DNA of 64,000 nt, from contig NC_134441.1 in NCBI RefSeq assembly GCF_030867145.1, forward strand, positions 7,256,992 through 7,320,991, in the 5' to 3' direction. Below are positions 1-64,000 of the stretch, in pieces. Numbering within the stretch: position 1 is the stretch's first letter; each line of letters begins with the position of its first letter. This stretch comes from Opisthocomus hoazin (Eukaryota; Chordata; Aves; Opisthocomiformes; Opisthocomidae). A program made the translations under genes and the position numbers. The notes beneath the pieces are model-generated. The model was not told where the DNA came from and made no database searches. It saw nothing but the letters and a program-made list of their open reading frames with translations.

Positions 1-3000
1 CGGCCAGGCTGCAATTTGAGGGCAGAGCAGAGGCAGGAGCCGGCCCCGGCTTCCCCGCACCCTCCCCGGGACCGGGAGAGACGTGTCCGAACGGGCAGCG
101 CGGGGGAGGACCAGGGCCGGGGAGAGGGACGAGCGTCCCGTGCCAAGAGCCGCACGGGAAGACGAGGGAAAGCAAAGCTCGGCGAGAGCCAAGCGATATG
201 GAAACCATATGTGGGGGATTTGGGATACGTGAGAGAGCCGGGCGGGCAAGCGCGGGGACGCGGGGCTGCTTCCCCCGGCACCACGAGGCAGCTCGGCTCC
301 CCCCAGAACTCCCCAGCCCCGGCGGGGAAGGCGGCTTGGTGCTCCCAGGGGGGGGGACGTGGGGCTGTCCCGGCAGCCGTCCCTGCGAGGACGCGTTGGG
401 GACGAGCCCAGAGCGTTGGACTGAGAAACTTCCACGTTGGTTTGGGCTTCGGCCACGTCCTCCTCCCGCTCGCTCCCCGCCGTGGCTCCGGTGACGGGCG
501 GGGTGGTTTGGGGGGGGTCTCCGCTCGCTGAAGTCCCCCAGAAGCTGTTGAGCTCCTCGGGGGGCTTTATGGGAGCCGCTGCCACCGCGTCTCCCTCCCC
601 GGTTAGCTCGCTGGGCGAGCATCCTCCCTCCAAGGTAGAGGGGAACCCCGCCAGCGAAGGGGACCCCCCACGAGTGGGGGGTTGACGGGGTGAGGACGCT
701 GTGCCAGGGGCAGGATTGGCCCCAGCCCACGGCGAGGAGCTGCCAAGGCTCGGCAGAGCACAGCCCGGAGCTGGGGGAAGCGCTCAGGGGAGCCGGGCTG
801 CGGCAGGGAGATGCCCACCCGGCTTCGTGCCCACCAGGGAGCGGGCAGCACCCACCGAGGCGTTGCACCCCTCAAATCCCAAACCCTGCAACACGCACCC
901 TGGAGAGCCCAGGCAGCGGGGTACGGCTCGCCCACCACCCCCAGAGCCCCCGAGCCGTCCCCAGCCCGGGGGTCCGCGGGCTGTGCCGCAGGGGCTGCCC
1001 TCTGCTCAGCCCGGCGCTGGCTGCCGAGGCAGCGGGGCAAGGTCCGAGCGGCGGCGGTGCCAGCGGGGAGGACGCGGTGCCAGCGGGGAGGACGCGGTGC
1101 CAGCGGGTCACCGGCTCCAAGCGCAGGCACCGGCCATGATGGCCCCATCCTTGTCCCCACCGGCCAGAGAGGAGCGGGGACAGGAGCCGGGAAGGGGAGA
1201 GGGGCAATGTCCGGGCTCCGGCCGTGCACACCCCTCCTGCCACCCAGCAAACAGCCAGCTGCCAGGGTCCTGCCGGCGAGGCTCCCACCGCGCTCTTCCT
1301 CGCCCCGAAGCCAGGAGATAACTCAGCCCTCCGCTGTTGTTTGACTTTCTGCGCTCTGTTTTCTTTCGGGTTCTCGGAACGGTGACGTAACCCCCGGGGG
1401 CTGAAGCTTTAGACAAACAAGGTTTTTCGTTCGGACTCGGGCCAACCCCTGCGGCACCCCGTCCCGGTGCTACAGGCATCCCCACGGACCCCTCCGTGCC
1501 CCCCGCCGCGGCACGCGGGGATGCAGGAGCCGCTCAGCATCCTCCTTACCCCCGGGGCGAGGCGAGCAGCGGAGAGGGGCACCCATGGGCCTGACCTCTC
1601 CGGCATCACCGGGATTTGGGGATGAGCCCGACCTCGGACCCCACCAAGGTCGGAAACCGTGTCACAGGAGAAAAAAAAAAAATCACCACCCGCGGGGCGC
1701 GAACGTGATGTTCTTGGTGAGCAGGGAAAAGCAAACAGAGCGGCGGGGAAGCCTTGGCAGGGGAAGGGCGGCAGATAAACGGGACGGGATCGTGTTCCAG
1801 GTCAGTCTGGGGCGAACGAGCCTCTGTGCACTGCGCCGGACGGGAAGGACCCTTGTCCCCGCGTGGATCCCACCGGCAGGATGGGCTCCTGTGGCTCCGG
1901 CAGCACCCGCAGCATCCCCTGCCCACGAGCAACGGCTCAGCTCAGCCTTCCCTCGCCGGCTCAGCAACTCCGGCCGAGCCGCCGCGAGCCCTCGCGCGAC
2001 GCCGAGCCGCGAGCATCGCTCCCGGCGAGCCGCTCTGCCCCGGCCGGAGCCGGCGGCATCGCCGGGGTGGGATGGAGGAGAGCGGTTTAATCGGTGCATC
2101 CCGGCCTCAGCCGAGCCGCCGGGTCACAAAGCCACGGAGTCACCGGGGCAGCATCGCACAGGCTCGGCAGAGCCGTTAAATATGTGAGGAATGCTCCTCG
2201 CGCCGCCCCTCGCCCCCGCACGCCAGCCCAGCTGCGCCCGCCGCCAGCTCCCGCGCACGGCAACACGCGCCGGAGCCACGGCGAGAGGAGCGGGCACCCC
2301 GCTCGGCCGGGGCTCGGGGGTCCCCCCCGGACTCGGGGGTCTGCCCTGCGCGGAGGGCCCCGGGGCGGAGGCGGGGGTGCAAAGGCGGAGGGATGCGGAG
2401 CATCCCAGGGGCCGTCGGCCCCCTCCTCTCCCCGGCAGTGGTGCAGCCCCTCTCCCGGTGCCCCTCGCCGGCAGCTGGAGAGAGGGAGCAGCCAGCCCGT
2501 AAACGCCGGGGCGAGGAATATTTGCTTTCCCAGAGCACCTTCCGACGAGCGCAGCAGGCACAAAGCAGGAATTCAAGGCTTGGCGGCCAGGCTGGGAGCC
2601 AGGCCAGCTCCCGGCCCCTCTGCAACCTGCGGGGAAACTGAGGCACGGGGGGACGGAGCCGGTCAGCAGCGAGGGGAACCCCCCAAGGAGCCAGTCCTGG
2701 CACACGGCCGCTCTGCCACCGGTCACTGTCCCTGCGGGGACCCCCTCCCTGCTCTTTCCTCGCTGGAGCATCCTTGTCGCAGCCGGTGCCTTGGCGAGAG
2801 CCGGGGCTCTACCAGCCCCGGGCACCCTCCTGCCCTCGTCTCCCCGGGGTGCAGCACCCAGGCAGCCGGGGAAGGCAGAGATGCTGGAGTCCAGCGTCCA
2901 GGGGGAGGGATGACCCCTCACCCCAGCTCCCACCTCCCCAGCGCATCCCTCTGCGGTGCGAGGCGCATCCCGCCCTGCCACCATCCATCTCCCCGCCGCT

Positions 3001-6000
3001 TCCCCGGGCACCCACGGCCGATTCCCAGCGCTGGGTGGGGGCTCCGAGCCCCTTGCCCGCTCCGTGCCGGGCCATGCTGCAGCGTAGCGTGAAATAAGCA
3101 CCGTGGAAGCTGGCCTCTAATTAACACGGCCCGTGACAGCAACAGCTTCCAGCTAACGAAGGTCCGGGGGCAGGTCGGGAGCGGGAGGGACGGTTTGATC
3201 ACTCCAGGGGAGGATTTTCCTTCTGCTCCTCTTCTGTGACAGCAAACGGAGGAGAAAGCCTCCTCCGGGGCTCGGCGTGGAGGATGCCAAAGCCGAGGGA
3301 TGTCCGAGCCCCCCGGGGAGGAGCGGGGGGAGCGCTGCGGAGCCGTGTGCGGGGAGGAAAACACAGCCCGGGCCAGCGGCATCGGCCGCTTGTGAGCGGG
3401 AGAGCTGCTGGGAAGGAAAATGTTTGCAGACCCTCTGCCAAGGGGACCGGGGGGGGGGTGTTGTCGTGAGGAGGGGAGCCCAGGGAGTGGGGGGACCGGA
3501 GCCCATCGGGGATGGGAACGCGCCCCGACACCTCGGCACACGCGGGGGTAACCCGGGCTCTCACGGCGCGGGATGACCCCCCGGCACCGGCGCTGAGCCT
3601 GTCCCTGCTGCTCAGCACCAGCTCTGCCAAGGGGCACCGGCTCCCGAGGGCTCCCAGCCCCCTGTGCCTCTGCCCGGGGGCTCTGCCTGCAGACATACCC
3701 CCCCCCTCCCACTTTTCTTGCTCAACCCTTGCCCCACCAGCCCTCCCCAGGCGCTGATTAACTCCTTCCGAAGTTTGTTCGCCGCTCCCTGGCCGGGATG
3801 CTTAAACCCTCCCGTAGCTCGAAAGAGGGGGGGGGGAATTTCTTGTTGCCTTTGATATGTGTATGGAGGGGGGTTTGCCAGGCAAAGCATGGCCGCAGTG
3901 ACCCCCCAGCACCCAGCAGTGACCCCTTGGCCGCTCTCTGCAGCTCCGTGCCCGCAGCGCGATGCCCTTTTCTCTCCCTGCCTCCAGCAACCCTCAGCAA
4001 AGCCATGGGCAACCAGGAGGGCACTTTCTCGCCCGGAAAACACCCCCCGTGGCACAGGGGAGATGAAAAATTTGGGGAAAACTCCACGTGAGCCACCCTC
4101 CCTCCTCCCACCGTATCCCTCCCGGCTGCTTTGTTCCGTCCCGCTGTGGCTTCCCGAGGCCGCCCCATCCCATGTGTTTCCCGGCCCCGGCGCGGCGATG
4201 GATGAAGCTTCAGGAAACGCCGTCTCCCCCCTCGCCGCGACCCCGCCGGCGTGAATCAGCAGCCGGAGGGTTTCCCAGGAGCCGGGAGCGGAGGGCAGCG
4301 ACGGCGAGCGGGCGAGCGAGCCCCCCGGCCTCGCCATCGCCCACCAGCCCCCCGCCGGAGCCCGCCGCCGCGCCGAACGGGTGATTACACAAAGATAAAG
4401 CGGATCCCGGGATCGGCCGGAGGTTTCCCAGGTCTCCGCGCCGGCCCGAGCCCCGAACCGCAGGCCTCCCGCCGGCCCCGGCTCCGCGGGTGGATTTTTA
4501 CCCTGCATGAATAAGTGACATATAACGGCTGGAAAATATTTTTTGGGCAGCTTGACAAGTGTGACTGCAACCAGTAGCCTCCGCTGGCTACGCCTGGAAA
4601 GAGTAATCTAGGTGAAACCCAGGCGGCCGGAGCCAGAGCGCTCCAGGCACGGCTGGGAAGCTCGTCCGCCCGGGGAGGGGGCTCGGGCCCCCAGCCCCAT
4701 CCATGCACGCGCTGCATCGCCCCTGCCCACGGCTCTGCCGTCCCCCCGCGGGCAGGGGATGCTGAGCCCCCCATGCGTGGGAGAGCGGAGTCCCTCCGAG
4801 CTCCCCACCCCAGGGCGGGGGGCTGCGTGAGCCCTGTGGAGCTGCGGACCCCCACGTCCCCCTCCCCACGAGCGGGGACAGCAGGGTGGCAGCACAACGA
4901 TGGGTGGCAGAAGCACGTCAGCCCCCCACCCCACTTTAGCCCCCAAAAGTGGCCACAGAGCCGCACGAGGGGAGCAAGTGGGCTGCCTCCCTCCCGGGGG
5001 GCACCCGAGGGGTCCTGGCTCCCCGGCCGAATCGCTCAGCAACCCCCCCGGGTCCCCCCGGGATGGGCCAAGAGCAAACCCTCGGCCGCAGAAGTTCGGT
5101 CAACGCTTCGCGGAGGCTCTGCAGACGCAGCGAGCCCCCTCGGAGCGCGGCGGGGGGGCGGTGGGAGCGACGCCGGCCGCCTTTCCCGGTCGGAGACGGC
5201 GACCAGGATCCAACCCGGCAGCCGCCCTCCCTTCCACCGGGCACCGAGACCTGGACATCCTGCTGACCGGGTGAAGGGAAACCGGGGCCGTGGCGAGTTC
5301 CTCCCTCCCCGGCTGCCCGGGGGCTGGTCCAAGCACCGGATCTCCCAGCGGTCCCGTTTTGGCATCCCTGGAAGCGACGCGGCGGCACGGGGCGGCTCGT
5401 CGCTTGCCGCCACGGGGTTGGCATCACCGGGGTGGCATCACCGAGCCGTGTCCCGCGTGGGCGGCCGGCCCCGGGGTACCTCTGGCGTGACTTGCGTGGA
5501 GGAACCCAAATTCCTCTCCACGTAGCCTCGCCGGGAGCCGCCGTGGCGGCGAGGCCTCGCTGCTCGGCTTTTTCCGCCGCTTCCCGAATCCCGGGGGGGG
5601 GGACATTCGCCAACCCGAAACCGAACCAAGCCCCCGCACCGGGGATGCCGTGGTGGGGGGGTTCTGGCTGCTGAGCAGCCCCCGCTGTTGGACCTCGCCA
5701 TGGAAGTCCCGCAGAGCCCAAACGGGGGTGAACCCCCCCGGCTCGTGCAGTGCGTGGCAGGGCCTGATCCCCCCCCCCCCCCGGGCCCCCGGGGAAGAGC
5801 TGCCGTAATTGCATTAGTCACGTAAGGATCTCGTAAAGGCAGGCGAGGAGGGGGGGTGGGGGGAAGCAGCCGCCTCGCCGGCCCCGGGAGGCGACGGGGG
5901 TCTCGGGGTGCGTGGGAGCGGGGCGAGGAGGGGTCCTCGGCGGCGGGCGAAGCCCGGTCTCTCCCGCGCGGCTGGACGACGCGGGAGCGGGCAGTTTTGC

Positions 6001-6868
6001 AAGCCGAGCTGTTTCAGGCCGGGAGGGCAGGAAGGGAAGGATTTTTTGGCCAGAAAAAGCCCTCATGGAGACAGAGTTCTATCAACAGACGCCTTCCAGC
6101 GCAGACAATGCCATTAAAGAGAAACGGGATCCTCCGGCCAGGACCCGACAGACCCCAGCCCTCGCCTCGGCGCTCGGCCCCGCGCGTCCCTCTCGTGCCT
6201 CAGTTTCCCCTCTCCCACCCCCCAAAATACTTCCATTCCCTTTATCGCGCTCTGGGAGACGGAGACCGTCCCCCCCGCGACGCCCAGCCTGTTCTCACCC
6301 CTTCCAAAAACTGGAGAGCGGGTCAGCAACCCCCCTGACCCAGCGCAGAGGGACCCCCACCCGTGGCAAACACCCCCCCCCCCGGGGCTGAGCCCGGCCT
6401 GGGGGGGTCCAGCTTTCTCTGGTTGCGGTTTGGGAGGGAAGGAGAATGCCGAGGGGGACAGAGCGTGGGTCTGGGTGGGATGGGGAGTGGGATGGAGTGG
6501 GGGGCTGCCCACCGCCTTTGACAGCTGCCCGTGCGGTGAAGGCTGGGGAGAGAAAACGGGGCGCCAGGCCAGCCCCCCCCACCCCCGCTGCTCCCCACCC
6601 TAAGCACAACCAGATGCATCCCCCCCTCCCCGGGCAGCGGGGACCCTCCGGCCCCAGCCAACTTTCCCCGGGCGAAGCCCCGAAGTGCGGAGCCGTGCAG
6701 GGCACGCTCACACTCACACAGTCACACTCACACTCACACACTCACACTCGCACACTCACACACTCATACTCACACTCACACACTCACACACTCACTCCCC
6801 CCCCCTCCCCTTTGTCTGCCCGCCCGCCCGGCCCCGCCGCCCCCCGCCGCGCATCCCCCGGCTCCTAC
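1..6868 (-). other. BMP1: BMP1 intron 1 (5' part of the intron)
   Basis: This stretch lies downstream of BMP1 coding exon 1 on the minus strand and holds no exon I can support. It is GC-rich with many open frames that look like composition effects. A few AT-richer islands stand out: about 3096-3165, 4497-4620, 5800-5835 and 6030-6130. They are candidate conserved noncoding elements, an inference from composition only. The next BMP1 exon (astacin propeptide) must lie beyond the left edge of the window. Confidence 0.7.
6703..6797. repeat. CACACT-type microsatellite
   Basis: Simple repeat of CACACT/CACTCA units just inside BMP1 intron 1, about 70 bp from the exon 1 donor site. It is likely to vary in length between individuals. 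Confidence 0.9.
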
Positions 6869-7010
6869 CGGCTTTGCAGGGGTCCTTGTAGTCCAGGGGC
6901 TCCTCGTCCTCCTCCTCCTCTTCCTCCAGCACGTAGGAGTAGTCGGGGAAGTGCATGGCCCGGGCCAGGAGCAGGCAGAGCAGCAGCCCGCCGGTCCGCA
7001 GCCCGGCCAT
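6869..7010 (-). CDS. BMP1: BMP1 coding exon 1 (procollagen C-proteinase)
   Basis: BMP1 is a secreted astacin metalloprotease that processes procollagens and releases BMPs by cleaving chordin. Only coding exon 1 is in the window: 47 residues plus one base. ATG is at 7008-7010 on the minus strand and a GTAGGA donor follows 6869. The protein starts with a leucine-rich signal peptide (MAGLRTGGLLLCLLLARA), then the start of the propeptide, FPDYSYVLEEEEEE and EPLDYKDPCKA. This matches the human start, which runs [24 protein letters not shown]. The acidic run is longer than in human. Position beside SFTPC and minus orientation agree with 8p21.3 synteny. TLL1/TLL2 are less likely because of the synteny. 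The rest of the gene lies to the left of the window. Confidence 0.9.
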
Positions 7011-7053
7011 GGCTCCGCGGGCAGCGGGCGGGCAGGGGAGGCGGGCGGCTCGC

Positions 7054-7163
7054 TTTTTTTTTTTTTTTCCTCTCTTCCCCTCTTTCCTTCCCTCGCTCTT
7101 TTTTTTTTTTTTTTTTCCCCTCCTCTTGCTCTCTCTCTTTTTTTTTTTTTTTTTTTTTTTTTA
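7054..7163. repeat. Poly-T/polypyrimidine tracts upstream of the BMP1 start
   Basis: Three T runs of about 15, 18 and 25 bases, separated by C/T-only spacers, sit 44-153 bp upstream of the BMP1 ATG. On the BMP1 strand this is an A/G-only segment in the 5' UTR or core promoter. Run lengths in such DNA are often mis-called. Confidence 0.85.
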
Positions 7164-7359
7164 GGGAAATGAGATCTGGCGGGGGCGGGTTCAAGCGCGG
7201 AGCTCGGCCCCTGCAGCCCCGGGCGCAGGGCTGGGAGCGGGGCCAGCGCCGGGAGGGGGGGGACACACACACAGACGGCCCGCAGCCCCCGCTCCTGCTC
7301 CCCGCAGCCTCTGGACCCGGTCCTGCAGCCCCTGGTCCCGGTCGTGCCCCCCCCGGTCC

Positions 7360-7715
7360 CGTCCCGCACCCCCAGGTCCCGTCCTGTATCACTCGGCACC
7401 GATCCTGTCCCCCCTGACCCCATCCCATATCCCCCAGTACCGATCTTGTCCCCCCCAGTCCCATCCTGCATCCCCCGGCACCGATCCTGCTCCCCCAATC
7501 CCGTCCCCTATCCCCCAGCACTGATCCTGCCCCCAGTCCCGTCCTGTATCCCCCAGCACTGATCCTGCCCCCCCAGTCCCATACCGTATCCCCCAGCACT
7601 GATCCTGCCCCCAGTCCCGTCCTGTATCCCCCAGCACTGATCCTGCCCCCCCAGCCCCATACCGTATCCCCCAGCACTGATCCTGTCCCCCCCAATCCCG
7701 CATCCCCCAGCCGTG
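7360..7715. repeat. Minisatellite upstream of BMP1
   Basis: Tandem units of roughly 24-50 bp built on the phrases CCCCCAGCACTGATCCTG and CCCGTCCTGTATCCC. Several larger units repeat almost exactly between 7500 and 7690. Open frames here on both strands are repeat artefacts. Confidence 0.85.
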
Positions 7716-8737
7716 GTCCTGCACCCCCTCCTAAACAACCCAGCCCCCCCACCCTGCACCCCGCAACCTCTGCTCCTGCACCCCACAGCCCCACTCCTGC
7801 ACCCCGCATCCCCCAGCCCCGGTTGCCCAGCCCTACACCCCCTTCCGCACCCCCCAAGTTCTGATCTTGGACCCCACCTCCCCGTCCCACATCCCCCAGC
7901 CCCGCTCCAGCATCCCCCAGCCCAGCACCCCTTACCTCCCAGTCCTGGACCCCCAGCCCTGCACCCCTGGTCCTGCCTTCCCTCCCCGACCCCGGCGTGG
8001 GTCGCAGGCGTGCCAGGAGCTGGGTGAGCCCCCTGCGGAGGGTGGGTGAGCACCCCAGGAGCGGGGCGAGACCCCCGCGGTGGCCGGAGGGTGCCCAGGC
8101 AGCGAGGCAGGGAGGACGCAGCCGTCACTTGTGAGTGACACCCACCATCAAAGCTCCTCTGTTTCAGCAGCACCCGTCACGGCGAGGTCCCCACGGGCTC
8201 CCCATCTCTGGGGTGGGCCATGCCCGGGACCCCCCGGGGTGGCTGGGGGCCATGCCGGGGGGGTGACGGCCACCCCGGCGTGCTCCTGGAGATGCCACCC
8301 CGCTCCCTGACCTCCACCAGCTCCCAGCTGCCCACCCTGCGGAGCTGGGGCAGGGGGTCGGGGGGGCTGTGTCCCCCCCAGGTCGGATCGTGGGTGCCCC
8401 CAGCCCAGCGAGGCTTTGCCCGTGCGGGGGCCCTCCTCCGTTGCCCCCTTGCCCGTCCCCGTGCCCGTCCCTCGTCCCCTCGCAGCCCCAGCCTAGGAAG
8501 TGCCACGGGAGGGGGCGAGGGGCTGAGCGGGACCCCCCAACTCCGGGCTCGTCACCCCACGCAGCGGAGCCCGCCCTTGCTGCTCCCGGACAGACACAGC
8601 GCTGGCGTCTCGCTCACCGCATCCTCATAACTCGCATTAATATTATTTTTTAATTTTTGAAGCGTTCAGTGTTCCTGCGTAGAGTTACTGCCCCGGGGAC
8701 GCGCACACAGGCTCCCGGCCTCGCTCCCTCCCCTGCC
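7716..8737. other. BMP1 upstream flank, no gene seen
   Basis: C-rich sequence decaying from the neighbouring minisatellite, then unique GC-rich DNA. An AT-rich island at about 8620-8700 (CATTAATATTATTTTTTAAT) is conspicuous against the background and may be regulatory. No splice-bounded coding exon was found. Confidence 0.6.
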
Positions 8738-9357
8738 CCCCGACCCCCCCAAACCCTCTCTCCCTTTTACTTCCAGGGACCTCCCGACCCCCCCAAACCC
8801 TCTCTCCCTTTTACTTCCAGGGACCTCCCGACCCCCCCAAACCCTCTCTCCCTTTTACTTCCAGGGACCTCCCGACCCCCCCAAACCCTGTCTCCCTTTT
8901 GCTTCCAGGGACCTCTTGACCCCCCCAAACCCTCTCTCCCTTTTACATCCAGGGACCTCTTGTCCCCCCCAAACCCTCTTTCCCTTTTACATCCAGGGAC
9001 CTCCCGACCCCCCCAAACCCTCTTTCCCTTTTGCTTCCAGGGACCTCTTGACCCCCCCAAACCCTCTCTCCCTTTTACATCCAGGGACCTCTTGACCCCC
9101 CCCAAACCCTCTTTCCCCTTTGCTCCCAGGGACCCCCCGACCCCCCCAAACCCTCTTTCTCTTTGCTCCCAGGGACCCCCCAACCCCCCCAAACCCTCTT
9201 TCCCTTTTGCTTCCAGGGACCTCTTGACCCCCCCAAACCCTCTCTCCCTTTTACATCCAGGGACCTCTTGACCCCCCCCAAACCCTCTTTCCCCTTTGCT
9301 CCCAGGGACACCCTCACCCCCCCAAACCCTCTTTCTCTTTGCTCCCAGGGATCCCCC
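8738..9357. repeat. Minisatellite of about 43-bp units with acceptor-like motif
   Basis: About fourteen tandem units. Each reads roughly CCCCCCAAACCCTCTCTCCC, then TTTTACTTCCAGGGACCTC. Every unit contains a polypyrimidine tract followed by CAG|GGAC, a good match to a 3' splice site on the plus strand. The open frames on both strands come from the repeat period and are not genes. Confidence 0.9.
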
Positions 9358-9951
9358 ACCCTCGGGGGGCGGCTCGTCCCCCCCAGGCACGGCCGATCGC
9401 GGGGGGATCTCCTTCACCCCAGCTGCGGATCATCTCGGGGTGCGTTTCGCTAGTTCAGCCCGGCGTTGCAAAACCTCCGTCCCCTAAACCTTTCCCCTTG
9501 GAGCAAATAAATAAACTCCCGCACACGGGTCTCGCTCTGCGTCCCCGCGCCGCCCCCGGCCCACACGCCACACGGCGCAGCCCGGGGACCGAGCGCCCAA
9601 TTCCATCTCCAGCGCCCAGCCGATCTCCCGAGAAAACAAACAGATCCCCCCGCGAAAAACGAGCCGGGCTCTGAAATGTTTTCTGTTTCCACCCCTCTGC
9701 TGGGAAGGATGTTTGCGGGCTGAGTCCCCGCGTGATGTAAATCCATGAGGTCAGGATCTGGCCGCTGGTTCCCACCCGGAGATCTCCCCTTTCTCACGGA
9801 GCGCTCCGGGGACCCGCGGCTCTCCTGGAGGTTTTTCCCCCGCGTCCCTCCCCGTCTCAGCCTGGTTTTCCCACGCTGGCGTCGGCTCCTCGCGACCCGG
9901 CTCTCCTGCAGACGTGGTTTTCTGAGCACCACTGTCTCCCGTCGATGGTCT
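9358..9951. other. Unique sequence, no gene seen
   Basis: Mixed-composition DNA between the minisatellite and a CR1 copy. An A/T-richer stretch runs from about 9630 to 9750. I see no exon with credible splice sites. Confidence 0.5.
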
Positions 9952-10232
9952 CACAGAATCACAGAATCACAGAATAGTAGGGGTTGGAAGGGACCTCTGT
10001 GGGTCATCTAGTCCAACCCTCCTGCTGAAGCAGGGTCACCCAGAGCAGGCTGCACAGGACCTTGTCCAGGCGGGGCTGGAATATCTCCAGAGAAGGAGAC
10101 TCCACAACCTCCCTGGGCAGCCTGGGCCAGGGCTCCGTCACCCTCAGAGGGAAGAAGTTCTTCCTCGGGTTCAGCTGGAGCTTCCTCTGCTCCAGTTTGT
10201 GCCCATTGCCCCTTGTCCTGTCACTGGGCACC
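9952..10232 (-). mobile_element. CR1 LINE, 3' fragment
   Basis: Antisense copy of the CR1 3' end. It begins with the terminal octamer-like repeats (CACAGAATCACAGAAT), then the typical GGGTTGGAAGGGACCTCTG. It continues through the 3' UTR to the GTGCCCATTGCCCCTTGTCC block. It is 5'-truncated at about 280 bp, as is usual for CR1. CR1 is the dominant LINE of birds. Confidence 0.95.
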
Positions 10233-10971
10233 TGTCACTGACCACCACCACGTGGTCTCCAGCCCCACGAGCTCCTTGCAACTTCCTGGGAGGAGGAGGT
10301 GGGCGGCCGTGGGGTGCGGTGGTCCATGGTGGGAGCCCTATGGAGCCTGGGAGCCCCTTCCCTGGCTCCAAGGCAGCTCCCCCGGACGCGTTGGACATCT
10401 GATGTGTTCTCGAGCCCCGGAATAAATCAGCCCCCGAGCGCCCGTCCTCCCGCGCAGGCGGCCAGCTCCCGCAGCCCGCGATCGGCTGCGCCGTCCGGCT
10501 CCGCGCACCGCGTCCCCCCTCACCGCAGGAGAGGTACGGGGGTTCCCTCCGTCCCCACGCAGTCGCCGCGGGGTTGTGGCTGGGCGATGGCCAGCCCACC
10601 CCGAAGGGCATCCCCAAAACCCTCCGGAACGCCCCAAAAGCCGCATCTCCGCTGCGTGATGCACCAGGGGCAAAGCCTGACCCGAAGCCCCCCCGGAGAC
10701 GCTGCGCTCCAGCCCACGCAGCCGGAGTCCCATGTGCCGGATCTCCACGCTCAGCCCCGCAGGACCGCGTGCCCTCCGCATGCTGGTGGCCCTGGATGTC
10801 ACCGACTGCCGGCAGTCCAACCCGCAGCCCCACCCGGAGCGGGACCTGGCCGTGCGGGACCACCTCACCTGCAGCGCGCTTGTTCCGGAGCCGCAGCCTG
10901 CCGAGCACGCGGCGGGACGGGGACCCCCGCTTCCAGGAGCGGCTGCGGGAGCCCTGGGTGGATGGCAAGGT

Positions 10972-11617
10972 GACCACGAGCCAGCAGTGTGCCCTGGGTG
11001 CCAAGAAGGGCAATGGGATCCTGGGGGGCATCAAGAGGAGTGGGGGCAGCAGGGCGAGGGAGGGTCTCCTCCCCCTCTGCTCTGCCCTGGGGAGGCCCCA
11101 TCTGGGGTGCTGTGTCCAGTTCTGGGCTCCCCAGTTCAAGAAAGATGAGGAGCTACTGGAGAGAGTCCAGCGGAGGGCTACGAGGATGAGGAGGGGACTG
11201 GAGCATCTCTCCTATGAGGAGAGGCTGAGGGAGCTGGGCTTGTTCAGCCTGGAGAAGAGAAGGCTGAGAGGGGACCTTAGAAATGCCCATAAATATCTGC
11301 AGGGTGGGGGTCAGGAGGATGGGGCCAGACTCTTTCCAGTGGTGCCCAGCGACAGGACAAGGGGCAACGGGCACAAACTGGAGCAGAGGAAGTTCCAGCT
11401 GAAGATGAGGAAGAACTTCTTCCCTCTGAGGGTGCCGGAGCCCTGGCCCAGGCTGCCCAGGGAGGCTGTGGAGTCTCCTTCTCTGGAGATATTCCAGCCC
11501 CGCCTGGCCGCGGTGCTGTGCCCCCTGCTCTGGGTGACGCTGCTTGGGCAGGGGGTTGGGCTGGGGGACCCACAGAGGTCCCTGCCAACCCCTGCCATGC
11601 TGGGATTCTGGGATTCT
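10972..11617 (+). mobile_element. CR1 LINE, 3' fragment (about 645 bp)
   Basis: Sense-oriented CR1 covering the end of the reverse-transcriptase ORF and the 3' UTR. It starts at GAGCCAGCAGTGTGCCCTGG, passes GAGAAGAGAAGGCTGAGAGG and finishes with GGGATTCTGGGATTCTG. It is the longest CR1 copy in the window. It splits the possible Kunitz-like fragment. Confidence 0.95.
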
Positions 11618-12250
11618 GTTGGGGGACGTGCTGCATCCGTGCCTTCCAGCGCCGCTACCTCACCCCGCCTGCCCCGCAGAGCTTCCTCGGCACGCTGGCA
11701 CGGCAGGCGGCCGATGCCAAGGTATGGGGGCTGCGGGGGCAACACCAACCGCTTCGGCTGCGAGCGGGACTACATCCATGCCCGGACACGGGTAGGCGAG
11801 GGTGGGCATCCCTCGGGGACCGGGGGGGTCATGGAGTGACCCCAACCCGGGCAGGGGGCACGGCGGAGCTTTTCGGTGCTGCGGCTCGGCTGCCGCTGTG
11901 CCCACCCCGGGCAGGTCCCGACGGAGCCGGCGTGGGCGAGAGCAACGTGACGCAGGGTGAGGAGCGTGTGAGGGGGGGCCGGGTGTCTTTGCGGGGGGGT
12001 GATTTGGAGCAGGGCTGCCAGCTCACGCGTCGGCTGGGTCATGGGGTGAGTTTCTTGGCACGCAACCGTGCCAGGCGCTCTGGGCATGCGGCGAATGCGC
12101 CGTGCCGCCCGCCTTGCAGCGAGCCCCCCGGCCCCCCACCCTGCCAAAACCTCTGCCTGCTCCCCCTGCGCCCAGCTGCCGGGGCTGAACCCCCCGCTTC
12201 GGGGTCCGGGGTGATACCCAGGGCTGGCTGCAGAGCCCGGGAGCCTTCTG

Positions 12251-12256
12251 AATAAA
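12251..12256 (+). terminator. AATAAA poly(A) signal
   Basis: Canonical hexamer on the plus strand, placed after the Kunitz-like exon. It supports a plus-strand transcript, present or past, ending near 12.27 kb. Confidence 0.45.
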
Positions 12257-12574
12257 AACCACGCCACGACCCGTGCTCGCCCATGCAGCTGGGCTGGGGG
12301 AGGGCGAGGGTCTGGGGGTGGGCACCCCGCAGCCCGGCCAGCTGCAGCTGCGCTGTCCCCGCAGGGAGCAGCTTCCCTGGCTGCGGGGAGCGGGGAGCGG
12401 GGGCCGGATCGTGGCGCGGGGGTGGCGGGGTGCTGCTGGCTCCCCACCCCGGGCCGGCCGCGGCGTCGGTGGGAGGCAGCTGCGCTGCTGGCGAGCTCTT
12501 GTCCCGGGGGGCTGCGGCTGCGCTGCTCCGTGCTCCCCCCTCTGCCCTGGATGCTCGGCCTGGGGCCAGCATCC

Positions 12575-13232
12575 CGGTCCTCATAGTGCTGGTATCCTGG
12601 TCCTAATAACACCAGCATCCCAGTCCTCATAATGCCAGCATCCCAGTCCTAAGAACACCAGCATCCTGGTCCTAATAGAGCCAGCATCCCGGTCCTCATA
12701 GTGCCGGCATCCCAGTCCTAAGAACACCAGCATCCTGGTCCTAATAACAGCAGCATCCTGGTCCTAATAGAGCCAGCATCCCAGTCCTCAAAGTGCTGGC
12801 ATCCCAGTCCTAAGAACATCAGCATCCTGGTCCTAAGAACACCAGCATCCTGGTCCTAATAGAGCCAGCATCCCGGTCCTCCTAGTGCCAGCATCCTGGA
12901 CCTCATAACGCCAACATCCTCATCCTAATAATGCCCGATCCCAATAATGCCAGCATCCCATTCCTAATAACACCAGCATCCCGGTCCTCATAGTGCCAGC
13001 ATCCTCGTGCTAATAATGCCCAATCCTAATAACGCCAGCACCCTGGTCCTAATAATGCCTGATCCTAATGACAGCAGCATCCCGGTCCTCATAGTGCCAG
13101 CATCCCGGACCTCATAATGCCAGCATCTTCATCCTAATAATGCCCAATTCCAATAACACCAGTATCCTGGTCCTAATAACGCCCGGTCCTAACAACCCCA
13201 GCATCCCAGTTCCAATAATCCCAGTCCTCAGG
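12575..13232. repeat. Minisatellite of about 24-bp units
   Basis: About 25-28 degenerate units of the form CCAGCATCCCGGTCCTAATA with AACA/ATAG/ATGC endings. It fills the space between the Kunitz-like fragment and the 3' end of the first SFTPC gene. Confidence 0.9.
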
Positions 13233-13311
13233 CAGCGGCTGGTGGCCGTGGCCGCCTTCGACACAGGCTGTCTCCAGGAACAGCTCCGAGACCTGGCTCT
13301 TCCCCTTCTCC

Positions 13312-13317
13312 TTTATT
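13312..13317 (-). terminator. Poly(A) signal of the left SFTPC gene
   Basis: AATAAA on the minus strand. A GTGAGT donor just after the stop codon (near 14014) and an acceptor near 13900 suggest an untranslated last exon. Human SFTPC also ends with a noncoding exon 6. Confidence 0.7.
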
Positions 13318-14023
13318 CAGTGCCGCAGGGCCGGAGAGGACAGGCACATTTTTCCGGGCAGCCTTGGCTCTGGCAGGAGGAGGGGGCAGCTCAGGGGGGT
13401 CCCGTGCCCCAGTGCTGAGCGAGGCTCAGGAGGTGCCTCCTGCCAGTCCCCAGGCTGTGGCTGCAGCAGAAATTCGCCTAAAATCTGCTCAGAGCCCCAA
13501 AAAGGAAGCCGGGAGCTGCCGGCAGCCGGGCAAGCAGGGAAGCGAAGAACTGGAACGGAGAATTTTGTTTCTCTAAATGTCATGTTTTTTTAAGCTCATT
13601 TTTGCACTCGGGTTTGGCGAAGCTGAGAAGACTTAAGTGACAAACCAGCTGTCCCCCGGCGCGGCGCTCGCCCAAGCAGACACCCACCCACCGCCTCCAG
13701 CCCCCCCAGCACCGCGCCAGCAGCCCCCCGCGCCCCTCCGATGCCGACCCCCCAACCCCGCAGCCCCCCGGCCTCGCGTGGGCTCCGGCACCTCCCGACA
13801 TCGGAGCGAGTGAGGAGCTGCTGGCGGGGGCGGCTGTGGAGGGGTCGGTGATGCTCCGGGAGGGACAGAGGGGCTGCGGCAACGCCGTGTCCGTCGGGGA
13901 TGCTGCAAGGCAAACCCGGCACCGTGAGGGTGCCGCTGGGTGGGTGGGGGTCCCCCAACCCTCCCCACCAGCCCCCTGCCCACCTCTGCGGGCAGCGGGC
14001 CCCTCGGCACTCACCCAGCAAGG

Positions 14024-15743
14024 CTAAGCCCAGTAGACGGGGACGATGCTGCAGAGGATGCTCGCCGTGGTGCCCAGGAGGGAGCGATCGGCCAGGGGCA
14101 TGGCCAGCCTCTCCTCAGCCTGGCGAGGGGACAGAAGGACAAACGGGGCAGCACTGGCAGGATGCTACACCCCGGTTCTTCATCGGGGGGGGGGGCTGCA
14201 TGAGGCACCATGCCCGGAGCATCGCCGGGTGCCCCCCACACCCCTCCATCCCCCACCGGTGCTGAGCGGGGCGGGTGGTCCTCACCTCCCGGCGCTGGAA
14301 GGTCTGGGCGATGGCATCCAGCCCCGGGATGTTGTCCTTGTCCATGGGGGTGATGTAGCAGGCGCGGTGGAGCTGGGATCTGTAGCTCACCAGCAGCTGC
14401 TTGCAGACAGACCCGTGTCAGCCCGGTCCCACCGCCCCTTCCCCGTCCCCCTGGGGCCGCACGGGGCTCCCCGCTTACGTTCTTGTAGTCGTAGATGACC
14501 ATGGCCGGGTTTCCATCCTCACCATCCAGGTAGAAAGTGGCTGCGTCCTCATCCCAAGCCAGTCCTCTCCGCAGCCCCATCCGCAGGACCTGGGGGACGT
14601 GGTGGGGGCTCACTGCCGGGGCTCATGGAATCATGGAATGGGTTGGGTTGGGTTGGGTTGGGTTGGGTTGGGGTTGGGTTGGAAGGGGCCTTATAGATCT
14701 TCTTGTTCCAACCCCTCTGCCATGGGCAGGGACCCTTTCCACCAGCCCAGGGTACTCTGAGCCCCGTCCAACCTGGCCTTGAGCACTGCCAGGGAGGGGG
14801 CATCCGCAGCTTCTCTGGGCAACCTGGGCCAGTGCCACCACCCTCAGAGGGATGAATTTTTCTGATATCTAATCTAAATCTCCCCTCTTTTTGTCTGAAG
14901 CCATCCCCCCTTGTCCCACCACTCCAGACCCTTCTTCTGGACCCTTCTACCCTCTCCATCTTTCTCAGAAGCCCCTCTGGGCACCGGTGGCTGCTCTAAG
15001 GTCTCCCTGGAGCCAGCTCTTCTCCAGGCTGAGCAGCCCCAGCTCTCCTGGCCCTTCCCCATGGGAGAGGGGCTCCGTCCCTCCCCACTCACGGCGTCGG
15101 CGTGCCGCTGGTCCTCGCGCAGCCACATCAGCAGGGCGCCGGCGATGATGACCACCAGCAGGACCACCACCACCACCACGATGAGGAGGCACTTGAGGTG
15201 GTGGCAGCTGAGCAGCTTGCGGGGCAGGTAGCAGAGCAGGCGGGGCACGAAGCAGAGGGACTTCTTGATGCAGCCGCAGCCGGGGCAGCCGGGGCACCGG
15301 GGGCATTTGCAGCAGCGCGGGATGCAGCATTTGGAGCAGCAGACGGCGCAGGGCCAGCAGCAGCAGCCCGGCTTGCAGCATCCCTTGCAGCAGCCGGTGC
15401 CGCAGCAGCCTTTCTCCGGGTCCTGCGGGCATGGGAAAGGCGGAGAGCTGGGGTGAGGGGGAAGGAGATGGCAGCTGGGGGATGCAGGTGGGACAAGGGT
15501 TGGCTTTCCGTGAGGAACATCTGCTGTCCCACAGCCCCCGAGCTCTGGGGAAGCAGCGTCCCACGGGCTCTGGCTCCGTCACACGTGCCTCGGTGCCTCG
15601 CCGGGATAAACCAAGCAAAGCCCCGTGCCGAGCATCTCCACGGGGCACAGGGACAGCCCCAGCGTGGCCGTGCCACCCGCCTGCGGGTCGCGGGGACTCA
15701 CCAGCGGCTCTTCAACCACCACCTGCTTCATGCCGCTCTCCAT
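14024..15743 (-). CDS. SFTPC: SFTPC paralog A, cysteine-rich surfactant protein C precursor
   Basis: Proprotein of the palmitoylated lung surfactant peptide SP-C, a type II membrane protein with a lumenal BRICHOS domain. Five coding exons: 15702-15743, 15093-15422, 14479-14589, 14286-14396 and 14024-14119; 229 aa. Exon 1 encodes MESGMKQVVVEEPL. Exon 2 encodes a unique 78-residue segment with 25 cysteines (CCKGCCKPGCCCWPC, KCPRCPGCPGCGC), then HLKCLLIVVVVVVLLVV and GALLMWL, close to mature human SP-C. Exons 3-5 form BRICHOS, with its conserved cysteine pair in RACYIT and ILCSIVPVYW. Human exon 2 has no comparable Cys-rich stretch; mature human SP-C has only two palmitoylated cysteines. A TATA box lies 48 bp upstream of the ATG. 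Intron 2 is mostly CR1. Identity as an SP-C family member is certain; which copy is the functional orthologue is not. Confidence 0.92.
14628..15078 (-). mobile_element. Older CR1 LINE fragment filling SFTPC-A intron 2
   Basis: Antisense CR1 of a subfamily different from the other copies. It has a diagnostic stretch, TGGAAGGGGCCTTATAGATC, preceded by a pentameric GGGTT repeat at about 14640-14680. It ends with CTCTTCTCCAGGCTGAGCAG. It occupies about 450 of the 503 bases of the intron and lies within 15 bp of the exon 2 donor. Confidence 0.85.
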
Positions 15744-15790
15744 GGCTGCCTCCTCCTCCTCCTCCCCGTGCAGCAGCCGGCGCAGAGGGC

Positions 15791-15796
15791 TTTATA
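15791..15796 (-). promoter_or_regulatory. TATA box of SFTPC paralog A
   Basis: TATAAA on the minus strand, 48 bp upstream of the ATG. The second SFTPC copy has the same element at the same distance, so the core promoter was duplicated with the gene. Confidence 0.8.
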
Positions 15797-17487
15797 CGGG
15801 GGCTCTGGGGTGGGGCACGGGGCAGCCCCCGTGACCGGGCTTGCGGCCCTGGAGTGCAATCGGGCTCCGGCATGCGATCCACTTCACCTCTGTTTGCTGA
15901 CCGCCTCTCCCGGGGCTGGGTTCCTCTGGGAACCCGGGGGACAAGTGGCTCTGAGGGCACTCGACCCCGAGCACGGGGGTCCGGGAGCGAGGTGTCGGGG
16001 CCAAAGCAAACCCTCCTGAGCAGGTTGGAGCTGCCCTCCGGGGTGGAGCATCCGGCGATGGCCATGGCCAAGGCGAGACCTGGCCCGGTGCCCGCGCCCC
16101 TTCACCAGCTCGGCTGCCCGGAGCTGCTCGAGGTGGGCAAAGCACCACGACATCAAAGCTTTCCCACAAACCGCAAGGCCCCGGGGTGGGATGGGGTCAC
16201 CGTGGGGTGGGGACGTGGCCCTGGAGCGTGGCCAGGCTGGGTGCTCCACAGCCTTGGTCCCGAGGATGCTCGGGTGCCGCGGGGGCTCACGATGCCGACG
16301 CTGGAGATTTCGGGGCTGCCCACAGCAGGGATTTGCTCAGGGTGAGGGGGGGTCCCGGCTCCAGTGTGTCACCCTGGTGGTGCAATCAGTAGGGCAGGGT
16401 GACACTGCTCTGCCTGGCATGACCCTCTCCTGGGACCTCTCCGGCCACCCCTGGGCCCCCTCCTCGACCCCATGGGAGCCCAGATGCTTCAGCTGGGTGT
16501 GGGGGTGAGGGTGTGCACCCCGCGTTGCACGCTGGCTCCTGTCCCGGGGCGTTGAGGAGCACGGGAGACCCTCGAGTGGCTCCTGGCTGTTTGCTCTCCA
16601 GCGCAGTGCGCAGGAGGGGCTGTGGGAGCCCTCGCTGAGCACCCTGCTCAGCCCCGCTCTTACCCGGGGTGACACAGGGGCAGGGCCAGACCCGGTTTTC
16701 AGGGAGCAGAGCTGCTGGCCCCGTGTCGACCCGTGGCAGCGTGCGGTTCCCCTCCTGCTCCCACCACAGTGTGAGCCCCCCGGGGGTGAGAGCCTCCTCG
16801 CTGCCCACGCCGGTGGCTGCAGGGACAGCCCTGACTTAGTGAAACCACACCACCCGCAACCTTGTCCTGGGTGGGCTGGCTCGGGTCCCCCAGGGTCTCT
16901 TTTCTCCCACCCAGCCCCGCTGATCCCCCACTCTCAGTGCTCGGAGGTGCACCCCAAGGGTGCTCCCGGCTGCTCTGGGGCAGAGGAGCAGGAGATGGTG
17001 GGGATGAGGGACCTATGGGGGTGGAGGGGGGCTGGGAGCAAGTGGATTGTGGTGTCCATGGATGCCCTGCTCAGCCCAGGGCTTGGTGGTCCCCAGGGAT
17101 GTGAGACACAGTCCCTCCGTCCCCGTCCGCGCATGGAGGGGATGAGGATGGGGACATGGAGGGGACGAGGATGGGGACCTTTCCAGGAGGGGTGGCCCAG
17201 ACCCCTCTGGGGTGCCAGGCTGGCCGGGTGCGCTGCCTGCTCCCCGGGGGCTGGAGGTGCCGAGGCTGCGCCCGCCATCTCGTCACCCCTCGGTGCAAAC
17301 CGGGAGGAGGCGGGGAGGGGGGACACCTCGGCCATGCAGCCTGGCAGCGTGGTGGGCGTCAAGGGGGGGGGGAGTGGGTCCCTCAACCGGGGCTGGACAC
17401 AGAATACAGACACGAGGGGTGCATCCCCCCACGCAGGACTCCGCAGGGGACATCTCCAGGGCAGCCCGCTTGGCCAGCGTGGGGGGA
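15797..17487. other. Intergenic DNA between the two SFTPC genes
   Basis: Upstream region of SFTPC-A and downstream region of SFTPC-B. It is GC-rich, with short GGGGATGAGGATGGGGAC repeats near 17130-17180. No exon was found. Proximal enhancers of SFTPC-A would be expected in the first few hundred bases. Confidence 0.55.
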
Positions 17488-17973
17488 ATCCCAGAATCCC
17501 AGCATGGTCGGGGTTGGCAGGGACCTCTGTGGGTCCCCCAGCCCAACCCCCTGCCCAAGCAGGGTCACCCAGAGCAGGCTGCACAGCACCGCGGCCAGGC
17601 GGGGCTGGAATATCTCCAGAGAAGGAGACTCCACAGCCTCCCTGGGCAGCCTGGGCCAGGGCTCCGTCACCCTCTGAGGGAAGAAGTTCTTCCTTGGGTT
17701 CAGCTGGAGCTTCCTCTGCTCCAGTTTGTGCCCGTTGCCCCTTGTCCTGTCGCTGGGCACCACTGGAAAGAGTCTGGCCCCGTCCTCCTGACCCCCACCC
17801 TGCAGATATTTATGGGCATTTCTAAGGTCCCCTCTCAGCCTTCTCTTCTCCAGGCTGAACAAGCCCAGCTCCCTCAGCCTCTCCTCGTAGGAGAGATGCT
17901 CCAGTCCCCTCCTCATCCTCGCAGCCCTCCGCTGGACTCTCTCCAGCAGCTCCTCATCCCTCTTGAAGTGGGG
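17488..17973 (-). mobile_element. CR1 LINE, 3' fragment
   Basis: Antisense CR1 of about 485 bp, from AATCCCAGAATCCCAGCATG through CAGATATTTATGGGCATTTC to TCCTCATCCCTCTTGAAGTG. It ends less than 100 bp before the poly(A) signal of SFTPC-B, so it lies just downstream of that gene. Confidence 0.95.
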
Positions 17974-18054
17974 GAAGGACGAGAGCTGTGCCGCGAGGCC
18001 GGGGCAGGGGCTCTGCTTCTCAGAGAGGAGCGCGAATCCCAAAGCAAACCCCAC

Positions 18055-18060
18055 TTTATT
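18055..18060 (-). terminator. Poly(A) signal of the right SFTPC gene
   Basis: AATAAA on the minus strand, 168 bp after the stop codon of SFTPC-B. No intron is needed in the 3' UTR, unlike the arrangement suggested for the other copy. Confidence 0.75.
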
Positions 18061-18227
18061 ACGAGTGCCGCGGGAAAGCCGCGGTGCCGAGCGGCCGCGG
18101 ACGGAGCATCCCGACATCGGGGCAGCTGCAGGTGGGATGGAGCCCGGAAGGCAACGCGGGGTGCAGGGGGATGGCGGCACCCCCACATCGCTGCCCCGTG
18201 CCCCCCAGGAGCCCACCCCAGCCGGCG

Positions 18228-19154
18228 CTACGCCCAGTAGACGGGGACGGTGCTGCAGAGGATGTTCACGGTGGTGCCCAGGATGGAGCGGTCGGCCAAG
18301 GGCGCGGTGGTGTCCCCGCTCTCCTTCGCCTCATCCTGCAGGAGAGAGGATGGGGGGGGCTGCCGTGCTCAGCCCCCCTCCAGCAGACCCCCACCGCAAG
18401 CCCGGCAGCCCCCCTGCTCACCTCCCGGCGCCGGAAGGTCGCGGTGACGGCGTCCAGCCCCGGGATGTTGTCCTTGTCCATGCGGGTGATGTAGCAGGCG
18501 CGGTGACGCCAGGACCTGTAGCCCACCAGCAGCTGCTTGTGGACAGACCCTGGTCAGCTCGTCCCCGTCCCCGTCCCTGTCCCCGTCCCCCGGGCTCCCC
18601 ACGCACCTTGCCGTAGTCGTAGACCACCATGGCGGAGGCGTTGAGCCCGTCCCGCACGGCGAACGTCCCGGTCCGTTCCTTCTTGCTCATGGAGAGGTGC
18701 TGGGGGGTCCCTTCACCATCCAGGCCGTGGATGGTCATCCGTAAGACCTGCCAGGTGGAGAGGGGGTCAGGGAGCTTGGTGGGGTCTAAACCCCGTCCCC
18801 GCGAAGCGCCGGTGGCCGGTGCCATCCCCGTGCCCGTCGCCGGAGCTGGTGGCAGCGCGGCTCCCTCCCCTCACCGTCTCGGCGTGCGTCTCGGTGATGC
18901 GCAGCCCCAGGAGGAGGAAGGCGACGATGACCACCACGAGGACCACCACCACCACCACCACCACGAGGAGGCACTTGAGCTGGTGGGGGACGCAGGGCAG
19001 GCGGGGGGAGGCCGTGTAGCGCTGGGGATAGAGGGGAGCACCCGGCTGAGCTGCCGGCGCTCAGCCCCACGCCGGCTCGCCGGGCTGGGTGACGACGGGT
19101 GCTCCTTACCGGAGGTGCCTCCTCCATCAGCGCCTCTTTGGAGCTGTCGTCCAT
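18228..19154 (-). CDS. SFTPC: SFTPC paralog B, surfactant protein C precursor
   Basis: Second SP-C proprotein gene, tandem to paralog A. Five coding exons: 19110-19154, 18875-19021, 18607-18747, 18422-18532 and 18228-18335; 183 aa. Exon 1, MDDSSKEALMEEAPP, closely follows human MDVGSKEVLMESPP. Exon 2 is short and canonical: LPCVPHQLKCLL, then eight valines, VVVIVAFLLLGL and a lumenal turn. Two cysteines precede the membrane helix, as expected for palmitoylation. BRICHOS follows: SMSKKERTGTFAV, MVVYDYGK, HRACYITRMDKDNIPGLD, ending ILCSTVPVYWA. Exons 3-5 resemble paralog A strongly, so the pair arose by duplication. The ORF is intact. A TATA box lies 47 bp upstream. It is divergent from LGI3, with about 0.85 kb between their starts. 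Confidence 0.92.
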
Positions 19155-19200
19155 CTCGCCCTCCCTCGCCGTGTCCCTTTGCCAGCCGGAGCCGGGGGAA

Positions 19201-19206
19201 TTTATA
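19201..19206 (-). promoter_or_regulatory. TATA box of SFTPC paralog B
   Basis: TATAAA on the minus strand, 47 bp upstream of the ATG, matching the spacing in paralog A. Confidence 0.8.
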
Positions 19207-20010
19207 GGGGCTCCGGGTGGGTGCAAGGAGGCTGGGGCCACCCCGGCTGCCAAGGTCCCACTTGGGCTCTGTTTGCTGAGCCTGGAGAGGGGCAGGGTGA
19301 AACCCCCGAGGGCCCTTTCCCGGCATTTGGGCGGCAGCAAGGGGGGGGGCCAAGGCAAAGAGCGGGCAGGCAGAGCGTGCCCGCCCTCCGCACCCAACCC
19401 TGGGCTCCGGCCAGGGACCCAGCACCCTCCGCACGCGTCCCTGGGGATGCTGCACCCCTGCTCCCCGCTGCACCCCTGCTCCCCGCAGCCCCGTGTGCGG
19501 GGCAGCCGCGGCCCCCCCGGCGCGGGGAAGAGCTGGCTGGGCTCATTGTTGGCCGGGAGCGCGGTGCCTGGGACGGGACGGACGGGCAGGGAGCTGGCAG
19601 CAGCAGCGCTGCGGCACAGGCGCCCGGGCGAAGCGAAGGGGTGGGCGAGCCCCTGCCAGCCCCGGAGGGTACCCCCCTGTCCCCCATCCCTGTGCTCCCC
19701 GAGACCCCCCCGTCTCCCGGTGGCCTTCCTCCCGGCGTGCATCCCGCCTTGGCACGGGTGAGGACACGCGTCCAGGCGGATGCTCGCGCTGTCGCTCAGC
19801 CGCATCGCTCCCTCCCTCCTTCCCGCAGCACCGGAGCATGGTGAGCCGCAGAGCAGCGGGTCGGACGCCGGCAGCCTCCGCCGCCACCATCGCTTCCCCA
19901 CCGCGCTGAGATCTCCGGGGAAGGAGGAGAGGAGAAGGCTTCGCCGCCTCGCCCGGGCACCGCAGGAGAGGGACCAGCTCCAGGGGACACGGCAGGGCTA
20001 GGCCAGGGTG
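19207..20010. other. Intergenic region between divergent SFTPC-B and LGI3
   Basis: Shared upstream DNA of SFTPC-B (minus) and LGI3 (plus). No coding exon was seen. The part next to LGI3 is GC-rich without an obvious TATA box and probably contains the LGI3 5' UTR. A short perfect duplication, GCTGCACCCCTGCTCCCC, occurs at about 19449-19485. Confidence 0.55.
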
Positions 20011-23326
<3,316 letters not shown>

Positions 23327-23799
23327 CAGGGTGGCAGAGCCCGAGCCGCCCGCACGGCCCCAAGACAGCTCTCGCCTCCTCCGAGGGCTGCCCACTCCCG
23401 CCCGAGGACACGCATGCGCCCGCCAGCCCTTCCTCCTGCCCACCCTGTTCCCGGCCCCCCCCGTGTCCACCCACCCCTCGAATCGTCCCCCCGGGGCAGC
23501 ACCCTCTGCCAGGGGAAGCCACAAGCCTCAGTTTCTCCCCCGGCTCTCCCGGTTCCCTCACATCCAGCACCCACCCAGCCCATCCGGCAGCCCAAGGGAT
23601 GCGGGCAGGATGGGGGGACCTCGCCCTTGGGTGCCTGCTCTGCGGTGTTGGGATGGGGGGCATGGGTGCCTCTGCCCGCTCGGGCACTGGGCAGGAGCTG
23701 GAGGCTGGCGGCACGGAGGTCTGGGGGCACGGCAGCGGGGCGGCAGGCAGGGATGGGCACAGGCAGGGGCAGGGCTGGGTGGGCTGCTCCCAGGACACT

Positions 23800-24345
23800 G
23801 GGGTGCTCCCAGGACACTGGGGTGCTCCCAGGCCGATGGGATGCTCCAGAGGGGATGGGATGCTCGAAGCCAGTGGGATGCTCTGGTGTGGATGCGGATG
23901 GGATGCCCCAAGGAGGATGGGATGCTCCAGGCCAGCGGAATGCTCCAGTGTGGAAGCGGATGGGATGTCCCAAGGAGGATGGGATGCTCCAGGCCAGTGG
24001 GATGCTCCAAGGAGGATGGGATGCTCCAATGTGGATGGGATATCCCAAGGAGGATGGGATGTTCCAGGCCAGCGGAATGCTCCAGTGTGGAAGCGGATGG
24101 GATGTCCCAAGGAAGATGGGATGCTCCAGGCCAGCGTGATGCTCCAAGGAGGATGAGATGTCCCAAGGAGGACGCGATGCTCCAGGCTGGCAGGATGCTC
24201 CAAGGAGGATGGGATGCTCCAAGGAGGATGAGATGTCCCAAGGAGGATGGGATGCTCCAGGCTGGTGGGATGCTCCAAGGAGGATGGGATGCTCCAAGGA
24301 GGATGAGATGTCCCAAGGAGGATGGGATGCTCCAGGCTGGCGGGA
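23800..24345. repeat. Minisatellite in the LGI3 3' UTR
   Basis: About 25-28 units of roughly 19-20 bp, mostly AGGATGGGATGCTCCAAGG with CCAGGCCAGCGGAATGCTC variants. It lies between the LGI3 stop codon and its poly(A) signal, so it should be transcribed as part of the 3' UTR unless removed by splicing. Confidence 0.9.
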
Positions 24346-24514
24346 TGCTCCGAGGCGGTGTGGCCACCGCAGAAGCAGATCTGGGCTGCTCCTGTCCCGC
24401 TCCGTGCCTGGCCAGCCGCTCCCTCTGCCCGTGGCCCCCGCAGCCCCGCTGCCGGGCAGCACCCAGCGTGCCAGCCGTACCCGAGGTGCACGCGCCCGCC
24501 GACGCGCTCCCCAC

Positions 24515-24520
24515 AATAAA
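24515..24520 (+). terminator. LGI3 poly(A) signal
   Basis: AATAAA about 1.19 kb after the LGI3 stop codon. A second AATAAA at 24796-24801 could serve a longer 3' UTR. Confidence 0.65.
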
Positions 24521-24801
24521 CACACTGTGACCCCCAGCCCTGCCTGCGTCTGCCCGCAGCCGCCCCGCGCCCAGCCGTGCCCGCCGCTCCGCAGCAAACC
24601 CCGCCGAGCCCAGGAGGGGGGATCCCCTGGTTTTGGGGGAGGGGGAAGCAGGAGGTGATTCCCCAGTCCCAGCTGGAGCAACGGCACCCCGAGCTGCGCC
24701 AGCACCCGGCAGCCGCCCGGCTGGTTTTCCCGGGGAGCCTTTCCCTGTCCCCCAGGTATATGAATATGCATGTGAAAACCCACCAATTAAGCACAAATAA
24801 A

Positions 24802-25705
24802 GAAAGGTAACGGGCACCTCTGGGGCACAGCCGGTTTCAGGGAGCCCGAACCTGCTCCCTCGCAGCCCCCGCAGCACCCTGCCCTGGGTGCGAGGGAGCG
24901 CCCAGCCCTGGAGCCCAGCCCAAACCGGTGCCGCAGCCTGGCATTGCCACGCTTCCGCGCCTCAGTTTCCCTACCAGGAAAGGGCAGATTTTAAAGCCAG
25001 GCGGGAAGCACGGGGAGAAGCCGCAGCGGGGTGCTGGCACCCCGACAGTGGCTGTGACTGGGATGGGGGGGGCTGGGGTGCCCTGGGCCGCTGCTGGGGA
25101 CGCACGGCCGAGGGGAAGGCGACGTCAGGCGCACAGTGAGGACTCTGAACCCCGCTCCCGTTCCGGGTAGAGGAAGCAGCTTCTCTTTTTCTGCGGAGCA
25201 TCTCGCAGGGATCCACGCCTGCCGCAGAGCCCTGGCCCTGGTTCAGCAACACGCCTGAGCGGGTGCTTGAGGTTAAGCACACATCGACACCCAGGTGAGG
25301 CGTGCCGGGGAGTGGATTTTGCAGCGGCTGAGGCTAAACCCTGCTGAATCAACACCTCGGGGGGGGTGCCAGCACGTCTGACTGCCTTGGCATGACCCAG
25401 CAGCGCTCCCGCCTCCGCCCAAACCCCCAGCTCCCGCGGCCCTTCCCTCCCTGCCCTCTCGCACCCCCCATGGCAGTGGGGTGCTCAGCACGCCCCACGC
25501 TGCGCGTACACCGCACCTGAGCAGAGCAAAAAACACCCCCTCTAAACCCAAAACGAAGTCCCCAACGTCACGCGAAGAGTCTTTCCCTCCCTTCCCTGCC
25601 TGCTTCCTGATTAAAAAAAGAAAAAAAAATATATATATCAATTGAACTGTTTTGGTGGGCAGGGGTATGAAGCGCCAGGACCCATAGCTGCTCTTGTGGG
25701 GCGCG
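24802..25705. other. Intergenic LGI3-REEP4, no gene seen
   Basis: Unique DNA with an A/T-rich patch (ATATATATCAATTGAACTG) near 25630-25650. No supported exon. The right end grades into the REEP4 promoter. Confidence 0.6.
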
Positions 25706-25855
25706 ACCCTTTTAAGAACCTTTGTTGCCCTTTTAAGAGCCGGCGTTGCCCCTTTAAGAGCCGACGTTGCCCATTTAAGAGCCGACGTTGCCCATTTAAG
25801 AGCCGACGTTGCCCTTTTAAGAGCCGACGTTGCCTTTTTAAGCGCCGCCGCGGCC
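25706..25855 (+). promoter_or_regulatory. 21-bp tandem repeats in the REEP4 promoter
   Basis: Six near-identical units, TTTAAGAGCCGACGTTGCCC with a 21-bp period, preceded by a degenerate unit and ending 200 bp before the REEP4 ATG. The period equals two helical turns, so each TTTAAG and each GACGTT faces the same side of DNA. Location and regularity suggest repeated transcription-factor sites; the factor is unknown. Confidence 0.75.
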
Positions 25856-25890
25856 GTTTCAATCTCGGTGGGGTCCGCTGGGGTTCGAGC

Positions 25891-25900
25891 GCGCATGCGC
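25891..25900. promoter_or_regulatory. NRF1-type site in the REEP4 promoter
   Basis: Perfect palindrome GCGCATGCGC, the consensus for NRF1, 155 bp upstream of the REEP4 ATG in a TATA-less GC-rich promoter. Confidence 0.7.
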
Positions 25901-26055
25901 GGTGCCGGCACCGTTCAAGCTGTTGCTTTGCGTTCCGGCCGCTGCTGCGGGGGTCCTGGGTGGTCCCGGGGGGCTTCGGGGGGTCCCGGGGGGGACACAA
26001 GGCGGCTCTGCCCACCCGGGGCTGCCCGGCCCAGCGCTGCGGGCCCACCCGCACC

Positions 26056-28949
26056 ATGGTGTCCTGGATACTCAGCCGGGTGGTCGTGTGAGTGGGGAAC
26101 GGGGGGGGGGGGGGTCCCGGTGCACCCGGGGGGGCTGAGCTGAGCCTCCCCATCCCCGGGGGTCCCTGTTTAACGGGGAGCACCCACCGGGGGCTCGCTG
26201 TGGTGGGAGGGGGGTGCGGAGGCGGGAATTGGAGGGGGGGGGGGTGCTGCTGGTGGGTGACCCGCGATGCTCCTGTGTGGGGGCAGCCAGGGACCCCCCC
26301 CATGATGGGAACGGGGGGGGGGGTGCGGGTCCCGGGGAGGGGGGAGCTTGACCCCGGCCATACGCTGTGGCCAGCCGGGGTGGGGGATGCCCACGCGTGG
26401 GGAGAGGGGGGACCCTGCGGGGTGGGCAGCAGGTGGGGGGGATGCCCACGCGTGGGGAGGGGGGACCCCGCCCTGTGGGGTGGGTGGGGGGCAGCAGGGG
26501 GGCTGCTGGGGGGGTCGGGGGTGGGTGCCATGCCCCGCTGCGGGAAACCCACCTCCCTGCCCGTGTCCCGCAGCCAGGCGAGTGACCCACGGGTGGGTGG
26601 GCACGGCGGCTCGCCCACGGCCGCGGGGAGCTGGCACCCAGCACCGCTCTCCCGGGCGCGCCCTGGCAGCGATGCCGATCCCGGTTCCCGAGGGAGCCGA
26701 GCCTGCGCCCTGCCTCCTGCCACCGCCTCCTGCCACCGCCTCGACGGGTCCGCCCGGTCCCCGCGGAGGTGGCCGAGTCGGTGGCAGCGACGCAGCGCTC
26801 GCGGGTGGCTCTCCGCGACGGCGACGTCCGTTTTTCCCGGCGTCTCCGGGACCGGCGATGGTGCTGGAGGGGGTCAAGGCCAAGCTGCGGCGCTGGGGCC
26901 GGCAGCTCTGCTGCTCCCTGCTGCTGCTGCTCTACGCGGGGTGGCCGGCGTGCCTCACCCCCCCGCTCCGTTACAGGCTGCTCTTCGGGATGCTCTACCC
27001 TGCCTACGCGTCCTACAAGACCGTGAAGAGCAAGAACGTCCGGGAATACGTGAGTTAGGGTGCTTGGGGGGCTCCTCGCCGCGCTCCGGCGCCGGGCTGA
27101 CCGGCTCACCCGCAGGTCCGCTGGATGATGTACTGGATCGTCTTTGCCCTCTTCATGGCCACGGAGACCTTCACCGACCTCCTCATCTCCTGGTGAGGTT
27201 GGGGCTGCGGGGGGGCTGACCCCCCTACGCGGGGGTCTCCAGGTCTGGTGGGAAGGGGAGAGGCACTGTCGCTTCTGCGAGGGAGCGGGACGTGCCCTTG
27301 GACCCCCCCACACCTCTGCTCACCTCCATCTTCTCCACCTCTCCCACAGGTTTCCCTTCTACTACGAGGTGAAGATGGCCTTCGTCATCTGGCTGCTCTC
27401 CCCCTACACGCGGGGGGCCAGCCTGCTCTACCGCAAATTCGTGCACCCCACGCTGTCCCGTAAGGAGAAGGTGAGAGCTGCCTGGCTCTGGGGGGGTCCT
27501 GTGTGCCCGGGGTGGGGGGGCTCAGCCCACCGAGCAGGACCCTGGGCTGGGGATGCCCTGGGATGTGGTGGCTCTGCACCCTCAGCACCGCTGCGGTTGT
27601 CTGAGGAGCTAATGGAGTGAGCCCAGGGCTGCGAGGATGAGGAGGGGCCTGGAGCATCTCTTCTACGAGGAGAGGCTGAGGGAGCTGGGCTTGTTCAGCC
27701 TGGAGAAGAGAAGGCTGAGAGGGGACCTTAGAAATGCCCATAAATATCTGCAGGGTGGGGGTCAGGAGGACGGGGCCAGACTCTTTCCAGTGGTGCCCAG
27801 CGACAGGACAAGGGGCACTGGGCACAAACTGGAGCAGAGGAAGCTCCAGCTGAACCCGAGGAAGAACTTCTTCCCTCTGAGGGTGCCGGAGCCCTGGCCC
27901 AGGCTGCCCAGGGAGGCTGTGGAGTCTCCTTCTCTGGAGATATTCCAGCCCCGCCTGGCCGCGGTGCTGTGCAGCCTGCTCTGGGTGACCCTGCTTGGGC
28001 AGGGGGTTGGGCTGGGTGACCCCAGAGGTCCCTTCCCACCCCTGCCATGCTGGGATTCTGTCTCGGCAGGAGATCGACACGTACGTCGTCCACGCCAGGG
28101 AGCGTGGCTACGAGATGATGGTGCGCTTCGGCAAGAAGAGCCTCAACATGGCAGCCACGGCCGCGGTCCAGGCGGCCACCAAGGTACCGGGAACGGGGCC
28201 GGGCTGCTCCGCTTCCCCGAGGACGCTTCGGCTCCCGGGGTGGCCCCCGAGGTGTGGGTGTCGGGAGTGGGGTCTCCGGGTGCGGAGCCCTGGCGCTGGG
28301 CTGCTGGTGCCCAGCCCCGCGTTCGGGTGCCCGCGTGCTTTGGGGTTTGCCCCGTGGGGCTCATTTCCATCCTTGCTGTCCCCCCTGTCCCCCCCCCAAC
28401 CTCCCACCCCCTCCAGAGCCAGGGCGCGCTGGCCGGGCGGCTCCGCAGCTTCAGCATGCAGGACCTGCGCTCCATCCCCGACGAGACCCCCGTGCACTAC
28501 CGGGACCCCCTGTACCTGGAGGAGCAGGAGAGCCACAGGCAGCTGCTGGGTGAGCTTCGGGGGGGGTCACAGTGGTGGTGGGGGGCTTGAGAAAGGCCCC
28601 CATGGTGGGGCTGTGCCGGGAGCTGTCGTGTGCCCCCGTCCCCAGCCTATGGCACGTCCTCGGCCGGCCAGCAGCACGCGAGCGATTCGGAGGAAGAGGA
28701 GCTCTGGTCGGACTCACCAGACTCGCCCGAGCCTTCATCCCGTGGCTGGGACCCCAGACCCCTCTCCCGCAGCCAGAGCCTGCGCGCGGCGAAGAAGACG
28801 ACCCTGAGCAAGGAGGTACGGTGCGAGGTGGGGGGGGGATGCAGTGGCGTGGGGCTGGGGCGAGGGGGTCCTGACCCATCCCTCCCCCTGCCCAGGGCTC
28901 TTCCCGGCTCTTGCGTAGCCGGAGCAGGCGGAAAGAGCAGGACAGCTGA
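26056..28949 (+). CDS. REEP4: REEP4, receptor expression-enhancing protein 4
   Basis: ER membrane-shaping protein that binds microtubules and helps clear ER from mitotic chromosomes. Eight exons: 26056-26087, 26977-27049, 27116-27192, 27350-27470, 28070-28183, 28417-28549, 28646-28815 and 28896-28949; 257 aa, the same as human. The N-terminus [20 protein letters not shown] carries the first hairpin, then [38 protein letters not shown] and the second hairpin, with [20 protein letters not shown]. This is the TB2/DP1/HVA22 domain. After [18 protein letters not shown] come [19 protein letters not shown] and [11 protein letters not shown], then an acidic, serine-rich tail ([11 protein letters not shown]) and a basic C-terminus. 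Intron 4 contains a CR1 that reaches to 10 bp from exon 5. The ORF is intact. Confidence 0.97.
27622..28060 (+). mobile_element. CR1 LINE, 3' fragment in REEP4 intron 4
   Basis: Sense CR1 from about GGCTGCGAGGATGAGGAGGG to its 3' terminus GCTGGGATTCTG. Only TCTCGGCAG separates it from REEP4 exon 5, so the tail supplies the branch-point region and most of the sequence upstream of that acceptor. Confidence 0.95.
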
Positions 28950-29504
28950 CGGCTCCCGGGAAAGCCGTCTGCCACGAGTCTTAAACACCAGTTTGCTGCT
29001 GCGGCACCGGGAGGGAGCCACGGTTCGTGCACCCCCCGGCCCCGGGGAGGGGGCTCCCCCGGCCATGACACTGTAGAGAGCTCCTCGGACCTCTGCGCCG
29101 TCTGCTTCGCGGAGGGGACGGCAGCTCGGCACCGGGCTGCTCCCACCGTGCCCCCCGGCGGACCCCCCTGCTGCAGGTCGGCACTGGGGTGTTTCCCAGG
29201 GGGTCTGGGCCCCCCCCTCTGCTTCTTCTCTCACCCCACGGACTCTATGGGCACTGCTGGGCCCCCTAATCCAGCTGCCACCATGCCTTACCCCCCCATC
29301 CCCGCTCCCCTGGGGACGTCCCTCGTCCCCTCCAGCCTCTGAAGCCAAAGACACAGCCCCTGGCCAGGGACCCCCCCTCAGCTGCTGCCTGACCCCCCCC
29401 ACCCCTACCCGAAACTGGGGTGCGAGTGCCTGACCGTGCCCTGCCCGGCACCACGCGGCTTTTAATGTTCCCCCCTCCCAGAAAGGGGGTTTTGTATCCA
29501 CGGA

Positions 29505-29510
29505 AATAAA
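29505..29510 (+). terminator. REEP4 poly(A) signal
   Basis: AATAAA 556 bp after the REEP4 stop codon. Confidence 0.85.
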
Positions 29511-32028
29511 TGTGATTTCGGACTTTCAGAAGCAGGAGTTGTCCCCTTCCCCGGGAGCGGGGGCTGCGTGGGACCCCCTGGGCTGCGTGGGGCTGTGGGG
29601 GGGGTCCCCGTGGACTGGGGGTGCTGGGAGGTGGGTGCTGGGGTGCAGGGATGCCTCCCAGCCCCTCCTCGCAGTAGCCGTGTTCCCCACAGCGTGGCAG
29701 CAGCCGCTGTGGCCCCGTGGGGACACCCGTGTCCCCGGCACCCAGCCAGAGCCGCGGGCAGGCGTCCCTGTCCCCACGGCCACCGGCAGCCGCCCTCCCC
29801 CTGCCAGGGCTCCCCGATCCCACCCCGGGGGTCTCGGCTCCCTTTGCCCCTTCTCGGGGGGGGACTTGTCCCCTGTCCTGGCATGGGGCGCGGGGCACAA
29901 AGCCTCGGCAGGGTGGCACAAGAGGACAACGCTGCTCGAGTTGTCCCTGCTGTCCCCCGCTGCCCCCCTCGCTGGCATCCATCCCCTCAATCCTTCCTGC
30001 CCTCACCCCTCAGGCCAGCTTTATTTTTAGCCCCTGGCTTCTTTCTGCCTTTGGGGGTCTTCCCAGGGCAGGGGGAGGGGGCAGCTGCCCCCCGGGGGGC
30101 GGGCAGGGGTGTTGGAGCAGATTAGGCGGAGGTGGCTGGATTAGCCACGGAAAACTGTCCCGGAGACGATTAGGGAAAGCAGCGGAGAAGGAAGGCCGGG
30201 TGGGGACAGCTCGAGGGCCGGGGGGCTGCCCGTAATCCCCCCCAAGCCGCTTAGGGAGCGCGGTTCCTCCAAGGATACGGCCCGGGGAGGCTGCTGGGTC
30301 GCGGGGCTCCCCCGGGCCGGGGTACCGCAGCCCCCTGACCCTGCCGGGAGGATGGGGCCGTGCTGCGAGACGTGCTGAGCATCGTCTGTCCCCAGGATGG
30401 GAGGTCGGGGGGGGGGGGACCGCTTTTTCCCAGCTTGGGGAAACTGAGGCACGAGCACTGGTGACTTCGAAAATGGAGGTGGGAAGGGAAGCAGGCGTCC
30501 CGGCCCCTCTTTTGGCAAGTGTCCTGCGTATTCCCCGGGGAGAGAAACCCAAGCGAGGGACAAAAGCTGCCCGGGGCGGTGCAGCCCCCCCTCCCCGGTG
30601 CCAGCGCCGATGGCAGCTGCGTCAGCTCGCGGGGCTGTGCCAGGCTGCAGTCAGCAAAGCCGTCATCTCCCTCGGCTGGCAGCTCGCCTGACCCCAGCTC
30701 ACCCCGCTGCGGTCCCCTCCGGGGAGGGGGTGCCAGGCTCCGCGGGCAGCGGGGGGTCCGAGCCCCGGTTGCCCCTCGCCCCGGGACGGGGTCTGTCCCC
30801 AGCGGAGCGGGGAGCAGCGTACCCCTGCCACGCACGGGGGTCGCGGGAGGTCACGTAAGCCGGGTGGCTGGCGTCCCAGTAAGCAGCTTCCCCGCTGGGA
30901 AGGCATTAATGGGAGCCAGGGTCAGGTCGCTGGTCCTGCCAGCCGCCCCGCTGTGCCCCCCGCTCCCCTCCCAGGGCTTCCCCGCTCTCCTGCCCGCGTC
31001 CCTGGGAGCTGGCAGGGGGACCGGGTGACGCAGGGGTGTCCCCTTTCCCGGCGGGACACGCTGGATGCTCCGGGGCAGCGGGGTACGAAACCCTGGTGCC
31101 CGTTCCTGGAGGGCACAGCCCGCCGGTGCCTTGGCACTGCCTGGGGTCAGCGCTCGGGGGCTGCCGGGGCTGGTGTCACGGGGGTGGCAGCCCCAGCTCT
31201 GCTCCCCCCACCCAGGGACCACCGGGACGCAGGGCAGCGGGGCCGTTACTCATTAACGGGATCTGGTGGCTGGACCCCCCGGGAGCTGCTGGGTGCTTTG
31301 GGTGCCCAGCACCCCGCTGCACCCACCCTCGGCCCCCTCATGCAGCCCCCCGTGCCGCTGGGTACCGGCTGAGCCCCCCAACCCACGCCGGTGGCCAGCC
31401 ACGCTCCCCCAGCCCCCCCCCACCTTCCTCCCTGCCCCTTTCCCAGCTCGTTTTACCCCACTGCAGCCCACCCGGGGGGCTGCTGCCCTTCCGGAGGGGG
31501 GGTGATGCCGGTGCCATCCCTGAGGCTGCCCCCCAAGCTGGCTGGTTTGGGGGTCCCTGCCACAGCAGCACCCTCCCACAGGCTGGCCCCACCCCGGCGA
31601 GGGTCCGGGGGTCCCCTGCCCCCCATCCACGTCCCCCACCGTGCCCGCCGGCTGAGTCAGCCGTCCCGGGGGGGCCATGTGAGGCCGCGCACACATGGCT
31701 CCCCGCTCGGCGCCGCGCTGTATTTTTAGCAGGCGGGATCAGGAGCAGAAGGCTGCCGGTTGTTTCGAGGCAGGCTCGTTTCTGGCAGCCCCCGGGGGAG
31801 CTCGCAGCTGCCTCCCGCCGCAGAGGGCAAGCGGGAGCGATGCCGAGCTGCGGGCAGGGGGCTCGGCCGGGCAGGGGATGAAGGCTCCCCCATCACTGTT
31901 GAGCAGGTAAGATCTTCCTCCTCTATGCTGCGAGGGGGACGCAGCACCTCTCTTGCAGCCCCCCCCCCCCCCCCCCCCCCCATCATGTCCTCAACCGCAC
32001 GCCTGCCCCTGGGCTGCCATCACCCCAC
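29511..32028. other. Intergenic REEP4-HR, left part
   Basis: GC-rich unique sequence. Open frames of 100-280 codons occur on both strands without splice or homology support. A minus-strand AATAAA at about 30020-30025 has no gene I can attach to it. A run of about 22 C bases lies at 31961-31982. Confidence 0.55.
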
Positions 32029-33600
32029 TTCGAGGAAGAGGATGGTGAGGAAGAGGGTGGTGACAGGAGGGGCCGAAGAAGAGAATGGCAAGGGAGAGGA
32101 TGGCAGGTGGGAAGCGTGGTGGCAGGAGGGGCCGAGGAAGAGGGTGGCCAGGAAGAGGGTGGTGGCAGGAGGGGCCGAGGAAGAGGGTGGCCAGGAAGAG
32201 GGTGGTGGCAGGAGGGGCCGAGGAAGAGGATGGTGAGGAAGAGGATGGCGGGTGGGAAGCGTGGTGGCAGGAGGGGCCGAGGAAGAGGATGGCGAGGAAG
32301 AGGATGGTGGGTGGGAAGCGTGGTGGCAGGAGGGGCCAAGGAAGAGGATGGAGAGGAAGAGGGTGGCCAGGAAGAGGGTGGTGACAGGAGGGGCCGAGGA
32401 AGAGGATGGCGAGGAAGAGGGTGGCCAGGAAGAGGGTGGTGGCAGGAGGGGCTGAGGAAGAGGATGGTGAGGAAGAGGATGGCGGGTGGGAAGCGTGGTG
32501 GCAGGAGGGGCCGAGGAAGAGGATGGTGAGGAAGAGGATGGCGGGTGGGAAGCGTGGTCGCAGGAGGGGCCGAGGAAGAGGATGGCGAGGAAGAGGATGG
32601 TGGGTGGGAAGCGTGGTGGCAGGAGGGGCCAAGGAAGAGGGTGGCCAGGAAGAGGGTGGTGGCAGGAGGGGCCAAGGAAGAGGATGGCGAGGAAGAGGAT
32701 GGCAGGTGGGAAGCGTGGTGGCAGGAGGGGCCGAGGAAGAGGATGGTGAGGAAGAGGATGGCAGGTGGGAAGCGTGGTGGCAGGAGGGGCCAAGGAAGAG
32801 GGTGGCCAGGAAGAGGGTGGTGGCAGGAGGGGCCAAGGAAGAGGATGGTGAGGAAGAGGATGGCAGGTGGGAAGCGTGGTGGCAGGAGGGGCCGAGGAAG
32901 AGGGTGGCCAGGAAGAGGGTGGTGGCAGGAGGGGCCAAGGAAGAGGATGGCGAGGAAGAGGGTGGCAGGTGGGAAGCGTGGTGGCAGGAGGGGCCAAGGA
33001 AGAGGGTGGCCAGGAAGAGGGTGGTGGCAGGAGGGGCCAAGGAAGAGGATGGTGAGGAAGAGGATGGCAGGTGGGAAGCGTGGTGGCAGGAGGGGCCAAG
33101 GAAGAGGGTGGCCAGGAAGAGGGTGGTGGCAGGAGGGGCCAAGGAAGAGGATGGAGAGGAAGAGGGTGGCCAGGAAGAGGGTGGTGGCAGGAGGGGCCGA
33201 GGAAGAGGATGGCGAGGAAGAGGGTGGCCAGGAAGAGGGTGGTGGCAGGAGGGGCTGAGGAAGAGGATGGTGAGGAAGAGGATGGCGGGTGGGAAGCGTG
33301 GTGGCAGGAGGGGCCGAGGAAGAGGATGGTGAGGAAGAGGATGGCGGGTGGGAAGCGTGGTGGCAGGAGGGGCCGAGGAAGAGGGTGGCCAGGAAGAGGG
33401 TGGTGGCAGGAGGGGCCAAGGAAGAGGATGGCGAGGAAGAGGGTGGCCAGGAAGAGGGTGGTGGCAGGAGGGGATGAGGAAGAGGATGGTGAGGAAGAGG
33501 ATGGCAGGTGGGAAGCGTGGTGGCAGGAGGGGCCGAGGAAGAGGATGGTGAGGAAGAGGATGGCAGGTGGGAAGCGTGGTGGCAGGAGGGGCCGAGGAAG
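32029..33600. repeat. Composite 1.6-kb VNTR (42- and 59-bp units)
   Basis: Purine-rich array mixing two units. The short one is built on GAAGAGGGTGGCCAGGAAGA and the long one on GAAGAGGATGGCAGGTGGGA; both end in GTGGCAGGAGGGGCCGAGGA. About 30 units with few mutations imply recent homogenisation. Several frames stay open on both strands for hundreds of codons, but they show only repeat translation. It is intergenic. Confidence 0.95.
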
Positions 33601-36600
33601 GGGCGTTCGAGGTGACGGGGGTGTGGGAGGACACGGCTGAAGGAATGCTGCATCTCCCCCCCCCCGCAGCCGCCTGTCCCCCCCGGGGACCCGTCTGTCC
33701 CCAGCCAGCCCTGCTCACAGCCTGGCCCTGCCTGCGTGGGGACGCAGCTCCGTGTCCCGGGGCTGGGTCCCCTTCCCCGCCGTGACACCAGAGCCTGGGC
33801 ATTCCGGGGACCGTGCTTTGGGGGTGCTGGGGACCCCTGCTCCGGGGAGCAGGTGGCATCACCAGGCGCCAAGGGAAACTGAGGCACTGGCAGGAGGAGC
33901 GGGCAGGGGGCTGCCCGTCGTCCGTGACTCTTTTCCCCGTGCCAGGAGCCGTGCTGCCCCATGGCCATGGCCGGCCGGCAGCGGGGACCCCCGGGAGCGC
34001 GGCGGGCGCGGGAGAGGGGTCCGGGCTGAGGGCTGGAGACCCCGGCTGCTGGCAGGTGGGTGCGGTGGGCAGCGTGCCCTGCCTCTCGGCGCGGGTGGCA
34101 GAGGGCTGCCCGTGTCCCTGGCTGCCGTCCTAAGCCCTCGGCCCCCGGGGGTGAGCTTTTAATTGCATCAAGGTATTTGAAGCTGCTGCTTGGAGGTGGT
34201 GTGGGTAAACGGGAGTCGTGGGTAGGGCGGGGGGGAGCCGAGGGGGTGGCACTGGGTGGGCACTGGGACAGCTCGTCCTGCCTGTCCTCCCTTGGGATGG
34301 CAGGGAGGGATGCGGGGAAGGGGGCATCCAGCAGCATCCATCGCCAGGTCCTGCATCCCCCTGAGCACCCTCCTGCCCAGCGCGGGGCTGGCACACGCGG
34401 GCATGGGCACCGCTGGCCAAGGTGGGGTCGGTCCACGGCTGGACCCTCGCGATGGGGACAAGCTACCTCGCTGCCCCCCACCTCCTCGCCCCATCCCGCC
34501 CTGGGCCGTGAGGGCGTGCGGCACCCGAGAGCTGCCCGGGAACGGGGCGAGCTGTGCCACCCGCCATGGGTCCGGGGGGTTGGAGGGGCAGGGGGTGTCG
34601 GGGTGCTGCCCCCCCCAGCCTGGGCGAAGCGGCTCGTCGCTCCCCAGCAGCGCAGCGAGCAGGATCAAGGGGTGCTTACTCACCTCCCCGGGGAGAAAGT
34701 GGGTGCTGGGTGCCGGGAGCAGGGTCGGACCCGGGGCAGCCGCCGGGGCCGGAGGGGAGCGCGGCTGCCAGAGCAGTTGGGCTGTGGCCCTAATTCCCAG
34801 AAAGCTGCTCGTGTGGGAGTGAGTGTCCTCCCGTGCCCTCCGCTCCGCCGCAGCCTCCAGGCTCCCGAAGGTTTGACGTGGGCTTTGGGTTGTTTTTTTT
34901 TCTTTATTTATTTTTTTTTTCTGAAGCACCGGGCGCAGATCAGCGAAAGCTCTCGCGGCCATCGCGCCCGGTGCCGGGCAAGGGAGGCTGCCTTCGTCCG
35001 CCTGCACCCTCGTCTTCCTCACCTGCGCCGCGGTGAAGGCAGGTAGGTGCGTGCTGCGCTTGGTGCCGGGGCTGGGAGGAGGAGGAGGAGGACGAGGAGG
35101 AAGGACTGGGGCTGCGTGGATGCGGAGGATGCTGGCGGGGGCTCTGGGTAAGCTGGAGAGGGGGCACGTGGAGTCCATTTTGCAGAAGAAGGTTGGATTT
35201 CAGGCTGCTTTCCCAGCTGCAGGTGGGTGGTGGGTCTGGGTGCTGCCAAGCCCTCCCATGGGGTGCCCGGAGCCGGCTCAGACAGGGCAGGGGACACGGG
35301 CACCGGGACAGGGGACACAGGCACCGGGACAGGGGATGTGGGCACTGGGCCAGGGCTGGCAGGCTCCTCAGCTCCCTGCACCACCGGAGCATCAGCGCAG
35401 AGAGGGGCTGCCGAGGGTCCAGCCAGCCTTTTGCACGGGGACCCCCTCCCCAGCGCTGGAGCATCCCGGAGCCCCCTGCCCCGCTCAGCCACGCAGCCCC
35501 CACGGTCCCAGGGGGGGGACACAGCGTCCCCCCGCCCCGCGTCCTCGGGCCTCGAGCGGGGCAGGGATGCCAAGGGTTCTAATTCGGGCTCTTCCGGCCC
35601 CCCACCGCGTCTTTCTGGCTTGGCTCGTGGGCGTTCGCCGGCCCCTCCGCTCGCCCTCGATTTAAGGGAAAAAACAGGGAGATTGGAGCTCCGGGGCTGT
35701 GCCAAGCCACCGAGGCAGAGTGGTTCCCCCCACCCCGCCCGGGGGGGTTCCTCTCCCAGCAAATCCTGTGCTGGGAGCCCAGTCTGGACCCCCCGGGGGA
35801 CCCTCGGTGGGTCGGGTCGTGCCAGGGCAGGCAGGGAGCGGAGGGACCCCGGCTGCTGGGGCTGGGGTGGGACGGTGGCCAAGCCGCAGCCGGCAGCGTG
35901 GCTGCCCCGGGGGGGGCTTGGCGAGGGCCTGGGGCTCCCTGGCACGGGAGGAGCACCCCCGCCATGGCTGGGAGCCGAGGGCAGCCGGGACAGCGGGGCG
36001 CGGGGAGGGCGCAGCGCCCGGGGATGCTGCCCCGGTGCAGGGTGGGAAATTCCCTCCGGTCCCTCCAGCATCCCCTCGCTCCCTGCTCTTTGCCCCAGCG
36101 AGGGCTGCTCAGGGCCCCCTCCTTGGGGCATCTCCAGCCCCCTCCTCGCCCGACCCCCTCCTCGGCACTGCCGCCATGGTCCCGGTCCCCGTGGGCGCCC
36201 GCCGACCCACCGCGCCGTGCCAGGGTGCCGCAGACCCTCCCCAGCCCCGCCGGAGCCGTCGTCCCCGGGGAGCGGAGGGAGGGATCGGGAAGGGAGTTTG
36301 TCTTTCGGCACCTTCTCATCGAAGGAAGGCGCGGGCTCACCCACGCCCCGAGCCCTGTCTGGGTCCCCTCCCTGTTCCCTGGCACCCGCTGGGTGCAGCG
36401 AGCAGCAGCCGGGCACCGCAGCCCCCCGACCCCCTCCCCAGCGAGCGGCGATCGAGGGGGTCCCGCTATGGGTTCACCCATGCCGGAGGTGGGATGGGGG
36501 CTGCTGGGTGCCCGCTGGCGTTGCGAGGGGAGGGTGGTGGCACCCCGAACCACGGCCGTGGCCCGGCCGGGAGGGGTTAAGCCCAGCTCCTGGCTCCCAG

Positions 36601-36914
36601 CGGGGCCAGACCGCGCGGCAGCTGCTGAGCGGTAACGAAGCCCGTGGTCGGACGTTAATCAGGCTGCTGGGCTCATGCGGGCTGTGCCCTGCCTTCACCC
36701 CGTCGCCCCCGGCCCCGCCAGCCCCCCGCACCGAGCCGTGCCGCGGGAGGCTGTGCGGGGCGGCTGCGGTTTGCGTCAGGCGTGCGAGCGGTGTGCGGGG
36801 TGGCCCTGGGACACGCACACGTTACATAAACCCCCCCGGCATCAGCCTCCCCCGGTTCCTCACTGGGAGCCCAGAAATGGGGCACCCACCACCCGCTTGA
36901 CCTGCTCCCCTGGG
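33601..36914. other. Intergenic REEP4-HR, middle part
   Basis: No gene supported. Features seen: T-rich patch at about 34890-34925, a GAGGAGGAGGAC stretch near 35075-35105, and AT-containing unique DNA around 36600-36840 that could belong to an HR enhancer or promoter (speculative). Confidence 0.5.
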
Positions 36915-37450
36915 AGCACGGCCCCCCCGGGCACTCCAGCATCCCCCCCCCGGGCACCCGGCTCCAGCATTCCCCCTGGGTACCCGGCTCCAGCATCCCC
37001 CCCCCCGGGCACCTGGCTCCAGCATCCCCCCTGGGTACCCAGCTGCAGCACCCCCCCCCCCGGGCACCCGGCTCCAGCATTCCCCCTGGGTACCCGGCTC
37101 CAGCACCCCCCTGGGCACCCGGTTCCAGCATCCCCCCTGGGTACCCGGCTCCAGCATTCCCCCCCCGGGCACCCGGCTCCAGCATTCCCCCCGGGCACCC
37201 GGCTCCAGCATCCCCCCCGGGTACCCAGCTGCAGCACCCCCCCCCCCCCGGGCACCCGGTTCCAGCACCCCCCTGGGCAGCCGGCTCCAGGATCCCTCCC
37301 CCCTTTGGCACCCGGCTCAAGCATCCCCCCCTGGGTACCCAGCTCCAGCACCCTCCCCAGGCATCCGGCTCCAGCATCCGCCCCCCCCCCCTCCCCCCCC
37401 CAAGCACCCGGCTCCAGCATCCCCCCCCCCAGGGTACCCAGCTCCAGCAT
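36915..37450. repeat. Minisatellite of about 25-35-bp units
   Basis: Tandem GGGCACCCGGCTCCAGCAT-type units joined by C runs and CCTGGGTACCCAGCTGCAGC variants, about 18 copies. It lies upstream of HR exon 1. Confidence 0.9.
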
Positions 37451-38158
37451 CCTGCCCGGGAGCGGGCGCTGGGCGCCGGTGGGTCTGGGGTCGGCGTGTC
37501 TTGGTGCTGGGGGGTTGGGCGTGAGTGGGGGGACGCTGTGTGAGTGCCGGCGGGGTGATGGTCCCGGCTCTCGCCCGGTGGGCTGCGAGCAGCGGTTGAA
37601 GCGGCTCAGCAGGATGGCAGCGTCGGGATGCTCCGTGTCACCCCCCCGATCGCACCCACAGCCAGGAGGGAGGCAGAGGAGCTCTGCCTTCATCCCAGGC
37701 AGCCAGGTTGAGGCCAGACCCTTCCCCTTTGGCAAAACCGCCGGGGTTGTGACCCCCCCCCCGGGACCCCCAGCCCGTGGGGTGGCTGCGTGCTCCGTGC
37801 CAGGCATGCCACTGCCAGCCCTCCCTGGCACCGGGGCTGGGACGCTTGGCCCAGTCCCGGTGTTTCTCCCACTCCAGTTTGGCCCGGAGCGGGCGGCCGG
37901 CGTCTTTCATCGGCACCGGGGCGGCTGGGCCCCGCGTTGCCGAACAAAGGGCGCTTTCTTCGCGCGGTGGCACAGCACGCCTGCCCGCCTTGGCACGGCC
38001 GCCGGTGCCCGCGCCGGTGCCCGCGGGGCTGGGCGGCATCGCCGGCACCGCGCCGGATCCCGGGCGTCAGCCACCCCAGCAGCGCCCAGTCGCTGCCGGA
38101 GCCGGCGGAGCCCGCACGCTCGCCGGGAGCGGAGCCATCGCCAACCGGTCCTCCCGCC
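37451..38158. other. HR: HR promoter region (probable)
   Basis: GC- and CpG-rich DNA immediately upstream of the uORF-bearing HR 5' UTR exon. No TATA box is clear. The transcription start was not located. Confidence 0.45.
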
Positions 38159-38176
38159 ATGCTCCAGGCTGCCTAG
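38159..38176 (+). CDS. Short upstream ORF in the HR 5' UTR (5 codons)
   Basis: ATG-CTC-CAG-GCT-GCC-TAG, 114 bp before the longer uORF. Human HR mRNA also carries several uORFs. The assignment rests on position only. Confidence 0.4.
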   Translation: MLQAA

Positions 38177-38289
38177 AGCCGGGGGAAGGTCCCGCTCGCT
38201 GCCACCACCCCGAGACCCCCCCCCCAGCACACCGGGACCACCCCGCTCGCAGGACAATAGGCAGGAGGAGCACGGAGACCCCCGGGCCA

Positions 38290-38403
38290 ATGGATCAAAA
38301 ACTCCAGCTCCAGAATTCGGAGAAGAACGTCCCCAGGGCCGCCCGGGCGGCTTTCTGCCTCCTCCAGATCCCGGAGCCGGACCCCTTCAGCCTGTGGGTC
38401 TAG
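38290..38403 (+). CDS. Upstream ORF resembling human U2HR
   Basis: A 37-codon ORF in the presumed HR 5' UTR exon. Its C-terminal half, FCLLQIPEPDPFSLWV, closely follows the human HR uORF U2HR, which ends CRILQIPESDPSNLRP (from memory). U2HR is known in human to repress HR translation; its loss causes Marie Unna hypotrichosis. The exon probably ends at a CAG|GTAGCT donor after 38503 and joins the acceptor before 39402. The start lies in GCCAATGG context. Similar length (37 against 34 codons), position and sequence make homology likely. Confidence 0.8.
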   Translation: MDQKLQLQNSEKNVPRAARAAFCLLQIPEPDPFSLWV

Positions 38404-39530
38404 GCGCTCCCGCTCGCCCAGCTTCACCTCGCCGGGACCCGGTGCTGCCGGTGGAGACCCCCCCGTTCACCCCGGGTGGCGGGGTCCCCCATGGACCCTC
38501 CAGGTAGCTGCCGGCGCTGTGGGACGGCGGGGATGCTCGCCGAGCGGTGGGATCGCCTTCGTGTGCTCTGGGTGGGGTGAGGGGCAGGGGACAACGCCTG
38601 GGGGGAGTTGGGGGCACTGGGAAGGGGACCTGATGGGTGGCTCTGGGGACACACGCTGCTCCGGTCCCTGTCCTGGCTGCCTGCCCGGCCACCGAGGCGG
38701 CTTCGTCCCACCCCAGAGCGGGGCTGTGATTTTGCAGGGACCCTCGCCCGTGCCCCTCGGCTCCTCCGGCTGCCGGGCAGGAGGGCAGGAGGGCAGCGGG
38801 TGGCATTTGCTCCGCCGGGAAGGGATGCGACCGCGGGCTGCGGCGAGGACTGGCTCCGACCCCCGCGTCTGCGTGTGGCCTGGGTCCCGGAGCAGCTTTA
38901 ATCCAGCAAATCCCCCCAGGCGTTTCTACCAGGAGGGGCCTCTGGGAGCCGGGAGCTCCCCTCTGGCTCCAAGCCCTCCTGGGAAGCGCAGCCCAGCCCT
39001 GGCCGGAGGCGAATACCTGCGCGGGGCAAGGCCTCCCCACGCTGGGTGCCGGGCGCGGGGCCAGGCTGGGTGCGGAGGGACGGGTGGGCGCGAGGAGCGT
39101 CCCGGCCGCCAGCTCCGCCGGGCTGGGCGCAGGGTGGGGGGGACACGGGACGGGGTGGGAACGCGTGCTCCAGCGTCGTGCCCTCCCGGGTCGTGCATCC
39201 CGATGGATGCTACGGGGCAAGGGACCCTGGGGTCCCCTCGACGTGCTGGGGAGCCTCCCATTTAGCATCGGAGGATGGACCTGGGGGGGGGTTGAAAGCA
39301 GCCCCCCCAGCACCAACCCCCACCATCCCAGTGCCTCAGTTTCCCCCCCATTGCAACCCACGCCTGGCACGCCCCACCGATGCCCCGCTCTCCGCCCGCA
39401 GGGTCCGGCCAGCCCGGGACGACGCCGAGCACCACATGAGCGGCAGAACGGCACGGCCAGCGACGCGACGATGGCGGAGCCCCCGCCGCGGTGGACGAGA
39501 GCCCAGGACGGAGCGCGGGACCCCCGCGGG

Positions 39531-42500
39531 ATGGAGAGCAGCGGGGTGGTCCTGGCCCGAAGCGCTGCTGCTGCCGAGCTGGGACTCCCGGGCTACGTGG
39601 AGCCCGGCAAGCTGAGCTCTGGAGCGGAGAAGGGGTGTCCCTGGAGGGGCTCCGAGGGACGCTCGGGGTCGGGCCGGGAGCTCGCCAGCGGCTGGCTGGG
39701 CTGCCCCTTCCCACCGGACCCCCTGTGCCTCCCCAAGGACGGAGCCCAGCTCCCGCCCCGCAACGGGCAGCCCAAGGCGGGCTGGGCTGAGCCCTGCAAG
39801 GAGCGCCCGGGGCCACGGTGGGCTCGGGCTGTGCTGGCCCCCCTGGCCCTCCACAGCCCCGCGTACCACCGCTACCCCCTGCCCTTCCCGGCGATGGAGA
39901 GCCAGCGCCCTGGCACCGCCGGCAAGCCCCGCGCCGGGGACGGGGACTGGGACCCCCCGGCTTTCCGCCACTGCCCCTTCCTCCTGTCCTCGCTGCTGCC
40001 CGCCGGACCCCCGGCTGACCCCCCGTTTGGCGGCGGGGGGCTGGAGGGACCGGGGGCGATGGGCGACGGGCGCTTCGCCGGTGCGGACTGGCACCTGGGC
40101 TCCTCCACGCCTGCTTGGGGACAGCCCCTCTACCTGGGGCTGCCATCGAGGTGCAAAGCGGCTGCGGACCCCTTCGATGGCCGCTCCGGCTCGGGGAACA
40201 AGGTAGGCAGCCCCGGACGGGCGCGACGGAGCCTGGCTCCCTCGGTGGCACGGCTCTGGCTCCGGAGCGGGGATGCTCGGGGCTGGGCTCCCTGGCTCCG
40301 CTCCCCCGCTGAACCCCGTTGCGAAAGGCGATGCTGGCACCCGCGCCCAGGGCAGGGCCGGGCTGCACCCGGCGTCGGCAGCCCCCCGACTCGCTCCTGC
40401 AGCTCGGCAGGGCGGTGGCAGGGGGTCCCAGCACCCCCTCCGGGAGATGGGGCGATGTGCCCCGGGGGGTGATGCTCTCCTCCGCGGGGCAGCCCCCGTG
40501 GCGTGGTGCGAGCCCCCGGGCAGGAGCCTGGCACGGGGGTGGCGGAGCTGCCAGCCCGTGGGTGCGCCCGTCGCGCCCTGGGAATTCCTTTCCCACGCGG
40601 GCAGGGGTGACGCGGGCACCCCACGGGCTCGGCTGCCTGCGGCTGGAAAGCACCGGGCAGCTGCCCGGCTTGGGAGGGTGGTGAGGGGAAACTGAGGCAG
40701 GGGCCACGGGATGCTCCTGGTCACCACCTCCCAGCGATGCGGGTGACGGGGACCCACGTCTGGGGGTGACACCAGCCCTGACAGCCCCTCTGCTCCCCTC
40801 CAGGAGTTGTACCCCAAGAAAGAGCCCGGCTTCCACCCCCCGGCCAAGGACCGAGCGCCGTCGCAGCTGCTGGGCAAGGGCCAGGACGGAGACCGGGAGG
40901 GGGAACCGGCGGTGCCGGAGCTGCCGGGAGCCCCGTGGAGGGATGGCCGAGCGGGGGGCAGCTCGGCGGTGCCCACTCCCCATGCCCGCACGCCTCCCCC
41001 CAGCGCCAGCCGCTCCCGCTTCCTCCTGCAGCCGGGGGTGGTGGGGGGCTGCGGGGGCCCCTGGGTGGGCACACGGCCCCAAGCTGCCGATTTCCCCCTG
41101 GAGCCAGGGCCAGGCCGGCCCTCCGAGCCCAAAGATGAGCGTTTGCCGTACCAAAGCCTCCAGCCCGGCTCGCCGCCGGGACTGGGGGAGCCAGACCCAT
41201 CGCCTCCGCTCACGGATGGGCACTACCCGCCGGCCCTTGCCAAGCCAGAGCCCCCCCCAGCTTGTCTCTGCACCACGCCAGGCTGCGATGGGTGCCCGGG
41301 GGTGGGCTACGAGGTGCTCGCCCCCTTCGAGCCCACCCTCGGCATCCCCGGGGTCCGCTTTCCGTGCCCACCCAGCAACCACACCAAGCTGAAGAAGACC
41401 TGGCTGACGCGGCACTCGGAGCAGTCGCTGCCGCGCTGCAAGGCTCCGCGCCGGGACGGTGGTCCTGAGCCAGCCGGCGACGGCAAGCGCTCGGCCAAGC
41501 GCCCGCACAGCACCGCCGACGGACCCCGCGCTGCCGGCGAGGGTGCCGGGGAGGCCAAGAGGGGTGTGAAGGCCACCGAGCGCACGGCTGCGGCGTGCCC
41601 GGGTGATGGCACGGAGAGCGGAGGGGACCCAGAGGAGAGGATGGAGCTGGGAGAAGGAGGTAAGGCAGTGGGGCCACCTGAGAAATGCTTCTAAATATTG
41701 AAGGGTGGGGGTCAGGAGGACGGGGCCAGACTCTTTCCAGTGGTGCCCAGCAACAGGACAAGGGGCAACGGGCACAAACTGGAGCAGAGGAAGCTCCAGC
41801 TGAACCCGAGGAAGAACTTCTTCCCTCTGAGGGTGACGGAGCCCTGGCCCAGGCTGCCCAGGGAGGCTGTGGAGTCTCCTTCTCTGGAGATATTCCAGCC
41901 CCGCCTGGCCGCGGTGCTGTGCAGCCTGCTGTGGGTGACCCTGCTTGGGCAGGGGGTTGGGCTGGGGGACCCCCAGAAGGCCCTGCCAACCTCAACCATT
42001 CTGGGATTCTGAAATGTTGCTTTGGGGACCCTCAGTTGGAGCCCTCCTTGGGGAGCTACTGGCCCCTCAGCCCTGACCTCTGTAGATCTCCAGCCCTACT
42101 TTCCAGCCCTACTTTCTGGCCCAGTTTCCAGCCCCCGCCGCGGCGTGCCAGTCCCTCCCGGCCGCTGTGTCCCCACGCGCGGTGTCCCAAAGCACCTCCT
42201 GTCTCCCCCAGACCCGCCGAGCCGTGCCAGCCCGGCACCGCAGCGGCCGTGGTGCCTGCAGAGCTTGCCCTGCACCGCCCTGCCCGAGAGCATCCCACGG
42301 TGCTGTGCCTGCACAGCCCGGGCTGTGAGGGACCCCGAAGGCGAGGAGGAGGAGGAGGAAGATCCTCCCGAGAGCACTTGCAGGCTGCTGCGCTTCCGCA
42401 GGTGAGCCCGGGGGTCCTGGCGAGCTGAGAGCCCTGCCCAGGGCGGGGGGCTCCTGGTAGCCCACGTCGGGATGCAGGGAGCATCTTCTCCTGTCACCCT

Positions 42501-45500
42501 GCTTTGGAGCATCCTCTCCTGTCACCCCACTATTGAGCATCCCCTCCCATCACCCTGTTTTGGAACATCCTCTCCTGTCACCCCATTTTAGAGAACCCTC
42601 TCCCATCACCCTGCTTCAGAGCATCCTCTCCTGTCACCCCACTACAGAGCATCCTCTCCTGTCACCCTGCTTTGGAGTATCCTCTCCTGTCACCCCACTT
42701 TAGAGCATCCTCTCTCATCACCCTGCTTTGGAGTGTCCCCTCCTGCCACCCTGCCTTGGAACATCCCCTCCTGTCACCCCATTTTAGAGTGTCCTCTCCC
42801 ATCACCCTGCTTTGGAGCATCCTCTCCTGTCACCACATTTTAGAGCATCCCCTCCTGTCACCCTGGTTTGGAGTATCCTCTTCTGTCACCCCACTTTAGA
42901 GCATCCTCTCCCATCACCCTGCTTCGGAGCAGCCTCTCCTGTCACCCTGGTTTGGAGCATCCCCTCCTGTCACCCCATTTTAGAGCATCCCCTCCTGTCA
43001 CCCTGGTTTGGAGCAACCTCTCCTGTCACCCCATTTTAGCGCATCCTCTCCCATCACCTCGTTTCAGAGCATCCCCTCCCGTCCCCCCATTTCGGAGAAC
43101 CCCTCCCATCCCCCCATTTCCCAGCATCCCCTCCCGTCCCCCCATTTCGGAGCACCCCCCCCGTCCCCTCTCTCCCGCAGGTTTGCCGTGGGGGACGGCG
43201 GGGACCTGCGCGTCGATGGCTTCTGCAGGCTGGGGGACGCGGAGGGGGAGACGCCGCAGGCAGCCGGCCCCGGGCCAGGGAGCGGGGGCGCGGGGGGCAG
43301 CCGCTGCCTGGCCAAGTACTTGCTGGGGGTCCTGGGGGACCCCTTCTGCGAGGCCGTCCGCAGGGACAGGGACGCGTGGCCGGGAGCCGAGGGTGAGCGG
43401 GGACGGGGGCAGGGGGGGTGACGCCGGGGGGCTGGGGAGGCTGAGGGCTGTGTTTCCCGCAGGGGTGACGGCCTGGAGGCGGGGGGAAGGAGCCCCCCAG
43501 CTCTGCGACGCCTGCCAGCGCGGCTTCTTCAACTCCCACTGGAGCTGCGCCAGATGTGGCTTCCAGCTGTGCCCCGACTGCCACCGCAGCAGGCAGGGGG
43601 GGGCTGACGGCCACGGTACGGGGCTGCCCCTCCTCTGCTGCACCCAGCGACCCCCAACCCTTCCCCATTGCCCCCAGCCCCCCAAACCCTTCCCCATTGC
43701 CCTCTGCAGCACCCCAAACCCCTCCCCATTGCCCCCTGCCCCTCAACCCCTTTCCCATTGCCCTCTCCAGCCCCCAAACCCTTCCCCATTGCCACCTGCC
43801 CCCCAGCCGCCCCACTGCACCCTGCAGCCCCCCAAACCCTTCCCCTATTGCCCTTTGCCCCTCAGCCCCCCCACTCCACCCTGCAGCCCCCCAACCCTTC
43901 CCCATTTCCCCCTGCACCCCAAACCCTTCCCCTATTGCCCCCTGTGCCCACCAAACCCTTCCCCATTGCCCCCTGAAGCCCCCCAAACCCTTCCCCATTG
44001 CCCCCTGTGCCCACCAAACCCTTCCCCATTGCCCCCTGTGCCCCCCAAGCCCTTCCCCATTGCCCCCTGCAGCCCCCAAACCCTTCCCCATTGCCCTCTG
44101 CAGCCCCGCAAACCCCTCCCCATTTCCCCCTGCCCCCCAACCCCTTTCTCATTGCCCTCTCCAGCCCCCAAACCCTTCCTCTATTGCCCCTTGCCCCCGA
44201 GTCCCACCACTGCACCCTGCAGCCCCCCAAACCCTTCCCCATTGCCCCCTGCAGCCCCCCCAAACCCTTCCCCATTGCCCCCTGCCCCCCAGCCACCCCA
44301 CTGCACCCTGCAGCCCCCCAAGCCCTTCCCCATTGCCCCCTGCAGCCCCCAAACCCTTCCCCATTGCCCTCTGCAGCCCCGCAAACCCCTCCCCATTTCC
44401 CCCTGCCCCCCAACCCCTTTCCCATTGCCCTCTCCAGCCCCCAAACCCTTCCCCATTGCCCCCTGCCCCCCAGCCACCCCACTGCACCCTGCAGCCCCCC
44501 AAGCCCTTCCCCATTGCCCCCTGCAGCCCCCAAACCCTTCCCCATTGCCCTCTGCAGCCCCCCAAACCCCTCCCCATTTCCCCCTGCCCCCCAACCCCTT
44601 TCCCACTGCCCTCTCCAGCCCCCAAACCCTTCCTCTATTGCCCCTTGCCCCCCAGCCCCCCACTGCATCCTGCAGCCCCCCAAACCCTTCCCCATTGCCC
44701 CCTGCAGCCCCCCCAAACCCTTCCCCATTGGCCCCTGCCCCCCAGCCCCGACGGCCACCGCAGCAGGCGGGGGTCTGACGGCCACGGTACGGGGATGGGG
44801 AGGGGGCTTACCAGGGGGTGTCAGCCCGGTGGGGGGCTTGGCGGGGACGAACACACCCTCTCCCCCCGCAGAGGGTCCGGCGCGGCTGCCTGAGTGCACC
44901 CCGGGGCGAGACCACCACATCGCGTCCCTCGTCCCCACGCAGTTCGTCCCCACCCGCAGTGAGTGTTGCCCCCCCAAACCCCCGGACCCCCCGACCCGCT
45001 GCCCGAGGCTGACCCTGTCCCCGCCCCCCCCCCCGTCCCCAGCCCTGACCCGGCTCTGGAAGCTTCTCCACGAGGTCCGGGCCAAGGTGGGCATCGAGTC
45101 GCACTGTCCCTGTGGGGAGGGGGCTGTGGAGCCCCCAGGGAGCAGCCAGGTATGAGTGGGTCACGGGGGGGGGGGTGGGAGAAGGGGTGCAGGTGCACCC
45201 CAATCTCTGCAAAAGGGTGCTCGGGGGGGTCTTTTGTGCGTGATGCCGGGCAGGGGATGGGGGGGTGGCTCCCCGACAGATGCCCCCATGGACCCGGGTG
45301 TTGCAGGAGATGCTGGGGGTCACGGAGCCCACCCTCCAGGCCAGCAGCCACGGCCACGCCGACACCCCCCAGCCCGTCAAGGAAGGTAGGGCTGGCTGCG
45401 GCCCCCCCGCTGCGGGGAGAGCCCCTCTGCGGGGGGGTCGGGTGCTGCACCCCATCCCCTACTCGGTGCCGGGTGGGGGGCGAGAGGCGGAGGAGGGCTC

Positions 45501-48168
45501 GGGCAGCCCTGACCCCTTTCTCCCCCGAGCAGAGAGCCCCGAGGGGGGGCCGCCATCGCCGGGGCAGCCCCCCGCCCGGGGGGCCACGCAGACCTCCAGC
45601 CTCTGCGACCTCCTGGCCTCCACCGCCGTCAAGCTGTGCCTGGGGCAGGACGGGGTGCGCATGGCCTTCGCCCCCGTCTCGCCTGCTTTGCCCAGCGTGA
45701 GTCCCGGGGTGGGCAGGGCACCCCCAGCCCCTGCTGCCCCCCCCCCCCCCCCAACCTTTGGCATGGCTGGGGGGGCCGGCGTGGGCTGATGGGGCTGATG
45801 GGGCTCCCCTATTTCACTCCCCCCCCCCCCAAGGACAACCACTTGACCAGCATCCTGGACAGCATCATCGCTCGCGTGGTGGAGAGGAAGATCCAGGAGA
45901 GGCAGGCGGGGGGCGAGCTGACCCCCCCCAGCCACCTGGGTCCCCCCGGCCCCCCCACCTCCCACTGCGTCCTGGCACCCAGCGGGCTGCTCTGGCTGCG
46001 GGACCCCGACCACCCCAGCAACTACGAGCTCTTCCAGGAGCACTGGCGGCGGGGCCAGGTGAGCCCCCACCCACCCCGGGGACGCGGACCCCCCCGCCCC
46101 AGCTCCCGCTGAGCCCCGGCTGCCCCCACAGCCCGTCCTCGTCTCGGGGCTGCAGAAGCGGCTGGAGGGGCGGCTGTGGGGGCCCGAGTCCTTCCGCCCG
46201 GTGCGGGGGGAGCGGGCGCTGGAGGCGGTGGATCTGCGGGCGCCGGCGAGCCGGGTCAGGGTGAGCAGCCGGGAGTTCTGGGACGGCTTCGCCGCCAGCG
46301 CTGGTGAGCGTGTGATGAGTTTGTGGGGTCTCAAGTGTAAGGTTTTTGGGGGGGGGGGTGGGGTGTCGAAGCGTCAGCGGCACGACGCCAGCGTCCCGCC
46401 GTGCTCCGTCACCGCAGCATGCCCAGAGCCGGAGCAGCCCGGCGGGGACCTCCTGAAGCTGGAGAGTGGCTTTGGGGACACGGATCAGCGCCGGTAGGTG
46501 ACGGCAAGAGGCTTCGCCGGGGTGTGGGGGGGGCTTCCCCCTCTGCCCATCCCGGTGTTGGGACGCAGCGAGCAGGGCTGGGGGGCAGCGGGGGCGGCTG
46601 GTACCCGGTGTCCCGCCGCAGGGATGCCAACCTGAGCGCCAGCTTGCCGCTGCCGGAGTACTGCCGGACCACCGGCCGCCTCAACCTGGCCTCCTACCTG
46701 CGGGGCCGGCGGGGCCGGCGATGGCTGCGCCCGCGCCTCTGCGTGGCGTACGGTGAGTGCTGCCCGGCTGGGGGGGGGGGGGGGGGGCGAGCCGGGGTCC
46801 CCCCCGACCCGCAGCGACGCTCGCCCACCGCTCCCGCCCGCAGGAGTGCGTCCCCGCGACCGGACCCTCGGGACCAAAAACCTGACGGCGGAGGCGGCCG
46901 ACACCGTCAGCGTGCTGGTGCACGCCGCGGCGGCACGGCGGGGTACGCCGGGAGCAGGGAGGGGGGGCACCGCGCCCCGGCTCCCCCCCCGCCCACCCCC
47001 TGAGCACCCCTCTGCCCCCAGACCTCCTCCTGCAAGCCGACGCCGAGGGTCTGGACGCGACGCTGAAGGAGCGGCTCTGGGACGCCGGCGGCCGGCCCGG
47101 AGCCCTGTGGCACATCTTCCGCGCCGAGGATGCCGGACGCATCCGGGATTTCTTGCAGAAAGTGGGTGCCATCACCCCCCGGCCCCCCCCCCGGTCCCCC
47201 CATCTCTGGCTCCGCTGACCCCCACCTCCCTGCAGGCGTTCGAGGACCGAGGGTGGGCATGGGGGGCTGTGGAGGAGCCCCCCCGGCTGTCCCTGGTCCC
47301 CCCCGGCTCCGCTCACCCCCACCTCCCCGCAGGCATGCGAGGACCAAGGGTGGGCATGGGGGGCTGCGGAGGAGCCCCCCCCGGCTGTCCCTGGTCCCCC
47401 CCGGCTCCGCTCACCCCCACCTCCCCGCAGGCGTGCGAGGACCGAGGGTGGGCATGGGGGGCTGCGGAGGAAGCCCCCCTGGCTGTCCCTGGTCCCCCCG
47501 GCTCCGCTCACCCCCACCTCCCCACAGGCGTGCGAGGACCGAGGGTGGGCATGGGGGGCTGTGGAGGAGCCCCCCCGGCTGTCCCTGGTCCCCCCCGGCT
47601 CCGCTCACCCCCACCTCCCCGCAGGTGTGCAAGGACGGAGGGCGGGCATGGGGGGCTGCGGAGGAGCCCCCCGCCCGCTACCTGGACCCCTCGCTGCGGA
47701 GGCGGCTGCGTGAGGAGCACGGGGTGCGTGGCTGGACCCTCCTCCAGTTCCCGGGGGACGCGGTGCTGGTCCCCGCTGGGGCTCCCCACCAGGTGAGCAA
47801 CCCCTCCCCACCTCCCCGGGGGGCAAAGCCCGATGGGGAAACTGAGGCACGGCGGAGCCCCTGACGCCGCCGCGCCCCGGGGCAGGTGCAGACCCTCACC
47901 GGTACCATCAGCGTGGAGCAGCGGTTCCTCTCGCCGGAGAACGCTGCCCGTCTCCGGGACCACAGCGTCCAACCCCCCGGGGCCGCGCGCGCAGCTCCGT
48001 GCCCAGGTGGGTGGGTGGGTGGTGGGGGGCTGCGGAGGGGGTCCCGGTGCGGAATGAGGGGCCTGACCCCCCCCCCCCCCCATCCTGCTCTTTGCACCCG
48101 TGCAGCTGGACGCCATGATCTTCTCCGCTGTGCGGGAGGCCGTGGGCGCGCTGCGGGGCTGCAGGTGA
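39531..48168 (+). CDS. HR: HR (hairless), JmjC-domain nuclear receptor corepressor
   Basis: Nuclear corepressor of thyroid hormone, vitamin D and ROR receptors, with a JmjC domain. Eighteen coding exons, as in human: 39531-40202, 40804-41659, 42212-42401, 43181-43392, 43463-43615, 44872-44958, 45043-45149, 45307-45385, 45533-45696, 45834-46058, 46132-46303, 46418-46493, 46622-46752, 46844-46942, 47022-47161, 47625-47792, 47886-48006 and 48106-48168; about 1237 aa, human 1189. Landmarks: [15 protein letters not shown], the zinc finger [74 protein letters not shown]. The MESS start parallels human MEST; an in-frame ATG at 39471 is an alternative. The exon at 47886 carries one extra base in a C run at 47973-47978, so the last exon reads only with a one-base shift. 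Exon 16 is preceded by four duplicated acceptor units. Confidence 0.95.
41682..42012 (+). mobile_element. CR1 LINE, 3' fragment in HR intron 2
   Basis: Sense CR1 of about 330 bp, from AAATGCTTCTAAATATTGAA to CCATTCTGGGATTCTGA. It begins about 20 bp after the exon 2 donor. Confidence 0.95.
42480..43165. repeat. Minisatellite in HR intron 3
   Basis: About 25 units of 27-29 bp with consensus GAGCATCCTCTCCTGTCACC plus CTGCTTTG or CCATTTTA. It runs to within about 20 bp of the next exon's acceptor. Confidence 0.93.
43640..44745. repeat. Minisatellite in HR intron 5
   Basis: About 35 units of roughly 30 bp, AAACCCTTCCCCATTGCCCC plus CTGCAGCCCCC. Higher-order copies of several units are evident. 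At its right end a degenerate copy of the preceding exon's tail, with donor, recurs (44746-44786). The same family of repeat appears again in NUDT18 intron 1. Confidence 0.93.
47205..47640. repeat. Tandem 97-bp units spanning the HR exon 16 acceptor
   Basis: Five units with acceptors before 47236, 47333, 47431, 47528 and 47625, spaced 97-98 bp. Each contains a pyrimidine tract (CTCACCCCCACCTCCCCGCAG type) and the first part of exon 16 (GGTGGGCATGGGGGGCTG). Only the last unit joins directly to the conserved sequence [14 protein letters not shown]. Confidence 0.92.
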
Positions 48169-48265
48169 GGCGGCCATGGCACGGCGGGACGCTGCTGGGA
48201 CGGAGCCAGCGTGGGCACGGCCACGGCCACGGCCCGCCACGCCGCGGGGGGCTCGGCGAGCGGGG

Positions 48266-48271
48266 AATAAA
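48266..48271 (+). terminator. HR: HR poly(A) signal
   Basis: AATAAA 98 bp after the HR stop codon, giving a very short 3' UTR. Confidence 0.85.
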
Positions 48272-48497
48272 GCGTCTGCAGCTCCGGCACCCGCCCTCGG
48301 CGTCGGCCCCTGTGTCCCCATCCGCCATCAGGGACGGGGACGGGGGCGGGGGCAGAGACGGGGTCTGGGGGCACCGGGTGCTCCCGGCCCTGGGCCGTTG
48401 GCCGAGCCCACCGGTGAGATGAGCTCGGCGCGGTCTCGGCGCTGGGAGCCCCGCGGGGAGCTGGAAAAGGCCGGGACATGGCGGCTCGTCCAGCGGG

Positions 48498-49372
48498 CCG
48501 GGGGCAATTAGCGCCGGGCAATTAGCGCCGGGCAACGGGGACTGTGAAATGGGCACCATGCACTGGGCACCGTGCAATTAGCGCCGTGTAATTAGCGCTG
48601 TGCAACGGGCACCGTGCAATGGGACCGTGAAATGGGCACCATGCACTGGGCACCGTGCAATTAGCGCTGGGCAATTAGCGCTGTGCAATGGGCACCGTGC
48701 AATGGGACTGTGAAATGGGCATCATGCACTGGGCATCGTGCAATTAGCACCGGGCAATTAGCCCCGTGCAATGGGCACTGTGCAATTAGCGCCGTGTAAT
48801 TAGTGCCCTGCAATGGGCACCGTGCACTCAGCACTGTGCAATTAGTGCCATGTAATTAGTGCCCTGCAATGGGCACCATGCAATGGGCACCATGCACTGG
48901 GCATCGTGCAATTAGTGCTGTGCAATTAGTGCTGTGCAATCAGCGCTGTGCAATTAGCACCGTGCAACGGGCACCCTGCAATGGGCACTGTGCACTCAAC
49001 ACCATGCAATTAGTGCCGTGTAATTAGTGCCATGCAATGGGCGCCGTGCAATGGGCATCATGCACTGGGCACTCAACACCATGCAATTAGCGCCATGCAA
49101 TTAGTGCCATGCAATTAGCACGGTGCAACGGGCACCCTGCAATGGGCACTGTGCACTCAACACCGTGCAATTAGTGCCGTGTAATTAGTGCCCTGCAATG
49201 GGCACCCACGCACTGGGCATCCTGCAATCAGCGCCGTGCAATTAGGACCATGGTAATTAGCACCGTGCAATCGGCGCCGTGGAATGGGCACCATGCAATG
49301 GGCACGGGCACTCGGCACCGTCCAATCAGCGCCGTGCAACGGGCACCGCGCAATTAACACCACGCAATTAAC
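48498..49372. repeat. GTGCAATTAGCRCC array between HR and NUDT18
   Basis: Degenerate tandem array of 12-14-bp units: GTGCAATTAGCGCC, GTGTAATTAGCGCT and GGGCACCGTGCAATG. It contains about 20 CAATTA and six TAATTAG words. It is AT-rich compared with everything around it and stops right before the NUDT18 promoter. Confidence 0.9.
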
Positions 49373-49429
49373 CTCCACCGACCGCGCCACGCCACTCTGC
49401 GCCACCGGCCTTTCCCCGCCCCTCCCGGC

Positions 49430-49593
49430 CCCTTTTAAGGCCAAGCCCCGCCCCGCAGCCGCGCGGAGAAGCGGCGGCAGGGCTAACCAATGGGAAGCGA
49501 GCCTCCCTGGCAGCGCGGCCAATGGGCTGCGAGCTCGGCGGGCGGGGGCGGTGCCGCGGAGCCCCGGGACGCGGTGAGTCCGGGCGCATGCGC
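49430..49593 (+). promoter_or_regulatory. NUDT18: NUDT18 promoter and noncoding exon 1
   Basis: TATA-less promoter with a GC box (CCCCGCCCC near 49447), two CCAAT boxes (ACCAATGGGAAG near 49486 and GCCAATGGGCTG near 49518) and an NRF1 palindrome GCGCATGCGC at 49584-49593. A GTGAGT donor follows 49573. The matching acceptor precedes 51542, 20 bases before the ATG, so a noncoding first exon is likely. Confidence 0.7.
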
Positions 49594-49679
49594 GCAGCGA
49601 GGCGGGGGGGGCTGGGGGGCTCTGCGCCCCCTCCCTGCGCCCCTGCGCTCCCCTCCTGCCCCCCCAGCCCCGAACCCCT

Positions 49680-50335
49680 CCTGCGACCCCCAGCCCTGCG
49701 CTTGCTGCACCGAGCAGCCCCCCGACCCTTCTCCTATTGCACGCTGCGCGCCAAGCCCCCCCGCTGCACCCTGCAGCCCCCCAAACCCCTCCCCACTGCA
49801 GCCCCCCGAGCCCCTCGCCATCGTCCCCTGCCCCCCAACCCCCCCGCTGCATCCTGCAGCCCCCCCCCCAAACCCTTCCCCTGCTGCACCCAGCGACCCC
49901 CCAACCCTTCCCCATTGCCCCCTGTGCCCCAACGCCCCCACTGCACCCTGTAGCCCCCCCAAACCCTTCCCTATTGCCCCTGCAGCCCCCCAAACCCTTC
50001 CCCGCTGCACCCTGTAGCCCCCCAAACCCTTCCTTATTGCCCCCTGCAGCCCCCCAAACCCTTCCCCGCTGCAGCCTGCTCCCCAAACCCCCCGCTGCAC
50101 CCTGTAGCCCTCCCAAACCCTTCCCCATTGCCACCTGCCCCTCAGCTCCCCCACTGCACCCTATAGCCCCCCAAACCCTTCCCCGCTGCACCCTGCTCCC
50201 CAAACCCCCCCACCTGCACCCTGCAGCCCCCCCCAACCTTCCCCTGCTGCACCCAGAGACCCCCAGACCCTTCCCCATTGCCCCCTGCACCCCAAACCCT
50301 TCCCCATTGCCCCTGCAGCCCCCCCCCCAGCCCGT
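49680..50335. repeat. Minisatellite in NUDT18 intron 1 (AAACCCTTCCCC family)
   Basis: About 20 units of roughly 30 bp, CCCCCCAAACCCTTCCCC with GCTGCACCCTGTAGC or ATTGCCCCCTGCAGC. The consensus is nearly that of the array in HR intron 5, 5 kb away. Confidence 0.92.
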
Positions 50336-50559
50336 TCCCCGGGACCCCTCTCCCTAGCTCACCCCCCCAGCGCGGCCCGCCCTCCCTCCTCGGCCCCCGC
50401 GCCCCGCAGCCCGCTCTCCCCTGCCCCGCCGCACCCTGCAGCCCCCCTCGCCCCCGCAGCCCCCCGCGCCTCCCCCCCTGCGCGCCCCACGCTCGCAGCA
50501 GCCCTTCCCCTGCAGCGCCCTGCAGTCCAGCACCCCCTGGCCCCCCCAAACTGGTGACC

Positions 50560-51350
50560 CCTGGGCCAGCCCGCCCAGCACCCCGCAGCCCAGCCACCCC
50601 TTCTCCCCCAGCATCCCCCAGTCCAGCCGCCCCTGCTCCCCCAGTATCCCCCAGTCCAGCCACCCCTTGTCCCCAGTATCCCCCAGTCCAGCCGCCCCTG
50701 CTCCCCCAGCGTCCCCCAGTCTAGCCGCCCCTTTCCACCCAGTATCCCCAGTCTAGCCGCCCCTTCTCCCCCAGTATCCCCCAGTCTAGCCGCCCCTTCT
50801 CCCCCAGTATCCCCCAGTCCAGCCGCCCCTTTCCCCCCAGCGTCCCCCAGTCCAGCAAACCCTTTCCCCCCTCCCTCCTGCAGTCCAGCAAACCCTTCGC
50901 CTCCTTCGGCTTCCCCTGCGTCCTGCAGTCCAGCCAGCCCTTCCCCTACCGCAGCTCCCCCCGCATCCCCAAATCCAGCCAGCTCTTCCCCTACGCCCCC
51001 CTGGACGCCCCCCAGTCCAGCCAGCCCTTCCCCTCCTCTACCCCCCCGTGCCTCCCCAGTCCGGCCAGCCCTTCCACTACCGCAGCCCCCCCCGCCTCCC
51101 CAAGCCCAGAGACCCCTTCCCCTATTATTTCCCATCCTACACGCTCCAGTCCAGCCAGCCCTTCCCCTCCTGTGCCCCCCTGGGGGTCCCCCAGTCCGGC
51201 AGACCCTTTCCCTTCTGCCCCCCTTCCTGCATCGCGAAGGCCACCGAGCTCTTCCCTTGCTACGTCCCCCCCCCGCCCAGCAGACCCTTCCCCTCTTACA
51301 CCCCCCTCCACGTCCCCCAGTCCAGCAAACCCTTCCCTCCAGCCCCCCGC
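50560..51350. repeat. Minisatellite in NUDT18 intron 1 (CAGTCCAGC family)
   Basis: Units of about 30-36 bp built on CCCCCAGTCCAGCCGCCCCT, well ordered at 50600-50870 and decaying to the right into CCAGTCCAGCAAACCCTTCC. The long open frames here are repeat translation. Confidence 0.88.
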
Positions 51351-51561
51351 AGCCGTCGGGAGACCCCTTCCCGCACTGCACCTCCCCGTGCCCCCCGGAC
51401 CCCCTCCCTCACCGCCACCCCAGCCCAGCCAGCGCAGGGGCTCCCTGTCCCCCCGCTTGCACGTCTGGGGGGTGCCCTCCCCCCCCCAAAACCCCCGCCA
51501 CCCCCTGAGCCTGAGGGCTCTGCTCCCCCCTCCCCGCCCAGCCTGCGGGACCCCCGCTCCC

Positions 51562-53649
51562 ATGGGGGAGGCTCCGGTGGCCGAGCTGGATGCGGTGCTG
51601 GGTGGCGGCGGCTGGGACGTTGGGGGGAGCTTGGAGAGCCCCCCCAGACCCACCGACCCCATCCGCCTGGGGAGGAACGCCTGCTACGTCGTCCTGGCCG
51701 TGCTCTTCAACGAGGAGGTGAGGCAGCCCCCCCGTCCCCGCCCCGAGACCCCCACCCCGGCGGTGCCCGCTGCCCGCCCGACCCCTTCTCCGTCCCCACA
51801 GGACCGGGTGCTGCTGGTGCAGGAGGCCAAGGCCGAGTGCCGCGGGAGGTGGTACCTGCCGGCGGGGCGGATGGAGCCCGGCGAGGGCATCGTGGCCGCC
51901 ATGAGGAGGGAGGTGAAGGAGGAGACGGGGCTGGAGTGCGAACCCCTCACCTTGCTGGCGCTGGAGGAGAGGGGGCCGGCGTGGATCCGCTTCGCCTTCC
52001 TCGCACGCCCCACCGGTGCGTGCCTGGGCTGCCTGGTGCTCCGGAGGGGGGGTTGGGGGGCACGGGGCTCGCTTGGCACATCCCCAGCCAGCCCCGTGAT
52101 GGACATCGGTGTCCCCAAGGCAGCCCCAAGATGGGCATGGGTGTCCCCAGCCAGCCCCAAGATGGGCATGGGCGTCCCCAGGCAGCCCCGCAATGGGGCA
52201 TGGGTGTCCCCAGCCAGCCCCAAGATGGGCATGGGCGTCCCCAGGCAGCCCCGCAATGGGGCATGGGTGTCCCCAGCCAGCCCAAGATGGGCATGGGTGT
52301 CCCCAGCCAGCCCCAAGATGGGCATGGGTGTCCCCAGCCAGCCCCGTGATGGGCATGGGTGTCCCCAGGCAGCCCCAAGATGGGCATCAGCGTCCCCAGG
52401 CAGCCCCATGATGGACATGGGTGTCCCCAGCCAGCCCCATGATGGACATGGGTGTCCCCAGCCAGCCCTGTAACAGGGCATGGGTGTCCCCAGCCAGCCC
52501 CATGATGGACATGGGTGTCCTCAGCCAGCCCCATGATGGACATGGGTGTCCTCAGCCAGCCCCGTGTTGGGCATCAGTGTCTCCAGCCAGCCCCAAGATG
52601 GGCATGGGCGTCCCCAGGCAGCCCCCGTGATGGGCATGGGCGTCCCCAGGCAGCCCCATGATGGGCATGGGTGTCCCCAGCCAGCCCCTCGATGGGGCAT
52701 CGGTGTCCCCAGCCAGCCCTGTGATGGGACATCAGCGTCCCCAGCCAGCCCTGTGATGGGCATCCCCCAGCCAGCCCTGTGCCAAGGCATCGGTGTCCCC
52801 TGCCACCTCTGTGCCAGGCCATTGGCATCCCCTACCATGATGGGCATCAGAGTCCCGTGCCAGGGCATCGCTGTCCCCTGCCAGCACCATCACCAGCACT
52901 GGCGTCCCCCCACCAGCCCCGTGCTGGGGTCTCGGTGCCCCCACCAGCCCCGTGCCCGGTTGCTGGCACCCCTAGCCCAGCACCAGGGTCCCGCGTCCCC
53001 TGCCACCCCCGTGCCAGGGCATCGCTGTCTCCCTGCCCGCAGGTGGGACCCTGAAGACCCTGGAGGAGGCTGATGCCGAGTCCCTGCAAGCGACGTGGTG
53101 GGCTGGGGACCCCTGCGCGCTGCCGCTGCGAGCCCTGGACATCCTGCCCTTGCTGGACCTCGCCGCCCGCTACCGCCGCAGCCCCCCGCACCCCCCCGAC
53201 GCTGCCGCAGGACCTGCCCTGCGCCCAGCTCTGCTTACGGCTCCTGGTGGCCTTCGCCAACGACGCCGGGGACCTTTGGGTGCTGCTGGCCACGGCCGGG
53301 ACCCCCGGGACCCCCCGCCTGCCCGTGGTGGCCTGCGGCACGTCCCCGGCTGAGCTCCGCGGGGGGCTGCGCCTGGCTGCGCTGCGGCTGCTGCGGGACT
53401 GCCTGCCGCCGGACCCCCCGCCCGGGACCCCTGGGGCTGCTGGGGCTGCAGCACCGGGCTGGGGGTCCCGGGGGGGCCGATGGCGTCTGCTTCAACGTTC
53501 TGCTGAGCATCCCACCCGGCAGCCCCGCGGCTGGCCCCCCCGAGACGCGCAGGCCCCAGTTCCACTGGTGGCACGTGGAGGAGGAGAGCTTGAGGGGCCC
53601 AATCCTGCAGCGGCTCCGGGCTGCGGCCACCGTGCCCGTCCGCAGCTAG
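51562..53649 (+). CDS. NUDT18: NUDT18, 8-oxo-dGDP/8-oxo-GDP nudix phosphatase
   Basis: Nudix hydrolase that cleaves oxidised guanine nucleoside diphosphates, keeping them out of DNA and RNA. Three coding exons: 51562-51717, 51802-52015 and 53043-53649. The nudix box is in exon 2: [15 protein letters not shown] followed by [12 protein letters not shown], with the REVKEETG core intact. Upstream is [17 protein letters not shown]; downstream, [17 protein letters not shown] and [14 protein letters not shown]. Exon 3 needs two one-base shifts to stay aligned with human. One lies at the C runs 53182-53197, before [11 protein letters not shown]; the other at 53415-53420, before [11 protein letters not shown]. 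Both remove one C. Read that way the protein is 324 aa, human 323, ending VPVRS. Sequencing error in C runs is likelier than pseudogenisation. Intron 2 is a minisatellite. Confidence 0.9.
52100..52800. repeat. Minisatellite in NUDT18 intron 2
   Basis: About 20 units of 30-32 bp, GGTGTCCCCAGCCAGCCCCA plus AGATGGGCATG or TGATGGACATG. It decays to the right as far as about 53000. Confidence 0.93.
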
Positions 53650-53807
53650 AGCCCGGCAGTGGGCATGGGGGGAGGTCCGAGGGGACGCGTGGCCGGGGGT
53701 CCTGCCCGCAGCGCTGCAGGCGAGAACCCCAGGACGTCGCTGTCTGGGGCTGGGGGATGTTTCGGGTTCACTGTGGGTGGGGGGGGCTGAGAGCCAGCCA
53801 GAGCAGA

Positions 53808-53813
53808 AATAAA
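53808..53813 (+). terminator. NUDT18: NUDT18 poly(A) signal
   Basis: AATAAA 159 bp after the NUDT18 stop codon. Confidence 0.85.
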
Positions 53814-53949
53814 CCCGGCTGCTGCTTCTTGCACCCGCCCGGCTGCGGTTGAAGGTGGGGGGGATGGCGGGGGAGCGGGGACCCCAGCCTGGGGGGATGC
53901 TGGGGAGGGGGGGGAGCGGCGCTAGTGTCGACATTTCTGAGCTCACAGC

Positions 53950-53955
53950 TTTATT
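53950..53955 (-). terminator. FHIP2B: FHIP2B poly(A) signal
   Basis: AATAAA on the minus strand, about 510 bp after the FHIP2B stop. It faces the NUDT18 signal with only 136 bp between them, so the two transcripts end almost together. Confidence 0.85.
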
Positions 53956-54462
53956 ACAGCAGAGTCCCATCACCCAGGGGACGCGGTGCCCGGCTGTGCG
54001 GGGGGCTCGGGGGGTACCAGCCCTGCCAGGGACCCCCCCCCCACATGCACCCCCGTAGCCCGGGGCGGGGGGGGGGGGGAAATGATTGAGTCACCGCAGC
54101 TGAGGGGGTGGCATCGCAGGGGACAGCACGGTGCCCGCACCGCTGATTATTGCCCCAAAAAAACCCCAATCCTGCTTGAGGTCGGTGGGGGCTCGGGGGA
54201 GCGGGAGCCCACCACCCAGGAGGAAACGCAGCCCGGCTCCCTCTGCACCCGGCAGGGCCGCATCCTGCGCCGGGAAGGTGGCATCACCTCGGGCTTGGCC
54301 ACGGCCAAGGACTCTGCGCCTCCTCTTCCTCGCCGGGCGCCGCGAGGCCGATGTCCTGCCCGGGGTGCCACCGCCATGCCGGCTATCGGCACGTGGCGTG
54401 GGCCATCGCCGGCGGCCACCGCAGCCCGGCCGGAGAGGGGGTGCTCGGCGGGGAGCCACGGC

Positions 54463-61550
<7,088 letters not shown>

Positions 61551-61650
61551 GGCCGCGACCCACCGGCACCCGCACCCACCCCGCTCCCGGCCCCGCTGCG
61601 GTGGCTCCGCCCGGCGCTGGGCGGGGGGGGAGTGGGGGGGCGGCCCCGGC
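61551..61650 (-). promoter_or_regulatory. FHIP2B: FHIP2B promoter (GC-box, TATA-less)
   Basis: The 100 bp upstream of the FHIP2B ATG are CpG-rich, with GGCTCCGCCCGG and GGGCGGGGGG words typical of Sp1-driven housekeeping promoters. No TATA box is present. The next gene's poly(A) site lies only about 0.4 kb upstream. From about 61660 to 61740 GACGGCCCCGGGTCC repeats in tandem. Confidence 0.55.
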
Positions 61651-61965
61651 CCCGGGACCTCCCCCGACGGCCCCGGGTCCGGCCCCGGGACCTCCCCCGA
61701 CGGCCCCGGGTCCTCCCCCGACGGCTGCGGGTGCGGGGATGGGGCGCGGGTGGGGCTGGGGGCTGCGGGAAGGTGGAGAGGTGCCGGGCGGGGGTGGGGT
61801 GAGGGGTTTGGAAGGGTCTCTTACCCCTAAAAGTGCTCCGGGGGGGAGTCCTGGGGTGGGAACTGACCCCCGTGCGCCCCGGGATGGGGACCGCCCCCCC
61901 CCCAGCTCACCTCTTCCCGTGGCACAACTCCGCAGAAGCCAAATTTTATGATTTTTTTTTTTTTT

Positions 61966-61971
61966 TTTAAT
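61966..61971 (-). terminator. Probable poly(A) signal of the rightmost gene
   Basis: ATTAAA on the minus strand, followed by an A run and CATAAA. It is about 540 bp after the stop codon of the unrecognised gene. The 3' UTR between (61972-62505) includes an A/T-rich patch at 62330-62370. Confidence 0.5.
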
Positions 61972-62505
61972 CCTTAAAAAATAAAAGATGTTTCTACAAA
62001 AGAAGCCGCCGGAAAGCAGCCCAGGGCCCAGCCCCGGTCCTGCTGCAACCGGGTGCCCCCAAGCAGCCCCCACCGCCCCGCGTGCCCTCCCCACCCACCC
62101 CTGCAAGCGGGGGTCCCCGGGGGGGGGGACACACCAGAGGACCGTTTCCACCGGACCCGCACCCAAAACAGATCTGGCGGCTTGCGAGGCTGCAACCAGG
62201 AAACCAGTGCCCCCCAAACTGGGGGGTTTGGGGGTCTTTGCTGGGATGGGGGAGGAGGCAGCGAGCTGCGAGGGGGCTCGCCGCCCTCCGGTTTCGCGCC
62301 GCAGAAACTCGAAACGCGCGGTCGGGGAGTTTATATGCAGATAGACGTATATAAAAATATAGATGTGCGTAGCTGAGGCGTTGATGCTGACGGTTAAAAA
62401 CCAGGTACCGGGCTGGCCCCGCACGCTCCACGCGCGGCCCTCCGTCCCGCTGCGAGACCCCCGCGCCGGGCAGGGTCCTCTGCCCCGGGGCGGCCGCGGC
62501 GCTGC

Positions 62506-63951
62506 TCACATCGCCGTCTTCATCTCCCACTCCTGGCGAGCGGCCGAGACGGGCGGTCAGCCCCCCCCGGGGTCACGGTGCCCCCCACCCTGCCCGCCCC
62601 ACGCGCTCCCGGCCGGCACCTTTCTCTTCTGCAGCACGTTTCCCTTCTCCACGATGACCGGCGAGGGAGATGGCTTCAAGGCACTCTTGGCCGACGCCGT
62701 GCGCTTCAACAGCGGCGTGAGGAACGAGCCCTGCCGGAAAAACGGAGTGGGGAGCGGGGCGATGCTTGCCCTCCCCAAACCTTCCCGCTTTCTGCAGCCC
62801 CGGTGCCCGTTCCCGGTGCCCCCCACCTCGGAGGCGGCCGAGCTGGCCGTGGCGGCGATGTGGCCCTTCAGCGACTTCCCGATGGCCAGCAGGTTCATCT
62901 CGGAGCCGGCTTTCAGCCTGCCCTTCACTCGGCAGGCCTTCTCCAGCTGCCCCACCTTCTCCTCCAGCTTGGGGAAGGCTCTCTTCCCTGCGAGGACAGC
63001 GGGGACACTGCCAAGCCCGGGCACCCGTCCATCCCACCGGCTGCTCGGGTCGGGGCCAGGCACCCCCCGGCGCAGGGGCAGAGCCCCTCCGTGGTCCTAC
63101 CGATGAGGATATCCAGCCCATCCCGAGCCCCTTTCCTCTCCGGCAGCGTCAGGGTGCGCTGGGACCGGGAGACAACCTTGCTCCGGAGCTCGGGGCTCAC
63201 CTTCGCCCGCTGCGGGCTGGCCGCCCTGCCCCGGAGAGCTGCCGCCGGTGCTGGGGAGGAAGGGCGGAGGAAGGATGCTCGGGAGGAAGGGCAGACAACG
63301 CCATGGTCGTGGGCACGGCGGTTTCCCTCCCAGCACCTGGGGCTGGGGTGCACAGGGGGACCCCGCTGCTCCCCGGGATGGAGCATCCAGCCCCTGCTCA
63401 CCCGCCTGCGAGGACAGGGTGCTGCCCGCGGCACCCACGGGCAGCGCAGACACCGGTCTCCTCCGCCGCCCTGGCACTGCTCGGTCCAGGCTCTGCTGCT
63501 GCGGAAGGAAGCCCAGGAGAAGCCCGTGGGCAAGCAGAAGGTGGGAGTCCGTCCCCCTCGCCCCAGGGCTTGACTGGGGGGGCCATCGTCGGGGGGTTAC
63601 CAGCTGCTGCAGCCGCTCCGTGTTGGAGTAGAGGTCCTTGGGGGTCTTGGCTGGTGGGAGCTGCCCGGAGGGGTCGTCCATGTAGGCGTTGGGGGTCGGG
63701 ACACGGCGCAGCAGCAGCCCGCTGCAAGCAGGAGGGGGGGGTCCCATTACTGCCCGCGGCCCCGCAGCCGAGCATCTCCTCACCCCGCAGCATCTCCTCA
63801 CCCTGCAGCAGGGCAGCTGCTGGCATCGCCCAGCCTGGGGGTCTCGGCGCAGGGGCCGTCGCCGGCCGGCTCCTCTCCTCCCCTGGCCCGCAGGGTCTTC
63901 AGCCAGGCTTCCCTCTCCTCGTCCGAACGGGTCTGGCCCGGGGCAGAGGGT
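62506..63951 (-). CDS. Unrecognised gene, seven 3' exons
   Basis: I do not recognise this protein. Exons in transcript order: 63802-63951, 63601-63721, 63402-63498, 63101-63250, 62827-62987, 62620-62730 and 62506-62532. All have GT/AG limits and consistent phases, which makes a real gene very likely. About 270 residues are visible: SDEEREAWLKTLRA, then VPTPNAYMDDPSGQ and TPKDLYSNTERLQQL, a basic part (SPELRSKVVSRSQRTLTLPE), a short helical part (FPKLEEKVGQLEKACRVKGR), LLAIGKSLKGHIAATASS, SFLTPLLKRTASAKSALKPS and VIVEKGNVLQKRKEWEM. It is basic and Ser/Thr-Pro-rich without a membrane segment, suggesting a nuclear or cytoskeletal protein (inference). Human has DMTN here, but dematin's villin headpiece is absent. 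The 5' part lies beyond the window. Confidence 0.8.
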
Positions 63952-64000
63952 CTGGGCTCAGCAGGTCCCCCCGGTCGAGGGACCCCTGGGTGCCACGGGA

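Follow-up and report, generated by a model that had tools for sequence, protein, structure and literature searches.

A tandem paralogue of surfactant protein C with a cysteine-rich, possibly S-acylated tail in the genome of Opisthocomus hoazin

Results

Two SFTPC genes in tandem

The window, by which we mean the whole 64-kb stretch of DNA analyzed (64-76% GC), contains two copies of SFTPC, the surfactant protein C (SP-C) gene, both on the minus strand. The right copy (18228-19154; exons 19110-19154, 18875-19021, 18607-18747, 18422-18532 and 18228-18335) is an ordinary SFTPC gene. In its 183-aa product, two Cys precede the helix and residues 14-17 form a PPRY motif. It sits upstream of the left copy, in tandem. 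The left copy has five coding exons and encodes 229 aa in an intact frame with no stops. Coding exon 1 (15702-15743) encodes MESGMKQVVVEEPL, and exon 2 (15093-15422) encodes a 78-residue Cys block followed by the transmembrane helix and the start of a linker. Exon 3 (14479-14589) contributes linker and the beginning of the BRICHOS domain, exon 4 (14286-14396) contributes BRICHOS sequence including the cysteine of ACYIT, and exon 5 (14024-14119) contains the end of BRICHOS and the TAG stop codon at 14024-14026.

The genome comprises 1.48 Gb in 415 contigs. Of 314 candidate places for the feather-keratin family (Pfam Keratin, PF02422), 150 were scored and all 150 exceeded the cut-off; the family also has relatives in other sauropsids, but together with the small genome and the GC content of the window this makes a bird very probable. 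These two adjacent genes are the only SFTPC copies that we found in the genome. In six-frame searches of the whole genome, which score best candidates only, left exon 2 gave two matches and the right protein gave seven, and every match is an exon of one copy or the other. The two versions of exon 4 share 74% protein identity across 39 residues in the protein search. A BRICHOS profile search of the genome gave four matches, none in the window; this search misses split domains because the genome is read exon by exon. Two of the four matches (L001 and L003, on C28 near 3.03-3.05 Mb) lie on a single contig with 14 kb between them, and their matched stretches contain one and two stops. Our guess is that they are gastrokine-like genes read across introns.

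The mammalian SFTPC neighbourhood includes LGI3 and BMP1, and counterparts of both appear to flank the genes described here. A last exon with EPTP repeats (22412-23326, plus strand; Pfam EPTP, 218 bits) presumably belongs to LGI3. On the other side, the peptide DYSYVLEEEEEEDEEPLDYKDPCKA, which contains DYKDPC (6876-6893, minus strand), is presumably from a BMP1-like first exon and was recognized by inspection only. Further to the right we noted by eye a start at 26858 and a zinc finger at 43504 (both plus strand), which we take to be REEP4-like and HR-like; the frame with the REEP4-like start had no Pfam match. A long simple repeat of the CCCCATCC type (about 20230-20780) adjoins an apparent early LGI3-like exon. 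Three open frames have one 29-residue peptide in common, which we take to be a CR1-like retrotransposon stretch. One is at about 17790-17970 (minus strand), between the two SFTPC copies, and the others are within 10403-11839 and 27613-28590 (plus strand).

Splice sites of the left copy

All four introns of the left copy are GT-AG and in phase, and the junctions proposed in the initial annotation (15702/15422 and 15093/14589) agree with the gene model. Its description of exon 2 as in phase with clean splice sites also holds, in the sense that the sites are usable. Scored with a simple consensus matrix, the exon 2 acceptor reaches 10.4 in the left copy and 8.9 in the right copy, the exon 2 donor is modest in the left copy (4.9 vs 9.0 in the right), and neither copy has a strong exon 4 acceptor (1.0 in the left and 0.2 in the right). 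An out-of-frame AG located 25 bases upstream of exon 2 scores 9.9 (exon start 15447), near the 10.4 of the model, and by score alone it may be an alternative exon start. Loss of the Cys core through cryptic splicing was rejected, since no in-frame acceptor inside exon 2 scores above 2.1, vs 10.4 for the modelled site. The exon 4 acceptor reads CAAGCAG in both copies (14397-14404 and 18533-18540), a possible NAGNAG-type site that could gain or lose one Gln.

The left protein belongs to the SP-C family

Profile searches place the left protein in the SP-C family, as the initial annotation had proposed. It matches SP_C-Propep (PF08999) at 39.5 bits (cut-off 25), with residues 88-130 aligned to positions 34-76 of the 96 in the profile and positions 1-33 unmatched. 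It matches BRICHOS (PF04089) at 54.3 bits, above the Pfam cut-off. Against the solved SP-C BRICHOS structure 2yad, the left copy scores 34.6 bits and the right copy 44.2 bits; the Pfam query for the right copy was a near-copy with one extra Val. Both BRICHOS cysteines are present in the left copy (in ACYIT and ILCS). In a single-sequence AlphaFold2 prediction of exon 2 alone, which is weak evidence (overall pLDDT 59.8), a confident helix was predicted at exon residues 81-100 (mean pLDDT 93-94), and the Cys block was left without a confidently folded structure (mean pLDDT 43-50 across the first 70 residues). The helix and the BRICHOS domain are both retained. The left protein resembles known SFTPC precursors in having five coding exons, matches to the propeptide and BRICHOS profiles, a poly-valine helix, the ACYIT and ILCS motifs, Lys6 and an LGI3-like neighbour. 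It differs in what precedes the helix, and in the absence of PPxY.

The N-terminal tail of the left protein consists of 92 residues before the helix, 25 of them Cys, vs 32 residues with 2 Cys in the right copy. Three residues of the left tail are F/W/Y and 17 are I/L/M/V. Ahead of the helix, K/R outnumber D/E by 14 to 5, and the first 15 residues past it have 3 of each. This charge distribution supports the type II topology that had been suggested and, with the topology of the family, indicates that the tail is probably on the cytosolic side. The protein combines a membrane anchor with dense Cys in an adjoining, probably cytosolic segment. A J domain was not found in the left protein by Pfam search.

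The cysteine block

The Cys block (15189-15422, minus strand) translates as DPEKGCCGTGCCKGCCKPGCCCWPCAVCCSKCCIPRCCKCPRCPGCPGCGCIKKSLCFVPRLLCYLPRKLLSCHHLKC and contains 25 Cys in 78 residues before the poly-valine helix, exactly the count given in the initial annotation. A core of the block has 21 Cys in 47 residues. This core string (residues 20-65) stops 27 residues short of the helix, a greater distance than for the acylated cysteines in SP-C. The steps between cysteines include eight CC, seven CxxC and two CxC, 15 of the 25 Cys neighbour another Cys, and a CPRCPGCPGCGC run is present. The reading frame is fixed from both sides because the block is flanked by exon 1 (MESGMKQVVVEEPL) and the helix LLIVVVVVVLLVVIIAGALLMWL.

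This density of Cys is exceptional for the region. Stop-free 78-residue windows in all six frames of the rest of the 64-kb window reach at most 10 Cys, and second-order Markov sequence modelled on 12000-20000 has a mean of 2.7 and a maximum of 10 (3000 runs). When the Markov model was trained on the block, its sequences reached 25 Cys in the coding frame in 0 of 3000 runs at order 1 and in 3 of 3000 at each of orders 2 and 3. The block is thus rich in TGC at the DNA level and held to the frame that gives Cys, with TGC used as the codon for every one of the 25 Cys. Tandem Repeats Finder detected weak arrays in the Cys string at 15276-15302 (period 9, 3.1 copies) and 15360-15395 (period 12, 2.7 copies), and a further weak array within the block at 15206-15240. 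With only such short, weak arrays found, we rejected the idea that the block is a single clean microsatellite.

The block had no match in Pfam at E values up to 1 and none in the PDB at E values up to 10. Derivation from another gene was also rejected: among the candidates scored in the six-frame search of the bird's own genome, exon 2 matched nothing besides its own locus and the right copy, and the match to the right copy (query residues 58-109) falls outside the core string. Beyond this genome, 54 pattern stretches in prokaryote contigs and 11 in viral contigs were considered as relatives and none was confirmed, which is to be expected of such collections and has no bearing on other birds.

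Differences between the two copies

The coding exons of the left and right copies are 42/45, 330/147, 111/141, 111/111 and 96/108 bases long, and all of the differences are multiples of three. Left exon 2 exceeds its counterpart by 183 bases. Just before the helix the two proteins end alike, with SCHHLKC in the left and PCVPHQLKC in the right. Because this shared end has two Cys in both copies, 23 of the Cys in the left protein are extra. Lys6 is retained in both copies. PPxY is absent from the left protein (EEPL-DPEK) and present in the right (EEAPP-RY). PPxY is a functional motif, so its absence bears on the routing of the protein and not on homology.

Promoters and 3' ends

The promoters of the two copies are similar. 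A TATAAA box is found at 15791-15796 in the left copy and 19201-19206 in the right copy (minus strand), at -53/-52 in both. A 13-mer, TCAGCAAACAGAG, is identical in the two promoters (15888-15900 and 19267-19279, minus strand); it was found by BLAST of the two 700-base upstream stretches (E 0.006), and we take its GCAAACA core to be FOXA-like. When the final 300 bases of the two promoters are aligned locally, the top alignment covers the TATA region with a score of 34, a value reached by none of 300 mononucleotide shuffles (maximum 30). A loose pattern scan, run without a control, matched NKX2-1-like sites in both promoters. At the other end of the gene, AATAAA at 13312-13317 (minus strand) is a candidate for the left copy's poly(A) signal. 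We found no significant conserved 3' UTR exon between the copies (alignment score 29, vs a mean of 23 and a maximum of 38 in 200 shuffles). A dense minisatellite (12565-13218; periods of about 23, 39, 62, 92 and 124) is located just downstream of the candidate poly(A) signal.

Sequence divergence and probable gene conversion

Pairwise dN/dS (NG86) between the left and right copies is 0.86 across 169 aligned codons, which does not reveal clear purifying selection. By part, it is 0.58 in exon 1 (12 codons), 0.92 in the helix region, 0.55 in exon 3, 1.09 in exon 4, 0.87 in exon 5 and 1.17 in the Cys block (15 aligned codons). Identity between the copies is uneven. It is 88% in exon 4 and 76% in intron 3, 80% in exon 5, and 56% and 55% in exon 3 and intron 4. 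Introns 1, 2 and 4 have matches of at most 22 bases and no full-length alignment. The unusual likeness of exon 4 and intron 3 suggests gene conversion, and 14286-14478 and 18422-18606 are probably a conversion tract between the paralogues. GC3 is 0.89-0.95. Because GC3 and the probable gene conversion distort dS, the value of 0.86 is hard to read and neither proves nor excludes constraint.

We also simulated neutral evolution, with assumed rates and no indels, in 400 runs, and defined survival as retention of the ATG, the frame and all eight splice dinucleotides. Starting from the left copy, survival was 0.185, 0.0325, 0.0025 and 0.0025 at divergence 0.05, 0.1, 0.2 and 0.3. Starting from the right copy, it was 0.27, 0.06, 0.0025 and 0. 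At divergence 0.2, survival is thus 1 in 400 from either copy.

Discussion

The left SFTPC copy is most likely a working gene, and we infer that it is expressed. The initial annotation made the same claim, and part of its argument stands: the frame and splice sites are intact. Support from dN/dS, at about 0.86, did not materialize. The case for a working gene is based on the intact structure together with the similarity of the promoters. To that annotation we add that PPxY is missing from the left copy and that a probable conversion tract covers exon 4.

We favor the interpretation, with a probability of roughly 0.45, that the left copy is a diverged working paralogue whose cytosolic tail acts as a cysteine-string-like S-acylation domain and whose product is routed otherwise than its sister. 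The left product would span the membrane in type II orientation through a poly-valine helix like that of SP-C, with BRICHOS on the luminal side, and its cytosolic tail would have been remade into a cysteine string by the addition of 23 Cys to the two kept before the helix. Membrane S-acyltransferases could attach fatty acids to many of the block thiols, an enlarged form of the acylation that ordinary SP-C undergoes at two sites, and the acylated tail would be drawn against the cytosolic leaflet or partway into it. We postulate that the string would act there as a signal both for membrane packing and for targeting beyond the Golgi. Sorting of proSP-C reportedly requires PPDY and Nedd4. PPxY recruits Nedd4-family ligases to ordinary proSP-C, and since the motif is missing, the left protein would take a different route from its sister. 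An enlarged S-acylation domain that replaces PPxY-dependent routing would be the simplest reading of the sequence. Several observations count against the interpretation: the dN/dS of 0.86, the distance of the core string from the helix, the weaker exon 2 donor, the nearly equal score of the out-of-frame acceptor upstream, and the lack of significant similarity in the 3' UTR.

What is known of SP-C provides the background for this interpretation. Native SP-C has two palmitoylated Cys (PMC4106191). ProSP-C is described as a type 2 protein that is palmitoylated in the Golgi and whose cytosolic N-terminal domain is needed in post-Golgi targeting (PMC12621905). In cells, ubiquitination of Lys6 leads to sorting of human SFTPC into multivesicular bodies (PMC8792467), and trafficking of the human protein requires ubiquitination involving ITCH (PMC11790967). 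Heavy palmitoylation of the block is plausible and is our leading reading of its chemistry. Metal binding and cross-linking, the other uses that had been suggested for it, are less favoured. The initial annotation also offered, as speculation, a link to the rigid parabronchial lung of birds.

Could the block instead be a by-product of duplication? Repeat slippage might have expanded a TGC-rich stretch in frame within a copy that was redundant, leaving an intact, weakly constrained duplicate with little or no specific function. A block that is TGC-rich as DNA and uses TGC for 25 of 25 Cys, the short repeats inside it with periods of 9 and 12, and a dN/dS near 0.86 (1.17 on the 15 aligned block codons) are all compatible with such a history, and the ancestral job could fall to the ordinary right copy. 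However, the ATG, frame and splice sites are intact even though introns 1, 2 and 4 no longer align full-length, and only 1 of 400 neutral runs preserved as much at divergence 0.2. The two promoters have also stayed similar, and the repeats are short and degenerate, with no single expanded array. We therefore consider slippage in a redundant copy unlikely.

Two further proposals give the thiols a different chemistry. If they hold zinc or copper, the tail would resemble a membrane-anchored metallothionein. The seven CxxC steps, the CPRCPGCPGCGC run and a Cys content of 25 in 78 residues are in keeping with metal binding, but CxC, the typical metallothionein step, occurs only twice, compared to eight CC. 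Moreover, a 92-residue tail with 3 F/W/Y and 17 I/L/M/V argues against it, and the block, having no Pfam or PDB match, has no metallothionein profile match; we regard metal binding as quite improbable. The CC-rich composition resembles that of high-sulphur proteins, and a secreted block in oxidizing surroundings might join surfactant proteins or films by disulphides, as high-sulphur keratin-associated proteins do. Mature SP-C does reach the air space (PMC12621905). However, charge and family topology place the tail in the cytosol, proSP-C is cleaved N-terminally (same source), and the mature peptide lies well downstream of the core string. The PPxY sorting motif is also missing from the left copy. 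A role in cross-linking seems very improbable to us.

Multiple S-acylation of the left protein is proposed by analogy with DNAJC5 (cysteine string protein), which likewise has a dense cytosolic Cys string at membranes. The likeness does not extend further: the left protein has no J domain and no detected homology to DNAJC5, and its string precedes a transmembrane helix. In most BRICHOS families the N-terminal region is reported to be poorly conserved and variable in length, and it was left aside in that work (PMC2751770). A second SFTPC paralogue in a tetrapod has a precedent in the salamander SFTPC-like gene (PMC6191699). Its authors favour a salamander-specific origin and allow an older origin with loss in amniotes. 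The comparison is by description, not sequence, and the term "cystein" is absent from the main text of that paper. In chicken, SP-C transcripts are reported in lung and not in heart or stomach (PMC8256237), and SFTPC serves as a type II cell marker (PMC10593216).

Among the literature matches listed, the available texts describe neither a Cys-rich SP-C nor an SP-C targeted by mass S-acylation. The abstract of a 2025 paper (PMC12077231) attributes unique molecular adaptations to an avian "aSP-C" and gives no detail, so a Cys-rich SP-C may already be known to its authors. In the text available, the term is used once, in a sentence about C-type lectins, and it may or may not refer to surfactant protein C or to the Cys block. 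Automatic annotation of bird genomes may well list the left copy.

In our view the left copy is a genuine and striking departure within a known family; it was observed in a single genome, and the mechanism proposed for it is plausible. It is a tentative and rather doubtful extension that birds, or some birds, have a second SP-C that is targeted and anchored by mass S-acylation, through a multi-acylated cysteine string that replaces PPxY sorting. SP-C is a small and medically important lipopeptide, and its acylation and routing in mammals are studied by single mutations. A paralogue in which nature has placed 25 Cys ahead of the helix and PPxY is missing would let one ask how acylation and ubiquitin-based sorting divide the task. 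It would also offer a molecular way into the differences between the surfactant of mammals and that of birds, which holds rigid air capillaries open.
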